Below are positions 1-64,000 of a stretch of 64,000 bases of DNA, in pieces. Origin of the DNA: Lacisediminimonas profundi (GTDB lineage Bacteria > Pseudomonadota > Gammaproteobacteria > Burkholderiales > Burkholderiaceae_D); assembly GCF_008831265.1 (NCBI RefSeq), contig NZ_VTTH01000003.1, positions 372,001-436,000 of the forward strand, written 5' to 3'. Position numbers and translations under genes: made by a program. A model generated the notes under the pieces. It saw only the letters and a program-made list of their open reading frames with translations, was not told the origin of the DNA and ran no database searches. Every line of letters begins with the position of its first letter. The stretch's first letter is position 1.

Positions 1-1
1 G

Positions 2-1069
2 AAAGAAAATGCCGAAGCGACCGACTTCGTTGCATTCGACGCCACCTTCGAGGTTTATCCTGAAGTCAAGGTCGGCGACCTGTCGACCGCAGAAGTCGAG
101 AAATCGACCTCCGACGTGTCCGAGGCCGAAGTCGACAAGACGATCGACATCCTGCGCAAGCAGCGCGTGCACTATCACGTCAAGGGCGAACAGGGCGCGC
201 ACGGCGACGGCGGCTCCGACCTGACGGCGAAGGAAACCGACCGCGTGACCGTCGATTTCGTCGGCAAGATCGACGGCGTTGAATTCGCGGGCGGCAAGGC
301 GGAAGACTATGCTTTCGTGCTGGGCGAGGGACGCATGCTGCCCGAGTTCGAAGCGGCGACCGTCGGCCTGAAAGTCGGCGAATCAAAGACCTTCCCGCTG
401 AGTTTCCCCGAGGACTATCACGGCAAGGACGTGGCCGGCAAAACCGCCGAATTCACGATCACGCTGAAGAAGCTCGAGTGGGCGCACATGCCTGAACTGG
501 ACGCAGAATTCGCCAAGTCGCTTGGCATTGAAGACGGCGACATCGGCAAGATGCGTGCGGACATCCGCGCGAACATCGAGCGCGAAGTCCGCAATCGCCT
601 GAAGGCCAAGAACAAGGACAGCGTGATGGACGCGCTGATCAAGGTTTCCGAGCTCGACGTGCCGAAAGCGCTGGTCGAGGACGACATCGACCGCCTGATG
701 GAAATGGCACGCCAAGACATGACGCAGCGTGGCATGAATGTCAAGGACATGCCGATCCCGCGCGAGCTGTTCACTTCCCAGGCCGAGCGTCGCGTGCGTC
801 TCGGACTGATCCTGGCCGAAGTGGTCAAGGAAAATAATCTGCAGGCAACACCCGAGCAAGTCAAAGCGCAGGTCGAAGATTTTGCGCAAAGTTACGAAGA
901 TCCGAAAGAAGTGTTGAAATTCTACTTTGGCGATCGTCGTCGGCTGGCGGAAGTGGAAGCCCTTGTTTTGGAAGAAAACGTCGTCAACTACGTTCTTGGC
1001 AAGGCAAAGGTCACTGACAAGCAAGTCGCCTTCGATGAATTGATGGGCAATAACCAGCAGCAGGGCTGA
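2..1069 (+). CDS. tig: Trigger factor (5'-truncated by window edge)
   Basis: Ribosome-associated chaperone and peptidyl-prolyl isomerase that meets nascent chains in the cytosol. The reading frame is already open at base 2, so the start and most of the ribosome-binding N-terminal domain lie outside the window. About 355 of the usual 430-450 residues are visible. The FKBP-type isomerase domain (visible residues about 78-158, containing [11 protein letters not shown] and a KKLEWA exit strand) is followed by the helical C-terminal chaperone domain, ending in a Gln-rich tail (NNQQQG). It sits 30 bp ahead of clpP, the standard proteobacterial tig-clpP-clpX order. Confidence 0.97.
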
Positions 1070-1099
1070 TCGCTCTGCGGTCTTCTCTAGGAAAAGCAC

Positions 1100-1729
1100 A
1101 TGACAACCAGCATGATCCGCAACGGCGCAATCGATACCCAGATGCTCGGCATGGTGCCGATGGTCATCGAACAGAGCGGCCGCGGCGAGCGGGCGTACGA
1201 CATTTATTCGCGGCTGTTGAAGGAGCGGGTGATCTTCCTGGTCGGTCCGGTCAATGACCATGCGGCCAACCTGATCGTCGCCCAGTTGCTTTTCCTGGAG
1301 AGCGAAAATCCTGACAAGGACATTTCGCTGTACATCAACTCCCCGGGTGGCTCGGTGTCGGCCGGCATGGCGATCTACGACACCATGCAATTCATCAAGC
1401 CGGACGTGTCGACGCTGTGCACCGGACTGGCGGCCTCGATGGGCGCCTTCCTGCTGGCGGCTGGTGCCAAGGGCAAGCGCTTCTCCTTGCCGAATTCGCG
1501 CATCATGATTCACCAGCCGCTGGGCGGCGCCCAGGGGCAGGCTGCCGATATCGAGATTCAGGCACGGGAAATCCTGTACCTGCGTGAACGGCTCAACATG
1601 ATCCTGGCCGAAAAAACCGGCCGTACGGTCGAGCAGATTTCGCGCGACACCGACCGCGACAATTTCATGTCGGCCGAGCAGGCGCAGGAATACGGCATGA
1701 TCGACAAGGTGCTGACCAACCGGGCCTGA
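1100..1729 (+). CDS. clpP: ATP-dependent Clp protease proteolytic subunit
   Basis: Serine peptidase that forms the double-heptamer chamber fed by ClpX (next gene) or ClpA. The product is 209 aa, normal for the family. The catalytic Ser is in AASMGAF (residue 113) and the His in MIHQPLGG (138), with the Asp in the DTDRD segment near 183-187. The N-terminus [20 protein letters not shown] is probably a short propeptide followed by the mature start. A GGAAAAG-type ribosome site precedes the ATG at 1100. The spacing suggests co-transcription with tig and clpX. Confidence 0.98.
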
Positions 1730-1758
1730 AGAATATCATTCAGTCTCAAGTGACAGGC

Positions 1759-1785
1759 GCGCCCGGCCGAATTCGTCCCGGGCGC
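1759..1785 (+). terminator. GC hairpin between clpP and clpX
   Basis: Perfect 8-bp stem GCGCCCGG / CCGGGCGC (1759-1766 with 1778-1785) and an 11-nt loop. It is followed only by a T/C-rich stretch rather than a true T-run, so it may be a partial terminator or an RNA-processing/stability hairpin inside the operon. Confidence 0.4.
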
Positions 1786-1903
1786 TTCGTCTTTCTGCTT
1801 GCAAGTTTCTCATCGTGCCGGCATCCGCAACTTTTTGAGCGGTGTCGTGACGAATGCGGAATTCGCAGGTAAGATCAAACTACCATTTTTCCCCGATCCC
1901 CCA

Positions 1904-3172
1904 ATGTCTGAAAAAAAGTCCTCCAGCGGCGAAAAACTGCTTTATTGCTCCTTCTGCGGCAAGAGCCAGCATGAGGTCAAGAAGCTGATCGCAGGACCGT
2001 CGGTGTTCATCTGCGACGAGTGCATCGACCTGTGCAACGACATTATCCGGGACGAAGCTTCCAGCGTGGAGGCAGTGACCGGCCCGAAGTCGGACCTGCC
2101 CACGCCCCAGGAAATATTCGAACTGCTGGGCCAGTACGTGATCGGCCAGGAGACCGCCAAGCGCATCCTGTCGGTCGCCGTGTACAACCACTACAAGCGC
2201 CTCAAGCACCTCGGCAAGAAAGATGAAGTCGAGCTGGCCAAGAGCAACATCCTGCTGATCGGCCCGACCGGTTCCGGCAAGACGCTGCTGGCCCAGACGC
2301 TGGCCCGCATGCTGAACGTGCCATTCGTGATCGCCGATGCGACCACGTTGACCGAAGCCGGCTATGTCGGCGAGGACGTCGAGAACATCATCCAGAAGTT
2401 GTTGCAGAACTGTAATTACGAGGTCGAGAAGGCCCAGAAGGGCATCGTCTATATCGACGAGATCGACAAGATTTCCCGCAAGTCGGACAACCCGTCCATC
2501 ACCCGCGACGTCTCGGGCGAAGGCGTGCAGCAGGCACTGCTCAAGCTGATCGAAGGAACCATGGCATCGGTTCCACCGCAGGGTGGCCGCAAGCATCCGA
2601 ACCAGGATTTCGTCCAGATCGACACGACCAACATCATGTTCATCTGCGGCGGCGCATTCGACGGCTTGGCCAAGGTGATTTCCAACCGTTCGGAAAAGAG
2701 CGGCATCGGCTTCTCAGCCAGCGTCAAGACCCAGAGCGAGCGCACTGCCAGCGAGAAGCTGATGGAAGTCGAGCCGGAAGACCTGATCAAGTTCGGCCTG
2801 ATCCCCGAACTGGTTGGCCGCCTGCCGGTGATCGCGACCTTGTCCGAACTGCACGAGGAAGCACTGATCCAGATCCTGCTCGAGCCGAAGAATGCGCTGA
2901 TCAAGCAATATTCCAAGCTACTGCAAATGGAAGGCGCCGAGCTTGAAGTGCGGCCGGCGGCCATGCATGCGATCGCCCACAAGGCGCTGGCACGCAAGAC
3001 CGGTGCGCGTGGCCTGCGTTCGATCCTTGAAAATGCGCTGCTGGATGTGATGTTCGAGATTCCCAGCCTGCAAAACGTTGCCAAGGTCGTCATCGACGAA
3101 AACACGATTACCAATGGCGCCAAGCCATTGCTGATCTACCACGAGCAGCAGAAGGTTTCGGGCGCGAAGTAA
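1904..3172 (+). CDS. clpX: Clp protease ATP-binding (unfoldase) subunit ClpX
   Basis: AAA+ unfoldase that recognises tagged substrates and threads them into ClpP. The product is 422 aa from the ATG at 1904 (MSEKKSSSG). The frame is open further upstream from a TTG at 1799, but that extension matches nothing in the family. An N-terminal four-Cys zinc domain (CSFCGK...CDEC, about residues 14-42) is followed by Walker A GPTGSGKT (120-127), Walker [10 protein letters not shown], and the ClpP-docking loop with IGF (KSGIGFSAS). It lies 174 bp after clpP and is followed by a strong intrinsic terminator. Confidence 0.98.
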
Positions 3173-3237
3173 TCGCCGTGAGGCGAGACCTTCGCCCGGC
3201 AGGCTTGTTGTAGAGGCGGAAAATCACCTGCAGAACG

Positions 3238-3270
3238 GAGGGTCAAAGCGGCTTTTGACCCTCTTTTTTT
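3238..3270 (+). terminator. Rho-independent terminator after clpX
   Basis: Stem GAGGGTCAAA (3238-3247) pairs with TTTGACCCTC (3254-3263) and runs directly into a T7 tract (3264-3270). It ends the tig-clpP-clpX unit. Confidence 0.9.
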
Positions 3271-3389
3271 GAACAAACGCAGTACAATCAGAATCAATCT
3301 TCATTCACACAGCGGCTTCGATCGTCAAGCCACCCGGGGTAAATAAATACTTCGTGTGTGGCTTTTTTCTTTTCGATCGTATGTGAGAA

Positions 3390-3434
3390 TGTTGATGCAG
3401 GGCTTGAGTTTTAGCCCGTCGCGCCAACATCAAC
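3390..3434 (+). promoter_or_regulatory. Nested hairpin in the lon leader
   Basis: Outer stem GTTGATG (3391-3397) pairs with CATCAAC (3428-3434) and encloses an inner stem GGGCT (3400-3404) with AGCCC (3413-3417). It lies 26 bp before the lon start codon. No heat-shock sigma-32 promoter could be recognised in the 287-bp clpX-lon gap, so how lon is controlled here is not visible beyond this structure. Confidence 0.35.
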
Positions 3435-3459
3435 GACAGTACTCCTGATAAGGCTCGCC

Positions 3460-5877
<2,418 letters not shown>

Positions 5878-5903
5878 CCGTTTGGTCTTTTGCTGAAGTA
5901 ATC

Positions 5904-5930
5904 AAAAGCGCCCCTCGGGGCGCTTTTTTT
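5904..5930 (+). terminator. Rho-independent terminator after lon
   Basis: AAAAGCGCCCC (5904-5914) pairs with GGGGCGCTTTT across a 2-nt centre and continues into a T7 run ending at 5930. Confidence 0.92.
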
Positions 5931-6035
5931 CTGGTGTGCCCGGCCCGGGCATGAACCCCGGGCGGGTATTTCCTCGTCACATCCTCGGCGCCCCGGATTT
6001 CAGGCGATGAATTTCCTGATCACATCCTTCCTTGC

Positions 6036-6065
6036 TTGACACGCAAGGAGGCAGGCTTGTCTAAT
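6036..6065 (+). promoter_or_regulatory. Sigma-70 promoter of the HU gene
   Basis: Consensus -35 TTGACA (6036-6041), 18-bp spacer and -10 TCTAAT (6060-6065), which places initiation near 6072. The -35 is bracketed by an inverted repeat CCTTGC / GCAAGG (6030-6035 and 6043-6048), a possible operator. Confidence 0.65.
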
Positions 6066-6094
6066 GCATGTGCACGGTCGTGCACTTTTTTTCC

Positions 6095-6108
6095 CGGGAT
6101 CGATCCCG
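6095..6108. promoter_or_regulatory. 14-bp palindrome in the HU leader
   Basis: Perfect palindrome CGGGATCGATCCCG, about 23 nt into the predicted hupB transcript. It sits just after a GTGCAC/GTGCAC dyad and T7 tract (6070-6092). Its role is unknown; an operator or an mRNA hairpin would fit. Confidence 0.35.
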
Positions 6109-6143
6109 CCCACGATAAACCAAAAAAAACAGGAGGAGACGCA

Positions 6144-6416
6144 GTGAACAAATCGGATCTGATCGACCACATCGCGCAGCATGCGGATATTTCCAAGGCC
6201 GCCGCGACGCGCTCGCTGGACGCCCTGATGGATGCAGTGACTACGACACTGCAGAAGGACGGATCGGTGACCCTGGTCGGTTTCGGAACATTCTCGACCA
6301 GCCAGCGTGAAGCCCGGACTGGCCGCAATCCGCGCACGGGCGAATCGATCACGATCGAGCCTGCGAAAGTGCCGAAATTTAAGCCTGGCAAAGCATTGAA
6401 AGATGCTATAAACTAG
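6144..6416 (+). CDS. hupB: DNA-binding protein HU (beta type)
   Basis: Small histone-like nucleoid protein that binds and bends DNA as a dimer. It has 90 aa from the GTG at 6144, which has a strong ribosome site (AGGAGGAG) about 8 nt upstream. The open frame before it (from 6036) is not typical of the family. The DNA-clasping arm is recognisable as [11 protein letters not shown] (residues about 54-64), followed by [15 protein letters not shown]. It follows lon and precedes two tRNAs and ppiD, the usual order in this group. The paralogue could formally be HupA; position after lon favours HupB. Confidence 0.96.
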
Positions 6417-6420
6417 CGGT

Positions 6421-6448
6421 CTTTCGGCAAGGTGACACAAGCCGAAAG
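6421..6448 (+). terminator. Hairpin after hupB
   Basis: Perfect 8-bp stem CTTTCGGC (6421-6428) / GCCGAAAG (6441-6448) with a 12-nt loop and no T-run. It is more likely a 3'-end stability or factor-dependent structure than an intrinsic terminator. Confidence 0.4.
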
Positions 6449-6508
6449 CTTGGCTGGCTAAGTGTATATGGCGATGCTTCGGTGGTGACACCGGCGCTTG
6501 CAAATGCA

Positions 6509-6584
6509 GGGTGCTTAGCTCAGTTGGTAGAGCGGCGCCCTTACAAGGCGTAGGTCGGCGGTTCGACCCCGTCAGCACCCACCA
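6509..6584 (+). tRNA. tRNA-Val (anticodon UAC)
   Basis: 76-nt cloverleaf with CCA encoded. The acceptor GGGTGCT pairs with AGCACCC, the T-loop is GGTTCGACC, and the anticodon loop CTTACAA carries TAC at 6542-6544. It closely resembles the enterobacterial tRNA-Val(UAC). Confidence 0.97.
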
Positions 6585-6609
6585 ACAGTCAGGCAACAGC
6601 AGCAAATCA

Positions 6610-6686
6610 GGAGTGGTAGTTCAGCTGGTTAGAATACCGGCCTGTCACGCCGGGGGTCGCGGGTTCGAGTCCCGTCCACTCCGCCA
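6610..6686 (+). tRNA. tRNA-Asp (anticodon GUC)
   Basis: 77-nt cloverleaf with CCA encoded. The acceptor GGAGTGG pairs with CCACTCC, discriminator G, T-arm GGGTTCGAGTCCC, anticodon GTC at 6644-6646. It lies 25 nt after tRNA-Val, so the two are probably one transcript ended by the terminator at 6696. Confidence 0.97.
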
Positions 6687-6695
6687 ATAATCGAG

Positions 6696-6725
6696 AAAAG
6701 GCGAACATTGTGTTCGCCTTTTTTC
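6696..6725 (+). terminator. Rho-independent terminator after the tRNA pair
   Basis: 12-bp stem AAAAGGCGAACA (6696-6707) / TGTTCGCCTTTT (6711-6722) with a 3-nt loop and following T-run. Confidence 0.9.
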
Positions 6726-6788
6726 TTATGTACTTTATGTTCCTGCGCCGGGTCTTCTCCGGCGCTCCTGGCATGCGAGCGTTAGATC

Positions 6789-8714
6789 ATGTTTGACTTC
6801 ATCCGTACCCACCAGCGGCTGATGCAGTTCGTGCTGCTGCTGATCATCTTCCCGTCGTTTGCATTCTTCGGTCTCGAGGGCTATTCGCGCTTCAGCGATA
6901 GCTCCAATGCGGTGGCTACCGTTGCCGGACAGCCAATCACCAAGGAACAGGTCGACGAGGCGCATCGCCAGCAGATTGAACGGCTGCGGCAGATGTTCGG
7001 CGGCCAGCTCGACCCTCGCATGTTCGACACGCCTGCAGCGCGGCAGTCGGTCCTCGAAGGATTGGTCGCGCAGCGCGCGCTGACGGCAGAGGCGGCACGC
7101 AGCAAGCTCGCCGTGCCGGACCAGGTGTTGCAACAGAACATCCTCGCGATACCCGACCTGGTCGGCGCCGATGGCAAGTTCGATGGCGAACGATACAAGG
7201 CACTGCTTGCCGCCCAGGGCATGACGCCGGCGATGTACGAAGGGCGGCTGCGCCAGGACATGACGCTGCAGCAGCTCAATGGCTCGATCCAGGATACCGC
7301 GATCGCTCCGAAGTCCCTCACCATCTGGCTGGCCGAACTCAACGAGCAGGAGCGCGAAGTGCAGGAACTGCGCTTCAAGGCGGCCGACTTCGCATCGAAG
7401 GTCAAGGTGACCGATGAAATGCTGAAGGAGTTCTATGACAAGAATCCCGCTGCATTTGAAATTCCCGAACAGGTCAAGGCCGAATACGTGGTGCTGAGCC
7501 TGGCTGCGGCCGTGGCGCAGATCAATGTCAGCGACGCCGACATCAAGGCTTACTACGACCAGAACCAGAAGCGCTATTCGACGCAAGAGCAGCGTCGTGC
7601 CAGCCATATCCTGATTCCGGCCGGCCAGTCGGCCTCGGCTGCCGACCGTGCAGCTGCGAAAGCCAAGGCAGAAAAGCTGCTCGAACAATTGCGCAAGAGC
7701 CCGGCTGAATTCGCCAAGCTGGCCAAGGCAAATTCGCAGGATCCGGGATCGGCCGAAAAGGGCGGAGACCTCGGTTTCTTCGGACCAGGCATGATGGTCA
7801 AGCCGTTCGAAGAGGCTGCGTTCAAGCTGAAAAAAGGCGAGATCAGCAATCTGGTGGAGTCGGAGTTCGGCTACCACATCATCCAGGTTACCGATGTGAA
7901 GCCGGGTGGCGCCAAGGCGCTGGACGAGGTAAAAGTCGAGATCGCCGGCGAGATCAAGAAGCAGCTTGCAGCGAAAAAATTCACGGAAATGGCGGAAGTG
8001 TTTTCCAACACCGTGTACGAACAGGCTGACAGCCTGAAGCCGGTCGCCGACAAGCTCGGACTGAAGATCGAAACCGCAGCCGGCCTGACCCGTGCCGGAA
8101 ACCCGGCTGCTGCCCAGGCGCCGACCAGCAATCCGAAATTCCTGAATTCGCTGTTCAGCGATGACGCCGTGCGCAACAAACGCAATACGGAAGCCGTCGA
8201 AGTGGCACCGAGCACGCTGATCGCCGGACGGGTTGTCGAACACAAGCCGGCAAGCAAGAAGCCGTTCGACGAAGTGAAGGCAGCGATCACGGAGCAGGTG
8301 ACGCGGCGTGAAGCGCAGGTGCTGGCCCGCAAGGCTGGCGAAGAGAAGCTGGCGGCATTGCGCGCCAAGCCGGATACGGCGGGTTTTGGCGAGGCCAGGA
8401 CCGTGTCGCGGGCCAAGGCTGCCGACCTGCGTGGCGAGGCTGCGGCTGCGGTCATGAAAGCGGATGTGAGCAAGCTGCCCGCTTTCGTGGGCACCGAGCT
8501 GGCGGGCGAGGGTTTCGGCGTGTACCGCATCAACAAGGTGGCACAGCCGGCCAAGCCGGACGAGGCCCGTCGCAAGTCGCAGGTACAGCAGATCGTCAAT
8601 GCGCTGGCGCAGGAAGAAATGACGGCCTACGTCGACGTGCTGAAGAAGAAGGCCAAGGTGAAGATCAATGCGCCGGTCGCGCCGCCGGCCAGTACGGAGC
8701 AGGCACCGAAATAG
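6789..8714 (+). CDS. ppiD: Periplasmic folding chaperone / peptidyl-prolyl isomerase PpiD
   Basis: Inner-membrane-anchored periplasmic foldase that helps outer-membrane and exported proteins. The product is 641 aa. One N-terminal membrane anchor (residues about 13-30, [15 protein letters not shown]) is followed by a SurA-type chaperone domain, a single parvulin domain (about 268-366, with [18 protein letters not shown] and FGYHIIQV) and a second helical chaperone region. Only one recognisable parvulin domain is present, as in E. coli PpiD and unlike SurA. It is monocistronic between the tRNA terminator and its own terminator. Confidence 0.93.
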
Positions 8715-8748
8715 GTGGTGCAGCAAGAGCGGGGCAGCAGACCGTGAC

Positions 8749-8780
8749 AAAAAAGCCGCTCGCGAGCGGCTTTTTTGTTT
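8749..8780 (+). terminator. Rho-independent terminator after ppiD
   Basis: Nearly perfect palindrome AAAAAAGCCGCTCG / CGAGCGGCTTTTTT (8749-8776) with continuing T's. Confidence 0.9.
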
Positions 8781-8847
8781 TCCGGCGCTGGACGCATCAG
8801 TCGACGCACCAGTCGATCGCAGCACTTAAAATGAGGTCCTGACCAAA

Positions 8848-10101
8848 TTGAACCATTCTCCCCATATGCCGGAACACATCTCCCCGCAAGTTGCCATTAT
8901 CGGTGCCGGTCCGGCCGGCTTGATGGCTGCCGAGGTGCTGGCTGGTGCGGGGGTGCAGGTCGACGTTTATGACGCCATGCCATCGTCCGGCCGCAAGTTC
9001 TTGCTGGCTGGTATCGGCGGCTTGAATATCACCCATGACGAAGCATGGGAGACCTTCCGAACCCGCTATGGCGATGGCCAGCCGCAGTTGCAGGCAGTGC
9101 TGGAGCGCTTTCCTCCGGCCGCCTTGCGCTCCTGGGTGCAGGGGCTGGGAATCGATACCTTTGTAGGCAGCTCGGGCCGGGTTTTTCCCGCCGGGATGAA
9201 AGCCGCGCCGCTGCTGAGGGCGTGGCTGCATCGCCTGCGCAGTGCTGGCGTGCGCCTGCACATGCGCCATCGGTGGCTGGGTTGGGATGCCGATGGGGCA
9301 TTGCGGCTGCTCAATCCGGAAGGGGAGATTGTGATAAGGCCACAGGCGACGGTGCTGGCGCTGGGCGGCGCCAGCTGGCCGAAGCTGGGATCTGACGGCG
9401 CCTGGGTGCCATTGTTGCAGGCCCGGGGCATCGAGATCGCGCCACTGCGCAGCGCCAATTGCGGTTTCGACGTGGCGTGGAGTGCGCATCTGCGCAACAA
9501 TTTTGCCGGCACCCCGCTCAAGTCGGTGGCATTGACCTTCACCGACGCGCAAGGCCGCACCGAGCAGCGCCAAGGCGAGATGGTGATCGGCGAACATGGC
9601 GTTGAAGGCAGCCTGGTCTATGCGTTTTCGCGGCGCCTGCGCGAGTATCTTGAGCAGCATGGCAGTGCCACATTCACGCTCGACCTCGCGCCCGGACGCG
9701 ACGCCGCGCGGGTGTTCGCCGATGTCGCTCATCCGCGCGGCTCGCGCTCGCTGTCCAGCCATTTGCGCAGCCGCCTCGGCATTTCCCCGGTCAAGGTGGC
9801 CTTGCTGCACGAGGTGCTGGGCAAGGAGCAATTTGCCGATGCCGCCACGCTGGCGGCAACCATCAAGAATCTGCCGATTACGGTGCGCGCAACCCGCCCT
9901 GTCGCTGAAGCGATCAGCACTGCCGGCGGCGTACGCTGGGGCGGCCTGGATCAGAACCTGATGCTGACGGCCCTGCCAGGCGTTTTTGTCGCGGGCGAGA
10001 TGCTGGACTGGGAGGCGCCGACCGGCGGGTATCTGCTTACAGCCTGCTTTGCCACCGGCTTGTGCGCGGGGCAGGGGGCACGTGAATGGCTGAAGCGTTG
10101 A
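8848..10101 (+). CDS. HI0933-like / TIGR03862-type flavoprotein
   Basis: NAD(P)/FAD-dependent oxidoreductase-fold protein of unknown substrate. It starts with a dinucleotide-binding motif (VAIIGAGPAGLMAAEVLAGAG, abridged as GAGPAGLMAAE). It then shows the family motif SGRKFLLAGIGGLNITH and a C-terminal FAD motif (VFVAGEMLDWEAPTGGYLL, abridged GEMLDWEAPTGGY). It has 417 aa from a TTG at 8848 preceded by GAGGT about 10 nt upstream; an ATG at 8866 (411 aa) is the alternative. It is convergent with mnmH. The family assignment is firm; the reaction is not known. Confidence 0.85.
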   Translation: MNHSPHMPEHISPQVAIIGAGPAGLMAAEVLAGAGVQVDVYDAMPSSGRKFLLAGIGGLNITHDEAWETFRTRYGDGQPQLQAVLERFPPAALRSWVQGLGIDTFVGSSGRVFPAGMKAAPLLRAWLHRLRSAGVRLHMRHRWLGWDADGALRLLNPEGEIVIRPQATVLALGGASWPKLGSDGAWVPLLQARGIEIAPLRSANCGFDVAWSAHLRNNFAGTPLKSVALTFTDAQGRTEQRQGEMVIGEHGVEGSLVYAFSRRLREYLEQHGSATFTLDLAPGRDAARVFADVAHPRGSRSLSSHLRSRLGISPVKVALLHEVLGKEQFADAATLAATIKNLPITVRATRPVAEAISTAGGVRWGGLDQNLMLTALPGVFVAGEMLDWEAPTGGYLLTACFATGLCAGQGAREWLKR

Positions 10102-10125
10102 ATCGTTGATGTGTTGAATCGTTGA
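10097..10125. repeat. Short direct repeat at a gene end
   Basis: GTTGAATCGTTGA occurs twice (10097-10109 and 10113-10125, 16-bp period), and the first copy contains the stop codon of the upstream flavoprotein gene. It is probably a small local duplication. Confidence 0.5.
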
Positions 10126-10137
10126 CGAGCCAGGCAA

Positions 10138-11199
10138 TCACTTGCCGGCCGCCACCGCCCGCGCAGCCTCTGCAAAGGCAGCATCCGTCACCGCATTCAC
10201 CTCTACCTGCTCGGCTGACGGAAACAGCGTGAAATTGCGATCGATCGAGCGCAGGTAAGCCGGATCGTAGTGCCGCTCCAGCAACTCCGCCACCAGCGGA
10301 CGCATCTCGCCATCACGCGCCATCTGCTGCCAGCGCGAGATGGTTTCCTTGCCGTGCAGCTGCACCAGACAATCGAGCTGGCGATTCAGGGCTTCCGGTG
10401 CGGCGACGAAGTGAGCATATTCGTCCATCAGCAATTCCACCCGGTTGGGGCGGGACAATTGCAGGGACACGCAAGGCGAGGCCCGCATGCGTTCCATCAG
10501 GGCGTCCGGCACCCGCAGGTTGCCGACTTTCTTGCTCTCCGATTCCACGAACACGAGGCGTGCCGGGTCGAAGTGGCGCAGTGCGTGCCAGAGCCGGCTG
10601 TCGAACATCTTTTGCGAGGGCTGTGGCTCGGCCGGAAGGTTGCCGAGCACCGAGCCGCGATGCGCGGCCAGTTGCTCCAGGTCCAGCACCTGCTCGCCCT
10701 GTGCCGCCAGCGTGCGCAGCAAGCGGCTCTTGCCGCTGCCGGTGGTGCCGCAGATGACCTTGAAGCTCAGCCCCAGCGGCAGTTGCTGCAGGTCCGCATT
10801 GACCTGGCGCCGGTATTCCTTGTAGCCGCCGTCGAGCTGCCTTGCGGGCCAGCCTATTCGCGCCAGCACGTGTGCCAGCGCGCCGCTGCGGTTGCCGCCG
10901 CGCCAGCAATATACCAGCGGCTTCCAGTTGCGCGGCTTGTCGAGGAAATTGCCCTCGATGTGGCGCGCAATGTTGCGCGAGACCAGGGCCGCGCCGCGTT
11001 TCTTTGCGTCGAAAGGACTGAGCTGCTTGTACATGGTGCCGATTTCGGCGCGTTCGGCGTCGTCCAGCACCGGGCAATTGATGGCGCCGGGAATATGGTC
11101 TTCGGCGAATTCCGACGGGCTGCGTACATCGATGATGGCATCGAAGTTGTCGAGCACGGGCAGCGCTTCGTCCATGCGGATCAGGGCGGGATACTTCAT
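10138..11199 (-). CDS. mnmH: tRNA 2-selenouridine / geranyl-2-thiouridine synthase
   Basis: Modifies wobble 2-thiouridine in tRNAs for Lys, Glu and Gln to 2-selenouridine via a geranylated intermediate (SelU/YbbB). It has 353 aa. The N-terminal rhodanese domain has the catalytic Cys98 in YCWRGGNRSG, and the C-terminal P-loop domain has GTTGSGKSRLL. No selD or other selenium genes are in the window. It lies 13 bp after tesA on the same strand, so the two are probably co-transcribed. Confidence 0.94.
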   Translation of the reverse strand: MKYPALIRMDEALPVLDNFDAIIDVRSPSEFAEDHIPGAINCPVLDDAERAEIGTMYKQLSPFDAKKRGAALVSRNIARHIEGNFLDKPRNWKPLVYCWRGGNRSGALAHVLARIGWPARQLDGGYKEYRRQVNADLQQLPLGLSFKVICGTTGSGKSRLLRTLAAQGEQVLDLEQLAAHRGSVLGNLPAEPQPSQKMFDSRLWHALRHFDPARLVFVESESKKVGNLRVPDALMERMRASPCVSLQLSRPNRVELLMDEYAHFVAAPEALNRQLDCLVQLHGKETISRWQQMARDGEMRPLVAELLERHYDPAYLRSIDRNFTLFPSAEQVEVNAVTDAAFAEAARAVAAGK

Positions 11200-11212
11200 G
11201 CAGCCTTTAACT

Positions 11213-11860
11213 TTAACGTAGCAGGGGTTTCAGGTGGGGCCATACATTGTCGAGCATGATGGCCTGCGCTTGCGCGGTCGGATGGATGCGGTCGGGCTGG
11301 AACATCTGCGCATCGTCCTTCAGGCCCTCGAACAGGAATGGCACCAGGGCAAGCTTGTTTTCCTTCGCCAGCTTCGGATAGAGCCCGGCGAAGCGACGCG
11401 TGTAATCGGCGCCGTAGTTGGGCGGAATCTGCATGCCGACCAGCAGCACGGCAGCCTTCGCTTTCTTCGCCAGCGCGATCATCGCGCGCAAGTTGGCTTC
11501 GGTCGATTCCATCGTCAGCCCGCGCAATCCATCATTGCCGCCGAGTTCCAGGATCAGGATCTGCGGACGATGTTTTTGCAGCAAGGCACCCAGCCGCGAC
11601 CGGCCGCCGCTGGTGGTTTCGCCACTGATGCTGGCATTGACGACGGTGGCATTGATCTTGTTCGCGGCCAGGCGCTTTTCCAGCAGCGCGACCCAGCCGG
11701 CGCCGCGCGCCAGTCCGTACTCCGCCGACACGCTGTCGCCCAGCACAAGCACCGTTTTTGATGCAGAATGCGCGACGGAACCCTGCATCAGCAGGCCCGC
11801 CATCAACAGCAGGCTGACCAGCGCGCAACGCCATTCCATCGCAATTACCCTGAACCGCAT
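11213..11860 (-). CDS. tesA: Periplasmic SGNH esterase / thioesterase I
   Basis: Secreted GDSL/SGNH-family hydrolase (acyl-CoA thioesterase I, protease I, lysophospholipase L1). It has 215 aa from the ATG at 11860; an in-frame ATG at 11839 is possible. The signal peptide is MEWRCALVSLLLMAGLLMQ followed by an Ala/Ser cleavage region. Block I is GDSVSAEYG (catalytic Ser), block III GGNDGLRG, and block V DRIHPTAQAQ (Asp/His). It is divergent from ybbA, the arrangement also seen in E. coli; here the two start codons overlap inside one CATG. Confidence 0.93.
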   Translation of the reverse strand: MRFRVIAMEWRCALVSLLLMAGLLMQGSVAHSASKTVLVLGDSVSAEYGLARGAGWVALLEKRLAANKINATVVNASISGETTSGGRSRLGALLQKHRPQILILELGGNDGLRGLTMESTEANLRAMIALAKKAKAAVLLVGMQIPPNYGADYTRRFAGLYPKLAKENKLALVPFLFEGLKDDAQMFQPDRIHPTAQAQAIMLDNVWPHLKPLLR

Positions 11861-12542
11861 GCCAAATCCTCTCCCGAATTCCCCTGCGATCGAAGCGGTC
11901 AATCTCACCAAACGCGTCGCCGACGCAACCGGCGAATTGACCATACTGGACGGGGTGGATTTTACCTTGGAGCCAGGGTCCACGCTCGCCATCGTCGGCG
12001 CTTCCGGCTCCGGCAAGTCGACCTTGCTCGGCCTGCTGGCCGGACTTGATACGCCCTCCGAGGGTACCGTGAAAATACACGGGGTCGATATTTTTGCGCT
12101 GGACGAGGACGGACGCGCAGCCCTGCGCATGAGCCAGTTGGGATTCGTGTTCCAGTCTTTCCAGTTGCTGCCGCACCTGACCGCGCTGGAAAATGTCATG
12201 TTGCCGCTCGAACTCAAGGGCCAGGGGCGTGCCCGCCAGCTTGCCCAGGGGATGCTCGAACGCGTCGGCCTGGGCTCGCGGCTGGCGCATTATCCAAAAT
12301 ACCTGTCGGGCGGGGAGCAGCAGCGCGTGGCGCTGGCACGCGCCTTCGTCGGCGAGCCGCCCCTGCTGCTGGCCGACGAGCCGACCGGAAGCCTGGACGC
12401 CGCCACCGGCGAGGCAGTCATCAAGCTGATGTTCGAACTGAACCGGGAACGCGGCTCGACCCTGGTGCTGGTAACCCATGATCCTGCGATCGCGGCCATG
12501 TGCCAGCGCACGATCACGATCACGGCGGGCCGGCTCAGCTAG
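11859..12542 (+). CDS. ybbA: ABC transporter ATP-binding protein, YbbA/LolD type
   Basis: ATPase subunit of a MacB/LolCDE-like (FtsX-type permease) ABC system. It has 227 aa from the ATG at 11859. Walker A is GASGSGKST, Q-loop FVFQSFQLLPH, signature LSGGEQQRVALARA, Walker B LLLADEPTGSLD, H-loop VTHD. The expected FtsX-like permease (YbbP) does not follow; the next gene is nnr on the other strand, overlapping this one by 8 bp at the 3' ends. The partner must be encoded elsewhere or be absent. Confidence 0.92.
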   Translation: MPNPLPNSPAIEAVNLTKRVADATGELTILDGVDFTLEPGSTLAIVGASGSGKSTLLGLLAGLDTPSEGTVKIHGVDIFALDEDGRAALRMSQLGFVFQSFQLLPHLTALENVMLPLELKGQGRARQLAQGMLERVGLGSRLAHYPKYLSGGEQQRVALARAFVGEPPLLLADEPTGSLDAATGEAVIKLMFELNRERGSTLVLVTHDPAIAAMCQRTITITAGRLS

Positions 12543-14055
12543 GCACGCCGGCCCTGCGCCCGACCATTTCATTGATCAGGGTCCGGACCACCGGAATCAG
12601 TTCGGAGGCGGTCAGGCCGATCGGACCGGTGCCTTGTTGCACCAGCCTGTCCGCGGCAGCGCCGTGCAGCCATACTGCGCCCAGCGCTGCCTCCCATGCC
12701 GGCCAGCCCTGCGCCAGCAGCGCGCCGCCGATCCCGGCCAGCACGTCGCCGCTGCCGGCAGTGGCGAGCGCCGGATTGCCGGTGGTGTTGATCGCGATCT
12801 CGCCATCGGGGCGCGCAATGACCGTGCCCGAGCCCTTCAGCACCACCACCGCGTTGAAGGTGGCGGCCAGTTCCCGTGCCGCTGCCGGTCGGTCGACCTG
12901 CACGCTGGCGGTGGCGCAGCGCAGCAGCCGCGCGGCTTCCAGCGGGTGGGGGGTCAGCAAGGTCGGCGCGCGGCGGGTCCGGATGCGTTCGCGCAGGCCG
13001 TCTTCCACTGCAATCAGATTCAGCGCATCCGCATCGGCCAGCAATGGCGTGCTGGCGCCGAGCGCCCGTGCCAGTTGATCCAGCGCCTCGCGCGATTCGC
13101 CCATGCCCGGCCCTGCCACCACCACGCCATGGCTGAAATCGAGCGTCTGCGCGTCGCGGCACATCAGTTCCGGCTGGCCGCTGTCGGCCAGCAGGCCGGG
13201 CTCGATGAAGCCGATGAACACCCGTCCCGCACCGCAGTGAACGGCGGCCCGGGCGCCGAGCACCGGCGCGCCAGTCATGCCGTGGGCGCCGCCGAGGACA
13301 ATGACATCGCCGAAACTGCCCTTGTGGCTGTCATGCCGGCGCGGGTTCAGGAATTGCGCGAACGAGGCGACTGCATTGCATCGTGCCCGCGGCGAAGGAA
13401 ACAGCGAAGGTGCTATATCGAGACTGGCGAGCGTGACCGGCCCGGCGTGGTCGCGCGCAGCGCCGGTGTGCAGGCCGGGCTTGTCGCCGATGAATGTGAT
13501 GGTATGGCTGGCACGCACCGCTACGCCATCCGTGCCAACGACGGTGCCGGTGTCGGCATCGAGTCCGCTGGGAATGTCTAGCGCCAGCACCGGACATTCC
13601 AGTCGGTTGATGGATTCGACCGCATCGCGCATGGCGCCTGTGATGGGGCGGGCCAGGCCGATGCCGAACATGCCGTCGAGCGCCAGGTTCCATGACTGGC
13701 TGAACAGTCCGGCGGCCGCGGTAGCGGGGTGGAACGGAACGCCATGGTTGCAGGCACGCTGGTACGCCGCCGCGGCATCGCCCTGCAGCGCGGCCGGCTC
13801 GGCAAGCAGCAGCACATGGACGTCTTGCCCGGCGTCGCACAGTCGGCTTGCTGCCTCGATCGCATCGCCGCCGTTGTTGCCCGGCCCTGCCACGGCGAGG
13901 ATGCGGGCCTCGGGCACTTTTGCAAGTTCAATCGCCAGCGCGGCGGCTGCCATGCCCGCGCGCTGCATCAGGGCATGCGGTGGCAGCGAGGACATTGCGG
14001 CGTGCTCGATGGCGCGCAGTTCGGTGACGGAGTAGAGGGCTTGGGCGGGGTTCAT
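12535..14055 (-). CDS. nnr: Bifunctional NAD(P)HX epimerase / ADP-dependent NAD(P)HX dehydratase
   Basis: Repairs hydrated NADH/NADPH. The N-terminal YjeF/NnrE epimerase half (about 1-215) shows GPGNNGGDAIEAASRL. The C-terminal NnrD dehydratase half (about 225-500) shows VLGGAHGMTGAPVLGARAA, LTPHPLEAARLL and the ATP-site NPALATAGSGDVLAGIGG. It is 506 aa, the normal fused length. Its start (MNPAQALYSVTE) lies at the edge of repeat copy 1. Its last 8 bp overlap the end of ybbA in convergent orientation, with interlocking stop codons. Confidence 0.94.
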   Translation of the reverse strand: MNPAQALYSVTELRAIEHAAMSSLPPHALMQRAGMAAAALAIELAKVPEARILAVAGPGNNGGDAIEAASRLCDAGQDVHVLLLAEPAALQGDAAAAYQRACNHGVPFHPATAAAGLFSQSWNLALDGMFGIGLARPITGAMRDAVESINRLECPVLALDIPSGLDADTGTVVGTDGVAVRASHTITFIGDKPGLHTGAARDHAGPVTLASLDIAPSLFPSPRARCNAVASFAQFLNPRRHDSHKGSFGDVIVLGGAHGMTGAPVLGARAAVHCGAGRVFIGFIEPGLLADSGQPELMCRDAQTLDFSHGVVVAGPGMGESREALDQLARALGASTPLLADADALNLIAVEDGLRERIRTRRAPTLLTPHPLEAARLLRCATASVQVDRPAAARELAATFNAVVVLKGSGTVIARPDGEIAINTTGNPALATAGSGDVLAGIGGALLAQGWPAWEAALGAVWLHGAAADRLVQQGTGPIGLTASELIPVVRTLINEMVGRRAGVPS

Positions 14056-14189
14056 GACGGACGATTGTATGTCGGTCTTGTCATGGTGTCATGCGGTGGT
14101 GGATTGTGGCGTTAACCGGGCAGGTCACCGGCGGATGCCACGAACGCTCCCGTCGTTTCAGGATTGGTTCTCACTCACATTCGTAGGTG

Positions 14190-14970
14190 TTTTGTGGCTT
14201 TTTGGCTTGCGGGTCGTTTGGCTGGGTTTGATGGTTGTCGGTGTGAAGCCGGGAGACACCCCGGCGGGTGTGTCCCTTTCTTTTTAAAAAGAAAGGAACC
14301 AAAGAAAACACCGTCAAAACCCACTTGGCCAACGCCCGCTCCGAACGCCAACCAGACGCGGATGTCTGGGCTAATCCAGTGCGACGTTCGCGAGAGATGA
14401 TCCCTCGGCTGTGTGCCGCTTACCTAATCAGCCAACCCCATGAAGTGTCTTATACCGATGCCCAGCGCACCGTTGACTCTTAATGTTTTTCGAAGCTTCA
14501 AACAAGCGACGGATGGGATCTGTTCAGGAACAGCAGAGAGCAGCAGAGAACAGCAGAAAATCCCCTGCGATCCCCACTCCCGCTGACAATCGGACCTCAA
14601 GCGCCAATTAGCGGCTTCGAAAACAATTGGGAGTCAACGAGCGGTGGTGTGCGGTCGGCGGCATTGAAGCGGGTTGGCTGATCCCGGTCAGAGGCGAACG
14701 AGTGGCAGGACCTTCCTCGCGAACGCCGCAATGGTTCGGCCCAGGCGTCCGCGTCTGGTTGGCGTTCGAGGCGAGCGTTGGCCAAGTGGGTTTTGACTTT
14801 GGTTTCTTTGGTGACTTTCTTTTCCAAAAGAAAGTTACACACCCGCCGGGGTGTCTCCCGGCTTCACACCGACAACCATCAAACCCAGCCAAACGAACCG
14901 CAAGCCAAAGAGCCGCAAAATCACAAAATCACAAAATCGCAAAATCACCAATCCACTCACTCACGAATCC
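14190..14970 (-). repeat. Composite inverted repeat element, copy 1
   Basis: Gene-free block with two facing arms. The left arm (about 14190-14526, type 1 read on plus) and right arm (about 14595-14970, type 2 read on minus) are homologous from the outer ends to a GTTCGCGAG motif, about 215 bp, then diverge inward. Each arm has a GCCGGG/CCCGGC hairpin, a CTTTCTTTT/AAAAGAAAG palindrome and the landmark ACTTGGCCAACGC. The centre holds a 3 x 10-bp repeat (14531-14560); the right edge holds a 4 x 8-bp repeat (14917-14948). It is the reverse complement of copies 2 and 3. Short open frames inside (81 and 71 codons) do not look protein-coding. Confidence 0.85.
14917..14948. repeat. 8-bp tandem repeat at the edge of copy 1
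   Basis: Four consecutive units of AAAATCAC (the third reads AAAATCGC). It occurs only in this copy of the element. Confidence 0.85.
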
Positions 14971-15035
14971 GGGCAGGATCCGGGCAATTAACAGCCCATG
15001 AAAGCGAGCAAACGACCGTAGTGGGTCGAGCCGCA

Positions 15036-16151
15036 TCACCCGCCCGGAACCATCCCGAAAATATGATCCGCAATCGCCAGCGACGCCGTGAGCCCCGGCG
15101 ACTCCATCCCGTACAAGCCCATGTAATGCGCATTGCCATGCGACGTGAACAGGAAATCGGCGGCCTCCGCGTCCGGCGGGCTGATCTTCGGCCGCACGCC
15201 CGAATACGCCGGCTGCAATGAGGCGTCGGCAAGCCCGGGCCAGTAGCTGCGGATAGCGTGGTAGAACTTGTCGGCGCGTTTCGGATCGACGCGGTAGTCG
15301 ATGCCTTGGCTGACGTCGGAGAGCCACTCCACGTCGGGGCCGAAGCGGGCCTGGCCGCCAAGGTCGATCGTCAGGTGCACGCCGAGGCCGCCCGGCTCCG
15401 GTACCGGATAGATCAGGCGCGAGAACGGTGGCCGGCCCGACAGCGAGTAGTAATTGCCCTTGGCGAAATACGCCGTCGGCATGTCATGCTGCGAAAGCCC
15501 GGCAATGCTTTGCCCCAGGTGCACCGACCACAGTCCGGCCGCATTGACCAGCAGCCCGGTCTCTATTTCGATCTCGCTGCCGTCGCCCGAGCGCACCTGC
15601 AGCACGATGCCGTCGTCGCTGCATTGCCCGCCGGTCACCCTGCTGTCAAAGGCAAAAAGTGCGCCGGCGTTCTCGGCGTCTCCCTGCAGCGCCAGCATGT
15701 AGCCGTGACTGTCGATGATGCCGGTGTTGGGCGAATGCAAGGCGGCCACGCAGGACAGCGCCGGCTCCATTGCGCGAGCGGCATCGGCGCTGATCATTTC
15801 CACTTCATGACAATCGTTGGCATGGGCCTGCGCCTGGATCGCGCGCAGCTTGGGCAACTGGGCCTCGCTGGTGGCGACAATCAGCTTGCCGCAGCGTCGG
15901 TAGCCGACGCCGCGCGCGTCGCAATACTCGTACAGCGCATCACGGCCGGGCACGCACAAGCGCGCCTTCAGGCTGCCGGTCGGGTAGTAGAGGCCGGCAT
16001 GAATCACTTCGCTGTTGCGCGAACTGGTCTCCATGCCGATGCCCGGATTGGTTTCCAGCACCAGCACCTCGCGGCCGGCCAGCGCCAGCCGCCGTGCAAT
16101 CGCCAGCCCAACCACCCCTGCGCCGACTACCACGCATTCCACTCTGTCCAT
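15036..16151 (-). CDS. FAD-dependent oxidoreductase, L-2-hydroxyglutarate dehydrogenase-like
   Basis: DAO-superfamily flavoenzyme resembling LhgO/L2HGDH, which oxidises L-2-hydroxyglutarate to 2-oxoglutarate. It has 371 aa from the ATG at 16151, which has TGGAG about 5 nt upstream; a TTG 15 bp further up is less likely. The N-terminal FAD motif is VVVGAGVVGLAIARRLALAG, followed by the family signature TSSRNSEVIHAGLYYP, and C-terminally SGVRPKI and NAHYMGLYGMESPGLT. The substrate is inferred from family resemblance only. Its 3' end faces the type-2 arm of repeat copy 1. Confidence 0.82.
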   Translation of the reverse strand: MDRVECVVVGAGVVGLAIARRLALAGREVLVLETNPGIGMETSSRNSEVIHAGLYYPTGSLKARLCVPGRDALYEYCDARGVGYRRCGKLIVATSEAQLPKLRAIQAQAHANDCHEVEMISADAARAMEPALSCVAALHSPNTGIIDSHGYMLALQGDAENAGALFAFDSRVTGGQCSDDGIVLQVRSGDGSEIEIETGLLVNAAGLWSVHLGQSIAGLSQHDMPTAYFAKGNYYSLSGRPPFSRLIYPVPEPGGLGVHLTIDLGGQARFGPDVEWLSDVSQGIDYRVDPKRADKFYHAIRSYWPGLADASLQPAYSGVRPKISPPDAEAADFLFTSHGNAHYMGLYGMESPGLTASLAIADHIFGMVPGG

Positions 16152-16290
16152 AACGCTCCAACGCAAGTGCGGGAATTCCGCGAATTTCGCTAATTTTGAT
16201 AACGAGCGTTATTGTAATTCGCGGCGTGCGCAGGAGGTGCGTAAGGATTCGATTTGGCAGGACCGATGGGAAGAAGGGGGCCGCGGCCGC

Positions 16291-16506
16291 TTACTTCTTG
16301 ATGTTCCGTCCGACCGCGCCGCCGACCACGGCGCCGCCGACCGTACCCAAGGTGCTGCCATCGGTCAACACTGCACCGCCTACCGCGCCAACGCCGGCGC
16401 CAATCGCGGTGTTCCTGTCCTTCTCCGACATGCCGGCACAGCCCATCATGCCGGAGAGTGCTGCGATCGCCAGCGTGAGCGACGCAATTCCTCGTATCGT
16501 TTTCAT
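16291..16506 (-). CDS. Small glycine-zipper lipoprotein
   Basis: 71-aa predicted outer-membrane lipoprotein. It has a signal peptide with lipobox SGMMGC (Cys near residue 23) and a Gly-rich 2TM-like segment (AIGAGVGAVGGAVL...GGAVVGGAVG) typical of the glycine-zipper/OsmB-like family, ending NIKK. A ribosome site AGAGGG lies about 7 nt before the ATG. Proteins of this type are often envelope-stress associated; no specific role can be read here. Confidence 0.8.
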   Translation of the reverse strand: MKTIRGIASLTLAIAALSGMMGCAGMSEKDRNTAIGAGVGAVGGAVLTDGSTLGTVGGAVVGGAVGRNIKK

Positions 16507-16817
16507 GATTTGCCCTCTGTGTACTGGTTGTCATCCGGATTCATTGGAAGCTTTTCCGCTGCCAAAGTTTCAGCGCCTGCTGCCGGGGACTTGCCGAAAC
16601 GCCATGCGGCGGGCCTTCACTACCGGTTTGGAATCATCCTGCTTCATGCGAGAATGTTCCCCTCGAAAACACATGGACGATGTGCCGGCGGAGCTGGGCA
16701 TCGGGCATCGGATATCAAACAGGGGCACATGCAAGGCTGGCAATTACGGATATTCCGCAACGGCACGTTCATCTGCTTCGTCGCCCGGTTTGGGCGGCTT
16801 GACTGCAGCGGGCAAGC
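16507..16817. other. Divergent intergenic region, no clear feature
   Basis: 311 bp between the minus-strand lipoprotein gene and the plus-strand GT39 gene. It must carry promoters in both directions, but no convincing -35/-10 pair, operator or hairpin was recognised, and the open frames crossing it resemble no known protein. Confidence 0.4.
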
Positions 16818-18500
16818 ATGAGGCGCACCTCGTTCGCCTTGCCGCCCTGGCTGGTATGGGCGATCGCCCTGGTGTTTGTCGTCGCCGGCCTGGGCAATTT
16901 CGCCATCCTCGATAACAACGAGGGCCTGTACGCCGAGATCCCGCGCGAAATGCTGGCTGCCGGCAATTGGCGGGCCTGGATCATTCCGCACCTGAACGGC
17001 TTGCCCTACATGGAAAAGCCGCCGCTGCTTTATTGGCTGACGGCATTGTCGTTTTCAGTGTTCGGCGAGTCCGAGTGGTCGGCGCGTTTGGTTCCGGCAA
17101 TGTCGTCGCTGGCATGCGTGGCGATGCTGATCCGCTTCGGCCGCCGCATCGGGCATGAGGCCGAAGGCCGGCTGGCGGCGCTGATGTTCGTGACCGGCAT
17201 CGGGGTGCTGGCGATGTCGCGGGTACTGATGTTCGACATGCTGCTGACCGCATTCCTGACGGCCGCGCTGCTCAATACCTGGCTGTTCCTGCGCGAGGAC
17301 AGGGCCGGCGCCCTGCGCTGGGCTTATGCAGCGCTGGCCTGCGCGGTGCTGACCAAGGGACTGGTGGCGCTGGTGCTGTATTCGCTCGTGATCTTGGGCA
17401 CGCTGCTGGCAGGCAGTGGCCGTCCGTTCTGGACATCCGTGCGCAAGTTGCTGGATCCGCTGGCACTGCTGATCTTCCTTGCGCTGGTGGTGCCTTGGCA
17501 TATCGCGGCCAATATCGTCGAACCGGTATTTGCCTGGTTCTACTTTTACAACGAGCATGTGTTGCGCTTCCTCGGCCAGCGCCAGCCGCACGACTACTAC
17601 GGCGGACCCTGGTGGTATTACCTGCCGCGCATGGCGATCTACCTGTTCCCTTGGTCCTTCCTGCTGCTGCTCCGGTTGGCGCCTTCGGTGCGCCAGGCGG
17701 CAGAGCCCGGCCTGCGCCGCTTCATGCTGATGGCGTGGTTGCTGCCGCTCCTGTTCTTTTCCGTTTCCACCGCCAAGGCCAACTATTACCTGGTGGCGGT
17801 GATGCCGTTCGCGGCATTCCATCTTGCGTTGATGTTTTGTCAGCGTGACTGGGAGAACAGCCGCTGGCGGGTGGCGCCGGCGCTAGCCATTGCCCTCGCG
17901 TGCGGCTTGCTGGCAGTGGTGGCGCTGATGCGCGAAATGCCGCCGCGGGTTGCCATCCTCGGACTGGACGAGCGCGGTTTCCTGATCCTGCTGTTTGCCG
18001 GAGCCGCCTTGTTGTCGGCGCTGCTGGCGCTGCTGGCGTGGAGGCGGGCTGCATGGGGCATGCCGGCAATGTTGCTGTTGTCGGTCTGGTTTGCCGGCGG
18101 CCTGGGATTTGCGCTGACGTCAATGGAGGCGTTCGTGTCCACCCGGGGCCTGGCGACCTGGCTACAGCATCAGCAGCCGGATCGGCAGGTGTATCTGTTC
18201 CGTGATTTCGAAAAGAAGTCCTCGCTCGCGTACTACCTGCGGCAGCCGGTGCATGTGATCGATACAGTCAGCGCCGACCTGCACTGGGGCAACCGGCTGC
18301 GCGCCAATGATGTCATGGTGACGCGGGAGCAGTTCCTGCAAGTTGCGGCGCTGAAGCAGGTCGTGGTGGTGGTCGCCGACGAACATCGTCCGTCGTTCGA
18401 GTCGTGGAGTGCGGCGCGCGAGATGGCGGCGGTCAGGCGCAGCGGGAATGTGACCGTTTATGTGAACCGGCCGGTTCGTAGCCCGAAGGAAGATTTGTAG
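16818..18500 (+). CDS. GT39 / ArnT-like membrane glycosyltransferase
   Basis: Integral-membrane GT-C transferase of the protein O-mannosyltransferase/ArnT family. Such enzymes use polyprenyl-phosphate sugars to modify lipid A or proteins on the periplasmic side. It has 560 aa and multiple hydrophobic helices. The first periplasmic loop has the expected acidic motif (ILDNNEGLYAEIPREML) followed by YMEKPPLLYWL, both hallmarks of the family. The C-terminus is soluble. No lipid A or aminoarabinose genes are nearby, so the acceptor is unknown. Confidence 0.87.
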   Translation: MRRTSFALPPWLVWAIALVFVVAGLGNFAILDNNEGLYAEIPREMLAAGNWRAWIIPHLNGLPYMEKPPLLYWLTALSFSVFGESEWSARLVPAMSSLACVAMLIRFGRRIGHEAEGRLAALMFVTGIGVLAMSRVLMFDMLLTAFLTAALLNTWLFLREDRAGALRWAYAALACAVLTKGLVALVLYSLVILGTLLAGSGRPFWTSVRKLLDPLALLIFLALVVPWHIAANIVEPVFAWFYFYNEHVLRFLGQRQPHDYYGGPWWYYLPRMAIYLFPWSFLLLLRLAPSVRQAAEPGLRRFMLMAWLLPLLFFSVSTAKANYYLVAVMPFAAFHLALMFCQRDWENSRWRVAPALAIALACGLLAVVALMREMPPRVAILGLDERGFLILLFAGAALLSALLALLAWRRAAWGMPAMLLLSVWFAGGLGFALTSMEAFVSTRGLATWLQHQQPDRQVYLFRDFEKKSSLAYYLRQPVHVIDTVSADLHWGNRLRANDVMVTREQFLQVAALKQVVVVVADEHRPSFESWSAAREMAAVRRSGNVTVYVNRPVRSPKEDL

Positions 18501-18508
18501 CGCGCGGC

Positions 18509-18526
18509 GGGCAGGGCTGCCTGCCC
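18509..18526. terminator. Hairpin between convergent genes
   Basis: 7-bp stem GGGCAGG / CCTGCCC with a 4-nt loop in the 34-bp gap between the GT39 gene and the minus-strand DUF2520 gene. There is no T-run; it may help termination from both sides. Confidence 0.35.
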
Positions 18527-18534
18527 TGGCTGGT

Positions 18535-19374
18535 TCAGGTTTTTCGCCCTTGCGCCAGCTTCGCAGTATGCTGCGCCAGCAGGTCGTATAGCGCACCCAG
18601 TTCCGGCCGGAAAGCCGAGAGTGCCTGGCTTTGCCTCTGCACGGTCCCGAAATCCCCGCGTGCAACCGGCCCCGACAGCGCCGCCTCCGGCCCTGCCCGG
18701 AAAATGTTTTCCAGGGTATTCGTCATCAGCGGCTGGATCATCTGCAAGGCTTGTGCGCGAGGCACGCCGGCCCCTTCATATGCCTGCAGCGTCGCATCCA
18801 CCAGCGTCACCAGGTAGTTGGAAGCGAACACGGCGGCGGCGTGATACAGCGTCTTGTGTTGCTGGTCGACTGGTGCCAGCCTGGCGCCGATCGCTTCGAA
18901 GGCGGGACCCAGCACGTTCAGCGCTTGCGCATCTCCTTCCACACCGCACCAGGTGCCGGCGAAGGAATGAATTACTTGCAGCGGTTGCGCAAAGCTGCGG
19001 ATCGGATGAATGCTGGCGACTTTGGCGCCGGCAGTTGCAGCAGGCGCCAGCTCGGCCGAACTCAGGGCACCGCTGCAATGGAACACCAGTTGCCCTGCAT
19101 GGATCGCCCCGTTGCGCGCCAGCCCGGCGCAAACCGGACCCAGCTGGCCGTCGGCGGTGGCGATCAGGAAAATATCGGCATCGGCCAGGCCATCCAGTCC
19201 TGCCACCGGCCGTCCGGCGCCGATGAAGGCGGCCGCTTGTTGTGCGCTGGCCATGCTGCGGGTCGCCACATCGCCGATGCGGAACACGCCCTGTTCATGC
19301 CACAGCCGTCCGAGCGTGCTGCCCAGATGGCCGGCGCCGATGATGGAGAGTGTCTTGCGCTCGCCGGGAGACAT
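18535..19374 (-). CDS. Rossmann-fold / DUF2520 domain protein
   Basis: 279-aa cytosolic protein. It has an N-terminal NAD(P)-binding Rossmann fold (LSIIGAGHLGSTLGRL) of the F420-dependent oxidoreductase-like type and a C-terminal helical DUF2520 domain (from about residue 140: YHAAAVFASNYLVTLVDATL). The fold resembles ProC/6-phosphogluconate-type dehydrogenases, but no reaction is established for the family. It is 4 bp after the ABC-F gene, hence the last gene of the minus-strand unit beginning at prmB or earlier. Confidence 0.85.
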   Translation of the reverse strand: MSPGERKTLSIIGAGHLGSTLGRLWHEQGVFRIGDVATRSMASAQQAAAFIGAGRPVAGLDGLADADIFLIATADGQLGPVCAGLARNGAIHAGQLVFHCSGALSSAELAPAATAGAKVASIHPIRSFAQPLQVIHSFAGTWCGVEGDAQALNVLGPAFEAIGARLAPVDQQHKTLYHAAAVFASNYLVTLVDATLQAYEGAGVPRAQALQMIQPLMTNTLENIFRAGPEAALSGPVARGDFGTVQRQSQALSAFRPELGALYDLLAQHTAKLAQGRKT

Positions 19375-19378
19375 GGCG

Positions 19379-21373
19379 TCAGGCCAATTGTTCCAGCGCT
19401 TCCTGCTGTTGCAGCCAGTCGCTTTCCAGCTGCCCCAGTTCGCGCACGCAGTAGGCCTGCTCGGTCAGCAGGTTCTTCAGTTCTTCCTTGCGCTCGGCAT
19501 CATAGATTTGCGGGTCGGCCAGCTTGGCGTCAATGCCTGCTTTGCGCGCTTGCTGCTGCGCCATTTTTTCTTCCAGTCGCTTGATGCGCGATTCGATCGG
19601 TTTGCGCAGGCCGGACATGCGTTGCCGCTGCTCGGCCTCCAGCCGCTTCTGTTCGCGCCGCTCCGGTCCGGCGACTGTTGCCGGCGCGGGCGCAACCACA
19701 GCAGCAGCCGCAGTCGCAGCCGATACTGCTGCCGGCATGCTGGCTGCCGGCAGGGGCGCCGCGCCGCCGGGCGACAGCCGGGTCTTGAACAGCCAGTCGC
19801 GGTAGTCGTCAAGGTCGCCGTCGAAAGGCTGCAAGCGCCCATCGGCAACGATCAGGAATTCATCCGTGGTCGCGCGCAGCAGGTGGCGGTCATGCGAGAC
19901 CAGCACCAGCGTGCCTTCGAACTGCGCCAGCGCCTCGGTCAGGGCTTCGCGGGTTTCCAGGTCCAGATGGTTGGTCGGCTCGTCCAGCAGCAACAGGTTG
20001 GGCTTCTGCCAGACGATCAGCGCCAGCGCCAGCCTGGCTTTTTCGCCGCCGGAGAAGGGCTCGATCGGGCTGCTGGCCATGTTGCCGTTGAAGTTGAAGC
20101 TGCCGAGAAAGTTGCGCAATTCCTGCTCGCGCACATTGGGAGCAATCCGGGCCAGGTGCCACAGCGGCGATTCGTCATGCCGCAGCATGTCGACCTGATG
20201 CTGGTGGAAGTAGCCGATCACCAGGCCCTTGCCGAAACGCGCGGTGCCCGACAGCGGCGCCAGTTCGCCCGCGATGGTCTTGATCAGCGTTGACTTACCC
20301 GCGCCGTTCACGCCCAGCAGGCCGATGCGCTGGCCGTTCTGCAATGCGAAGTTGATGCCGGTCACCACCCGCTTTTGCTCGCCATTGTCGAGTTGGTAGC
20401 CGGTATCGACGTCTTCCATGACCAGCAGCGGATTGGGCGCGCTGCTCGGCACGCGGAATTCGAACGAGAACTCGGCGGCGGCGCGCAGCGGCGCCAGTTC
20501 TTCCATCCGAGCCAGCGCCTTCATCCGGCTCTGTGCCTGGCGTGCCTTGGTGGCCTGGGCACGGAAGCGGTTGATGTAGGACTCCAGGTGCTCGCGGTGC
20601 CGGGCCTGCTTCTCGATTGCAGCCTGCGCCAGCACCATCTGCGCGGCGCGCTGGCGTTCGAACGAGGAGTAATTGCCGCTGTAGCGTTTGAGCTTGCGAT
20701 CGTCGATATGCACGATGACATTGAGCACGCCATCGAGGAAATCGCGGTCATGCGAAATGATCAGCAGCGTGCCTTCATAGCGCTTCAACCAGTCTTCCAG
20801 CCACAGGATGGCGTCCAGGTCCAGATGGTTGGTCGGCTCGTCCAGCAGCAACAGGTCGGACGGACACATCAGTGCCTGTGCCAGGTTCAGGCGCATGCGC
20901 CAGCCGCCGGAGAAGCTGGACACCGGCTGTTCCATTTGGGCTGAACTGAAACCCAGGCCGGTCAGCAGTTGTTCGCCGCGCGAGCGCACCGTATAGAGCC
21001 CGGCATCGGCCAGCAGGCCATGCAGTTCGCCGACCCGGTTGCCGTGTTCGGCCTCGTCGGTGATGTGGTCGGCATCGGCCAGTTGCTGTTCCAGCGCGCG
21101 CAGGCGGGTGTCGCCGTCGATCGCGTACTCAATTGCCGGGCGCGCCAGCGCGGGCGTCTCCTGGGCTACGTGCGCGACCTGCCAGCGTTGCGGGAAGTCG
21201 ATGCTGCCCTGGTCGGGATGGAGTTCGCCGCGCAGCAGCGCGAACAGGCTGGACTTGCCGGCGCCATTGGGACCAATCAGGCCGATGTGATCGCCCGGGT
21301 TGAGCGTCAGGTCGACGTTGTCGAAAAGGGGCTTCAAACCCCGCATCAGGCTGAGTTGTTGCAGTCGGATCAT
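19379..21373 (-). CDS. yheS: ABC-F family ATPase, YheS-like
   Basis: Cytosolic, soluble twin-ATPase of the ABC-F family; members act on the ribosome rather than as transporters. It has 664 aa. The first ATPase has Walker A GPNGAGKSS, SFSGGWRMR and DEPTNHLDLD. The long charged P-site linker (about 240-300) is followed by the second ATPase (GVNGAGKST, FSGGEKARLALALI, DEPTNHLD). The C-terminal extension is Ala-rich then coiled-coil, as in YheS. There are no membrane segments. It lies 10 bp after prmB, a ribosomal-protein methylase, which fits a translation role. Confidence 0.93.
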   Translation of the reverse strand: MIRLQQLSLMRGLKPLFDNVDLTLNPGDHIGLIGPNGAGKSSLFALLRGELHPDQGSIDFPQRWQVAHVAQETPALARPAIEYAIDGDTRLRALEQQLADADHITDEAEHGNRVGELHGLLADAGLYTVRSRGEQLLTGLGFSSAQMEQPVSSFSGGWRMRLNLAQALMCPSDLLLLDEPTNHLDLDAILWLEDWLKRYEGTLLIISHDRDFLDGVLNVIVHIDDRKLKRYSGNYSSFERQRAAQMVLAQAAIEKQARHREHLESYINRFRAQATKARQAQSRMKALARMEELAPLRAAAEFSFEFRVPSSAPNPLLVMEDVDTGYQLDNGEQKRVVTGINFALQNGQRIGLLGVNGAGKSTLIKTIAGELAPLSGTARFGKGLVIGYFHQHQVDMLRHDESPLWHLARIAPNVREQELRNFLGSFNFNGNMASSPIEPFSGGEKARLALALIVWQKPNLLLLDEPTNHLDLETREALTEALAQFEGTLVLVSHDRHLLRATTDEFLIVADGRLQPFDGDLDDYRDWLFKTRLSPGGAAPLPAASMPAAVSAATAAAAVVAPAPATVAGPERREQKRLEAEQRQRMSGLRKPIESRIKRLEEKMAQQQARKAGIDAKLADPQIYDAERKEELKNLLTEQAYCVRELGQLESDWLQQQEALEQLA

Positions 21374-21383
21374 CGCTAATTCT

Positions 21384-22265
21384 TCAGCGCAATTGGTCGG
21401 CGGTGAGCAGGAATACCGCGTCGTCGCCGGCGCTGGTGGACAGCCAGGTCAGCTCCAGGTCGGGGAAGGCCGCTTCTGCATGTTCACGCTCGTTGCCGAT
21501 CTCGACGACCAGCACGCCCTTGTCGGTGAGGCGCTCGCGGGCGCCGGCGACAATCTTGCGCACCAGGTCCATGCCGTCGTCGCCGCCGGCCAGCGCCATG
21601 CGCGGCTCATGCAGGTATTCCGGCGGCAGCTTCTTCATCGAAGCCTCGTTGACATAGGGAGGATTGGTGACGATCAGGTCGTATTTGCGCGCCGGCAGGG
21701 CGGTGTACAGGTCGGATTGCCATAACTGCACGCGCTCCTGCAGGTGGTATTGGCTGACGTTGCGCCTGGCGACTTCCAGCGCGTCGGCCGACAGGTCGAC
21801 AGCGTCGAGATGCGCGTTCGGGAAAGCTTCGGCCAGCATGATCGCCAGGCAACCCGATCCGGTGCACAGTTCGAGTACATTGGACACTGCGTCAGGATCG
21901 TCTATCCACGGCTGGAACAGTTCGGGAATCAGTTCGGCAATGAACGAGCGCGGGACGATCACGCGCTCGTCGACATAGAAGCTGTAATGCCCGAGGAAGG
22001 CTTCGTTGGTGATGTAGGCGGCCGGCATCCGCTGGGTGGTGCGGCGCTCGATGACGTTGATCAGCGACTCGATTTCGTCCGGCAACAGCCGTGCATCGAG
22101 GAAAGGATCGAGCTGGTCGAGCGGCAAGCGCAGCGTGTGCAGCATCAGGTAGGCGGCTTCATCCAGGGCATTGGCACTGCCATGCCCGAAGGAAAGTCCG
22201 GCGCGGTTGAAGCGGGTAACGGCATAGCGCAGGCAGTCGCGCAGGGTCTGGAAGGGAGTGGTCAT
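21384..22265 (-). CDS. prmB: Ribosomal protein L3 N5-glutamine methyltransferase
   Basis: SAM-dependent methylase that modifies a Gln of ribosomal protein L3. It has 293 aa from the ATG at 22265 (MTTPFQTLRDCLRYAV); an ATG 18 bp upstream is possible. SAM motif I is VLELCTGSGCLAIML, and the catalytic NPPY motif sits in IVTNPPYVNEA. The N-terminal segment with GHGSANALDEAAYL distinguishes PrmB from PrmC. It is 178 bp after dapE on the same strand and directly ahead of the ABC-F gene. Confidence 0.94.
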   Translation of the reverse strand: MTTPFQTLRDCLRYAVTRFNRAGLSFGHGSANALDEAAYLMLHTLRLPLDQLDPFLDARLLPDEIESLINVIERRTTQRMPAAYITNEAFLGHYSFYVDERVIVPRSFIAELIPELFQPWIDDPDAVSNVLELCTGSGCLAIMLAEAFPNAHLDAVDLSADALEVARRNVSQYHLQERVQLWQSDLYTALPARKYDLIVTNPPYVNEASMKKLPPEYLHEPRMALAGGDDGMDLVRKIVAGARERLTDKGVLVVEIGNEREHAEAAFPDLELTWLSTSAGDDAVFLLTADQLR

Positions 22266-22443
22266 GGTAGGCAGGCCCGCCATCGAGCGGCAGGCGGAAA
22301 TCGTTCTTCAAGGCCGAAGGATACGCGAATGAGGGCCATTGCGCGAAGCGTGTTGCGATTATCCCGGGCCGGCGGCCGGGCCCGGGATGCACGGCCAGTA
22401 CGATCTGACTGCGCGAGTTGACACTGCGAGCTTGTTGATCTTG

Positions 22444-23936
<1,493 letters not shown>

Positions 23937-23954
23937 GGATCGGATGCTCGGGTG

Positions 23955-25091
23955 CTAGACGTTCAGCGTGAATTCGGTGAAAGTTGCCACTTCTTCCTTT
24001 GGCGGCGGGGCTTCCTGCTCTTTTTTCGCCTCTGCCTCCTGGTTGTTCAGCATCCAGTAGAGGTTGGTGGCGGAGTCCGCATTGGCCAGCGCCTCGTCCT
24101 GGGTGACCACACCGTCGCGGATCAATTGCAGCAGCGCCTGCTCGAAAGTCTGCGAGCCGGGCGACAGGCTTTTTTCCATCGCTTCCTTGACCTGGCCCAG
24201 TTCGCCCTGTTCGATCAGTTCGGCGATATGGCGCGTGTTCAGCAGCACCTCGAAGGCAGCACGGCGGCCGCCATCGATCGCGCGCACCAGACGTTGGGAA
24301 ACGATGGCCTTGAGCGTGGCCGCCAGGTCGGGCAGCAGCGACTGGCGGGTATCGAGCGGGAAAAAATTGATGATCCGGTTCAGCGCCTGGTAGCTGTTGT
24401 TGGCATGCAGCGTGGCGACCACCAGATGGCCCGACTGCGCATAGGCGAGGGCTGCGCTCATCGTGTCCTTGTCGCGGATCTCGCCGATCAGGATGCAGTC
24501 CGGCGCCTGGCGCAGCGCATTCTTCAGCGCGATCTGCAAACTTGCGGCATCGGTGCCGATCTCGCGCTGGTTGATGAGCGACTTCTTGTTCACGAACAGG
24601 AATTCGATCGGGTCTTCCAGCGTCAGGATGTGGCCCGCTTTCTGGGCATTGCGATGATCCAGCATGGCGGCAATGGTGGTCGACTTGCCGGAGCCGGTCG
24701 AGCCCACCACCAGCAGCAGGCCGCGCTTTTCCATGACCAGTTCGCCCAGCACCGGGGGCACATGCAAGTCTTCCAGGCGCGGCACCACGCTCGGGATATA
24801 TCGGAACACGGCAGACGGCGTGTTGCGCTGGGTGAAGGCGGACAAGCGGAAGCTGCCCAGCCCTTCGACCGGAATGCCCATGTTGAGCTCGTTGTTGCGC
24901 TCGAGCTCCTTGAGCCGTTCTTCGGACACCACTTCAGCCAGCAGGGAAAGGATGGCCTGCTTGTCCAGCTTCTGCTGGTTCACAGGGATCATGTTGCCGT
25001 TGATCTTGACCTGCACCGGCGAATTGACGGACATGAAGAGGTCGGATGCCCCCTTGTCCTTCATCAGTTGAAACAGTCGTTCCATTGCCAT
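23955..25091 (-). CDS. pilU: Type IV pilus retraction-type ATPase, PilU-like
   Basis: Hexameric PilT/PilU family motor ATPase that acts on type IV pili at the inner membrane. It has 378 aa from the ATG at 25091, which has GGGAG about 6 nt upstream; the longer upstream frame is not family-like. Walker A is GSTGSGKST, the Asp box ILTLEDPIEFLF, Walker B ILIGEIRDKDT, and the His box VVATLHANNS. The acidic C-terminal tail (KKEQEAPPPKEEVATF) favours PilU over PilT. No other pilus gene is in the window; it is embedded in the dap cluster. Confidence 0.88.
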   Translation of the reverse strand: MAMERLFQLMKDKGASDLFMSVNSPVQVKINGNMIPVNQQKLDKQAILSLLAEVVSEERLKELERNNELNMGIPVEGLGSFRLSAFTQRNTPSAVFRYIPSVVPRLEDLHVPPVLGELVMEKRGLLLVVGSTGSGKSTTIAAMLDHRNAQKAGHILTLEDPIEFLFVNKKSLINQREIGTDAASLQIALKNALRQAPDCILIGEIRDKDTMSAALAYAQSGHLVVATLHANNSYQALNRIINFFPLDTRQSLLPDLAATLKAIVSQRLVRAIDGGRRAAFEVLLNTRHIAELIEQGELGQVKEAMEKSLSPGSQTFEQALLQLIRDGVVTQDEALANADSATNLYWMLNNQEAEAKKEQEAPPPKEEVATFTEFTLNV

Positions 25092-25131
25092 GCTCGTCTC
25101 CCGTGGGCTGATTTGATGCCGGCGTGTTGCG

Positions 25132-25956
25132 TCAGTCGCGCAGCAATTCGTTGATGCCGACCTTGGCACGTGTCTTGGCGTCGACGCGCTTGACGATGAC
25201 AGCGCAATACAGGCTGTACTTGCCGTCGGCTGACGGCAAGTTGCCCGACACCACGACCGAACCGGACGGAACCCGGCCGTAGCTGACTTCACCGGTGGCG
25301 CGGTCATAGATCTTGGTCGACTGGCCGATGTACACGCCCATCGAGATCACGGAATTTTCTTCGACGATCACGCCTTCGACGATTTCCGAACGGGCACCGA
25401 TGAAGCAGTTGTCCTCGATGATGGTCGGGTTGGCCTGCATTGGCTCCAGCACGCCGCCGATGCCGACGCCGCCGGACAGGTGGACGTTCTTGCCGATCTG
25501 GGCACAGGAACCGACGGTGGCCCAGGTGTCGACCATGGTGCCTTCGTCGACGTAAGCGCCGATGTTCACGTAGGACGGCATCAGCACCACGTTCCTGGCG
25601 ATGAAGCAGCCGCGACGGGCGACTGCCGGCGGCACCACGCGGTAGCCGCCGCGGGCGAAGTCGTCAGCGGTGAAATTGGCGAACTTGGTCGGCACCTTGT
25701 CATAGAACTGCATATGGTCGCCGGACGGCATGGCGATGTTGTCTTCAAGGCGGAACGACAGCAGCACTGCTTTCTTGATCCACTGGTTGACGCTCCAGCC
25801 GGCGTCGCCTTTCTGTGCCACGCGGATCGTACCGCTGTCCAGTTCGGCCAGGACATGCGCCACGGCTTCACGAACTTCGGCAGGCGCCGATTTCGGCGAC
25901 ATGGATGTGCGGTCTTCCCATGCCTGGTCGATGATTTGCTGGAGTTGTGCGGTCAT
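25132..25956 (-). CDS. dapD: Tetrahydrodipicolinate N-succinyltransferase
   Basis: Left-handed beta-helix trimer that transfers succinate from succinyl-CoA to tetrahydrodipicolinate, the first step of the succinylase branch. It has 274 aa. Hexapeptide repeats run from about residue 105 to 235 ([47 protein letters not shown]). It lies 75 bp after dapC and 40 bp before pilU on the same strand. Its succinyl-CoA substrate is made by the sucA/sucB/lpdA complex encoded 25 kb away. Confidence 0.97.
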
Positions 25957-26031
25957 ATTCTTGGTCTGTTTGATAAGTGAATCGGGAGGAGAAAAAATCA
26001 GTGCATCAGTGCATGTCAGGACTGCAAGGAC

Positions 26032-27237
26032 TTACGCATGCTTGCGCGCGAAGTCCACGATGCGCCGCGCCGCTTCCAGGCATTCGTCGACCTCTGCAAC
26101 CAGCGCCATGCGCACGCGGCCCGTGCCGGGATTGCTGCCATGCGCATCGCGCGCCAGGTAGCTGCCGGGGAGCACCGTCACATTATATTCAGCGTACAGG
26201 CGGGCGGCGAATTCAGTGTCGCTCATGCCGCCGACACTGTCTACGCGAGCCCACAAATAGAAGCCGGCATCCGGCAAGGCTACATCGAGCACTTCCTGCA
26301 TCAGCGGCGTCACCTGGCTGAATTTGGCAAGATACTTGGCGCGGTTTTCGCGCACGTGTTCCTCGTCGTTCCAGGCGGCCACCGAGGCTGCTTGCACCGG
26401 CGGGCTCATGGCGCCGCCGTGGTAGGTGCGATACAGCAGGAATTTCTTCAGGATGGCGGCGTCGCCGGCGACGAAGCCGGAACGCATGCCGGGCACGTTG
26501 GAGCGTTTCGACAGGCTGCTGAACGTGACCAGCCGCGGATAGCCGGTGCGTCCCAGCCGGTTGGCGGCTTCCAGGCTGCCCAGCGGCGCTTCCGGTTTGA
26601 AGTAGATCTCGGAATAGCATTCGTCGGCCGCGATCACGAACCCGTAGCGATCCGACAACTCGAACAGTTCGCGCCAGTCGTCCAGGGTCAGCACGGCGCC
26701 GGTCGGATTGCCTGGCGAGCAGACGTACAGAAGTTGTACTTTTTCCCACACGGCGGCCGGAACGCTGCCGAAATCGGGCGCGAAATTACGCGCGGGGTCG
26801 GAATTGACGAAGTACGGCGTGGCGCCTGACAGATAAGCCGCGCCCTCGTAGATCTGGTAGAACGGGTTCGGGCAGACCACGATCGCCTCGCGGCGGTTGT
26901 CGATGATGGTCTGGGCGAACGCAAACAGCGCCTCGCGCGAACCGTTCACCGGCAGCACCTGGGTTGCCGGATCCAGAGGCGGCAGGCCGTAGCGGCGTTC
27001 CAGCCAGCCGGCAATCGCGGCGCGCAGCGCTTCCGAACCCACGGTGCTTGGATAGGATGCCAGTCCCTGCAGGTTGTCAGCCAGCGCCTGGCGGATGAAA
27101 GCCGGGGTCGGATGCTTGGGTTCGCCTATGCCGAGGCTGATCGGGGAAAACCCCGCTGCCGGCTGGAGCGGCGCAAACAACTGGCGCAGCTTTTCGAACG
27201 GGTAAGGTTGCAGCTTGTCGAGCAGGGCATTCACGGC
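26032..27237 (-). CDS. dapC: Succinyldiaminopimelate transaminase
   Basis: PLP-dependent class I aminotransferase that makes N-succinyl-LL-DAP from the 2-oxo precursor. It has 401 aa from a GTG at 27237 (NALLDKLQPYPFEKLRQL, the usual family start); a TTG 9 bp earlier is possible. The PLP Lys lies in SSLSKRSNVPGMRSGF, with VCPNPFYQIYEGAA and SPGNPTGAVL also typical. It is the first gene of the dapC-dapD-pilU-arsC-like-dapE series and divergent from smc across 282 bp. Confidence 0.93.
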   Translation of the reverse strand, partial: AVNALLDKLQPYPFEKLRQLFAPLQPAAGFSPISLGIGEPKHPTPAFIRQALADNLQGLASYPSTVGSEALRAAIAGWLERRYGLPPLDPATQVLPVNGSREALFAFAQTIIDNRREAIVVCPNPFYQIYEGAAYLSGATPYFVNSDPARNFAPDFGSVPAAVWEKVQLLYVCSPGNPTGAVLTLDDWRELFELSDRYGFVIAADECYSEIYFKPEAPLGSLEAANRLGRTGYPRLVTFSSLSKRSNVPGMRSGFVAGDAAILKKFLLYRTYHGGAMSPPVQAASVAAWNDEEHVRENRAKYLAKFSQVTPLMQEVLDVALPDAGFYLWARVDSVGGMSDTEFAARLYAEYNVTVLPGSYLARDAHGSNPGTGRVRMALVAEVDECLEAARRIVDFARKHA

Positions 27238-27477
27238 GGCGGCCAACAGGAAATGAAGGCCGTATTATAGCCGTGCCCTCGTGCGCCGATGCTGGTTCGT
27301 GCCGTGCGCGATGCAAAGGGCGCGGCGCACCGGCTCCGAAGAAGGCCCGCTCGCGCCAGCCTGGCTGCAGCATCAGGCAAACGCAGGCTCGGCTGCCGCA
27401 CTCGATGGCCATCGACTGTGGCTTGCCATGCCGGGCGGTTTTCCCGGTCGCCAGCGGCCGGAAGGGCACAACCCCGA

Positions 27478-27486
27478 TGGTATGAT
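27478..27486 (+). promoter_or_regulatory. Extended -10 promoter of smc
   Basis: TGG TATGAT (TGn plus TATGAT) 34 nt before the GTG of smc. There is no good -35, as is common with extended -10 promoters. The predicted leader is about 27 nt. Confidence 0.45.
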
Positions 27487-27519
27487 TGCGCGTCAAAGTT
27501 CAACCAGGACAGAACACCC

Positions 27520-30500
27520 GTGCGACTTACATCCATCAAGCTTTCCGGATTCAAATCGTTTGTCGATCCGACCAATTTCCAGGTGCCCGGCCAACTCGTC
27601 GGCGTGGTCGGACCGAACGGCTGTGGCAAATCCAACATCATCGACGCGGTGCGCTGGGTGCTGGGCGAGTCCAAGGCGTCGGAGCTGCGCGGCGAGTCGA
27701 TGCAGGACGTTATTTTCAATGGCTCGACCAACCGCAAGCCGGCCGGGCGCGCTTCCGTGGAACTGGTGTTCGACAACAGCGATGGCAAGGCCGCCGGTCA
27801 GTGGAGCCAGTACGCCGAAATCGCGGTCAAGCGCACGCTGACCCGTGACGGCACCTCGACTTATTACATCAACAACCAGTCCGTGCGTCGGCGGGACATC
27901 CAGGACATTTTCCTTGGCACCGGCCTCGGGCCGCGCGCCTACGCGATCATCGGGCAGGGCATGATTTCCCGCATCATCGAGGCGCGCCCTGAAGAGCTGC
28001 GCATCTTCCTCGAAGAGGCGGCCGGCGTCTCCAAATACAAGGAACGCCGCCGGGAGACCGAAAACCGCCTGCATGACACGCGCGAGAACCTGCAACGGGT
28101 GGAAGACATCCTGCGGGAACTGAATGCCAACCTGGAGAAGCTGCAGGGCCAGGCCGCCGTAGCCCAGCGTTTCCATGAACTGCAGGGCGACCAGGAGGAG
28201 AAACAGAAGCTGCTGTGGCTGCTGCGCAAGAACGAAGCCAAAGCCGAGCAGGACAAACACTTCCGCGAAATCGAAAAGGCGCAGGTCGACCTGGAAGAGC
28301 AGACCGCAAAGCTGCGCCACGTCGAAACCGAACTTGAGCACATGCGGCAGTCGCATTACGCCGCCGGCGACCGCTTGCACCAGGCCCAGGGCCACCTGTA
28401 CCAGACCAATGCCGAGATCGGTAGCCTGGAAGCGCAGATCAAATTCGTGATCGAGTCTCGCAGCCGCCTGCAGTCGCAGCTTAACTCGCTGACGGCGCAG
28501 CGCGACCAGTGGCAGCGCCAGGGCCGGCAGCACCAGGATGACCTGGCTGAAGCTGAGTTGCACCTGGAAGAGCATGCGATGCTGGTCGAAGAAACGCAGC
28601 AATCGGCGCAGCAGCAACAGGAGCAGCTGCCGGCGCTGGAGCAGGCATGGCGCGAAGCGCAGTTGAAGACCACCGAGTCGCGCAGCCGCATCATGCAGGT
28701 CCAGCAGCAGATCGAGCTGGAGTCAACGCACCAGCGCAATGCATCGAACATCCTGGCCAATCTCGCGGTCCGGCGCGAGCGCCTGTCGCAGGAGCAGGGT
28801 GGACTGCAGGCCCCTGACACCGCCCATCTCTCCAACCTGCGCATGCAGATGGAGGAAAAGCAGGTATCGCTGGAAGAAGCGACGATGCAGCTGGAGGAGG
28901 CGCAGGAACGGCAGCCGGCACTGGAACAAGAGCGCCGCCAGGCGCAGGAGCAGGTCAATGCCGAAACCGCCGCCAATGCGCAGCTGGAAGCGCGGCTGAC
29001 GGCGCTCAAGCAGCTGCAGGAGAGCGTGCAGTCGCAGGGCAAGGTGCAGCCGTGGCTGAAAAAGCACGAGCTCGACGGCCTGCCGCGCTTGTGGCAGAAG
29101 CTGCACATCGAACAGGGATGGGAAACCGCGCTGGAAGCCGTGCTGCGCGAGCGCACCTCGGCGCTGGAAATGTCCAACCTGGATTGGGCAAAGGCGTTTT
29201 TCAACGACGCGCCGCCGGCCAAGCTGGCCTTGTATTCCCCGAACCCCGGCGCCGCCGCCGTTGCAGCCGCAGAAGCGCCGGCCGGCCTCAAGCCGCTGCT
29301 CAACTTGTTGCAGCTGAACGATCCCGGCCTGCGGGTGCTGATGCAGGACTGGCTGCACAACGTGTTCGTGGCGGATGACGCGGCATCTGCCTTCCTGGAC
29401 CGCGTGAAGCTGCCGGCCGGCGCCAGTTTCGTGACCCGCCAGGGCCACGTCGTCGCCCGTTCCAGCGTGCGTTTCCATGCGCCCGATTCGGAGCAGGAAG
29501 GCATGCTGGCGCGGCAGCAGGAAATCGAGAACATCACGCGGCAGTTGCGGGCACAGCAGATGCTGGCCGACGAAGCCCGCACGCGCTCGGTGCGTGCAGA
29601 AGCAGCGTTGTCGCACGGCGTCCAGCGCCTGCAGGAAATGCGCCAGCGGGCCGCCACCCTGACCCAGGCCGCGCATGCGCTGCAGATCGAGGTGATGCGC
29701 CAGACGGAAGTGCAGGAGCGCTTCAACCAGCGCAGCACCCAGATTGCCTCCGACCTTGCCGAGATCGCGGCGCAGGAAGCCGAGCAGCAGCAGGCCAGAG
29801 CCGAGTCGGAAGCGCGCTTCGAACAGCTTGACATGGACCTGGCCGAAATCCAGGAACTGCACGAGCAGGGACAAACCGATTACCTGTCACGCGAGCAGCA
29901 ATTGAACGGCGCGCGCGAGCGTTTGCGCGAACTCGAACGGCGCGCCCAGGAAGCCGGGTTTGCCGAGAAGGCGCACCGTAGCCGGATCGAGGAACTCAAG
30001 CGCAGCATTGCCACCGCACAGGAGCAGGCGGCGCAGTTGTTTGCCAGCATGGAGCAGGGCCATCTGGAACTGGAGAACCTGGATGACCAGGCGGCGCAGG
30101 CCGGCCTGCAGAGCCTGCTGGACAAGCGCACCGACCAGGAGCGCGCGCTGGCCGATGCGCGTCATGAGCTGGACCAGCTGGCACAGAAGCTGCGTCACCA
30201 CGAAGAGTCGCGCATGCAGTCCGAGCGCAGCCTGCAGCCGATGCGCGACCGCATCACCGAGCTGCAACTCAAGGAGCAGGCAGCGCGCCTGAACCAGGAG
30301 CAGTACGCGCAGCAACTGGCCGAAGCGCAGGCAGACGAAGCAGCGCTGGCTGAAAAACTGACCGGCGACATGCGGGCGCCGTGGCTGCAGGGCGAAGTGA
30401 CGCGCCTGAACAATGCGATTGCCGCGCTGGGGCCGGTCAACCTGGCCGCCCTGGACGAATTGCAGACGGCGTCTGAGCGCAAGAATTTCCTCGACGCGCA

Positions 30501-31053
30501 GAATGCCGACCTGACCGAAGCAATGACCACGCTGGAAGATGCCATCCACAAGATCGACAAGGAAACCCGCGACCTGCTGCAGGACACCTTCGACCAGGTG
30601 AACAAGCATTTCGGCGAACTGTTCCCGATCCTGTTCGGCGGCGGCAACGCGCGCCTGACCATGACTGGCGAAGAGATACTGGATTCAGGCGTGCAGGTGA
30701 TGGCCCAGCCGCCGGGCAAGAAAAACGCCACGATTCACCTGCTGTCCGGTGGCGAAAAGGCCCTGACCGCGACGGCGCTGGTGTTCTCCATGTTCCAGCT
30801 CAATCCGGCGCCATTCTGCCTGCTGGACGAGGTGGATGCGCCGCTGGACGACGCCAATACCGAGCGCTTCTGCAACATGGTCAAGCGCATGTCCACGCAG
30901 ACCCAGTTCCTGTTCATTTCGCATAACAAGATTGCGATGGAGATGGCGCAGCAGTTGATCGGCGTGACCATGCAGGAGCAGGGTGTGTCGCGGATCGTGG
31001 CGGTGGATATGGAGTCGGCGGCGCATTTTGTCGGGGAGCCGGAGGTGGCCTGA
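27520..31053 (+). CDS. smc: Chromosome segregation ATPase SMC
   Basis: Condensin ATPase that loops and organises chromosomal DNA as a dimer. It has 1177 aa from the GTG at 27520, with AGGA 10 nt upstream; the upstream frame extension is spurious. The ATPase head has Walker A GPNGCGKSN (near residue 32) and the N-terminal IKLSGFKSF. Two long Gln/Glu/Arg-rich coiled coils flank a hinge at about 505-665. The C-terminal signature is LLSGGEKALTATAL (near 1073) with Walker B FCLLDEVDAPLDD. scpA/scpB are not in the window. Followed by repeat copy 2, then zipA and ligA. Confidence 0.97.
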   Translation: MRLTSIKLSGFKSFVDPTNFQVPGQLVGVVGPNGCGKSNIIDAVRWVLGESKASELRGESMQDVIFNGSTNRKPAGRASVELVFDNSDGKAAGQWSQYAEIAVKRTLTRDGTSTYYINNQSVRRRDIQDIFLGTGLGPRAYAIIGQGMISRIIEARPEELRIFLEEAAGVSKYKERRRETENRLHDTRENLQRVEDILRELNANLEKLQGQAAVAQRFHELQGDQEEKQKLLWLLRKNEAKAEQDKHFREIEKAQVDLEEQTAKLRHVETELEHMRQSHYAAGDRLHQAQGHLYQTNAEIGSLEAQIKFVIESRSRLQSQLNSLTAQRDQWQRQGRQHQDDLAEAELHLEEHAMLVEETQQSAQQQQEQLPALEQAWREAQLKTTESRSRIMQVQQQIELESTHQRNASNILANLAVRRERLSQEQGGLQAPDTAHLSNLRMQMEEKQVSLEEATMQLEEAQERQPALEQERRQAQEQVNAETAANAQLEARLTALKQLQESVQSQGKVQPWLKKHELDGLPRLWQKLHIEQGWETALEAVLRERTSALEMSNLDWAKAFFNDAPPAKLALYSPNPGAAAVAAAEAPAGLKPLLNLLQLNDPGLRVLMQDWLHNVFVADDAASAFLDRVKLPAGASFVTRQGHVVARSSVRFHAPDSEQEGMLARQQEIENITRQLRAQQMLADEARTRSVRAEAALSHGVQRLQEMRQRAATLTQAAHALQIEVMRQTEVQERFNQRSTQIASDLAEIAAQEAEQQQARAESEARFEQLDMDLAEIQELHEQGQTDYLSREQQLNGARERLRELERRAQEAGFAEKAHRSRIEELKRSIATAQEQAAQLFASMEQGHLELENLDDQAAQAGLQSLLDKRTDQERALADARHELDQLAQKLRHHEESRMQSERSLQPMRDRITELQLKEQAARLNQEQYAQQLAEAQADEAALAEKLTGDMRAPWLQGEVTRLNNAIAALGPVNLAALDELQTASERKNFLDAQNADLTEAMTTLEDAIHKIDKETRDLLQDTFDQVNKHFGELFPILFGGGNARLTMTGEEILDSGVQVMAQPPGKKNATIHLLSGGEKALTATALVFSMFQLNPAPFCLLDEVDAPLDDANTERFCNMVKRMSTQTQFLFISHNKIAMEMAQQLIGVTMQEQGVSRIVAVDMESAAHFVGEPEVA

Positions 31054-31099
31054 TGGCGGGCCACGCCGTTCAGGTGATGAATTGCTGCGGGTGTTCGCG

Positions 31100-31930
31100 C
31101 CCTTTCCAGGGCTGGTCATTGACCGGATCCGTGGATGAGTGGTTTTTCGGGTTTGCGGCTTTTGGCTTGCGGTTCGTTTGGCTGGGCTTGATGGTTGTGG
31201 TTGTGAAGCCGGGAGACACCCCGGCGGGTGTGTAACTTTCTTTTGGAAAAGAAAGTCACCAAAGAAAGCAGAGTCAAAACCCACTTGGCCAACGCCCGCC
31301 TCGATAGCCAACCAGACGCGGACGCCTGGGCCGAACCAGTGCGGCGTTCGCGAGGAATGTCCGGCCACACGTTCGCCTCTGACCGGGATCAGCCAACCCG
31401 CTTCAATGCCGCCGACCGCACACCACCGCTCGTTGACTCCCAATTGTTTTCGAAGCCACTAATTGGCGCTTGAGGTCAGGTTTCCAGGGGGGGGCGAGCA
31501 ATTCAGGGGGATTTTCTGCAGGACTTTGCCTATCTTGAACAGATTCCCTCCGTCGCCTGTTTGAAGCTTCGAAAACCATTAAGAGTCAACGGTGCGCTGG
31601 GCATCGGTATAAGACACTTCATGGGTTTGGCTGATTAGGTAAGCGGCACACAGCCGAGGGATCATCACTCGCGAACGTCGCACTGGATTAGCCCAGACAT
31701 CCGCGTCTGGTTGCCGTTCGGACCCGGCGTTGGCCAAGTGGGTTTTGACCTGCTTTTCTTTGGTTCCTTTCTTTTTTTAAAAGAAAGGAACACACCCGCC
31801 GGGGTGTCTCCCGGCTTCACAACCACAACCATCAAACCCAGCCAACCGAACCGCAAGCCAAAGAGCCGCAAGCCAAAGAGCCGCAAGCCAAAGAGCCGCA
31901 AAACCACGGGTACGGGCAAGGACTACCCTA
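31100..31930 (+). repeat. Composite inverted repeat element, copy 2
   Basis: Gene-free block between smc and a minus-strand small gene. A type-2 arm (about 31100-31480) is followed by a variable centre with a G8 run (near 31489) and then a type-1 arm in reverse (about 31545-31930). The arms pair over their outer part, for example 31191-31210 with 31813-31832. Palindromes ACTTTCTTTT/AAAAGAAAGT (left arm) and GTTCCTTTCTTTT/AAAAGAAAGGAAC (right arm) are present. It has the same orientation as copy 3 and the reverse of copy 1. The type-2 arm is proximal to the 3' end of smc, which has no other visible terminator. Confidence 0.85.
31856..31900. repeat. 15-bp tandem repeat at the edge of copy 2
   Basis: Three perfect units of AGCCAAAGAGCCGCA. 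Copies 1 and 3 have only one unit or a degenerate one, so this is a copy-specific expansion. Confidence 0.9.
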
Positions 31931-31932
31931 AA

Positions 31933-32142
31933 TCAAATCCGCTCCGACCGCGCCATCGCAGCCCGCCTCTGATAGTAGGCCACATTCTGCTGCGCCTCCC
32001 GAACCCGCTTCTGTTCGACATCTGCGCAGATCAGGAAGTGGTCTTCCGCGCGCCGCAGCCACCAGCGCCGGACCTGCCGCAGCATGGGGCTCAGCGATAG
32101 CATTGTCAGTTCCTGCAGTTTGTATTCCTTGAGCTGGGACAC
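31933..32142 (-). CDS. Small basic hypothetical protein
   Basis: 69 aa from a GTG at 32142 with a good ribosome site (GGAGGTAG) about 5 nt upstream. It is rich in Arg/Gln/Leu (LRQVRRWWLRRAEDHF, KRVREAQQNVAYYQRR), probably helical, with no signal peptide or membrane segment. It is not recognised. The strong Shine-Dalgarno and its position outside the repeat argue that it is a real gene. Its 3' end abuts the type-1 end of repeat copy 2. Confidence 0.6.
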   Translation of the reverse strand: MSQLKEYKLQELTMLSLSPMLRQVRRWWLRRAEDHFLICADVEQKRVREAQQNVAYYQRRAAMARSERI

Positions 32143-32284
32143 GGCTACCTCCGCTATGCAGTGTGGGGTAGATTCATCTTAGTTGCCGGACCCCGGATTG
32201 TATTGATTACAGTCAACTGTCGTTGCGACCGGTTTCCATGCCGGAAAGCCGGGTTTTTCACTCTGAAAAGCGGCGCTTCCCGGC

Positions 32285-32314
32285 TTGACAAGTTTGCAGC
32301 GCAACACTTACCCT
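32285..32314 (+). promoter_or_regulatory. Candidate promoter of zipA-ligA
   Basis: Consensus -35 TTGACA (32285-32290), 18-bp spacer and weak -10 TACCCT (32309-32314), 163 bp before the zipA ATG. It lies in the 334-bp divergent gap 32143-32476, where no other feature except a GCCGGG/CCCGGC dyad was seen. Confidence 0.35.
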
Positions 32315-32476
32315 AGCCCGATTACACGCCCCCGCGCGCGCAAGAGCGTAGCCAGACCAGATGAGATTCCGCGCATACCTCGTTCCCCCTGTGCAGAACA
32401 TTGCGGCCGTACCCCATTCCCACGTGACGCCATGCCGCCTTTCCGGCCGCGTCACTACCCGCGAGACCAAAGCAGC

Positions 32477-33568
32477 ATGACCGAACTCCAACTCAGTCTG
32501 ATCGCCATCGGCAGCTCGATCGTCATTGGCGTCATCTCCTATAACAAGTGGCAGGAATACAAGGCAAGGAAAAGCGTCGAGCGCGCTTTTTCGTCCGCGC
32601 CTGAAGACGTGCTGATGCGCGATACCGCGCCGGCTTCCGGCCAGCGCCGCGAGCCGCAGCTTGACGATGCCGCTCCGCAAGAAGGATCGGACGAGCATCC
32701 GGCCGTAGCCGAGGGCGAGGCGCCCGTGGACGTGGCCGGCAATGCCGCACCAGACCGTGCGCGCCAGCCGCAAAAAGCGCTGCCCGTCGATGAACTGATC
32801 GACTGCGAAATCGCGATCGAACTTGAAGGCCCGGTCCGGGGCGAGAAAGTGCTGCCCGCGCTGCAGGGACTGGGCCATGTGGGCAGCAAGGCGGTGCACT
32901 ACATCGGGCAAGCGGAGGATGGCCAATGGGAGCCGGTTGCCACCGGCGGCGTCTACACCACGTTGCGTGCCGGCGTGCAGATGGCCAACCGCTCCGGCAG
33001 CCTGAACGAGATCGAGTTCTCGGAAATCGTGACCCGGTTGCGGCAGGTTGCGGACGAGATCGGCGGCGAGCCGTTCGCGCCGGACATGACCGATGTGATG
33101 GCCACGGCACGCAACCTGCATCAGTTCGTGGCGGACCACGACGCCCAACTCGGCGTCAACGTGCAGTCGCGCGGCGCGCCGTGGTCGATCGGTACTTTGC
33201 TGGCAGCGCTTGAGCGCCATGGATTCGACCTGCGGCCCGACGGCCGGCTGGTGATGCAGGATGGCGACAGCGGCGTACTGTTTTCGCTGTCCACCAACGT
33301 GACGCTGGCCGAGGAGAGCACCACCCGGCTGACGTTGCTGCTTGACGTCCCGCGGGTTGCGCCCGACCGCGATGGTTTCGGCGCGATGGTCGCCTGTGCG
33401 CGCATGCTTGCCGGCCGCCTTGACGGCGTGGTGGTTGACGACGCCGGGCAGCCGCTCGCGGATGCAGCGCTGGCCGAGATCGCCGGCCAGGTTGCCGGCT
33501 TTTACGCCGAGATGGAAGCCGCCGACATTCCAGCCGGCTCGGTACGCGCGCTGCGCTTGTTCAGCTAA
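32477..33568 (+). CDS. zipA: Cell division protein ZipA-like
   Basis: Bitopic inner-membrane protein that tethers FtsZ at the division site. It has 363 aa from the ATG at 32477 (MTELQLSLIAIGSSIVIGV). It has one N-terminal membrane segment (about 6-22), a variable Ala/Glu/Pro-rich linker, and a C-terminal FtsZ-binding domain (about 210-355, e.g. GTLLAALERHGFDLRPDGRL and RLTLLLDVPRVAPD). It is linked to ligA 15 bp downstream, the classical zipA-ligA pairing. Sequence similarity to E. coli ZipA is weak outside the two ends. Confidence 0.85.
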   Translation: MTELQLSLIAIGSSIVIGVISYNKWQEYKARKSVERAFSSAPEDVLMRDTAPASGQRREPQLDDAAPQEGSDEHPAVAEGEAPVDVAGNAAPDRARQPQKALPVDELIDCEIAIELEGPVRGEKVLPALQGLGHVGSKAVHYIGQAEDGQWEPVATGGVYTTLRAGVQMANRSGSLNEIEFSEIVTRLRQVADEIGGEPFAPDMTDVMATARNLHQFVADHDAQLGVNVQSRGAPWSIGTLLAALERHGFDLRPDGRLVMQDGDSGVLFSLSTNVTLAEESTTRLTLLLDVPRVAPDRDGFGAMVACARMLAGRLDGVVVDDAGQPLADAALAEIAGQVAGFYAEMEAADIPAGSVRALRLFS

Positions 33569-35643
<2,075 letters not shown>

Positions 35644-35644
<1 letters not shown>

Positions 35645-36522
35645 TGAAGAAAATTCGCAAGGCAGTGTTTCCGGTTGCCGGCCTCGGTAGCCGCTTTCTG
35701 CCGGCAACCAAGGCGCAGCCCAAGGAAATGCTGCCCATCGTCGACAAGCCGCTGATCCAGTATGCGGTGGAAGAAGCTGTCGCAGCCGGCATTACCGAGA
35801 TGGTATTCATCACCGGCCGCAACAAGCGCGCGATCGAAGATCATTTCGATAAGGCCTATGAGCTGGAGGCCACCCTCGAAGCGGCCGGAAAGGAAGCGCT
35901 GCTGGATCTGGTCCGGCATGTGATCCCCAAGCATGTCTCCTGTATTTTCATCCGGCAGGCGGAGCCTCTGGGTCTAGGACACGCGGTCTTGTGTGCCAGG
36001 CCGGTGGTCGGCGACGAGCCTTTCGCCGTGTTGTTGGCAGATGACTTCATGGACGTGCCGGAGGGCACCCCGCCGGTAATGGCGCAGATGACCGCGCTGT
36101 ATGAGTATGAACAGGCAAATATCCTTGCGGTGCAGGATGTTCCGCGAGCGCAGACACGCCAGTACGGCATTGTCTCGTCCACGCCTTACAAGACCAATAT
36201 CGAGCAGGTCAACGCCATCGTCGAGAAGCCGGATCCGGAGCACGCGCCATCGACGCTGGCCGTGGTCGGGCGCTATGTGCTGCAGAGCCGCATCTTCAAC
36301 CATCTGGAAAACCTCGGCCACGGCGCCGGCGGCGAGATCCAGCTGACCGACGGCATTGCGGCCTTGATGAAGGAGCAGCGCTTGCTGGCCTACCGCTACC
36401 AGGGCACGCGTTACGACTGCGGTTCCAAGCTCGGCTACCTGAAGGCAACGCTGGCGATGGGTCTCAAGCACCCGGAGACGGGCGCTGCCTTCGCCGAGTA
36501 CCTGAAGGAAATGCAGCTTTGA
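35644..36522 (+). CDS. galU: UTP-glucose-1-phosphate uridylyltransferase
   Basis: Makes UDP-glucose for envelope polysaccharides and trehalose. It has 292 aa. The nucleotide-binding signature is [18 protein letters not shown] near the N-terminus, with [18 protein letters not shown] and [20 protein letters not shown] also typical. It overlaps ligA by 1 bp at the start and def by 4 bp at the end, so ligA-galU-def is probably one translationally coupled transcript. Confidence 0.97.
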
Positions 36523-37052
36523 GCGTGCGCGAAATCCTGCGCATGGGCGACGCCCGCCTGCTGCGGCAGGCCGAGCCCGTGACGGCATTCGGCACGCCGG
36601 AACTGGATGCGCTGATTGCAGACATGTTCGAGACCATGCACGCTGCCGAAGGGGCCGGCCTGGCCGCGCCCCAGATCGGCGTCAACCTGCAATTGGTGAT
36701 CTTTGGTTTCCGGCAGAACACGCGTTATCCGGATGCGCCCGAGGTGCCGGAAACGGTGTTGATCAATCCGGTGATCACGCCGCTCGACGCGCATATGGAA
36801 GAGGGCTGGGAAGGGTGTTTGTCGGTGCCCGGATTGCGTGGCATGGTGCCGCGCTTTACCCGCCTGCGTTACCGCGGGTACGACCAGGCCGGGAATGTGA
36901 TTGACCGCGAGGCCGAGGGCTTCCATGCGCGGGTGGTGCAGCATGAATGCGACCACCTGGATGGGGTGCTGTATCCGATGCGGATACGGGATTTCACCAA
37001 GTTCGGATATACGGATATCCTGTTTCCGGGGCTTGATGCAGTCGACGATTAG
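36519..37052 (+). CDS. def: Peptide deformylase
   Basis: Fe/Zn hydrolase that removes the N-formyl group from new proteins. It has 177 aa from a TTG at 36519 that overlaps the galU stop as TTGA; a GTG at 36525 is the alternative. The three family motifs are present: [17 protein letters not shown] and the metal site QHECDHLDG. No fmt is next to it, so this is likely a second or stand-alone deformylase. Repeat copy 3 starts 27 bp after its stop codon. Confidence 0.95.
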
Positions 37053-37079
37053 GGGGCAGTAGAAAAATTCGCCTGGAAT

Positions 37080-37901
37080 GCTCCCTCCCTTTCAAGGCTG
37101 AGCCTTACCCCTATCCGTGGGTGAGTGGTTTTGCGGCTTTTTGGCTTGCGGGTGGTGTGGCTGGGTTTGGTGTTTGTGGTTGTGAAGCCGGGAGACACCC
37201 CGGCTGGTGTGTTCCTTTCTTTTAGAAAAAGAAAGGAACCAAAGAAAAAACGTCAAAACCCACTTGGCCAACGCCTGCCTCGATAGCCAACCAGACTCGG
37301 ACGCCTGGGCCGAACCATTGCGGCGTTCGCGAGGGAGGTCCTGCCACACGTTCGCCGCTGACCGGGATCAGTCAACCCGCTTCAATGCCGCCGACCGCAC
37401 ACCACCGCTCGTTGACTCCCAATGTCTTTCGAAGCCGCTAATTGGCTCGTGAGGTTGGGTTGCCAAGGGCGCGGGTATCCCCGGGAGCAACTGCGGTGCT
37501 CTGCCTTTCGTGGAACAGACCCGTCGCTTGTTTGAAGCTTCGAAAAAAATTAAGAGTCAACGGTGCGCCGGGCATCGGTATAAGACACTTCGCCGGGTTG
37601 GCTGACTAGGTAAGCCGCACAAAGCCGAGGGACCATCTCTCGCGAACGTCGCACTGGATTAGCCCAGACATCCGAGTCTGGTTGGCTATCGAAGCGGGCG
37701 TTGGCCAAGTGGGTTTTGACCTTCTTTTCTTTGGTTCCTTTCTTTTTTCAAAAGAAAGGAACACACCCGCCGGGGTGTCTCCCGGCTTCACAACCACAAA
37801 CACCAAACCCAGCCACTCCAACCGCAAGCCAGAGAGCCACAAATCCACAAAACCGCTCAACCACGGTTATGGGTAATGCTCAGCCTTGAAAGGGAGGGAG
37901 C
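37080..37901 (+). repeat. Composite inverted repeat element, copy 3 (intact ends)
   Basis: 822-bp palindromic element with perfect 24-bp terminal inverted repeats: 37080-37103 (begins GCTCCCTCCCTTTCAAGG) and its reverse complement at 37878-37901. The left type-2 arm and right type-1 arm are homologous throughout, more strongly in their outer halves. Examples are 37169-37189 with 37783-37803, and GACTCGG shared only by the two arms of this copy. Both arms keep the 13-bp hairpin GTTCCTTTCTTTT / AAAAGAAAGGAAC. No target-site duplication is evident. It fills the gap between convergent def and DUF2863 genes and carries no transposase. Confidence 0.9.
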
Positions 37902-37953
37902 GATGAAGTCGATCAGCCCTGACCCTCTTGCTGCGGCGGAAAAACATTGACGA

Positions 37954-39222
37954 TCAATGCAAATGCGTCGGTGCTTCCGCCACATTTTCCGGCATCTCCG
38001 CATGCACCAGCTCCGCATCCTGGTCGGCAAACAACGGCGAACCGCAGTCGTCGCAGAACTCCATCGGAAAAATCTCCGCGTGATGCTTGATGTCGGCGAT
38101 GCCGTTTTCGCGCAGCAGGGTGATGATCTGCTGGATCGGCGTCTGCTCCTCGCTGATCACCGGCTTGCCGGAGATCAGGTCGCGCGCCATCAGGCTGTCC
38201 AGCGGCTCTTCCTCGCCGCTCTCTTCTCCGTACAGCGGCCAGACTATGCCGTAGACCAGCTCGCCATCCTGCTTCAAGGAAAAGCCGATGCGGTATTCGT
38301 CGATCCGGCCACCGGACTCTGCGCTGCTGAATCCGGCAATGATCGCCGACAGTGCGGTCGCTTCAATCGACAGCAGCTGCGTCAGGTAATGCACGGCGGC
38401 GTGAACGGAGATCGGGCGGATGCGTTTGTCACCCTCGCGGCAGGCGACGAAGTAGGCTTCTGGCAGCAGCAGTTCGACGGCGCAGCCTGGCATCAGGCGT
38501 TCGATGTTGGGGATGGTCTGGCTTTGCCACTGCTGATAGGCATTCGCCCGGGCTGCGGCCAGGTCGGTGCCCGCCGGCTCGGGGGCTTGCCAGCGGAAGA
38601 AGGGACCCTGCGGCGCGGTAACCACTGCGGCCAGCAGATAGCGGGTGTCGGCCAGGAACGGCGCCGTCTGCTGCGGATTTGCTGCCAGCCGGACCGGCTT
38701 GCCGTCCACCGCTGCGACAGCCATCTTTTGCAGCAGCGAGTAGGTTTCCGCATGAGTGCGCGGAAGCTGGTCTATGGAATACAGGGCCGGCGCCAGCGCC
38801 AGCCGGGTATCGGCGGCCAGCAGGTGGGCGTACATGTGCGCCGACAGGGTGTTGAGCATGTCCGCCGGTACTGGGCCGGAGGGAATGTTATAGCGGGTCC
38901 AGGCGAGGACAGGCACGGCAACCAGCAGCGCCTCCCAGGTTTTGCCATCGTGTTCGAGCGTGCAACTCTCGCTGGCCGATTCGGCCGAATCCATCAGGGC
39001 GTCATAGGCAGCTGGATCATGCTGGAACAGATGGTCCAGCGCGCTATCGATGGTTTGCTGATGGCCGGTGACCATCTGCTTGTGCAACACGGCGTCGAGT
39101 TGGCGCTCCCAGAGTCGTTCCTCGATGCGGCTGCCGGCGGCCAGCGTTGCTTGTGCAAGCTGGATCAGCCGCTGGCTTTCGCCCGAGGGCTTGTGGGATC
39201 TTGCTTTACCGGGACGGCGCAT
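37954..39222 (-). CDS. DUF2863 family protein
   Basis: 422-aa cytosolic protein of a family found mainly in Burkholderiales, with no known function. There is no signal peptide or membrane helix. The C-terminus has a CxxC pair (EFCDDCGSPLFADQDAELVH), which may bind metal. The N-terminus is basic (MRRPGKARSHKPSG). The rest is mixed alpha/beta without recognisable catalytic motifs. Its 3' end faces repeat copy 3. Confidence 0.8.
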   Translation of the reverse strand: MRRPGKARSHKPSGESQRLIQLAQATLAAGSRIEERLWERQLDAVLHKQMVTGHQQTIDSALDHLFQHDPAAYDALMDSAESASESCTLEHDGKTWEALLVAVPVLAWTRYNIPSGPVPADMLNTLSAHMYAHLLAADTRLALAPALYSIDQLPRTHAETYSLLQKMAVAAVDGKPVRLAANPQQTAPFLADTRYLLAAVVTAPQGPFFRWQAPEPAGTDLAAARANAYQQWQSQTIPNIERLMPGCAVELLLPEAYFVACREGDKRIRPISVHAAVHYLTQLLSIEATALSAIIAGFSSAESGGRIDEYRIGFSLKQDGELVYGIVWPLYGEESGEEEPLDSLMARDLISGKPVISEEQTPIQQIITLLRENGIADIKHHAEIFPMEFCDDCGSPLFADQDAELVHAEMPENVAEAPTHLH

Positions 39223-39294
39223 GGTCAGTGGGGCGGGGAATTATTGTTCGAAGCGTATTGTAGTGCCGCCTGCGGGGCTTGTCCCGTTACCAAA

Positions 39295-39330
39295 TAAAAA
39301 AGCCGCGCACTGCACACTGCATGCGCGGCT
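39295..39330 (-). terminator. Rho-independent terminator (minus strand)
   Basis: Read on minus: stem AGCCGCGCA / TGCGCGGCT (39322-39330 with 39301-39309) and a T6 run (39300-39295). It ends the small membrane-protein gene just upstream on this strand. Confidence 0.85.
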
Positions 39331-39360
39331 GCAACTTTTGACACGTGCCAGCCAGCGGAC

Positions 39361-39576
39361 TTACCTGGTGGCAGCAGCGGGTGCGGCGGTTGGTGCTGGG
39401 GCAGGTGCTGGGGCAGGTGCAGGTGCTGCGGTCGGAGCAGGAGCCGAATCGGGCGCGGAAGATGTCGGCACGCCGTGCCCCGCTTCACCCTGCATGTCAA
39501 TTTTGTCGCCGCCCTTCATGATCAGAAACAGCGCCAGGAGGGAAAAGACGATGAACCCCACTGCAATCTTCCACAT
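39361..39576 (-). CDS. Small membrane protein with Ala/Pro-rich tail
   Basis: 71 aa from the ATG at 39576, with GGAG about 5 nt upstream. It has one N-terminal membrane helix (about residues 4-20, IAVGFIVFSLLALFLIM) followed by a periplasmic or cytoplasmic tail. The tail ends in a low-complexity PAPAPAPAPAPTAAP tract. It stands alone between two minus-strand terminators. It is not recognised; the length of the Pro-Ala repeat may vary between strains. Confidence 0.65.
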   Translation of the reverse strand: MWKIAVGFIVFSLLALFLIMKGGDKIDMQGEAGHGVPTSSAPDSAPAPTAAPAPAPAPAPAPTAAPAAATR

Positions 39577-39621
39577 AGAATCTCCACAGAAACAAGCGCG
39601 GCGAAGTTGATCGCCAGCATC

Positions 39622-39648
39622 AAAAAAAAACGCCGCGGAAAGCGGCGT
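39622..39648 (-). terminator. Rho-independent terminator downstream of acnA
   Basis: Read on minus: stem ACGCCGC / GCGGCGT with loop TTTCC, then a T9 run (39630-39622). It lies 83 bp after the acnA stop. Confidence 0.88.
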
Positions 39649-39688
39649 CGATCCTGCTGCAGCATAGCGCCGCATGCTTACGGCTTGC

Positions 39689-39723
39689 TTGCGGTCGCGC
39701 ACGCACGGCGTGCGCGACCGCAA
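39689..39723 (-). terminator. 14-bp perfect hairpin right after acnA
   Basis: TTGCGGTCGCGCAC (39689-39702) pairs with GTGCGCGACCGCAA (39710-39723) around a 7-nt loop, 7 bp past the acnA stop. There is no T-run; it may protect the 3' end of the acn mRNA. The true terminator follows at 39648-39622. Confidence 0.55.
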
Positions 39724-39730
39724 TTACTGC

Positions 39731-42466
<2,736 letters not shown>

Positions 42467-42556
42467 GACCTCTCCTTGGTTTGCATATCAATACGGTTGT
42501 GAATTTTGTGATCTTGTTCTGCTCATGGCCCGGCAATGCCAAGGTGTCGACGACGC

Positions 42557-43072
42557 TTATTTTTTCGCTTCCGTGATCAGCAGTTGCGGCTGCGCCGGTT
42601 CCTGCGGGCCTGACTGGGCTACCACCTGGGCCTGGCTGCGGCATTCATTCGCCAGCTGCTGGCCGCGCTTCGAATCGAGCAGCATGCCCTTGGCCGGAAT
42701 GCCGATCCATACCAGGCCATGCTTGCGGCTTTCGAAGCGGTTTGCGCCGGTGGTCGTTTCCACCCGATGCATGCGCAGCAGATGCTTTTTCCAGCGCATG
42801 CCGATGTGGCTGTTGTCGTCGGCGTTCTCGTAGAGCGTGACTTTGTCGCCATGGGCGCACTGCAGATCGGTCACGCTCGATTTGGCGACGTCCAGGTCCT
42901 TGTCATCTTCCAGGGCCGGGCCCTGTTCCTTGTTGTCGGCTTTGTTCGACTTGACCGTCTTTTTCTGCGCCTTTGCCTGCGGCTTGGCCGGGGGCGAGGA
43001 TTGCGCCATCGCGACCGGAGTGAATGCGGCGAATGCGGCGCCCAGCATCAGGGCATTGAGGACTGATTTCAT
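42557..43072 (-). CDS. Secreted hypothetical protein
   Basis: 171 aa from the ATG at 43072, which has AAGGAG about 10 nt upstream. A clear Sec signal peptide (MKSVLNALMLGAAFAAFTP, cleavage after AMA) is followed by a Lys/Gln-rich linker. The globular part has two Cys (LQCAHGDKV and ANECRSQAQ) that could form a disulphide, with a YENADDNSHIGMRWKKHLLRMHRVET segment (abridged SHIGMRWKKHLLRMHR). It is not recognised. It lies 90 bp upstream of acnA on the same strand, so co-expression with aconitase is possible. Confidence 0.7.
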   Translation of the reverse strand: MKSVLNALMLGAAFAAFTPVAMAQSSPPAKPQAKAQKKTVKSNKADNKEQGPALEDDKDLDVAKSSVTDLQCAHGDKVTLYENADDNSHIGMRWKKHLLRMHRVETTTGANRFESRKHGLVWIGIPAKGMLLDSKRGQQLANECRSQAQVVAQSGPQEPAQPQLLITEAKK

Positions 43073-43415
43073 GGCGATTGTCTCCTTGTAGGTTCGCCGG
43101 GGAAAGCCAGCCTGGGTGCGGCGGTCGCAGCCGTCGTCTTCGTGCAGGCAGGGGGAAGGGGCGACTGCGAGCCGGGGCAATTGCACCGTTGTCGTCGAAG
43201 CTCTTGTTGCAGGGCGCGCGCAACACTGTTGCATGCGTGGTGCCGGTTCGTAAGCCGGACTGCCCTGGAAGAAGAACTTGAACATGCGCATTGAGTTGGG
43301 CTACTGCTGTTCGATGGAATGCCGTCGGGCACAGGTGATGGATCGGCTCGGGACAGGTTTGGTGCGAAGCTGCCGGCGCACGCGCCGGCAGCATTACTCT
43401 ACTACGCTACTGCTG
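43073..43415 (-). other. Intergenic region with a GC hairpin
   Basis: 343 bp between mdh and the secreted-protein gene. The only clear structure is a perfect 9-bp stem CTGCCGGCG / CGCCGGCAG (43370-43391), 24 bp past the mdh stop on the minus strand, without a T-run. It is a plausible weak terminator or 3' stabiliser for mdh. The rest shows no recognisable gene. Confidence 0.5.
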
Positions 43416-44405
43416 TCAGCCGACCAGATGCTTGACGCCGTCGCGCTCTTCCTGCAACTCTTTCAGCGTCAGGTTGATGCGCTCTTGCGAAAAAGCGTCG
43501 ATTTCCAGTCCTTGCACGATCTTGTATTCGCCGTTCTCGGTCGTGACCGGGTAGCCGAACATGGTGCCTTCAGGAATGCCGTAGGAACCGTCCGACGGGA
43601 TGCCCATCGTGGTCCACTTGCCGTTGGTGCCCAGCACCCAGTCGCGAACGTGGTCGATCGCCGCATTCGCTGCCGATGCCGCCGACGACAGTCCGCGTGC
43701 TTCGATGATCGCTGCGCCACGCTTGCCGACGGTCGGCAGGAACACGTCCTTGTTCCAGACCTGGTCGTTGATCAGGTCCTTGACCGATTGGCCGTCAGCG
43801 GTCGCAAAACGGTAGTCGGCGTACATGGTCGGCGAGTGGTTGCCCCAGACGCACAGCTTTTCGATTGCGGAGACGGGCTTGCCGATCTTGGCCGCGACCT
43901 GCGACAGTGCGCGGTTGTGGTCCAGGCGCAGCATGGCGGTGAAATTCTTCGATGGCAGGCTCGGCGCCGATTTCATCGCGATGTAGGCATTGGTATTGGC
44001 CGGATTGCCGACCACCAGCACCTTGATATTACGCGAGGCGACGGCGTCCAGCGCGCGGCCCTGCACCGTGAAGATCTGTGCGTTGGCTTCCAGCAGGTCC
44101 TTGCGTTCCATTCCGGGGCCGCGCGGACGGGCGCCGACCAGCAGGGCAACGTCGGCATCCTTGAATGCGGTCATCGGGTCGCTGTGCGCGCTCATCCCGG
44201 CCAGCAGAGGGAAGGCGCAGTCGTCGATTTCCATCATGACGCCCTTCAGTGCCTTCTGCGCCTTTTCGTCCGGGATCTCCAGCAACTGCAGGATGACCGG
44301 TTGGTCCCGGCCGAGCATGTCGCCGTTGGCGATGCGGAACAGCAGGGAGTAACCGATCTGTCCGGCGGCGCCGGTGACGGCCACGCGCATTGGGGCTTTA
44401 GCCAT
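43416..44405 (-). CDS. mdh: Malate dehydrogenase
   Basis: NAD-dependent oxidation of malate to oxaloacetate in the TCA cycle. It has 329 aa, of the MDH type related to cytosolic eukaryotic enzymes. Motifs are [19 protein letters not shown] (NAD site), [18 protein letters not shown] (substrate Arg loop), [26 protein letters not shown], and catalytic His in [11 protein letters not shown]. It is divergent from gntR; the 347-bp gap contains its predicted promoter and a palindrome. Its predicted leader is about 240 nt. Confidence 0.97.
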
Positions 44406-44511
44406 GTTGAATCTCCAAAGTGGTGTGGAAAATAATAAGCGATGCGTGAGGTGCTATGTCTGGTGCTATGTGGGGTGCTGACGAAATCGGGCTGCGATGC
44501 TGGCGATGCTT

Positions 44512-44545
44512 GTTCGCGGGAACGAACTTATTCGCGGGAACGAAT
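44512..44545. promoter_or_regulatory. Tandem dyads in the mdh leader
   Basis: Two adjacent dyad elements, GTTCGCGGGAACGAAC (44512-44527) and ATTCGCGGGAACGAAT (44530-44545), in an 18-bp repeat. The bases that differ between the copies (G/C versus A/T at the ends) differ in a paired way, so both remain symmetrical. They lie inside the predicted 5' leader of mdh. A second small direct repeat, GGTGCTATGT, occurs at 44450-44459 and 44462-44471. Confidence 0.45.
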
Positions 44546-44649
44546 AATGATACCGGTGAAAACATGTCGCGTCAGCCTGAATGCGTGGTGAAGTGGGCGC
44601 CACGGCCTGCCGGCCATTGCGCCGGAGGCGGCGGGGAAAAGTTGCCGCG

Positions 44650-44678
44650 AGTGTAGGCCGGCGAGGGCACTCTGTCAA
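44650..44678 (-). promoter_or_regulatory. Sigma-70 promoter of mdh
   Basis: Read on minus: -35 TTGACA (44678-44673), 17-bp spacer, -10 TACACT (44655-44650), with initiation near 44643. This is the best -35/-10 pair in the region. Confidence 0.6.
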
Positions 44679-44700
44679 CGCTTATCTTATGTCTTATATA
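44672..44700 (+). promoter_or_regulatory. Candidate promoter of gntR
   Basis: -35 CTGTCA (44672-44677), 17-bp spacer, -10 TATATA (44695-44700). The -35 occupies nearly the same bases as the opposing mdh -35, and the -10 lies inside the palindrome at 44688-44707. Confidence 0.45.
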
Positions 44701-44707
44701 AGACATA
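44688..44707. promoter_or_regulatory. 20-bp palindromic operator, probably for the GntR protein
   Basis: Perfect palindrome TATGTCTTATATAAGACATA. Its symmetry and length suit a GntR/HutC dimer. It covers the gntR -10 and lies 10 bp upstream of the mdh -35, so binding should repress gntR and could modulate mdh. No second copy was found before sdhC, gltA, sucA or acnA in this window. Confidence 0.6.
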
Positions 44708-44752
44708 TTACCCCCACTTTTTTCTGGACGGCAAACGGCCTTTTATGGTCAA

Positions 44753-45553
44753 ATGCCAATCATGAGTGTCGCCCCTTCGCATCTGACGAATTCCCCTGTT
44801 TTGGCTGCTGGCACCGGACATTCCTCCTCTGGCAGTTCGCCGACTTTCAGCCCCTTGTACCAGCAGATCAAGGCCCTGATCACCAGGAGCCTGCAGTCGG
44901 GCGAGTGGAAGCCTGGCGAGCTGATTCCGAGCGAAGTTGAACTGGCTGCCCGTTACAAGGTCAGCCAGGGCACCGTGCGCAAGGCGATCGACGAGCTTTC
45001 GGCCGAGAACCTGGTGGTGCGCCGGCAGGGCAAGGGCACCTTCGTCGCTACCCACCATGAGGCCCGGGCCCAGTTCCGCTTCCTGCGCCTGATGCCGGAT
45101 ACCGGCGAGCCCCATCCGGCGGAAAATCGCGTCATCGAGGTCAAACGGCTGCGGGCGCCGGCGGAAGTGGCGCGCCTGCTTGACCTGCGTGCCGGCGACT
45201 CCGTCATTTTCATCAAGCGGGTCCAGTCTTTCGACGGCGTGCCGATCATACTTGACGAGCTGTGGCTGCCCGGACTCCTGTTCAAGGGCCTGACCACCGA
45301 GCGGCTGGTTGAATACAAGGGCCCGATGTACGGACTGTTCGAGACCGAGTTCGGCACCCGCATGATCCGGGCCACCGAGCGCATCCGCGCGGTCGCGGCC
45401 GACGAGGCTGTCGCCGGCCTGCTTGGCGTAGCATCCGGTACGCCGCTGCTCTCGGTCGAGCGGGTGTCCTACACTTATGGAGACAAACCGGTCGAAGTGC
45501 GGCGCGGGTTGTACCATACGGAGAATCACCACTATCAAAACGAGCTCGGCTAG
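44753..45553 (+). CDS. GntR-family regulator, HutC/UTRA type
   Basis: Effector-controlled dimeric DNA-binding regulator. It has 266 aa from the ATG at 44753; an ATG at 44762 is equally possible. After a Ser/Gly-rich N-terminus, the winged-helix domain spans about 32-100 (SPLYQQIKALITRSLQSGEW, PSEVELAARYKVSQGTVRKA, RRQGKGTFV), followed by a UTRA ligand-binding domain (about 120-260). Its position between mdh and sdhC suggests control of TCA genes. The ligand is unknown. Confidence 0.9.
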   Translation: MPIMSVAPSHLTNSPVLAAGTGHSSSGSSPTFSPLYQQIKALITRSLQSGEWKPGELIPSEVELAARYKVSQGTVRKAIDELSAENLVVRRQGKGTFVATHHEARAQFRFLRLMPDTGEPHPAENRVIEVKRLRAPAEVARLLDLRAGDSVIFIKRVQSFDGVPIILDELWLPGLLFKGLTTERLVEYKGPMYGLFETEFGTRMIRATERIRAVAADEAVAGLLGVASGTPLLSVERVSYTYGDKPVEVRRGLYHTENHHYQNELG

Positions 45554-45654
45554 CAGTATAGTCGGGCGCAGCTTTGTGCCGGATCATCAAGAAGTATTGG
45601 TGCGGTGCATGAAAATAGGCGAAAATTGCAAAGTTTCGATTTCGAGGGGCAAGC

Positions 45655-46065
45655 ATGTCAGAAGCAGTAAAAAAAGAAAGGCCACAGTTCCGGAACATCC
45701 ATATCACGCAGATCGTGCGATACCGGATGCCGCTGGCCGCAATCGTCTCGATCCTGCATCGCGTCAGCGGCGCACTGATCTTCCTTCTTCTTCCATTCAT
45801 CCTGTTCCTGCTCGACAAGAGCCTGACCTCTGAAATCTCCTTCGATTATTTCAAGGGCTTCCTGTCGCTCTGGTTCGTCAAGCTGGTGGTGCTGGCCTTG
45901 TCCTGGGGCTACCTGCATCATTTCTGCGCCGGCATTCGCCATCTGCTGCTCGACGTCCATGTTGCCGGCACCAAGGAAGGCGCCCGCAAGACTGCGGTGG
46001 CCACGCTCGGCGTCAGCCTTTTCCTGACCGCGCTGGTCGCACTGAAACTGTTTGGAGCATTCTGA
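45655..46065 (+). CDS. sdhC: Succinate dehydrogenase cytochrome b556 subunit
   Basis: Membrane anchor that binds haem b and ubiquinone in complex II. It has 136 aa with three membrane helices. The quinone/haem motif is SILHRVSGALIFLLLPF, with the haem His in YLHHFCAGIRHLLLDVH. It is the first gene of sdhCDAB; sdhD starts 2 bp after its stop. A ribosome site GAGGGG precedes the ATG. Confidence 0.96.
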   Translation: MSEAVKKERPQFRNIHITQIVRYRMPLAAIVSILHRVSGALIFLLLPFILFLLDKSLTSEISFDYFKGFLSLWFVKLVVLALSWGYLHHFCAGIRHLLLDVHVAGTKEGARKTAVATLGVSLFLTALVALKLFGAF

Positions 46066-46067
46066 AG

Positions 46068-46439
46068 ATGGCGCATACACCTGACAATATCGGACCGCGT
46101 CGACTCGTCGTCGGCGCGCATTACGGCACCGCCGACTGGCTGGCGCAACGCCTGACCGCCATCGTGATGGCCGCTTACACGCTGGTACTGCTGGTCTCGT
46201 TCCTGTTCGCCGGCGACATCGGCTACGAGTCGTGGGCCGGCATGTTTGCCCGTCAATGGTTCAAGCTGTTCAGTTTCGTAGCGCTGCTCTCGTTGTTCTA
46301 TCACGCCTGGGTCGGCATGCGTAATGTCTGGATGGATTACGTCAAACCGGTCGTCCTGCGCCTGATCCTGCAATTGGCCACCATCGCGTGGCTGGTTGGA
46401 TGTGCCGCATGGGCGGCTCAGATTCTCTGGAAAGTCTAA
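46068..46439 (+). CDS. sdhD: Succinate dehydrogenase hydrophobic anchor subunit
   Basis: Second membrane anchor of complex II. It has 123 aa and three helices. Family features are HYGTADWLAQRLTAIVMAAY and the haem/quinone region FYHAWVGMRNVWMDYVKP. It is packed between sdhC (2-bp gap) and sdhA (GTG 2 bp after the stop), implying translational coupling. Confidence 0.95.
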   Translation: MAHTPDNIGPRRLVVGAHYGTADWLAQRLTAIVMAAYTLVLLVSFLFAGDIGYESWAGMFARQWFKLFSFVALLSLFYHAWVGMRNVWMDYVKPVVLRLILQLATIAWLVGCAAWAAQILWKV

Positions 46440-46441
46440 TC

Positions 46442-48220
46442 GTGGCAGCAATCAAATCCTCTCTCCCCGTGCGTCGTTTCGACGCAGTCATCGTCGGCGC
46501 CGGCGGTTCCGGCATGCGCGCTTCCCTGCAACTGGCGGAAGCCGGCCTGAATGTCGCCGTGCTGTCCAAGGTGTTCCCGACCCGTTCCCATACCGTTGCC
46601 GCCCAGGGCGGCATCGGCGCCTCGCTCGGTAACATGACCGAGGACAGCTGGTACTGGCACATGTTCGACACCGTCAAGGGTGGCGACTATCTCGGTGACC
46701 AGGACGCGGTGGAATTCATGTGCCGCGAGGCCCCGAAGGTCGTCTATGAGCTGGAACACTTCGGCATGCCGTTCGACCGTAATCCGGACGGCACCATTTA
46801 CCAGCGTCCGTTCGGTGGCCACACGGCCAACTTCGGCGAGAAGCCCGTGCAGCGCGCTTGCGCCGCGGCCGACCGCACCGGCCACGCGATGCTGCACACG
46901 CTGTACCAGCGCAACGTCCGCGCTCGCACCCATTTCTTCGTCGAGTGGATGGCGATCGACCTGATCCGCGATGCCGACGGCGACGTGCTGGGCGTGGTTG
47001 CGCTCGAGATGGAAACCGGTGATGTCATGATCCTGGAAGCGAAGACCACGATCTTCGCAACCGGTGGTGCCGGCCGCATCTGGGCTGCATCGACCAATGC
47101 CTTCATCAATACCGGCGACGGCATGGGCATGGCGGCACGCGCCGGGCTGCCGCTGGAAGACATGGAATTCTGGCAGTTCCACCCGACCGGCGTAGCCGGC
47201 GCCGGCGTGCTGATCACCGAAGGCGTGCGCGGCGAAGGCGGCATCCTGATCAACAGCAATGGCGAGCGCTTCATGGAGCGTTACGCGCCGACGCTGAAGG
47301 ACCTGGCGCCGCGTGACTTCGTGTCGCGTTCGATGGACCAGGAGATCAAGGAAGGCCGCGGTTGCGGTCCGAACAAGGACCACGTGCTGCTCGACCTGCG
47401 CCACATCGGCGCCGACACGATCAAGAAGCGCCTGCCGTCGATCCTCGAAATCGGCCACAAGTTCGCCAACGTCGACGCCACCCGCGAGCCGATTCCGGTC
47501 GTGCCCACCATCCACTACCAGATGGGCGGCATTCCCACCAATATCTACGGCCAGGTGGTCGCGCCCAAGAACGGCAATCCGAACGAGATCGTCAACGGCA
47601 TGTATGCCATCGGCGAATGCGCTTGCGTCTCGGTGCACGGTGCCAACCGTCTCGGCACCAACTCGCTGCTCGACCTGCTGGTATTCGGCCGTGCTGCCGG
47701 CAACCATGTGGTGGCCAGCAACCTCAAGGCACGCAGCCACAAGCCGCTGCCGGCTGATGCTGCCGACCTAGCGCTGTCGCGCCTGGACCGGCTCGAAACC
47801 AGCACCGGTTCCGAGCGTGTGCAGGATGTCGCCAACGGCATTCGCCAGTCCATGCAGCATTACTGCGGCGTGTTCCGCACGCAGGAACTGCTCGACGGCG
47901 GCGTCAAGGCCATCATGGAAATGGACGAGCGCCGCAAGCACGTCTCATTCAAGGACAAGTCCAAGGTATTCAATACCGCCCGCGTGGAAGCGCTCGAGCT
48001 TGACAACCTGATCGAAGTGGCCAAGGCGACCATCGTCTCCGCCGCTGCGCGCAAGGAGTCCCGCGGCGCGCATGCGCACCGCGATTTCGAGGCGCGCGAC
48101 GACGAGAACTGGATGAAGCACTCGCTGTTCTATTCCGAAGGCAACCGCCTGGACTACAAGCCTGTGATCACCAAGCCGCTGTCGGTCGAGACCTTCAAGC
48201 CTAAAGCACGCACCTTCTAA
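46442..48220 (+). CDS. sdhA: Succinate dehydrogenase flavoprotein subunit
   Basis: Catalytic subunit oxidising succinate to fumarate with covalently bound FAD. It has 592 aa from the GTG at 46442. The FAD motif is VIVGAGGSGMRASLQLAEAG, the flavinylated His is in TRSHTVAAQGGIGA, and the active-site region includes HPTGVAGAGVLITEGVRGEG (abridged) and the Arg in PTIHYQMGGIPTN. The maturation factor gene sdhE is present two genes downstream. Confidence 0.97.
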   Translation: MAAIKSSLPVRRFDAVIVGAGGSGMRASLQLAEAGLNVAVLSKVFPTRSHTVAAQGGIGASLGNMTEDSWYWHMFDTVKGGDYLGDQDAVEFMCREAPKVVYELEHFGMPFDRNPDGTIYQRPFGGHTANFGEKPVQRACAAADRTGHAMLHTLYQRNVRARTHFFVEWMAIDLIRDADGDVLGVVALEMETGDVMILEAKTTIFATGGAGRIWAASTNAFINTGDGMGMAARAGLPLEDMEFWQFHPTGVAGAGVLITEGVRGEGGILINSNGERFMERYAPTLKDLAPRDFVSRSMDQEIKEGRGCGPNKDHVLLDLRHIGADTIKKRLPSILEIGHKFANVDATREPIPVVPTIHYQMGGIPTNIYGQVVAPKNGNPNEIVNGMYAIGECACVSVHGANRLGTNSLLDLLVFGRAAGNHVVASNLKARSHKPLPADAADLALSRLDRLETSTGSERVQDVANGIRQSMQHYCGVFRTQELLDGGVKAIMEMDERRKHVSFKDKSKVFNTARVEALELDNLIEVAKATIVSAAARKESRGAHAHRDFEARDDENWMKHSLFYSEGNRLDYKPVITKPLSVETFKPKARTF

Positions 48221-48231
48221 GAGATTTGAAT

Positions 48232-48942
48232 ATGGCACGCACGCTGAAATTCCAGATTTACCGCTACGATCCGGACAAGGACGCCAAGCCCTACATGCAG
48301 GACCTCACGGTCACCCTGCAGGACACCGACAAGATGCTGCTCGACGCGCTGATGCGCATCAAGTCCGACGTCGACGACTCGCTGGCGCTGCGCCGCTCGT
48401 GCCGCGAAGGCGTGTGCGGGTCGGACGCGATGAATATCAATGGCAAGAACGGCCTGGCCTGCACGACCAACCTGAACGAGCTCTCGGAGCCGATCGTGCT
48501 GCGTCCCTTGCCCGGCTTGCCTGTCATTCGCGACCTGATCGTCGACATGACGAACTTCTTCAAGCAATACCACTCGATCAAGCCGTTCCTGGTCAATGAG
48601 TCGATTCCTCCCGAGAAAGAGCGGCTGCAAACGCCGGCTGCACGGGAAGAGCTCGACGGGCTGTACGAATGCATCCTGTGCGCGTGCTGCTCGACCTCGT
48701 GCCCGTCTTTCTGGTGGAATCCGGACAAGTTCGTCGGCCCGGCTGGCCTGCTGCAAGCGTATCGCTTCATCGCCGACGACCGCGACCAGGCGACAGGCGA
48801 GCGCCTGGACAACCTGGAAGATCCGTACCGGCTGTTCCGCTGCCACTCGATCATGAATTGCGTCGACGTTTGCCCCAAAGGGCTGAACCCGAACCAGGCA
48901 ATCGGCAAGATCAAGGAATTGCTGGTTCGTCGCGCTGTTTAA
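48232..48942 (+). CDS. sdhB: Succinate dehydrogenase iron-sulfur subunit
   Basis: Electron-transfer subunit of complex II. It has 236 aa from the ATG at 48232; an in-frame TTG 6 bp earlier is less likely. All three cluster motifs are present: [2Fe-2S] SCREGVCGSDAM...LAC, [4Fe-4S] CILCACCSTSCP, and [3Fe-4S] CHSIMNCVDVCPKG. Confidence 0.97.
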   Translation: MARTLKFQIYRYDPDKDAKPYMQDLTVTLQDTDKMLLDALMRIKSDVDDSLALRRSCREGVCGSDAMNINGKNGLACTTNLNELSEPIVLRPLPGLPVIRDLIVDMTNFFKQYHSIKPFLVNESIPPEKERLQTPAAREELDGLYECILCACCSTSCPSFWWNPDKFVGPAGLLQAYRFIADDRDQATGERLDNLEDPYRLFRCHSIMNCVDVCPKGLNPNQAIGKIKELLVRRAV

Positions 48943-48952
48943 TTGTTATCTG

Positions 48953-48971
48953 GCGGAGCCTCGGGTTCCGC
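48953..48971 (+). other. Small hairpin between sdhB and sdhE
   Basis: GCGGAGCC (48953-48960) pairs with GGTTCCGC (48964-48971) with one G-U pair and a 3-nt loop, followed by TGTTT. It is a possible attenuator that lowers sdhE relative to sdhCDAB. Confidence 0.35.
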
Positions 48972-48990
48972 TGTTTCCCGGTTCCAGATC

Positions 48991-49260
48991 ATGTCGCAGA
49001 CCCACCAATCAGATCCCGCACGACGCGCCCGCCTGCGCTGGCGCAGCCGCAGGGGATTGCTGGAGAACGACCTGATCCTGACGCGATTCCTGGATGCGCA
49101 CGAGTCAGCACTGACAGACGAGGAAGTTGACGCTTTCACCCGCCTGATGGAGTTGTCCGACAATGATCTGATGGGCCTGCTGCTGGCCAGTCAGGAACCC
49201 GAAGGCGAGCTTGACTTGCCGCAGGTGCGCAGCTTGCTGGTGCGGCTGCGCTCGGCATGA
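48991..49260 (+). CDS. sdhE: FAD assembly factor SdhE
   Basis: Small chaperone that promotes covalent FAD attachment to SdhA. It has 89 aa from the ATG at 48991; upstream in-frame codons look non-coding. It contains the hallmark RGLLENDLIL (RGxxE type) and the acidic helix MELSDNDLMGLLLAS. It is 48 bp after sdhB, directly in the operon of its client. Confidence 0.93.
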   Translation: MSQTHQSDPARRARLRWRSRRGLLENDLILTRFLDAHESALTDEEVDAFTRLMELSDNDLMGLLLASQEPEGELDLPQVRSLLVRLRSA

Positions 49261-49335
49261 GCAGTTCCGGGTCGTCGTCGTGAACCGATAGAGTTTTGTT
49301 GTACTGCCGCTTACTACAAGAAATAAGGAACATCC

Positions 49336-50640
49336 ATGAACAAATCTGACGCCAAAGCCACGCTGTCGTTCGCCGACGGCTCGCCATCGGTGGAGTTTCC
49401 CGTCTACAAAGGGACGATTGGTCCCGATGTCGTGGATATCCGCAAACTGTACGGCGCTACCAGCAAATTCACCTACGATCCGGGTTTCATGTCGACCGCA
49501 TCGTGCAATTCGTCGATCACCTACATTGACGGCGACAAGGGCGAATTGCTGTATCGCGGCTATCCGATCGAGCAGCTGGCGGTGAACTGCGACTTCCTCG
49601 AAACCTGCTACCTGCTGCTGAACGGCGAGCTGCCGAACCAGGGCCAGAAAGACCAGTTCGTCGGCACCGTCACCAATCACACGATGGTGCACGAGCAGAT
49701 GCAATTCTTCTTCCGCGGTTTCCGTCGTGACGCGCACCCGATGTCGGTGTTGGTCGGCACGGTCGGCGCACTGGCCTCGTTCTACCATGACTCGCTCGAC
49801 ATCAACGATCCGCACCATCGCGAAGTGTCGGCGATTCGCCTGATCGCAAAGATGCCGACGCTGGTGGCGATGGCATACAAGTATTCGGTCGGCCAGCCCT
49901 TCGTGTACCCGCAGAACGACCTGTCCTACAGCGCGAACTTCATGCGCATGATGTTCTCCACGCCGTGCTCGCCGTACAAGGTGAACGACGTGCTGGTGCG
50001 CGCGCTCGACCGCATCCTGATCCTGCACGCGGATCATGAGCAAAACGCGTCGACCTCGACCGTTCGGCTGGCCGGTTCTTCCGGCGCCAACCCGTTCGCC
50101 TGTATCGCTGCCGGCATCGCCTGCTTGTGGGGCCCGGCACACGGCGGCGCCAACGAAGCGGCGCTGAACATGCTGCGCGAGATCGGTTCGGTCGACAAGA
50201 TCGGCGAATTCGTCAAGCAGGTCAAAGACAAGAATTCGGGCGTCAAGCTGATGGGCTTTGGCCATCGCGTGTACAAGAACTACGATCCGCGCGCCAAGCT
50301 GATGCGCGAAACCTGCCACGAAGTGCTGGCTGAACTGGGCCTGGAAAACGACCCGCTGTTCAAGCTGGCGATGGCGCTGGAAAAGGTTGCGCTGGAAGAC
50401 GAATACTTCGTCAGCCGCAAGCTGTATCCGAACGTCGACTTCTACTCCGGCATCGTGCAGTCGGCACTGGGTATCCCGGTCTCACTGTTTACCGGCATCT
50501 TCGCGATGGCGCGCACCGTCGGCTGGATCGCGCAGTGGAACGAGATGATTTCCGATCCCGAGCAAAAGATCGGCCGTCCGCGCCAGTTGTATGTGGGCCC
50601 GACCCAGCGCGACGTTCCTGCCATGAAGCTGCGTGCTTGA
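49336..50640 (+). CDS. gltA: Citrate synthase (type II)
   Basis: Condenses oxaloacetate and acetyl-CoA. It has 434 aa, the NADH-sensitive hexameric Gram-negative type. Catalytic regions are [30 protein letters not shown] and [20 protein letters not shown] lies about 7 nt before the ATG. It follows sdhE by 75 bp and ends at a strong terminator, which separates it from the odh genes. Confidence 0.98.
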
Positions 50641-50671
50641 GTTGCGTCCTGTCCGGATCTGATCCGGCATG

Positions 50672-50701
50672 AAAAAAGCGGGCTTCGGCCCGCTTTTTTT
50701 A
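50672..50701 (+). terminator. Rho-independent terminator after gltA
   Basis: AAAAAAGCGGGC / GCCCGCTTTTTT with a TTCG tetraloop, continuing to T7 (ends 50700). It separates the sdh-gltA unit from sucA. Confidence 0.93.
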
Positions 50702-50894
50702 CGTCAGGGCAGGACGGACGTGGTCGCTGCGACAAAAAGCCCGGGAGCCGTCAACTTGCTTGCTGCTCCTGTGTTATGCTTTCCGCCTATTAAAACGTGC
50801 CCGCTACACCCAATACCACAGCCCTTCCCCACAACTTGATATGCAATCCGCCAACCGGTCAGGCCGTGTCGCGGAAGGTTCATGAACCCGCTAA

Positions 50895-50911
50895 CTTCGC
50901 GAAGCGCGAAG
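50895..50911 (+). promoter_or_regulatory. Hairpin abutting the sucA ribosome site
   Basis: CTTCGCG / CGCGAAG with an AAG loop, immediately followed by the Shine-Dalgarno region AAAGGTGAG (50912-50920). It may set translation initiation or mark the 5' end. Confidence 0.4.
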
Positions 50912-50925
50912 AAAGGTGAGCAAAG

Positions 50926-53781
50926 ATGATGCAGAACTACTTCTCCAATTCCTATCTGTTTGGAGGCAATGCACCGTACGTTGAAGAACTGTACGAGGCT
51001 TACCTCAACAATCCAGGTTCCGTTCCCGACAACTGGCGCGCCTATTTTGACGCGATGCAGCATGTCCCCGCTGTCGATGGCAGCAGCCGTCCCGATGTCG
51101 CCCATGCGCCGGTCGTGGCTTCCTTCGCAGAGCGCGCCAAGCAAGGCCCGATCCGCACCGTCTCCGCATCCGCCGATGCCGAGATGGGCCGCAAGCGCGT
51201 CGCCGTCACCCAGTTGATCGGTGCTTACCGTTTTCTCGGCAACCGCTGGGCCAACCTCGATCCGCTGCAGCGCCAGGAACGTCCGTCGATCCCGGAACTC
51301 GATCCGGCTTTCTACGGCTTCACCGATGCTGACATGGACATCGTGTTCAATATCAGCAATACCTACTTCGGCACCGAAACCGCGACCCTGCGCGACCTGT
51401 TGAACGCGCTGCGCGACACGTACTGCCGCACAATCGGCACCGAGTTCATGTATGTCACCGATCCGACGCAAAAACGGTGGCTGCAGGAGCGCCTGGAATC
51501 GACCCGCGCCACCCCGGATTTCAGCCCGGAAAAGAAGCGTCACATCCTCGAGCGGTTGACCGCAGCCGAAGGCCTGGAGCGCTATCTTCATACCAAATAC
51601 GTCGGCCAGAAGCGTTTTTCGCTCGAAGGCGGCGAAAGCTTCATCGCCTCGCTCGACGAGACGATCCAGCGCGCCGGCGCCCATGGCGTGCAGGAGATCG
51701 TGATCGGCATGGCCCATCGCGGCCGACTGAACGTGCTGGTCAACACCCTCGGCAAGATGCCGCAGGAACTGTTTGCCGAATTCGAAGGCCATCACGCCGA
51801 TGACCTGCCGGCCGGCGACGTCAAATACCACCAGGGCTTCTCGTCGGACATCACCAGTCCGGGCGGACCGGTCCACCTGTCGCTGGCGTTCAATCCTTCG
51901 CACCTCGAAATCGTCAACCCGGTGGTCGAGGGTTCGGTCAAGGCGCGCATGGATCGCCGCGGCGACAAGGATGGCTCGCAGGTTTTGCCGGTGCTGGTGC
52001 ATGGCGACGCCGCATTCGCAGGGCAGGGCGTCGTGATGGAAACGCTGAACCTGGCGCAGACCCGCGGCTACGGCACGGGCGGCACGGTCCATATCGTGAT
52101 CAACAACCAGATCGGCTTCACCACCTCCGATCCGCGCGATGCCCGTTCGACGCTGTATTGCTCGGACGTGGTCAAGATGATCGAGGCGCCGGTGCTGCAC
52201 GTGAACGGCGACGATCCCGAGGCGGTCGTGCTGGCGTCACAGATTGCGCTCGACTACCGTCTTGAATTCAAGAAAGACATCGTGGTCGACATCGTCTGCT
52301 TCCGCAAGCTCGGCCACAACGAGCAGGATACGCCGGCGCTGACGCAGCCGCTGATGTACAAGAAAATCGCCAAGCATCCCGGTACTCGCAAGCTGTATGC
52401 CGACAAGCTGGCGGTGCAGGGCACGATCGCCGAGGGCGATGGCGACGCAATGGCCAGGGCCTACCGCGATGCGATGGATGCGGGCCGCCACACGGTCGAC
52501 CCGGTCATCTCGAACTTCAAGGGCAAGTTTGCAGTTGACTGGATGCCCTTCCTCAACCGCAAGTGGACTGATGCCGCCGACACTGCCGTGCCGGTTGCGG
52601 AGCTGAAGCGGCTGGCCGCGCGCATCACCAGCGTGCCGGAAGCGTTCAAGCCGCATCCGCTGGTGGAGAAGGTGCTGGCTGACCGCGCAGCGATGGGCCG
52701 CGGAGAAATGAATCTCGACTGGGGCATGGGCGAGCATCTCGGCCTGGCATCCCTGCTGTCGTCCGGCTATGCAATCCGCCTGACCGGCCAGGATGCAGGC
52801 CGCGGCACTTTCGTGCACCGCCACGCCGTGCTGCACGACCAGAAGCGCGAACGCTGGGACCAGGGCAGCTACATCCCGCTGGAAAACGTCTCGGAACAGC
52901 AGGCGCCGTTCACCGTGATCGACTCGGTGCTGTCGGAAGAGGCCGTGCTCGGCTTCGAATACGGCTATTCCAGCGCAGAGCCCAACACGCTGACGATCTG
53001 GGAAGCGCAGTTCGGCGACTTCGCCAACGGCGCCCAGGTCGTGATCGACCAGTTCATCAGCTCCGGCGAAGTGAAGTGGGGCCGGGCATCCGGCCTGGTC
53101 ATGATGCTGCCGCACGGCTATGAAGGCCAGGGTCCGGAACACTCATCGGCCCGCATCGAACGTTTCTTGCAGCTGTGTGCCGACAACAACATGCAGGTGA
53201 TCCAGCCGACCACGGCTGCGCAGATATTCCACTTGCTGCGCCGCCAGATGATCCGTCCGTTCCGCAAGCCGCTGGTGATTTTCACGCCCAAGTCGCTGCT
53301 GCGCAACAAGGATGCCGGCTCAGCGCTGTCAGATCTGGCCAAAGGCAGCTTCCAGACCGTCATCGGCGAGGTCGATGAAAAGATCGATCCGAAGAAGGTC
53401 AAGCGCGTGATTGCCTGCTCCGGCAAGGTGTATTACGACCTGGTTGCCGCCCGCAAGGACCGTGGCGCCACCGATGCAGCGATCATCCGCATCGAGCAGT
53501 TGTATCCGTTCCCGCACAAGGCGTTTGCTGCCGAGCTGAAGAAGTTCCCGAACTTCAATGAACTGGTCTGGGCGCAGGACGAGCCGCAGAACCAGGGAGC
53601 GTGGTTCCAGATCCAGCACAACATCTTCGAAAGCCTGGACGAAGGTCACAAGCTGGCCTATGCAGGCCGTCCGGCCAGCGCCTCGCCGGCAGTCGGCTAC
53701 TACGACAAGCACTACGCACAGCAGAAAGCCCTGCTCGATGCTGCATTCTCGAAGCTCAAGGGCTTCGTCCTGACGAAATAA
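50926..53781 (+). CDS. sucA: 2-oxoglutarate dehydrogenase E1 component
   Basis: Thiamine-diphosphate enzyme that decarboxylates 2-oxoglutarate and loads succinyl onto the E2 lipoyl group. It has 951 aa. The N-terminal E2-binding segment ([20 protein letters not shown]) is followed by the catalytic core ([46 protein letters not shown]) and the C-terminal [15 protein letters not shown]. It starts at ATG 50926 (an ATG follows at 50929). It is the first gene of sucA-sucB-lpdA. The 224-bp gap after the gltA terminator should contain its promoter, but none was convincing. Confidence 0.98.
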
Positions 53782-53788
53782 TCCACGG

Positions 53789-53813
53789 CGGCGCGCCGGA
53801 AGCCGGCGCGCCG
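53789..53813 (+). other. 11-bp GC hairpin between sucA and sucB
   Basis: Perfect stem CGGCGCGCCGG (53789-53799) / CCGGCGCGCCG (53803-53813) with an AAG loop, 7 bp after the sucA stop and without a T-run. It is a likely mRNA-stability or processing element. Confidence 0.6.
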
Positions 53814-53840
53814 CACGAACAACCCGAAACGGAGAGTTAC

Positions 53841-55091
53841 ATGGCAATTCTTGATGTGAAAGTACCCCAGCTGTCGGAATCAGTCGCCGAAGCGACCTTG
53901 CTGCAATGGCATAAAAAGGTTGGCTCCGCGGTCGCCCGCGACGAAAACCTGATCGACATCGAAACCGACAAGGTGGTGCTGGAACTGCCGGCGCCCAACG
54001 CCGGAGTCATTACCGAAATCCTGAAGGCTGACGGCAGCACGGTCGTGGCCGGTGAAATCATTGCGCGTATCGATACGGAAGCCCAGGCGGGCGCAGTCGC
54101 TCCTGCTGCTGCCGCTGCTCCAGTAGCTTCCGCAGCCCCGGCTCCCGTATCGGCCGCTGCCGCAGTTGCACCTGCCGCCGCTGCTATTGCGATGCCGGCC
54201 GCAGCCAAGATGCTGTCCGAGAACAGCATGTCGGCCAGCCAGGTAGCCGGTACCGGCCGCGATGGCCGTGTTACGAAGGGCGACGTGATTGGCGCAGTCC
54301 AGGCCAAGGCAGCACCCGCCGCTGCACCGGCGGCACCTGCTGCGCGCCCGGCCCTGGCTGCCGTGGTCGCGCCCTCGTTCGACCTCGGCGAGCGTGCCGA
54401 GCAACGGGTGCCGATGAGCCGCCTGCGCGCGCGTATTGCCGAACGCCTGCTGCAGTCGCAAGCGACCAACGCGATCCTGACCACGTTCAACGAAGTGAAC
54501 ATGAAGCCGGTCATGGATCTGCGCAACAAGTACAAGGACAAGTTCGAGAAGGAACACGGCGTCAAGCTCGGTTTCATGTCCTTCTTCGTCAAGGCAGCCG
54601 TTGCTGCGCTGAAGAAGTATCCGCTGATCAATGCATCGATCGACGGCAATGACATCGTCTACCACGGCTACTTCGACATCGGCATCGCCGTCGGATCGCC
54701 GCGTGGCCTGGTGGTGCCTATCCTGCGCAACTGCGACCAGCTGTCGATTGCAGAGATCGAAAAGAAGATCGGCGAGTTCGGCGTCAAGGCCCGCGACGGC
54801 AAGCTGACGCTGGAAGAGCTGACCGGCGGCACATTCTCGATCTCCAACGGCGGCGTGTTCGGCTCGATGCTGTCGACCCCGATCATCAATCCGCCGCAGT
54901 CGGCAATTCTCGGCGTGCATGCCACCAAGGATCGCCCGGTTGTCGAAGACGGCCAGATCGTGATTCGTCCGATGAACTACCTGGCCCTGTCCTACGACCA
55001 CCGCATCATCGACGGCCGCGAAGCAGTGCTCGGCCTGGTGGCGATGAAGGAAGCGCTGGAAGATCCGGCGCGCTTGCTGCTGGACTTGTAA
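53841..55091 (+). CDS. sucB: Dihydrolipoyllysine-residue succinyltransferase (E2 of OGDH)
   Basis: Core of the 2-oxoglutarate dehydrogenase complex. It has 416 aa from the ATG at 53841 ([20 protein letters not shown], with CGGAGAG upstream). One lipoyl domain has Lys44 in [10 protein letters not shown], followed by an Ala/Pro-rich hinge (about 85-120), the E3-binding domain, a second Ala/Pro linker, and the catalytic domain with [13 protein letters not shown]. It supplies succinyl-CoA for the cycle and for DapD. Confidence 0.98.
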
Positions 55092-55114
55092 GCAGGCAGC
55101 CGCAGCGAAGTGCG

Positions 55115-55159
55115 GCGCCAACGGGCGAGGGCGGCATGGCTGCCCGTTCCCGTTGGCGC
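55115..55159 (+). other. 11-bp hairpin between sucB and lpdA
   Basis: GCGCCAACGGG (55115-55125) pairs with CCCGTTGGCGC (55149-55159); the loop itself can pair further (GGGC with GCCC). There is no T-run. It is of the same type as the sucA-sucB hairpin. Confidence 0.55.
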
Positions 55160-55206
55160 AACTCGTCATCGCTGCCTTCCGTTCGGAATCGAAAAAGGAA
55201 CACAAC

Positions 55207-56634
55207 ATGTCGAAAAATTTTGATGTCGTCGTCATCGGCGGCGGCCCTGGTGGCTATATCGCCGCCATTCGCGCGGCCCAGCTCGGCCTTTCCACCGCTT
55301 GCATCGACGACTGGAAAAACGAAAAGGGCGGTCCTGCGCCCGGCGGCACCTGCACCAATGTCGGTTGCATTCCCTCCAAGGCATTGCTGCAGTCGTCCGA
55401 GAACTATGAACATGCCGGCCACGCCTTTGCCGACCACGGCATCGAGGTCAAGGGACTGTCGCTGAATGTCGGCAAGATGGTTGCCCGCAAGGACGCAGTG
55501 GTCAAGCAGAACAACGACGGCATCCTGTACCTGTTCAAGAAGAACAAGGTCAGCTTCTTCCACGGCCACGGCTCGTTCGCCAAGGCCGATGGCGGCGGCT
55601 ATGAAATCAAGGTCAGCGGCGCGGCCGAGGAAATCCTGGTGGCCAAGCATGTGATCATCGCCACCGGATCCAGTCCGCGGGTCCTGCCCGGTGCGGAATT
55701 CGATGAAAAGTCCATCCTGTCCAACATCGGCGCACTGGCGATCGACGCCGTGCCGGCCCGCCTGGGCGTGATCGGCGCCGGCGTGATCGGCCTGGAAATG
55801 GGCAGCGTCTGGCGCCGCCTGGGTTCGCAGGTGACGGTGCTGGAAGCGCTGCCTGCATTCCTCGGCGCTGTCGACGAGCAGGTCGCGAAAGAGGCGCACA
55901 AGCTGTTCACCAAGCAGGGCCTGGCGATCCATCTCGGCGTCAAGATCGGTGCCATCGTCAACAATGGCAAGGAAGTCAGCGTCGAATACACCGATGACAA
56001 GGGCGTTGCCCAGAAGGCAGTGTTCGACAAGCTGATCGTGTCGATCGGCCGGGTGCCGAATACCAACGGCCTGAACGGCGATGCGGTCGGCTTGAAGCTC
56101 GACGAGCGCGGCTTCGTGGCTGTAGATGGCGACTGCCGCGCCAGCCTGCCCAACGTGTGGGCGGTCGGCGATGTCGTGCGCGGTCCGATGCTGGCCCACA
56201 AGGCGGAAGAAGAGGGCGTCGCGGTTGCCGAGCGTATTGCGGGACAGCACGGGCATGTGAACTTCAACACAATTCCCTGGGTCATATATACGTCGCCGGA
56301 AATTGCTTGGGTGGGGCGGACCGAGCAGCAGCTCAAGGCCGATGGCGTGGCGTACAAGGCGGGTTCTTTCCCGTTCCTGGCCAATGGCCGCGCGCGCGCC
56401 TTGGGCGATACTTCCGGCTTCGTGAAATTCCTGGCTGATGCGACCACCGACGAAATTCTTGGCGTTCACATCATTGGCCCGATGGCGTCCGAGCTGATTT
56501 CCGAGGCGGTCGTCGCGATGGAATTCCGTGCTTCGTCGGAAGACATCGCCCGTATCTGCCACGCTCATCCGTCGCTGTCGGAAGCAACCAAGGAAGCGGC
56601 GCTCGCGGTGGACAAGCGGGCGCTCAACTTCTGA
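55207..56634 (+). CDS. lpdA: Dihydrolipoyl dehydrogenase (E3)
   Basis: FAD disulphide oxidoreductase that re-oxidises the E2 lipoamide with NAD+. It has 475 aa from the ATG at 55207. The FAD motif is [21 protein letters not shown], the redox-active disulphide is in [16 protein letters not shown], the NAD motif is [20 protein letters not shown] (abridged), and the catalytic His-Glu is in [10 protein letters not shown]. It is third gene of the odh operon. Confidence 0.98.
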
Positions 56635-56681
56635 TTCCATTTCTGATTACGGCCTTTCAACGTACTACCCGGGAGAGCCCG

Positions 56682-57107
56682 ATGCGCCGTGCCGCAGCCC
56701 TGCTGACTGTGCTGATGCTGTCGGCCTGCGTGTCGGATCCTGCGACCCGGGCCGACAGCGGCAATGTCGAGATCCAGGTCGCAAGTGGCGGCCAGCCAGT
56801 GCCAGGCGCGCGCTGCGTTGTCGCCACGTCCAGCGGCCGCTGGGATGTGACGCCGCCGGCAGTGGTGCCGGTGGGTGTCGCCGCCGGCGACCTGCGGGTC
56901 AGTTGCAGCAAGCCGGGATACCGCAGTTCCGAAGTGCTGTACCGGCCCTCGCCTTATGGCGTTGCCGGCAATCCGAATGTCGGCGTCGGCATCGGTGGCG
57001 GCAGCGGCAATGTCGGGGTCGGCGTCGGCTTCAATTTCCCGATCGGGGGCGGCAGGTCGGTGGGTGGGTATCCGGCCCGCATCGTGGTTGAAATGAATCC
57101 TCAGTAA
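56682..57107 (+). CDS. Lipoprotein of unknown function
   Basis: 141 aa with a lipoprotein signal peptide (MRRAAALLTVLMLSAC, lipid-attachment Cys at 16) and GGGAG before the ATG. The mature part resembles a carboxypeptidase-regulatory or PEGA-like beta domain (EIQVASGGQPVPGARC, VPVGVAAGDLRVSC) and ends in a Gly-rich stretch (NVGVGIGGGSGNVGVGVG). It has two further Cys. It lies 48 bp after lpdA. The function is unknown. Confidence 0.75.
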   Translation: MRRAAALLTVLMLSACVSDPATRADSGNVEIQVASGGQPVPGARCVVATSSGRWDVTPPAVVPVGVAAGDLRVSCSKPGYRSSEVLYRPSPYGVAGNPNVGVGIGGGSGNVGVGVGFNFPIGGGRSVGGYPARIVVEMNPQ

Positions 57108-57115
57108 TCCGGGCA

Positions 57116-57143
57116 GGCGCGCTCGCGGGAAGGCGGGCGCGCC
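57116..57143 (+). terminator. Hairpin after the lipoprotein gene
   Basis: GGCGCGC (57116-57122) / GCGCGCC (57137-57143) with a 14-nt loop and no T-run. It is a weak candidate for the 3' end of the odh-lipoprotein transcript. Confidence 0.35.
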
Positions 57144-57248
57144 TTGCATGGCTGCCGGTAGCAAGAATCGATCAGCAAGAATTGGTCAGAATATATTGCC
57201 GGCACGGCGAAGATCAAAGAGCGGCTGCCAGCCGCCACAGGGACCAGC

Positions 57249-58358
57249 TTGGAAAAGAAACTCGACGTCAGGCAGTACTACGCGCATGCATTGCAGACCC
57301 GTGGCTATAGTAGCGATCCGGCGCAGGAGCGCGCAGTCGAGCGATTGCAGCGTGCCTATGAGGAATGGGTTGCGTACAAGTCGCAGCGCGCCGGCAGGCT
57401 GCGCCGGCTGATCAACCGGCCGGAAGTGCCGCGCGGCGTCTACCTGTGGGGCGGGGTAGGGCGCGGCAAGTCCTTCCTGATGGATAGTTTTTACCTGGTC
57501 GTTCCCGTCGTGCGCAAGACGCGGCTGCACTTCCACGAGTTCATGCGGGCCGTGCATCGCGAACTCGACGAGCTCAAGGGCGTGGCCGATCCGCTGGACG
57601 AAGTCGCGCGCAGGATTGCCCGCAAATACCGCCTGATCTGCTTCGACGAATTCCATGTGTCCGACATCGCCGATGCGATGATTCTCTACAACCTGTTCAA
57701 GGCATTGTTCGATAACGGGGTGAGCTTCGTGTTGACGTCGAACTATGCACCGGACCATCTGTATCCGGACGGATTGCACCGCGATCGGATGCTGCCGGCA
57801 ATTGCACTGCTGAACCAGCGGCTGGACGTGCTGAATGTCGACGCCGGGATCGATTATCGCAAGCGCACGCTGGAACAAGTGACTGCGTACCACACGCCGC
57901 TCGGAAAGGCGGCGAATTCGGCATTGCGGGACGCATTTACCGCGTTGGCCGATACCGCCGAGGAAGATCCGCGTGTTCGTATCGAATCGAGGGAAATTCG
58001 CTGCCTGCGTCGCGCCGGCGGCGTGATCTGGTTCGATTTTGCGACATTGTGCGGCGGACCCAGGTCGCAGAACGATTACCTGGAGATCGCCAGCCGCTTT
58101 CACACTGTGATCCTGTCGGACACGCCGCAGATGTCGGCGGCGATGTCGTCGGAAGCGCGTCGCTTTACCTGGCTGATCGACGTACTATACGATCACAAGG
58201 TGAAACTGCTGATGTCGGCGGCGGTGCCGCCCGACGAGTTGTACACGGAAGGGATGCTGGCGAATGAATTTCATCGCACAGTATCCCGCATCATTGAAAT
58301 GCAATCACGCGAGTACATGGACAGCGAGCGCCGGGAAGTGGCGCAGTCCATCTCGTAG
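57249..58358 (+). CDS. zapE: Cell division ATPase ZapE (AFG1-like)
   Basis: P-loop ATPase associated with the FtsZ ring. It has 369 aa from a TTG at 57249 with AGGGAC a few bases upstream; no ATG fits the family N-terminus. Walker A is GGVGRGKSFLMD, Walker B LICFDEFHVSD, and the sensor region VLTSNYAPDHLYPDGL, all typical of AFG1/ZapE. Next to lpdA-sucB in many Burkholderiales. Confidence 0.94.
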   Translation: MEKKLDVRQYYAHALQTRGYSSDPAQERAVERLQRAYEEWVAYKSQRAGRLRRLINRPEVPRGVYLWGGVGRGKSFLMDSFYLVVPVVRKTRLHFHEFMRAVHRELDELKGVADPLDEVARRIARKYRLICFDEFHVSDIADAMILYNLFKALFDNGVSFVLTSNYAPDHLYPDGLHRDRMLPAIALLNQRLDVLNVDAGIDYRKRTLEQVTAYHTPLGKAANSALRDAFTALADTAEEDPRVRIESREIRCLRRAGGVIWFDFATLCGGPRSQNDYLEIASRFHTVILSDTPQMSAAMSSEARRFTWLIDVLYDHKVKLLMSAAVPPDELYTEGMLANEFHRTVSRIIEMQSREYMDSERREVAQSIS

Positions 58359-58379
58359 AACGCCAGGAAGGGCAATCGT

Positions 58380-59093
58380 TTGCTGTCGTCACCAGATACA
58401 GGTATTCGCGCAAGCTTTCGATCGATTGCGCTGGTCGTCATCCTGCTGGCGGGCGTGTCATCGTCGACGCAGGCCCAGCAAAATGATGCAGCGCCCGCCG
58501 CCGTGCCTGCGTTCAGTTCTGCTGAAGACGCGGACCGTGCCATCGACCGGGTCACCGCGGAAACGGCGCGCGTGGAGCAGGCCTACGTGGCCGAGCAGCG
58601 CGCATGCTATGCGAAGTTCCTGACCACCCGTTGCCTGGACGCGGCCAAGGACCGCCGCCGCGCCGCGCTGGCTGAACTGCGTGCCACCGACGTTGCGGCC
58701 AAGGCCTGGCTCAGGAAGGATAAGGCCGATCGTCGTGACGAGGCGCTGTCCCAGCGGCGCATCGACGACGAGCGCGACGTCCGCGAGCGCGAGCAGGAAG
58801 TGAAGGCACGCGAGGCGGCACAGGAACGCAAGAGGCTGTCGAGCGAAGAGCGGCAGCAGGAAGCCGCGCGAGTGCAGTCCCAGGCACCGGCTCCTGACAC
58901 GCGCGCACTGAAACAGGAACAGCGCCTGCAGCAGCGTAACGAACAGGCGGCCCGGGACCAGGCGCAGCGCGAGAAGAATGTCGGCGACTATGATCGCAAG
59001 GTGAAGGCTGCGCAGGAGCGCCAGCGCGAGGTGGCCGAACGCCAGGCGCGCAAGGAAGCCGAGCAGGCGGGGAAGGCGGCGCCGCGGAAGTAG
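58380..59093 (+). CDS. Exported charged coiled-coil protein
   Basis: 237 aa from a TTG at 58380 with a strong ribosome site (AGGAAGGG) 7 nt upstream. It has a signal peptide ending STQAQ. The rest is almost entirely Arg/Glu/Gln/Ala-rich and predicted coiled coil. It has two Cys close together (RACYAKFLTTRCL) near residue 80-90. It is not recognised, though similar composition occurs in Burkholderiales periplasmic proteins. It is 21 bp after zapE. Confidence 0.7.
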   Translation: MLSSPDTGIRASFRSIALVVILLAGVSSSTQAQQNDAAPAAVPAFSSAEDADRAIDRVTAETARVEQAYVAEQRACYAKFLTTRCLDAAKDRRRAALAELRATDVAAKAWLRKDKADRRDEALSQRRIDDERDVREREQEVKAREAAQERKRLSSEERQQEAARVQSQAPAPDTRALKQEQRLQQRNEQAARDQAQREKNVGDYDRKVKAAQERQREVAERQARKEAEQAGKAAPRK

Positions 59094-59185
59094 GGCAGTG
59101 GGGTCAACATGACGCCATTACGGGGATGGCGTTCGATCGCGTCGCCGCGGACGGTCCAACGAGCGTAAAAACTATTCAGGCAAGC

Positions 59186-59992
59186 TCAAACCGCGCGCCG
59201 CATCTTCTCCGCCGAGTAAGCCTTTTTGGGCACCTCCACCTGGACCAGCTTGATCACGGCCAGGGTGCAATTGTCGGCTATCGTTCCGTGCGAGCGCTCG
59301 CGGGTCTTGCGCACCAGTATTTCCGACGCTTCCCGCGCTGAATTCATGGATATGACCGGGCCCAGTTCGCGGTCTTCGAAATAGGCCCACACGCCGTCGC
59401 TGCACAGCAGGAAGCTGTCGCCGGGCTTCAGACCCGCGTGCCGGTTTATCGTGACCTCGAGATTGGCGGTGGTCGGGCCGAGTACATTGGAAAGCAGGTT
59501 GGACAAGCGGTGGTTGCGCGCCTGCTCTTTCGTTAGTTTGCCTTCCCTGACCATCCGTTCGACAAACGAATGATCGACAGTGCGCTCAGTGCAATTCGGA
59601 CCATCGAAACGGTACAGCCGCGAGTCGCCGACGTGGGCCCAGATGGCCTCGCCTTCCGGGGTCAGTACCAGCACGACCATGGTGCTGTGCGGCTGTTTTT
59701 CGGAAGAGATACCAGACAGGTTGATGATGGTGTGGGCATCGCGCGCGATCGACTCCAGCATCGCCTCGACCTTGTCGGTTACCGGAGAAAAATGCTCGAA
59801 CGCCTGGCGCGCGCTGTGGATGACCTGCTCGGCCGCAATCGAACCACCGGTCAAGCCGCCCATGCCATCGGCCAGTACGCCCATCATGTAGCCGGGCGCC
59901 TTCGGGGCAGCGAACAAGCCGACGCGGTCCTGCTGCTCCTTGCGGTCGCCGATGTGTTGTCCGGTTGCTGCTTCGATCTTGTACTGGCTCAT
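59186..59992 (-). CDS. PP2C-family protein serine/threonine phosphatase
   Basis: Mn/Mg-dependent phosphatase, cytosolic. It has 268 aa. Motifs in order are GDRKEQQD (first metal-binding Asp; the usual Asn before it is Gln), LADGMGGLTGG, VGDSRLYR, DHSFVERMV, LLCSDGVW and ADNCTLAVI; all metal-coordinating Asp are present. No Ser/Thr kinase, FHA or type VI secretion gene is adjacent, so the partner kinase is elsewhere. It is divergent from the YdcH-like gene. Confidence 0.92.
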   Translation of the reverse strand: MSQYKIEAATGQHIGDRKEQQDRVGLFAAPKAPGYMMGVLADGMGGLTGGSIAAEQVIHSARQAFEHFSPVTDKVEAMLESIARDAHTIINLSGISSEKQPHSTMVVLVLTPEGEAIWAHVGDSRLYRFDGPNCTERTVDHSFVERMVREGKLTKEQARNHRLSNLLSNVLGPTTANLEVTINRHAGLKPGDSFLLCSDGVWAYFEDRELGPVISMNSAREASEILVRKTRERSHGTIADNCTLAVIKLVQVEVPKKAYSAEKMRRAV

Positions 59993-60173
59993 AAGTGATG
60001 CGTGGATTAAACTTCGGGCTGTTCCTGGCCTGCGCTCGAATTATTACATGCGTGTAATGCTGCCTGCCGGCCGGGAACGTTTTGGCGCCACCATCGCGTC
60101 GCGATGCATGACCTGTTCGACAAGAGTGTTGGTTTTTTGCTTCAATCGCAGGGCAGGCTGTTAAAAAAGAGAC

Positions 60174-60386
60174 ATGACCCATTCTTCGTCTACTCCAGAC
60201 GCCGTTCGCCGCCGCATCGTGGAACTCGAGGTCGAACACCGCGACCTCGACCTGGCAATCCATACCCTGATCGATTCCCAGACGCATGAAGAATTGCAGA
60301 TCCGTCGGATGAAGAAGCGCAAGCTGCAGCTGAAGGATCACATTACCTTGTTGAAGATGCAGTTGATACCGGACATACCTGCTTGA
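60174..60386 (+). CDS. YdcH/DUF465 family protein
   Basis: 70-aa helical hairpin protein typical of DUF465: an HRDLDLAIHTLIDSQTH segment followed by a basic helix RRMKKRKLQLKDHITLL. The function is unknown. It overlaps dinG by 4 bp (TTGA), so the two are translationally coupled. Confidence 0.85.
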   Translation: MTHSSSTPDAVRRRIVELEVEHRDLDLAIHTLIDSQTHEELQIRRMKKRKLQLKDHITLLKMQLIPDIPA

Positions 60387-62452
60387 GCGATGAAACCGTC
60401 ACCGGCCGCGACGATTCCGCGGCCGGACAGCATGACACCGAACTGGAGCGCCTGTTCGGTGACCATGGGCCGCTGGCAACTGCGGTCCCTGGTTATCGCA
60501 GCCGCGCTGCGCAGACCGAAATGGCCAAGGCGATCGCCGATGCCATCGCCGGCGCCTCAACCCTGATTGCAGAAGCAGGAACCGGCACCGGCAAGACCTT
60601 CGCCTATCTCGTTCCTGCACTGCTGTGGGGTGGCAAGACCATCATATCGACCGGCACCAAGAACCTGCAGGACCAGCTTTTCCTGCGCGATATTCCCACC
60701 GTGCGCAAAGCGCTGACCGTGCCGGTGTCGGTTGCGCTGCTCAAGGGGCGCGCCAATTACGTTTGCCATTTCCATTTGGAACGCACGTTGCAGAACGGGC
60801 GCATGACCTCGCGCGAGGATGTCGGCTACCTGCGCGAGATATCGCGTTTCGTAAAGACCACCGGTAGCGGCGACAAGGCCGAGCTGGCCCGGGTGCCGGA
60901 AGGGGCGCCGATCTGGAACCTGGTGACCTCGACCCGCGAGAATTGCCTCGGTTCGGAATGCCAGTACTACCAGGACTGCTTCGTGATGAAGGCGCGCAAG
61001 GAGGCGCAGCAGGCAGATGTGGTGGTGGTCAACCACCATCTCTTCTTCGCCGACGTGGCGCTCAAGGACACCGGCGTGGCCGAGCTGCTGCCGTCCGCCA
61101 ACACCGTAATCTTCGATGAAGCACACCAGCTGCCGGATACTGCGACGCTGTTCTTTGGCGAGACGGTCTCGACCTCGCACATACTCGAACTGTGCCGCGA
61201 CGTGCTGGCCGAGGGGCTCACCCACGCGCGCGACGGCGCCGACTGGCCGAAGGTGGTGTCGCCGGTCGAGCGTGCCGCGCGCGACTTGCGGCTGACTTTC
61301 CCCCAGGACTCGGTGCGGCTCGCGGCGCATCAGGTTGCACCGTCCAGTCCTTTCTTTCCGGCGCTGGAAAAGCTGAAGGAAGAACTGGACGCGATGATCG
61401 CGACGCTGGCAACGCAGGCCGAGCGTGCCGAGACCATCGAACAGTGCCGGGTGCGTGCCGTCGACATTGCCGGCAAGCTCGCCAACTGGAATCCGGCGCC
61501 CGGCGCCGAGCCCCAGGACAACCAGAAAGTGCAGTGGCTGGAGGCGTATGCATCGTCGCTGCAGTTGCACCAGACGCCCTTGTCGGTTGCGCCGATATTC
61601 AGCAAGCAGCGCGAAGGCGTGCCGCGGGCCTGGATCTTCACGTCGGCCACGCTGGCGGTGAAAAACGATTTCCAGCATTACGCCTCGCAGATGGGTTTGT
61701 GGAACGAGCCGGCCCGCAGCTGGCCCAGTCCGTTCGACTATGCCCAACAGGCGCTGCTGTACGTGCCCAAGAATTTGCCTCCCCCGAATTCGCCGCAGTA
61801 CACGGACGAAGTGGTCGATGCTGCGCTGCCGGTCATCATGGCAGCGGGCGGCCGCAGTTTCCTGCTCTGCACGACACTGCGCGCAGTCAGCAAGGCTGCC
61901 GAGCGGCTGCGCGCCGAATTCGAGAAGCGCAAGCTGACTTACCCCTTGCTGGTGCAGGGCGAGGCCGGGCGCACCGAGTTGCTGGACCGGTTCCGGGCCG
62001 CCGGCAATGCGGTGCTGATTGGCAGCCAGAGTTTCTGGGAGGGCGTTGACGTCAGGGGTGAGGCGCTGTCGGCAGTCATCATTGACAAGCTGCCGTTCGC
62101 GCCGCCCGACGACCCGGTGCTGGCGGCACGCATTGCGGCGATGGAGAGCCGCGGCCTGAACGGCTTCATGCACCACCAGTTGCCCGAGGCGATCATTACG
62201 CTCAAGCAGGGCGCCGGCCGGCTGATCCGGGATTACAGCGACAGGGGCGTGCTGATGATTTGCGATCCGCGCCTGATCTCCAAGCCATACGGGCGCCGCA
62301 TCTGGCAAAGCCTGCCACCGTTTCGCAGGACCAGGGAGCTAGCGGCCGTGGCCGAGTTCTTCGCCTCGCCAGCGGGGCTTGAGGCCCCGCCGGACACCAG
62401 CAACGCCAGCACCCCGGAAGCTGGCGCGGACGAAGCTAGCGTGGCTGAATGA
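60383..62452 (+). CDS. dinG: ATP-dependent helicase, DinG/YoaA family
   Basis: XPD-like Fe-S superfamily 2 5'-3' helicase for repair intermediates. It has 689 aa from a TTG at 60383 overlapping the previous stop. Walker A is EAGTGTGKTFAYLVPALL. The four cluster Cys are near YVCHFHLERT and ENCLGSECQYYQDCF. DEAH is in VIFDEAHQLPD. The C-terminal helicase motifs are GSQSFWEGVDVRGEALS and IKQGAGRLIRD-like LKQGAGRLIRDYSDRG. Its 3' end overlaps the convergent oxidoreductase by 17 bp. It could be YoaA rather than DinG. Confidence 0.93.
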   Translation: MSDETVTGRDDSAAGQHDTELERLFGDHGPLATAVPGYRSRAAQTEMAKAIADAIAGASTLIAEAGTGTGKTFAYLVPALLWGGKTIISTGTKNLQDQLFLRDIPTVRKALTVPVSVALLKGRANYVCHFHLERTLQNGRMTSREDVGYLREISRFVKTTGSGDKAELARVPEGAPIWNLVTSTRENCLGSECQYYQDCFVMKARKEAQQADVVVVNHHLFFADVALKDTGVAELLPSANTVIFDEAHQLPDTATLFFGETVSTSHILELCRDVLAEGLTHARDGADWPKVVSPVERAARDLRLTFPQDSVRLAAHQVAPSSPFFPALEKLKEELDAMIATLATQAERAETIEQCRVRAVDIAGKLANWNPAPGAEPQDNQKVQWLEAYASSLQLHQTPLSVAPIFSKQREGVPRAWIFTSATLAVKNDFQHYASQMGLWNEPARSWPSPFDYAQQALLYVPKNLPPPNSPQYTDEVVDAALPVIMAAGGRSFLLCTTLRAVSKAAERLRAEFEKRKLTYPLLVQGEAGRTELLDRFRAAGNAVLIGSQSFWEGVDVRGEALSAVIIDKLPFAPPDDPVLAARIAAMESRGLNGFMHHQLPEAIITLKQGAGRLIRDYSDRGVLMICDPRLISKPYGRRIWQSLPPFRRTRELAAVAEFFASPAGLEAPPDTSNASTPEAGADEASVAE

Positions 62453-63413
62453 CGACCTTGCCGGTGACCTTGCGGGCCGCCATGTCGTTGAGCGCGCGAG
62501 CGGTGTCGGCCAGTCCGTAGCGGGCCGAGATGTGCGGGCGGATCTTGCCCTCGCCCAGCCAACCGAGCAACTGCTGCATCGCCCGGAAGTTGGCCTGCGG
62601 TTCGCGCTTGGCGAAGTCGCCCCAGAACACGCCAACCAGCGATGCCCCTTTCAGCAGTGTCAGGTTGAGCGGCAGTTTCGGAATTTCGCCATTGGCAAAC
62701 CCGACTACCAGATAGCGGCCGCGCCAAGCGATGGAACGGAACGCCGGTTCGGCGTAGCTGCCGCCGACCGGATCGTAAATCACGTCCGGACCGCGACCAT
62801 CGGTTGCCGCCTTGATCGCTTCGCGCAGATCCTGCGTGCTGTAATTGATGGTCGCATCCGCACCGTGCTGCCGGCACACCTCCAGCTTTTCGTCAGTAGA
62901 GGCAGCGGCAATGACGCGCGCGCCGATTGCCTTGCCGATCTCGATCGCGGCCAGGCCGACGCCGCCGGCCGCGCCCAGTACCAGCATGGTCTCGCCCGCC
63001 TTGAGTTGGGCACGGTCGATCACCGCATGATGCGATGTGCCGTAGGTGAGCGTAATGGCGGCGGCGATATCGAAATCCATCCCGGGCGGCATCGGCATCA
63101 CCACATTGACCGGGGCGCACACCTGTTGCGCAAACGCACCTTGCCCGACAAAGGCAATTACACGGTCACCGGCCTTGTACTGGCTGACGCCTTCGCCCAC
63201 CGCCCGCACCACGCCAGCCAGTTCGCTGCCGGGGGTGAAAGGAAGTGCCGGCTTGACCTGGTATTTGTTCTGGATGATCAGGACGTCCGGGAAATTCACG
63301 CCGGCCGCGTGGATCTCGATCGCCACTTGTCCCGGACCTGGTAGCGGATCAGGCAGGTCTTCCACAACCAGGCTGTCAGGCGGTCCCCATTGCTTGCATA
63401 CGACGGCTTTCAC
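62436..63413 (-). CDS. NADPH:quinone oxidoreductase-like (zinc-independent MDR)
   Basis: Medium-chain dehydrogenase/reductase of the QOR type. It has 325 aa from a GTG at 63413 with GAGGGG about 7 nt upstream; longer upstream frames are spurious. The N-terminal GroES-like half has AAGVNFPDVLIIQNKY and GSELAGVV; the NADPH motif is LGAAGGVGLAAIEIGKAIG (abridged AAGGVGLAAIE). There are no structural or catalytic zinc ligands. The C-terminus ends VTGKVVIQPR. The substrate is not determined. Confidence 0.88.
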   Translation of the reverse strand: MKAVVCKQWGPPDSLVVEDLPDPLPGPGQVAIEIHAAGVNFPDVLIIQNKYQVKPALPFTPGSELAGVVRAVGEGVSQYKAGDRVIAFVGQGAFAQQVCAPVNVVMPMPPGMDFDIAAAITLTYGTSHHAVIDRAQLKAGETMLVLGAAGGVGLAAIEIGKAIGARVIAAASTDEKLEVCRQHGADATINYSTQDLREAIKAATDGRGPDVIYDPVGGSYAEPAFRSIAWRGRYLVVGFANGEIPKLPLNLTLLKGASLVGVFWGDFAKREPQANFRAMQQLLGWLGEGKIRPHISARYGLADTARALNDMAARKVTGKVVIQPR

Positions 63414-63577
63414 GTTCTTCCCCTCTATTTGATTTGTTATTGACTTGATTTCGGCTTGTGTGCGACATGTTTTCGACTTGTGTTGCGCGGCTGCCCGGTA
63501 AAAGCGAACGACCGTTTTGATCGGCAGATTATGCCGGAATTCTCGCGGACGATAAGGGAACCGGACTTCGCATCGGT

Positions 63578-63583
63578 TAGAAT
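63578..63583 (+). promoter_or_regulatory. Candidate -10 box of surE
   Basis: TAGAAT ends 7 nt before the surE ATG, which would place initiation at or next to the start codon (leaderless mRNA). No clear -35 and no Shine-Dalgarno sequence precede the ATG. Confidence 0.4.
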
Positions 63584-63590
63584 CTTTGCC

Positions 63591-64000
63591 ATGAAAATCC
63601 TGATCAGCAACGACGACGGCTACCGTGCGCCGGGCATCGAAGCGTTGGCAAACGCACTGGCACCCATTGCAGACATCACGGTGGTGGCACCCGAGAGCAA
63701 TCGCTCCGGATCGTCCAATTCGCTGACGCTCGATCGGCCGTTGCGGGTATACCGCTCTCCGGGCGGGATCTACTCGGTCAATGGAACGCCTTCCGATTGC
63801 GTGCATGTGGCGCTGACCGGACTGCTGGCCGAGCGGCCCGATCTGGTGGTGTCGGGCATCAACCAAGGCCAGAACATGGGGGACGACACGCTTTATTCGG
63901 GAACCGTGGCCGCGGCGACCGAGGGATTCCTGTTCGGAATACCGGCGATTGCCTTTTCGCAGGCGGCGCATGGATGGGCCAACCTCGATGCTGCCGCCCG
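63591..64000 (+). CDS. surE: 5'-nucleotidase / stationary-phase survival protein SurE (3'-truncated)
   Basis: Metal-dependent nucleoside 5'-monophosphate phosphatase. The first 136 residues are visible, about 55% of the usual 245-260. Metal site [16 protein letters not shown], then [27 protein letters not shown] and [22 protein letters not shown] are all conserved. In many proteobacteria pcm, nlpD and rpoS follow; here they would lie beyond the window edge. Confidence 0.96.

Follow-up and report, generated by a model that had tools for sequence, protein, structure and literature searches.

A dispersed palindrome with paired, inward-facing predicted terminators at gene ends in Lacisediminimonas profundi

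Why should a bacterial genome hold a palindrome of several hundred base pairs between the ends of two convergent genes? In Lacisediminimonas profundi such a palindrome occupies positions 37080-37901 of the window (the whole stretch of 64,000 nucleotides analyzed here), between a peptide deformylase gene on the plus strand (36519-37052; Pfam PF01327, E 6.6e-51) and a DUF2863 gene on the minus strand (37954-39222; PF11062, E 6.1e-158). The gap is convergent, as the first-pass annotation of this DNA had described it, with the two genes ending at 37052 and 37954. That annotation left the choice between a non-autonomous, MITE-like mobile element and an element of termination or genome architecture. 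The answer that we favor, with moderate confidence, is that of a dispersed twin-terminator palindrome that would insulate gene ends, termination being predicted from the sequence.

The palindrome itself is beyond doubt. Positions 37080-37103 are, as claimed, the exact reverse complement of 37878-37901 over 24 bp (chance expectation ~3e-5 in 64 kb at the GC content of the window). Against its own reverse complement the palindrome is identical at 662 of 771 aligned positions (score 890, while 20 shuffles reached at most 42), and the two arms were also detected separately, in stretches of 137 nt (89%), 117 nt (81%), and 78 nt (83%). The inner arms (37410-37435 and 37537-37562) enclose a variable center at approximately 37436-37536. 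A consensus built from 30 copies is a near-perfect palindrome over the outer ~220 bp of its arms (215 of 221 pairs), far less palindromic in the inner part (108 of 145 pairs), and least conserved in the middle (0.60-0.64). However, the proposed 822 bp are not the whole footprint, since sequence in common with other repeats of this genome runs on past 37901 to ~37949 (by eye). The footprint at 37080-37949, to which no strand is assigned, thus comprises the 822-bp palindrome and, at its right, a module that we call B.

None of this sequence appears to code for protein. The four ORFs tested in it have no Pfam match above the cut-off (best E 0.042), in line with the earlier statement that no transposase is encoded. 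A peptide string, GDTPAG, is simply the translation of the conserved core described below; its reading frame closes at a point that varies from copy to copy, and no excess of changes at third positions was found in it, so protein-coding arms were rejected. A known Rfam family was likewise rejected, as nothing at the palindrome exceeded the gathering score and a search of six loci at E<=10 gave 13 matches, every one below it. The window yields only two tRNAs and the sucA RNA motif, the latter at 50841-50922. Neither the phage nor the plasmid collection contains a match to the window copy, for which we discarded phage or plasmid cargo as an origin. A version from Variovorax matches two large records of the plasmid collection, with no listed feature beneath it in a gene table that is incomplete.

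The element would work through a structured core that each arm carries once, both cores facing inward. Read inward, the core of each arm runs GAAGCCGGGAGACACCCCGGC(G)GGTGTGTTCC TTTCTTTT, then AAAAGAAAGGAACCAAAGAAAA. Its hairpin P2, GGGAGACACCC-CGGC-GGGTGTGTTCC, has together with the T tract the form of an intrinsic terminator, and a second hairpin, P3, pairs CTTTCTTTT with AAAAGAAAG. In the left core, on the plus strand, P2 lies at 37190-37215 (predicted fold -12.0 kcal/mol; covarying across genera), the T tract TTTCTTTT at 37216-37223, and P3 (GTTCCTTTCTTTT-AGA-AAAAGAAAGGAAC; arm search and covariation) at 37211-37239. In the right core, on the minus strand, P2 lies at 37758-37783 (-15.4 kcal/mol; placed by the self-alignment), the T tract at 37750-37757, and P3 (arm search and self-alignment) at 37734-37762. 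An alternative stem P1 (GCCGGG/CCCGGC; 37187-37204, plus strand, in the left core) overlaps P2 and has bases in common with it, and a further stem, P4, takes one of its strands from the loop of P3.

This core is far more constant than its surroundings. All 60 arms of the 30 copies keep P2 and a tail with T at seven of eight positions, i.e., a GC-rich hairpin directly before a T tract, with a mean predicted P2 fold of -14.7 kcal/mol (range -6.9 to -18.3). Across these arms 36 of 39 core sites are invariant vs 62 of 146 in the rest of the arm (Fisher 5.8e-9), where 9.7% of the cells differ; at that rate 228 non-major cells would be expected in the core and 44 were observed. The same holds for singletons, of which the core has one in 2340 cells and the rest of the arm 43 in 8712 (11.5 expected in the core, Poisson P 1.2e-4). 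Outside the core, variation is concentrated in shared alleles, given that 62 of the 146 sites there never vary. We infer that the core may be kept because P2 terminates transcription, which it probably does in the cell. A generic terminator scan of the region found five candidates vs a shuffle mean of 2.1 (sd 1.5), which is not clearly above background.

Cores from other genera show what has been preserved. In a first alignment of 35 selected cores from many genera, P2 and P3 are paired in 93.3% of cells (45-60% in slid controls), both sides have changed at 8 of the 19 P2 and P3 pairs, and the covariation score was reached by none of 500 shuffles. Of the 35 scan loci that had been picked this alignment used 29, and of the 13 phylum loci listed outside the own genome it used 4. 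It left out L217 and L218, which have P2 without P3, L260 (likely a chance match), the near-duplicates L236, L249, and L263, and also L187, L189, L190, L191, L193, L194, L197, L199, and L201, among which the P3 matches L189 and L190 have no clear P2 by eye. With all of these rows except L199 restored (49 cores), pairing is 88.4% (slid controls 49-58%) and the covariation score 0.205 vs 0.095 in shuffles (0/500); eight pairs of P2 and P3 are changed on both sides, a number reached by 29 of 500 shuffles. The search pattern that supplied many of the aligned rows prescribes some of P2 and the 5' half of P3; much of the covariation signal comes from columns that it leaves free, namely the outer strand of P2 on its 5' side, the 3' half of P3, and the whole of P4. 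P2 and P3 are kept paired across genera by compensatory changes.

How far the core extends depends on the search. With the window copy as query, 4 of 39 other genomes gave weak matches, mostly to the core, and a strict P3 pattern was found in 7 of 398 phylum genomes including the own one, most of which have an upstream stem of different sequence and the same form (by eye). A degenerate P2 pattern matched at least 81 stretches of named genomes, mostly Burkholderiales among the matches listed (Variovorax, Rhodoferax, Acidovorax, Ramlibacter, Curvibacter, Polaromonas, Comamonas, Lacisediminimonas, and others), which also include some other betaproteobacteria and a few Gammaproteobacteria. From 84 scan matches, 46 among those listed had enough flanking sequence, and 29 of these lie inside a palindrome of 376-1438 bp. 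A covariance model detected the core in 147 of the 399 genomes scanned in the order (own included) and in 73 of 159 genera. For each genome up to 10 candidates were scored, and some of the genomes scanned had supplied rows to the model; as it was built on the first alignment, it favors the structure of that alignment. Thirteen genomes chosen from the positives, mostly for having a single contig, contain 144 cores. Neighboring cores within 2 kb (n = 50, spanning 301-1904 bp) face inward in 42 pairs, run in the same direction in 7, and face outward in 1; leaving aside G423 and G559, which were picked after their pairs had been seen, these numbers become 35, 7, and 1. A short form of only ~320 bp across two inward cores occurs in one genome (G284, loci L396-L401), its cores ending 3-93 bp from the flanking genes and five of the six loci lying between tandem genes.

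Within L. profundi the family is large. When the element was searched for in its own genome (4.5 Mb in 17 contigs), 101 matching stretches were obtained, on both strands because a palindrome matches itself in either orientation. Counting as a copy two inward cores with both flanks, there are at least 34 two-armed copies (L001-L030, L038, L041, L042, and L043), and a further one (L037) is cut by a contig end. The search for additional copies proposed in the first-pass annotation therefore succeeded, with full-length copies 82-90% identical; the matched stretches of 30 copies measure 717-844 bp. Two of them share the window with the copy described here, i.e., L026 (31100-31871, plus strand, convergent site) and L030 (14191-14924, minus strand, tandem site). 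The strict P3 pattern marks 84 arms in the genome (41 + 43; none with the reversed pattern as control). At L039 (C11:9344-11170) a full copy precedes two partial ones in a tandem array, in which three consecutive cores lie on the minus strand. The outer arm ends of L014, L013, and L026 carry short simple-repeat arrays (AAAACCAC, ACCAAACT, GCCAAAGAGCCGCAA), which suggests growth by slippage. Several copies are located at contig ends, and such repeats may break assemblies.

The copies are strongly biased toward gene ends. Gene calls, made by a codon-usage caller trained on this genome and approximate, place 20 of 30 copies between convergent and 10 between tandem genes. In the larger set, 24 of 34 copies occupy convergent sites vs 55 of 395 background gaps (Fisher 2.9e-12), and not one of these 34 occupies a divergent site. 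In ten other genera, 42 inward pairs divide into 18 convergent, 20 tandem, and 4 divergent, vs 39, 216, and 38 of 293 background gaps (Fisher 1.8e-5); G615, G752, and G601 have no inward pair and fall outside this count. The 46 flanked scan matches, among those listed, comprise 14 convergent, 25 tandem, 3 divergent (two of them one and the same place), and 4 unassigned. Strand tells a similar story: 76 of 104 assignable cores lie downstream of a gene on their own strand (29/35 in this genome, 21/27 and 26/42 elsewhere), the agreement in the named-genome set alone (26/42, P 0.16) not being significant. This count covers the part of the cores that a strict pattern captured, with duplicates removed, and sets aside 14 cores that have no assignable upstream gene. 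Neither of the solitary cores L040 and L069 follows the gene end closest to it.

Comparison with two congeners (G001 and G002) shows what these sites look like when empty. The flanks of the window copy and of L026 are syntenic in both, with 49-215 bp between them, and seven further copies yielded 11 syntenic gaps of 22-462 bp vs 778-1004 bp here, none with a match to the strict core pattern. These seven came from a search in which 12 gene ends were joined into one query; of its 19 matches five had no syntenic right flank, and L301, L305, and L306 were left out. In the comparison of occupied and empty sites that had been proposed, none of 15 syntenic gaps was occupied (nine copies, two congeners), so that these nine copies are lineage-specific; at the tested sites they would have been added at gene 3' ends after the split from the congeners, or lost in both. 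By eye, the L026 site has a perfect bidirectional hairpin terminator in both relatives, and here that ordinary terminator is missing and the palindrome stands in its place. The right gene at L011 has retained its native terminator beside the palindrome. Replacement of a native terminator is therefore suggestive from one case and not a rule.

The ends of the element tell another part of its history. The sequence GCTCCCTCCCTTTCAAGG forms one half of a 27-bp hairpin, H1, and its complement the other; in the window copy the left half lies at 37080-37097 (plus strand) and the right at 37884-37901 (minus strand). Intact H1, which has no T tract, occurs at 44 other places in the genome (reversed control 0), and 27 of 30 such places read with their flanks have no core within 1 kb. 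By eye, it usually lies between a module A and module B, forming a small modular repeat A-H1-B (H1 being GCTCCCTCCCTTTCAAGGGGAGGGAGC; an example is C1:127949-127973). In L002, L018, and L025 the same modules border the large palindrome, as if it sat inside H1, and L005 has module B on both sides (all by eye). The H1 repeat belongs to the same kind of site and often encloses the palindrome, which may have inserted into H1, or whose loss may have left H1 intact. At the window copy, module B (AAGTCGATC...CTTGCTGCGGCGGAAAAACATT; 37905-37949, plus strand) resembles by eye L005R, L018L, L025R, and the flanks of solitary H1, and no module A was seen at the left. A 21-nt module B pattern has 17 sites in the genome at up to 3 mismatches (reversed control 0), from which the more diverged module of the window copy is absent. 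The first-pass annotation had taken the 24-bp termini as the boundaries; these termini contain half-arms of H1, and across the 30 copies the ends differ, other copies stopping at many different points of the arm. The ragged ends and the H1 halves together mean that the 24-bp termini are not the real boundaries, an outcome that the first-pass annotation had itself named as refuting an element with these ends.

These ends bear directly on the reading of the palindrome as a non-autonomous DNA transposon (MITE) moved in trans and free of host function, its position at gene 3' ends reflecting mere tolerance. Such an element would leave what is seen here, two-armed copies (at least 34) that have no conserved ORFs and are missing from all 15 orthologous gaps, and the location bias is common to the H1 repeat, since H1 without a core within 1 kb lies between convergent genes in 19 of 27 cases and never between divergent ones; as H1 has no T tract, tolerance could explain the location without any function. 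REP repeats, too, are reported mostly between convergent and unidirectional genes (PMC3733652). However, terminal inverted repeats at constant ends were not found, repeat modules lying outside the 24-bp repeats of ragged copies, and no target-site duplication, for which the first-pass annotation had proposed to look, was seen at the 24-bp ends (by eye, with relatives too diverged to place the junction). The family searched for a mover was Y1_Tnp; its sole gene (C3:61209-61541) has no match to the core, H1, A, or B patterns beside it, and with the modules of the palindrome absent around it, a Y1 transposase as mover finds no support. A constant core amid drifting surroundings is unexpected for dead copies, and the window copy is without a match in the phage or plasmid collections. 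We consider this reading unlikely. Of what the first-pass annotation proposed, the multi-copy, non-coding character and the absence from readable orthologous sites stand, and the inward terminator-shaped cores fit its alternative of termination, whereas the 24-bp termini do not stand as boundaries; at these termini no target duplication was seen by eye. The Y1 gene itself (locus L070, with its flanks) is RAYT-like and lies near inverted copies of a different repeat, GGGGTCAGACTCGAT..., and a similar string, GGGGTCAGGTCTCGATATG, adjoins copies L017 and L022.

The overlapping stems raise a second possibility, that of a conditional RNA switch or 3'-UTR regulatory RNA in which P1 competes with P2, and P3 with P4, so that termination or 3'-end processing is regulated. 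The shared bases of P1 and P2 and the strand that the P3 loop gives to P4 suit such a switch, as do changes on both sides at four of five P4 pairs and the minimum-energy fold of the whole core, which is P1 with P3 and not P2; for termination, P2 must accordingly win during transcription. The covariation score of P1 and P4 jointly exceeds every shuffle, but their pairs changed on both sides are no more numerous than in shuffles (5 vs 4.9 in the first alignment, 8 vs 6.4 with all rows), and P1 is paired in 67-75% of cells, partly through misalignment. Regulation of this kind seems to us quite improbable.

The arms outside the core are a separate matter, and termination alone does not explain them. 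The two arms of one copy are as similar (identity 0.881) as a left and a right arm taken from different copies (0.879). Both arms are changed at the same site in 166 cases, vs 44 under independence and 160 in the cross-copy control, and compensatory cells number 133 vs a cross-copy mean of 123 and maximum of 175. Left and right arms thus draw on one allele pool, which suggests exchange among arms and copies. As the arms do not covary within copies, a single giant RNA or DNA hairpin under selection was rejected, with compensation not above the cross-copy control. A DNA-level element, such as a cruciform or protein-binding site for chromosome organization or replication, would account for a long palindrome in dozens of copies with strictly conserved blocks, but we regard it as highly improbable because the core is strand-specific in its order, with the stem before the T tract, and tends to lie on the strand of the gene upstream of it, and because the absence of within-copy covariation means that full-length pairing is not maintained copy by copy.

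Known systems resemble the palindrome in part. Bidirectional terminators between convergent genes are common, with a hairpin and T tract serving both genes; such a terminator ordinarily consists of one short hairpin that works in both directions, of the kind that both relatives have at L026 (by eye), whereas the palindrome has two separate predicted terminators, hundreds of bases apart, within a repeat family. MITEs and small palindromic insertion sequences of the ERIC/RU type are non-coding, multi-copy, palindromic, and intergenic, as is the palindrome, in which, however, neither constant ends nor target duplication were found and which is far longer than the RU units of 103-168 bp. Stem-loop repeats and REPs cluster at gene 3' ends, between convergent or unidirectional genes, according to three reports (PMC2267715, PMC1590033, PMC3733652). 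With REP/BIME sequences, as the last of these reports describes them, the palindrome shares the character of dispersed extragenic palindromes, found mostly at gene 3' ends in convergent and unidirectional sites and in modular arrays; in contrast, REP units measure 20-40 bp (PMC3733652), vs 717-844 bp matched in the 30 copies and 27 bp for the separate H1 module, and no RAYT gene flanked by the repeats was found at the one Y1_Tnp gene. Terminators formed by inverted uptake sequences (DUS/USS) are also dispersed repeats doubling as intrinsic terminators at gene ends, as noted in two reports (PMC2267715, PMC1590033), but consist of ten-base words in one hairpin. A published name or description of the family was not found, six exact core strings included, in literature that mostly did not cover subscription papers, and its novelty is unproven.

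We return, then, to a pair of terminators. The inward geometry, the strand agreement, the constancy of hairpin and T tract, and the compensatory changes across genera together argue for termination from both sides. Transcription running off a neighboring gene would enter an arm and terminate at the GC-rich P2 hairpin followed by UUUCUUUU. In the window copy the T tracts lie 164 and 197 nt beyond the two stop codons, and between these convergent genes both polymerases would halt before the center, leaving ~500 bases free of opposing or antisense transcription. Peptides of the GDTPAG type, where annotated as proteins, would then be annotation errors. The same convergent gene pair, occupied in one species and empty in related ones, offers a natural experiment. 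More tentatively, and with considerable doubt, one may see here a widespread, undescribed class of structured 3'-end elements in Burkholderiales, with paired inward cores and switchable P1/P2 and P3/P4 stems, in which long palindromes spread to gene ends, replace native terminators, are homogenized between arms and copies, and provide shared and possibly regulated boundaries. If our reading of the palindrome as a pair of terminators is right, then in many genomes of the order a set of genes would finish in a self-similar pair of terminators that spreads, and not in independently evolved terminators alone.
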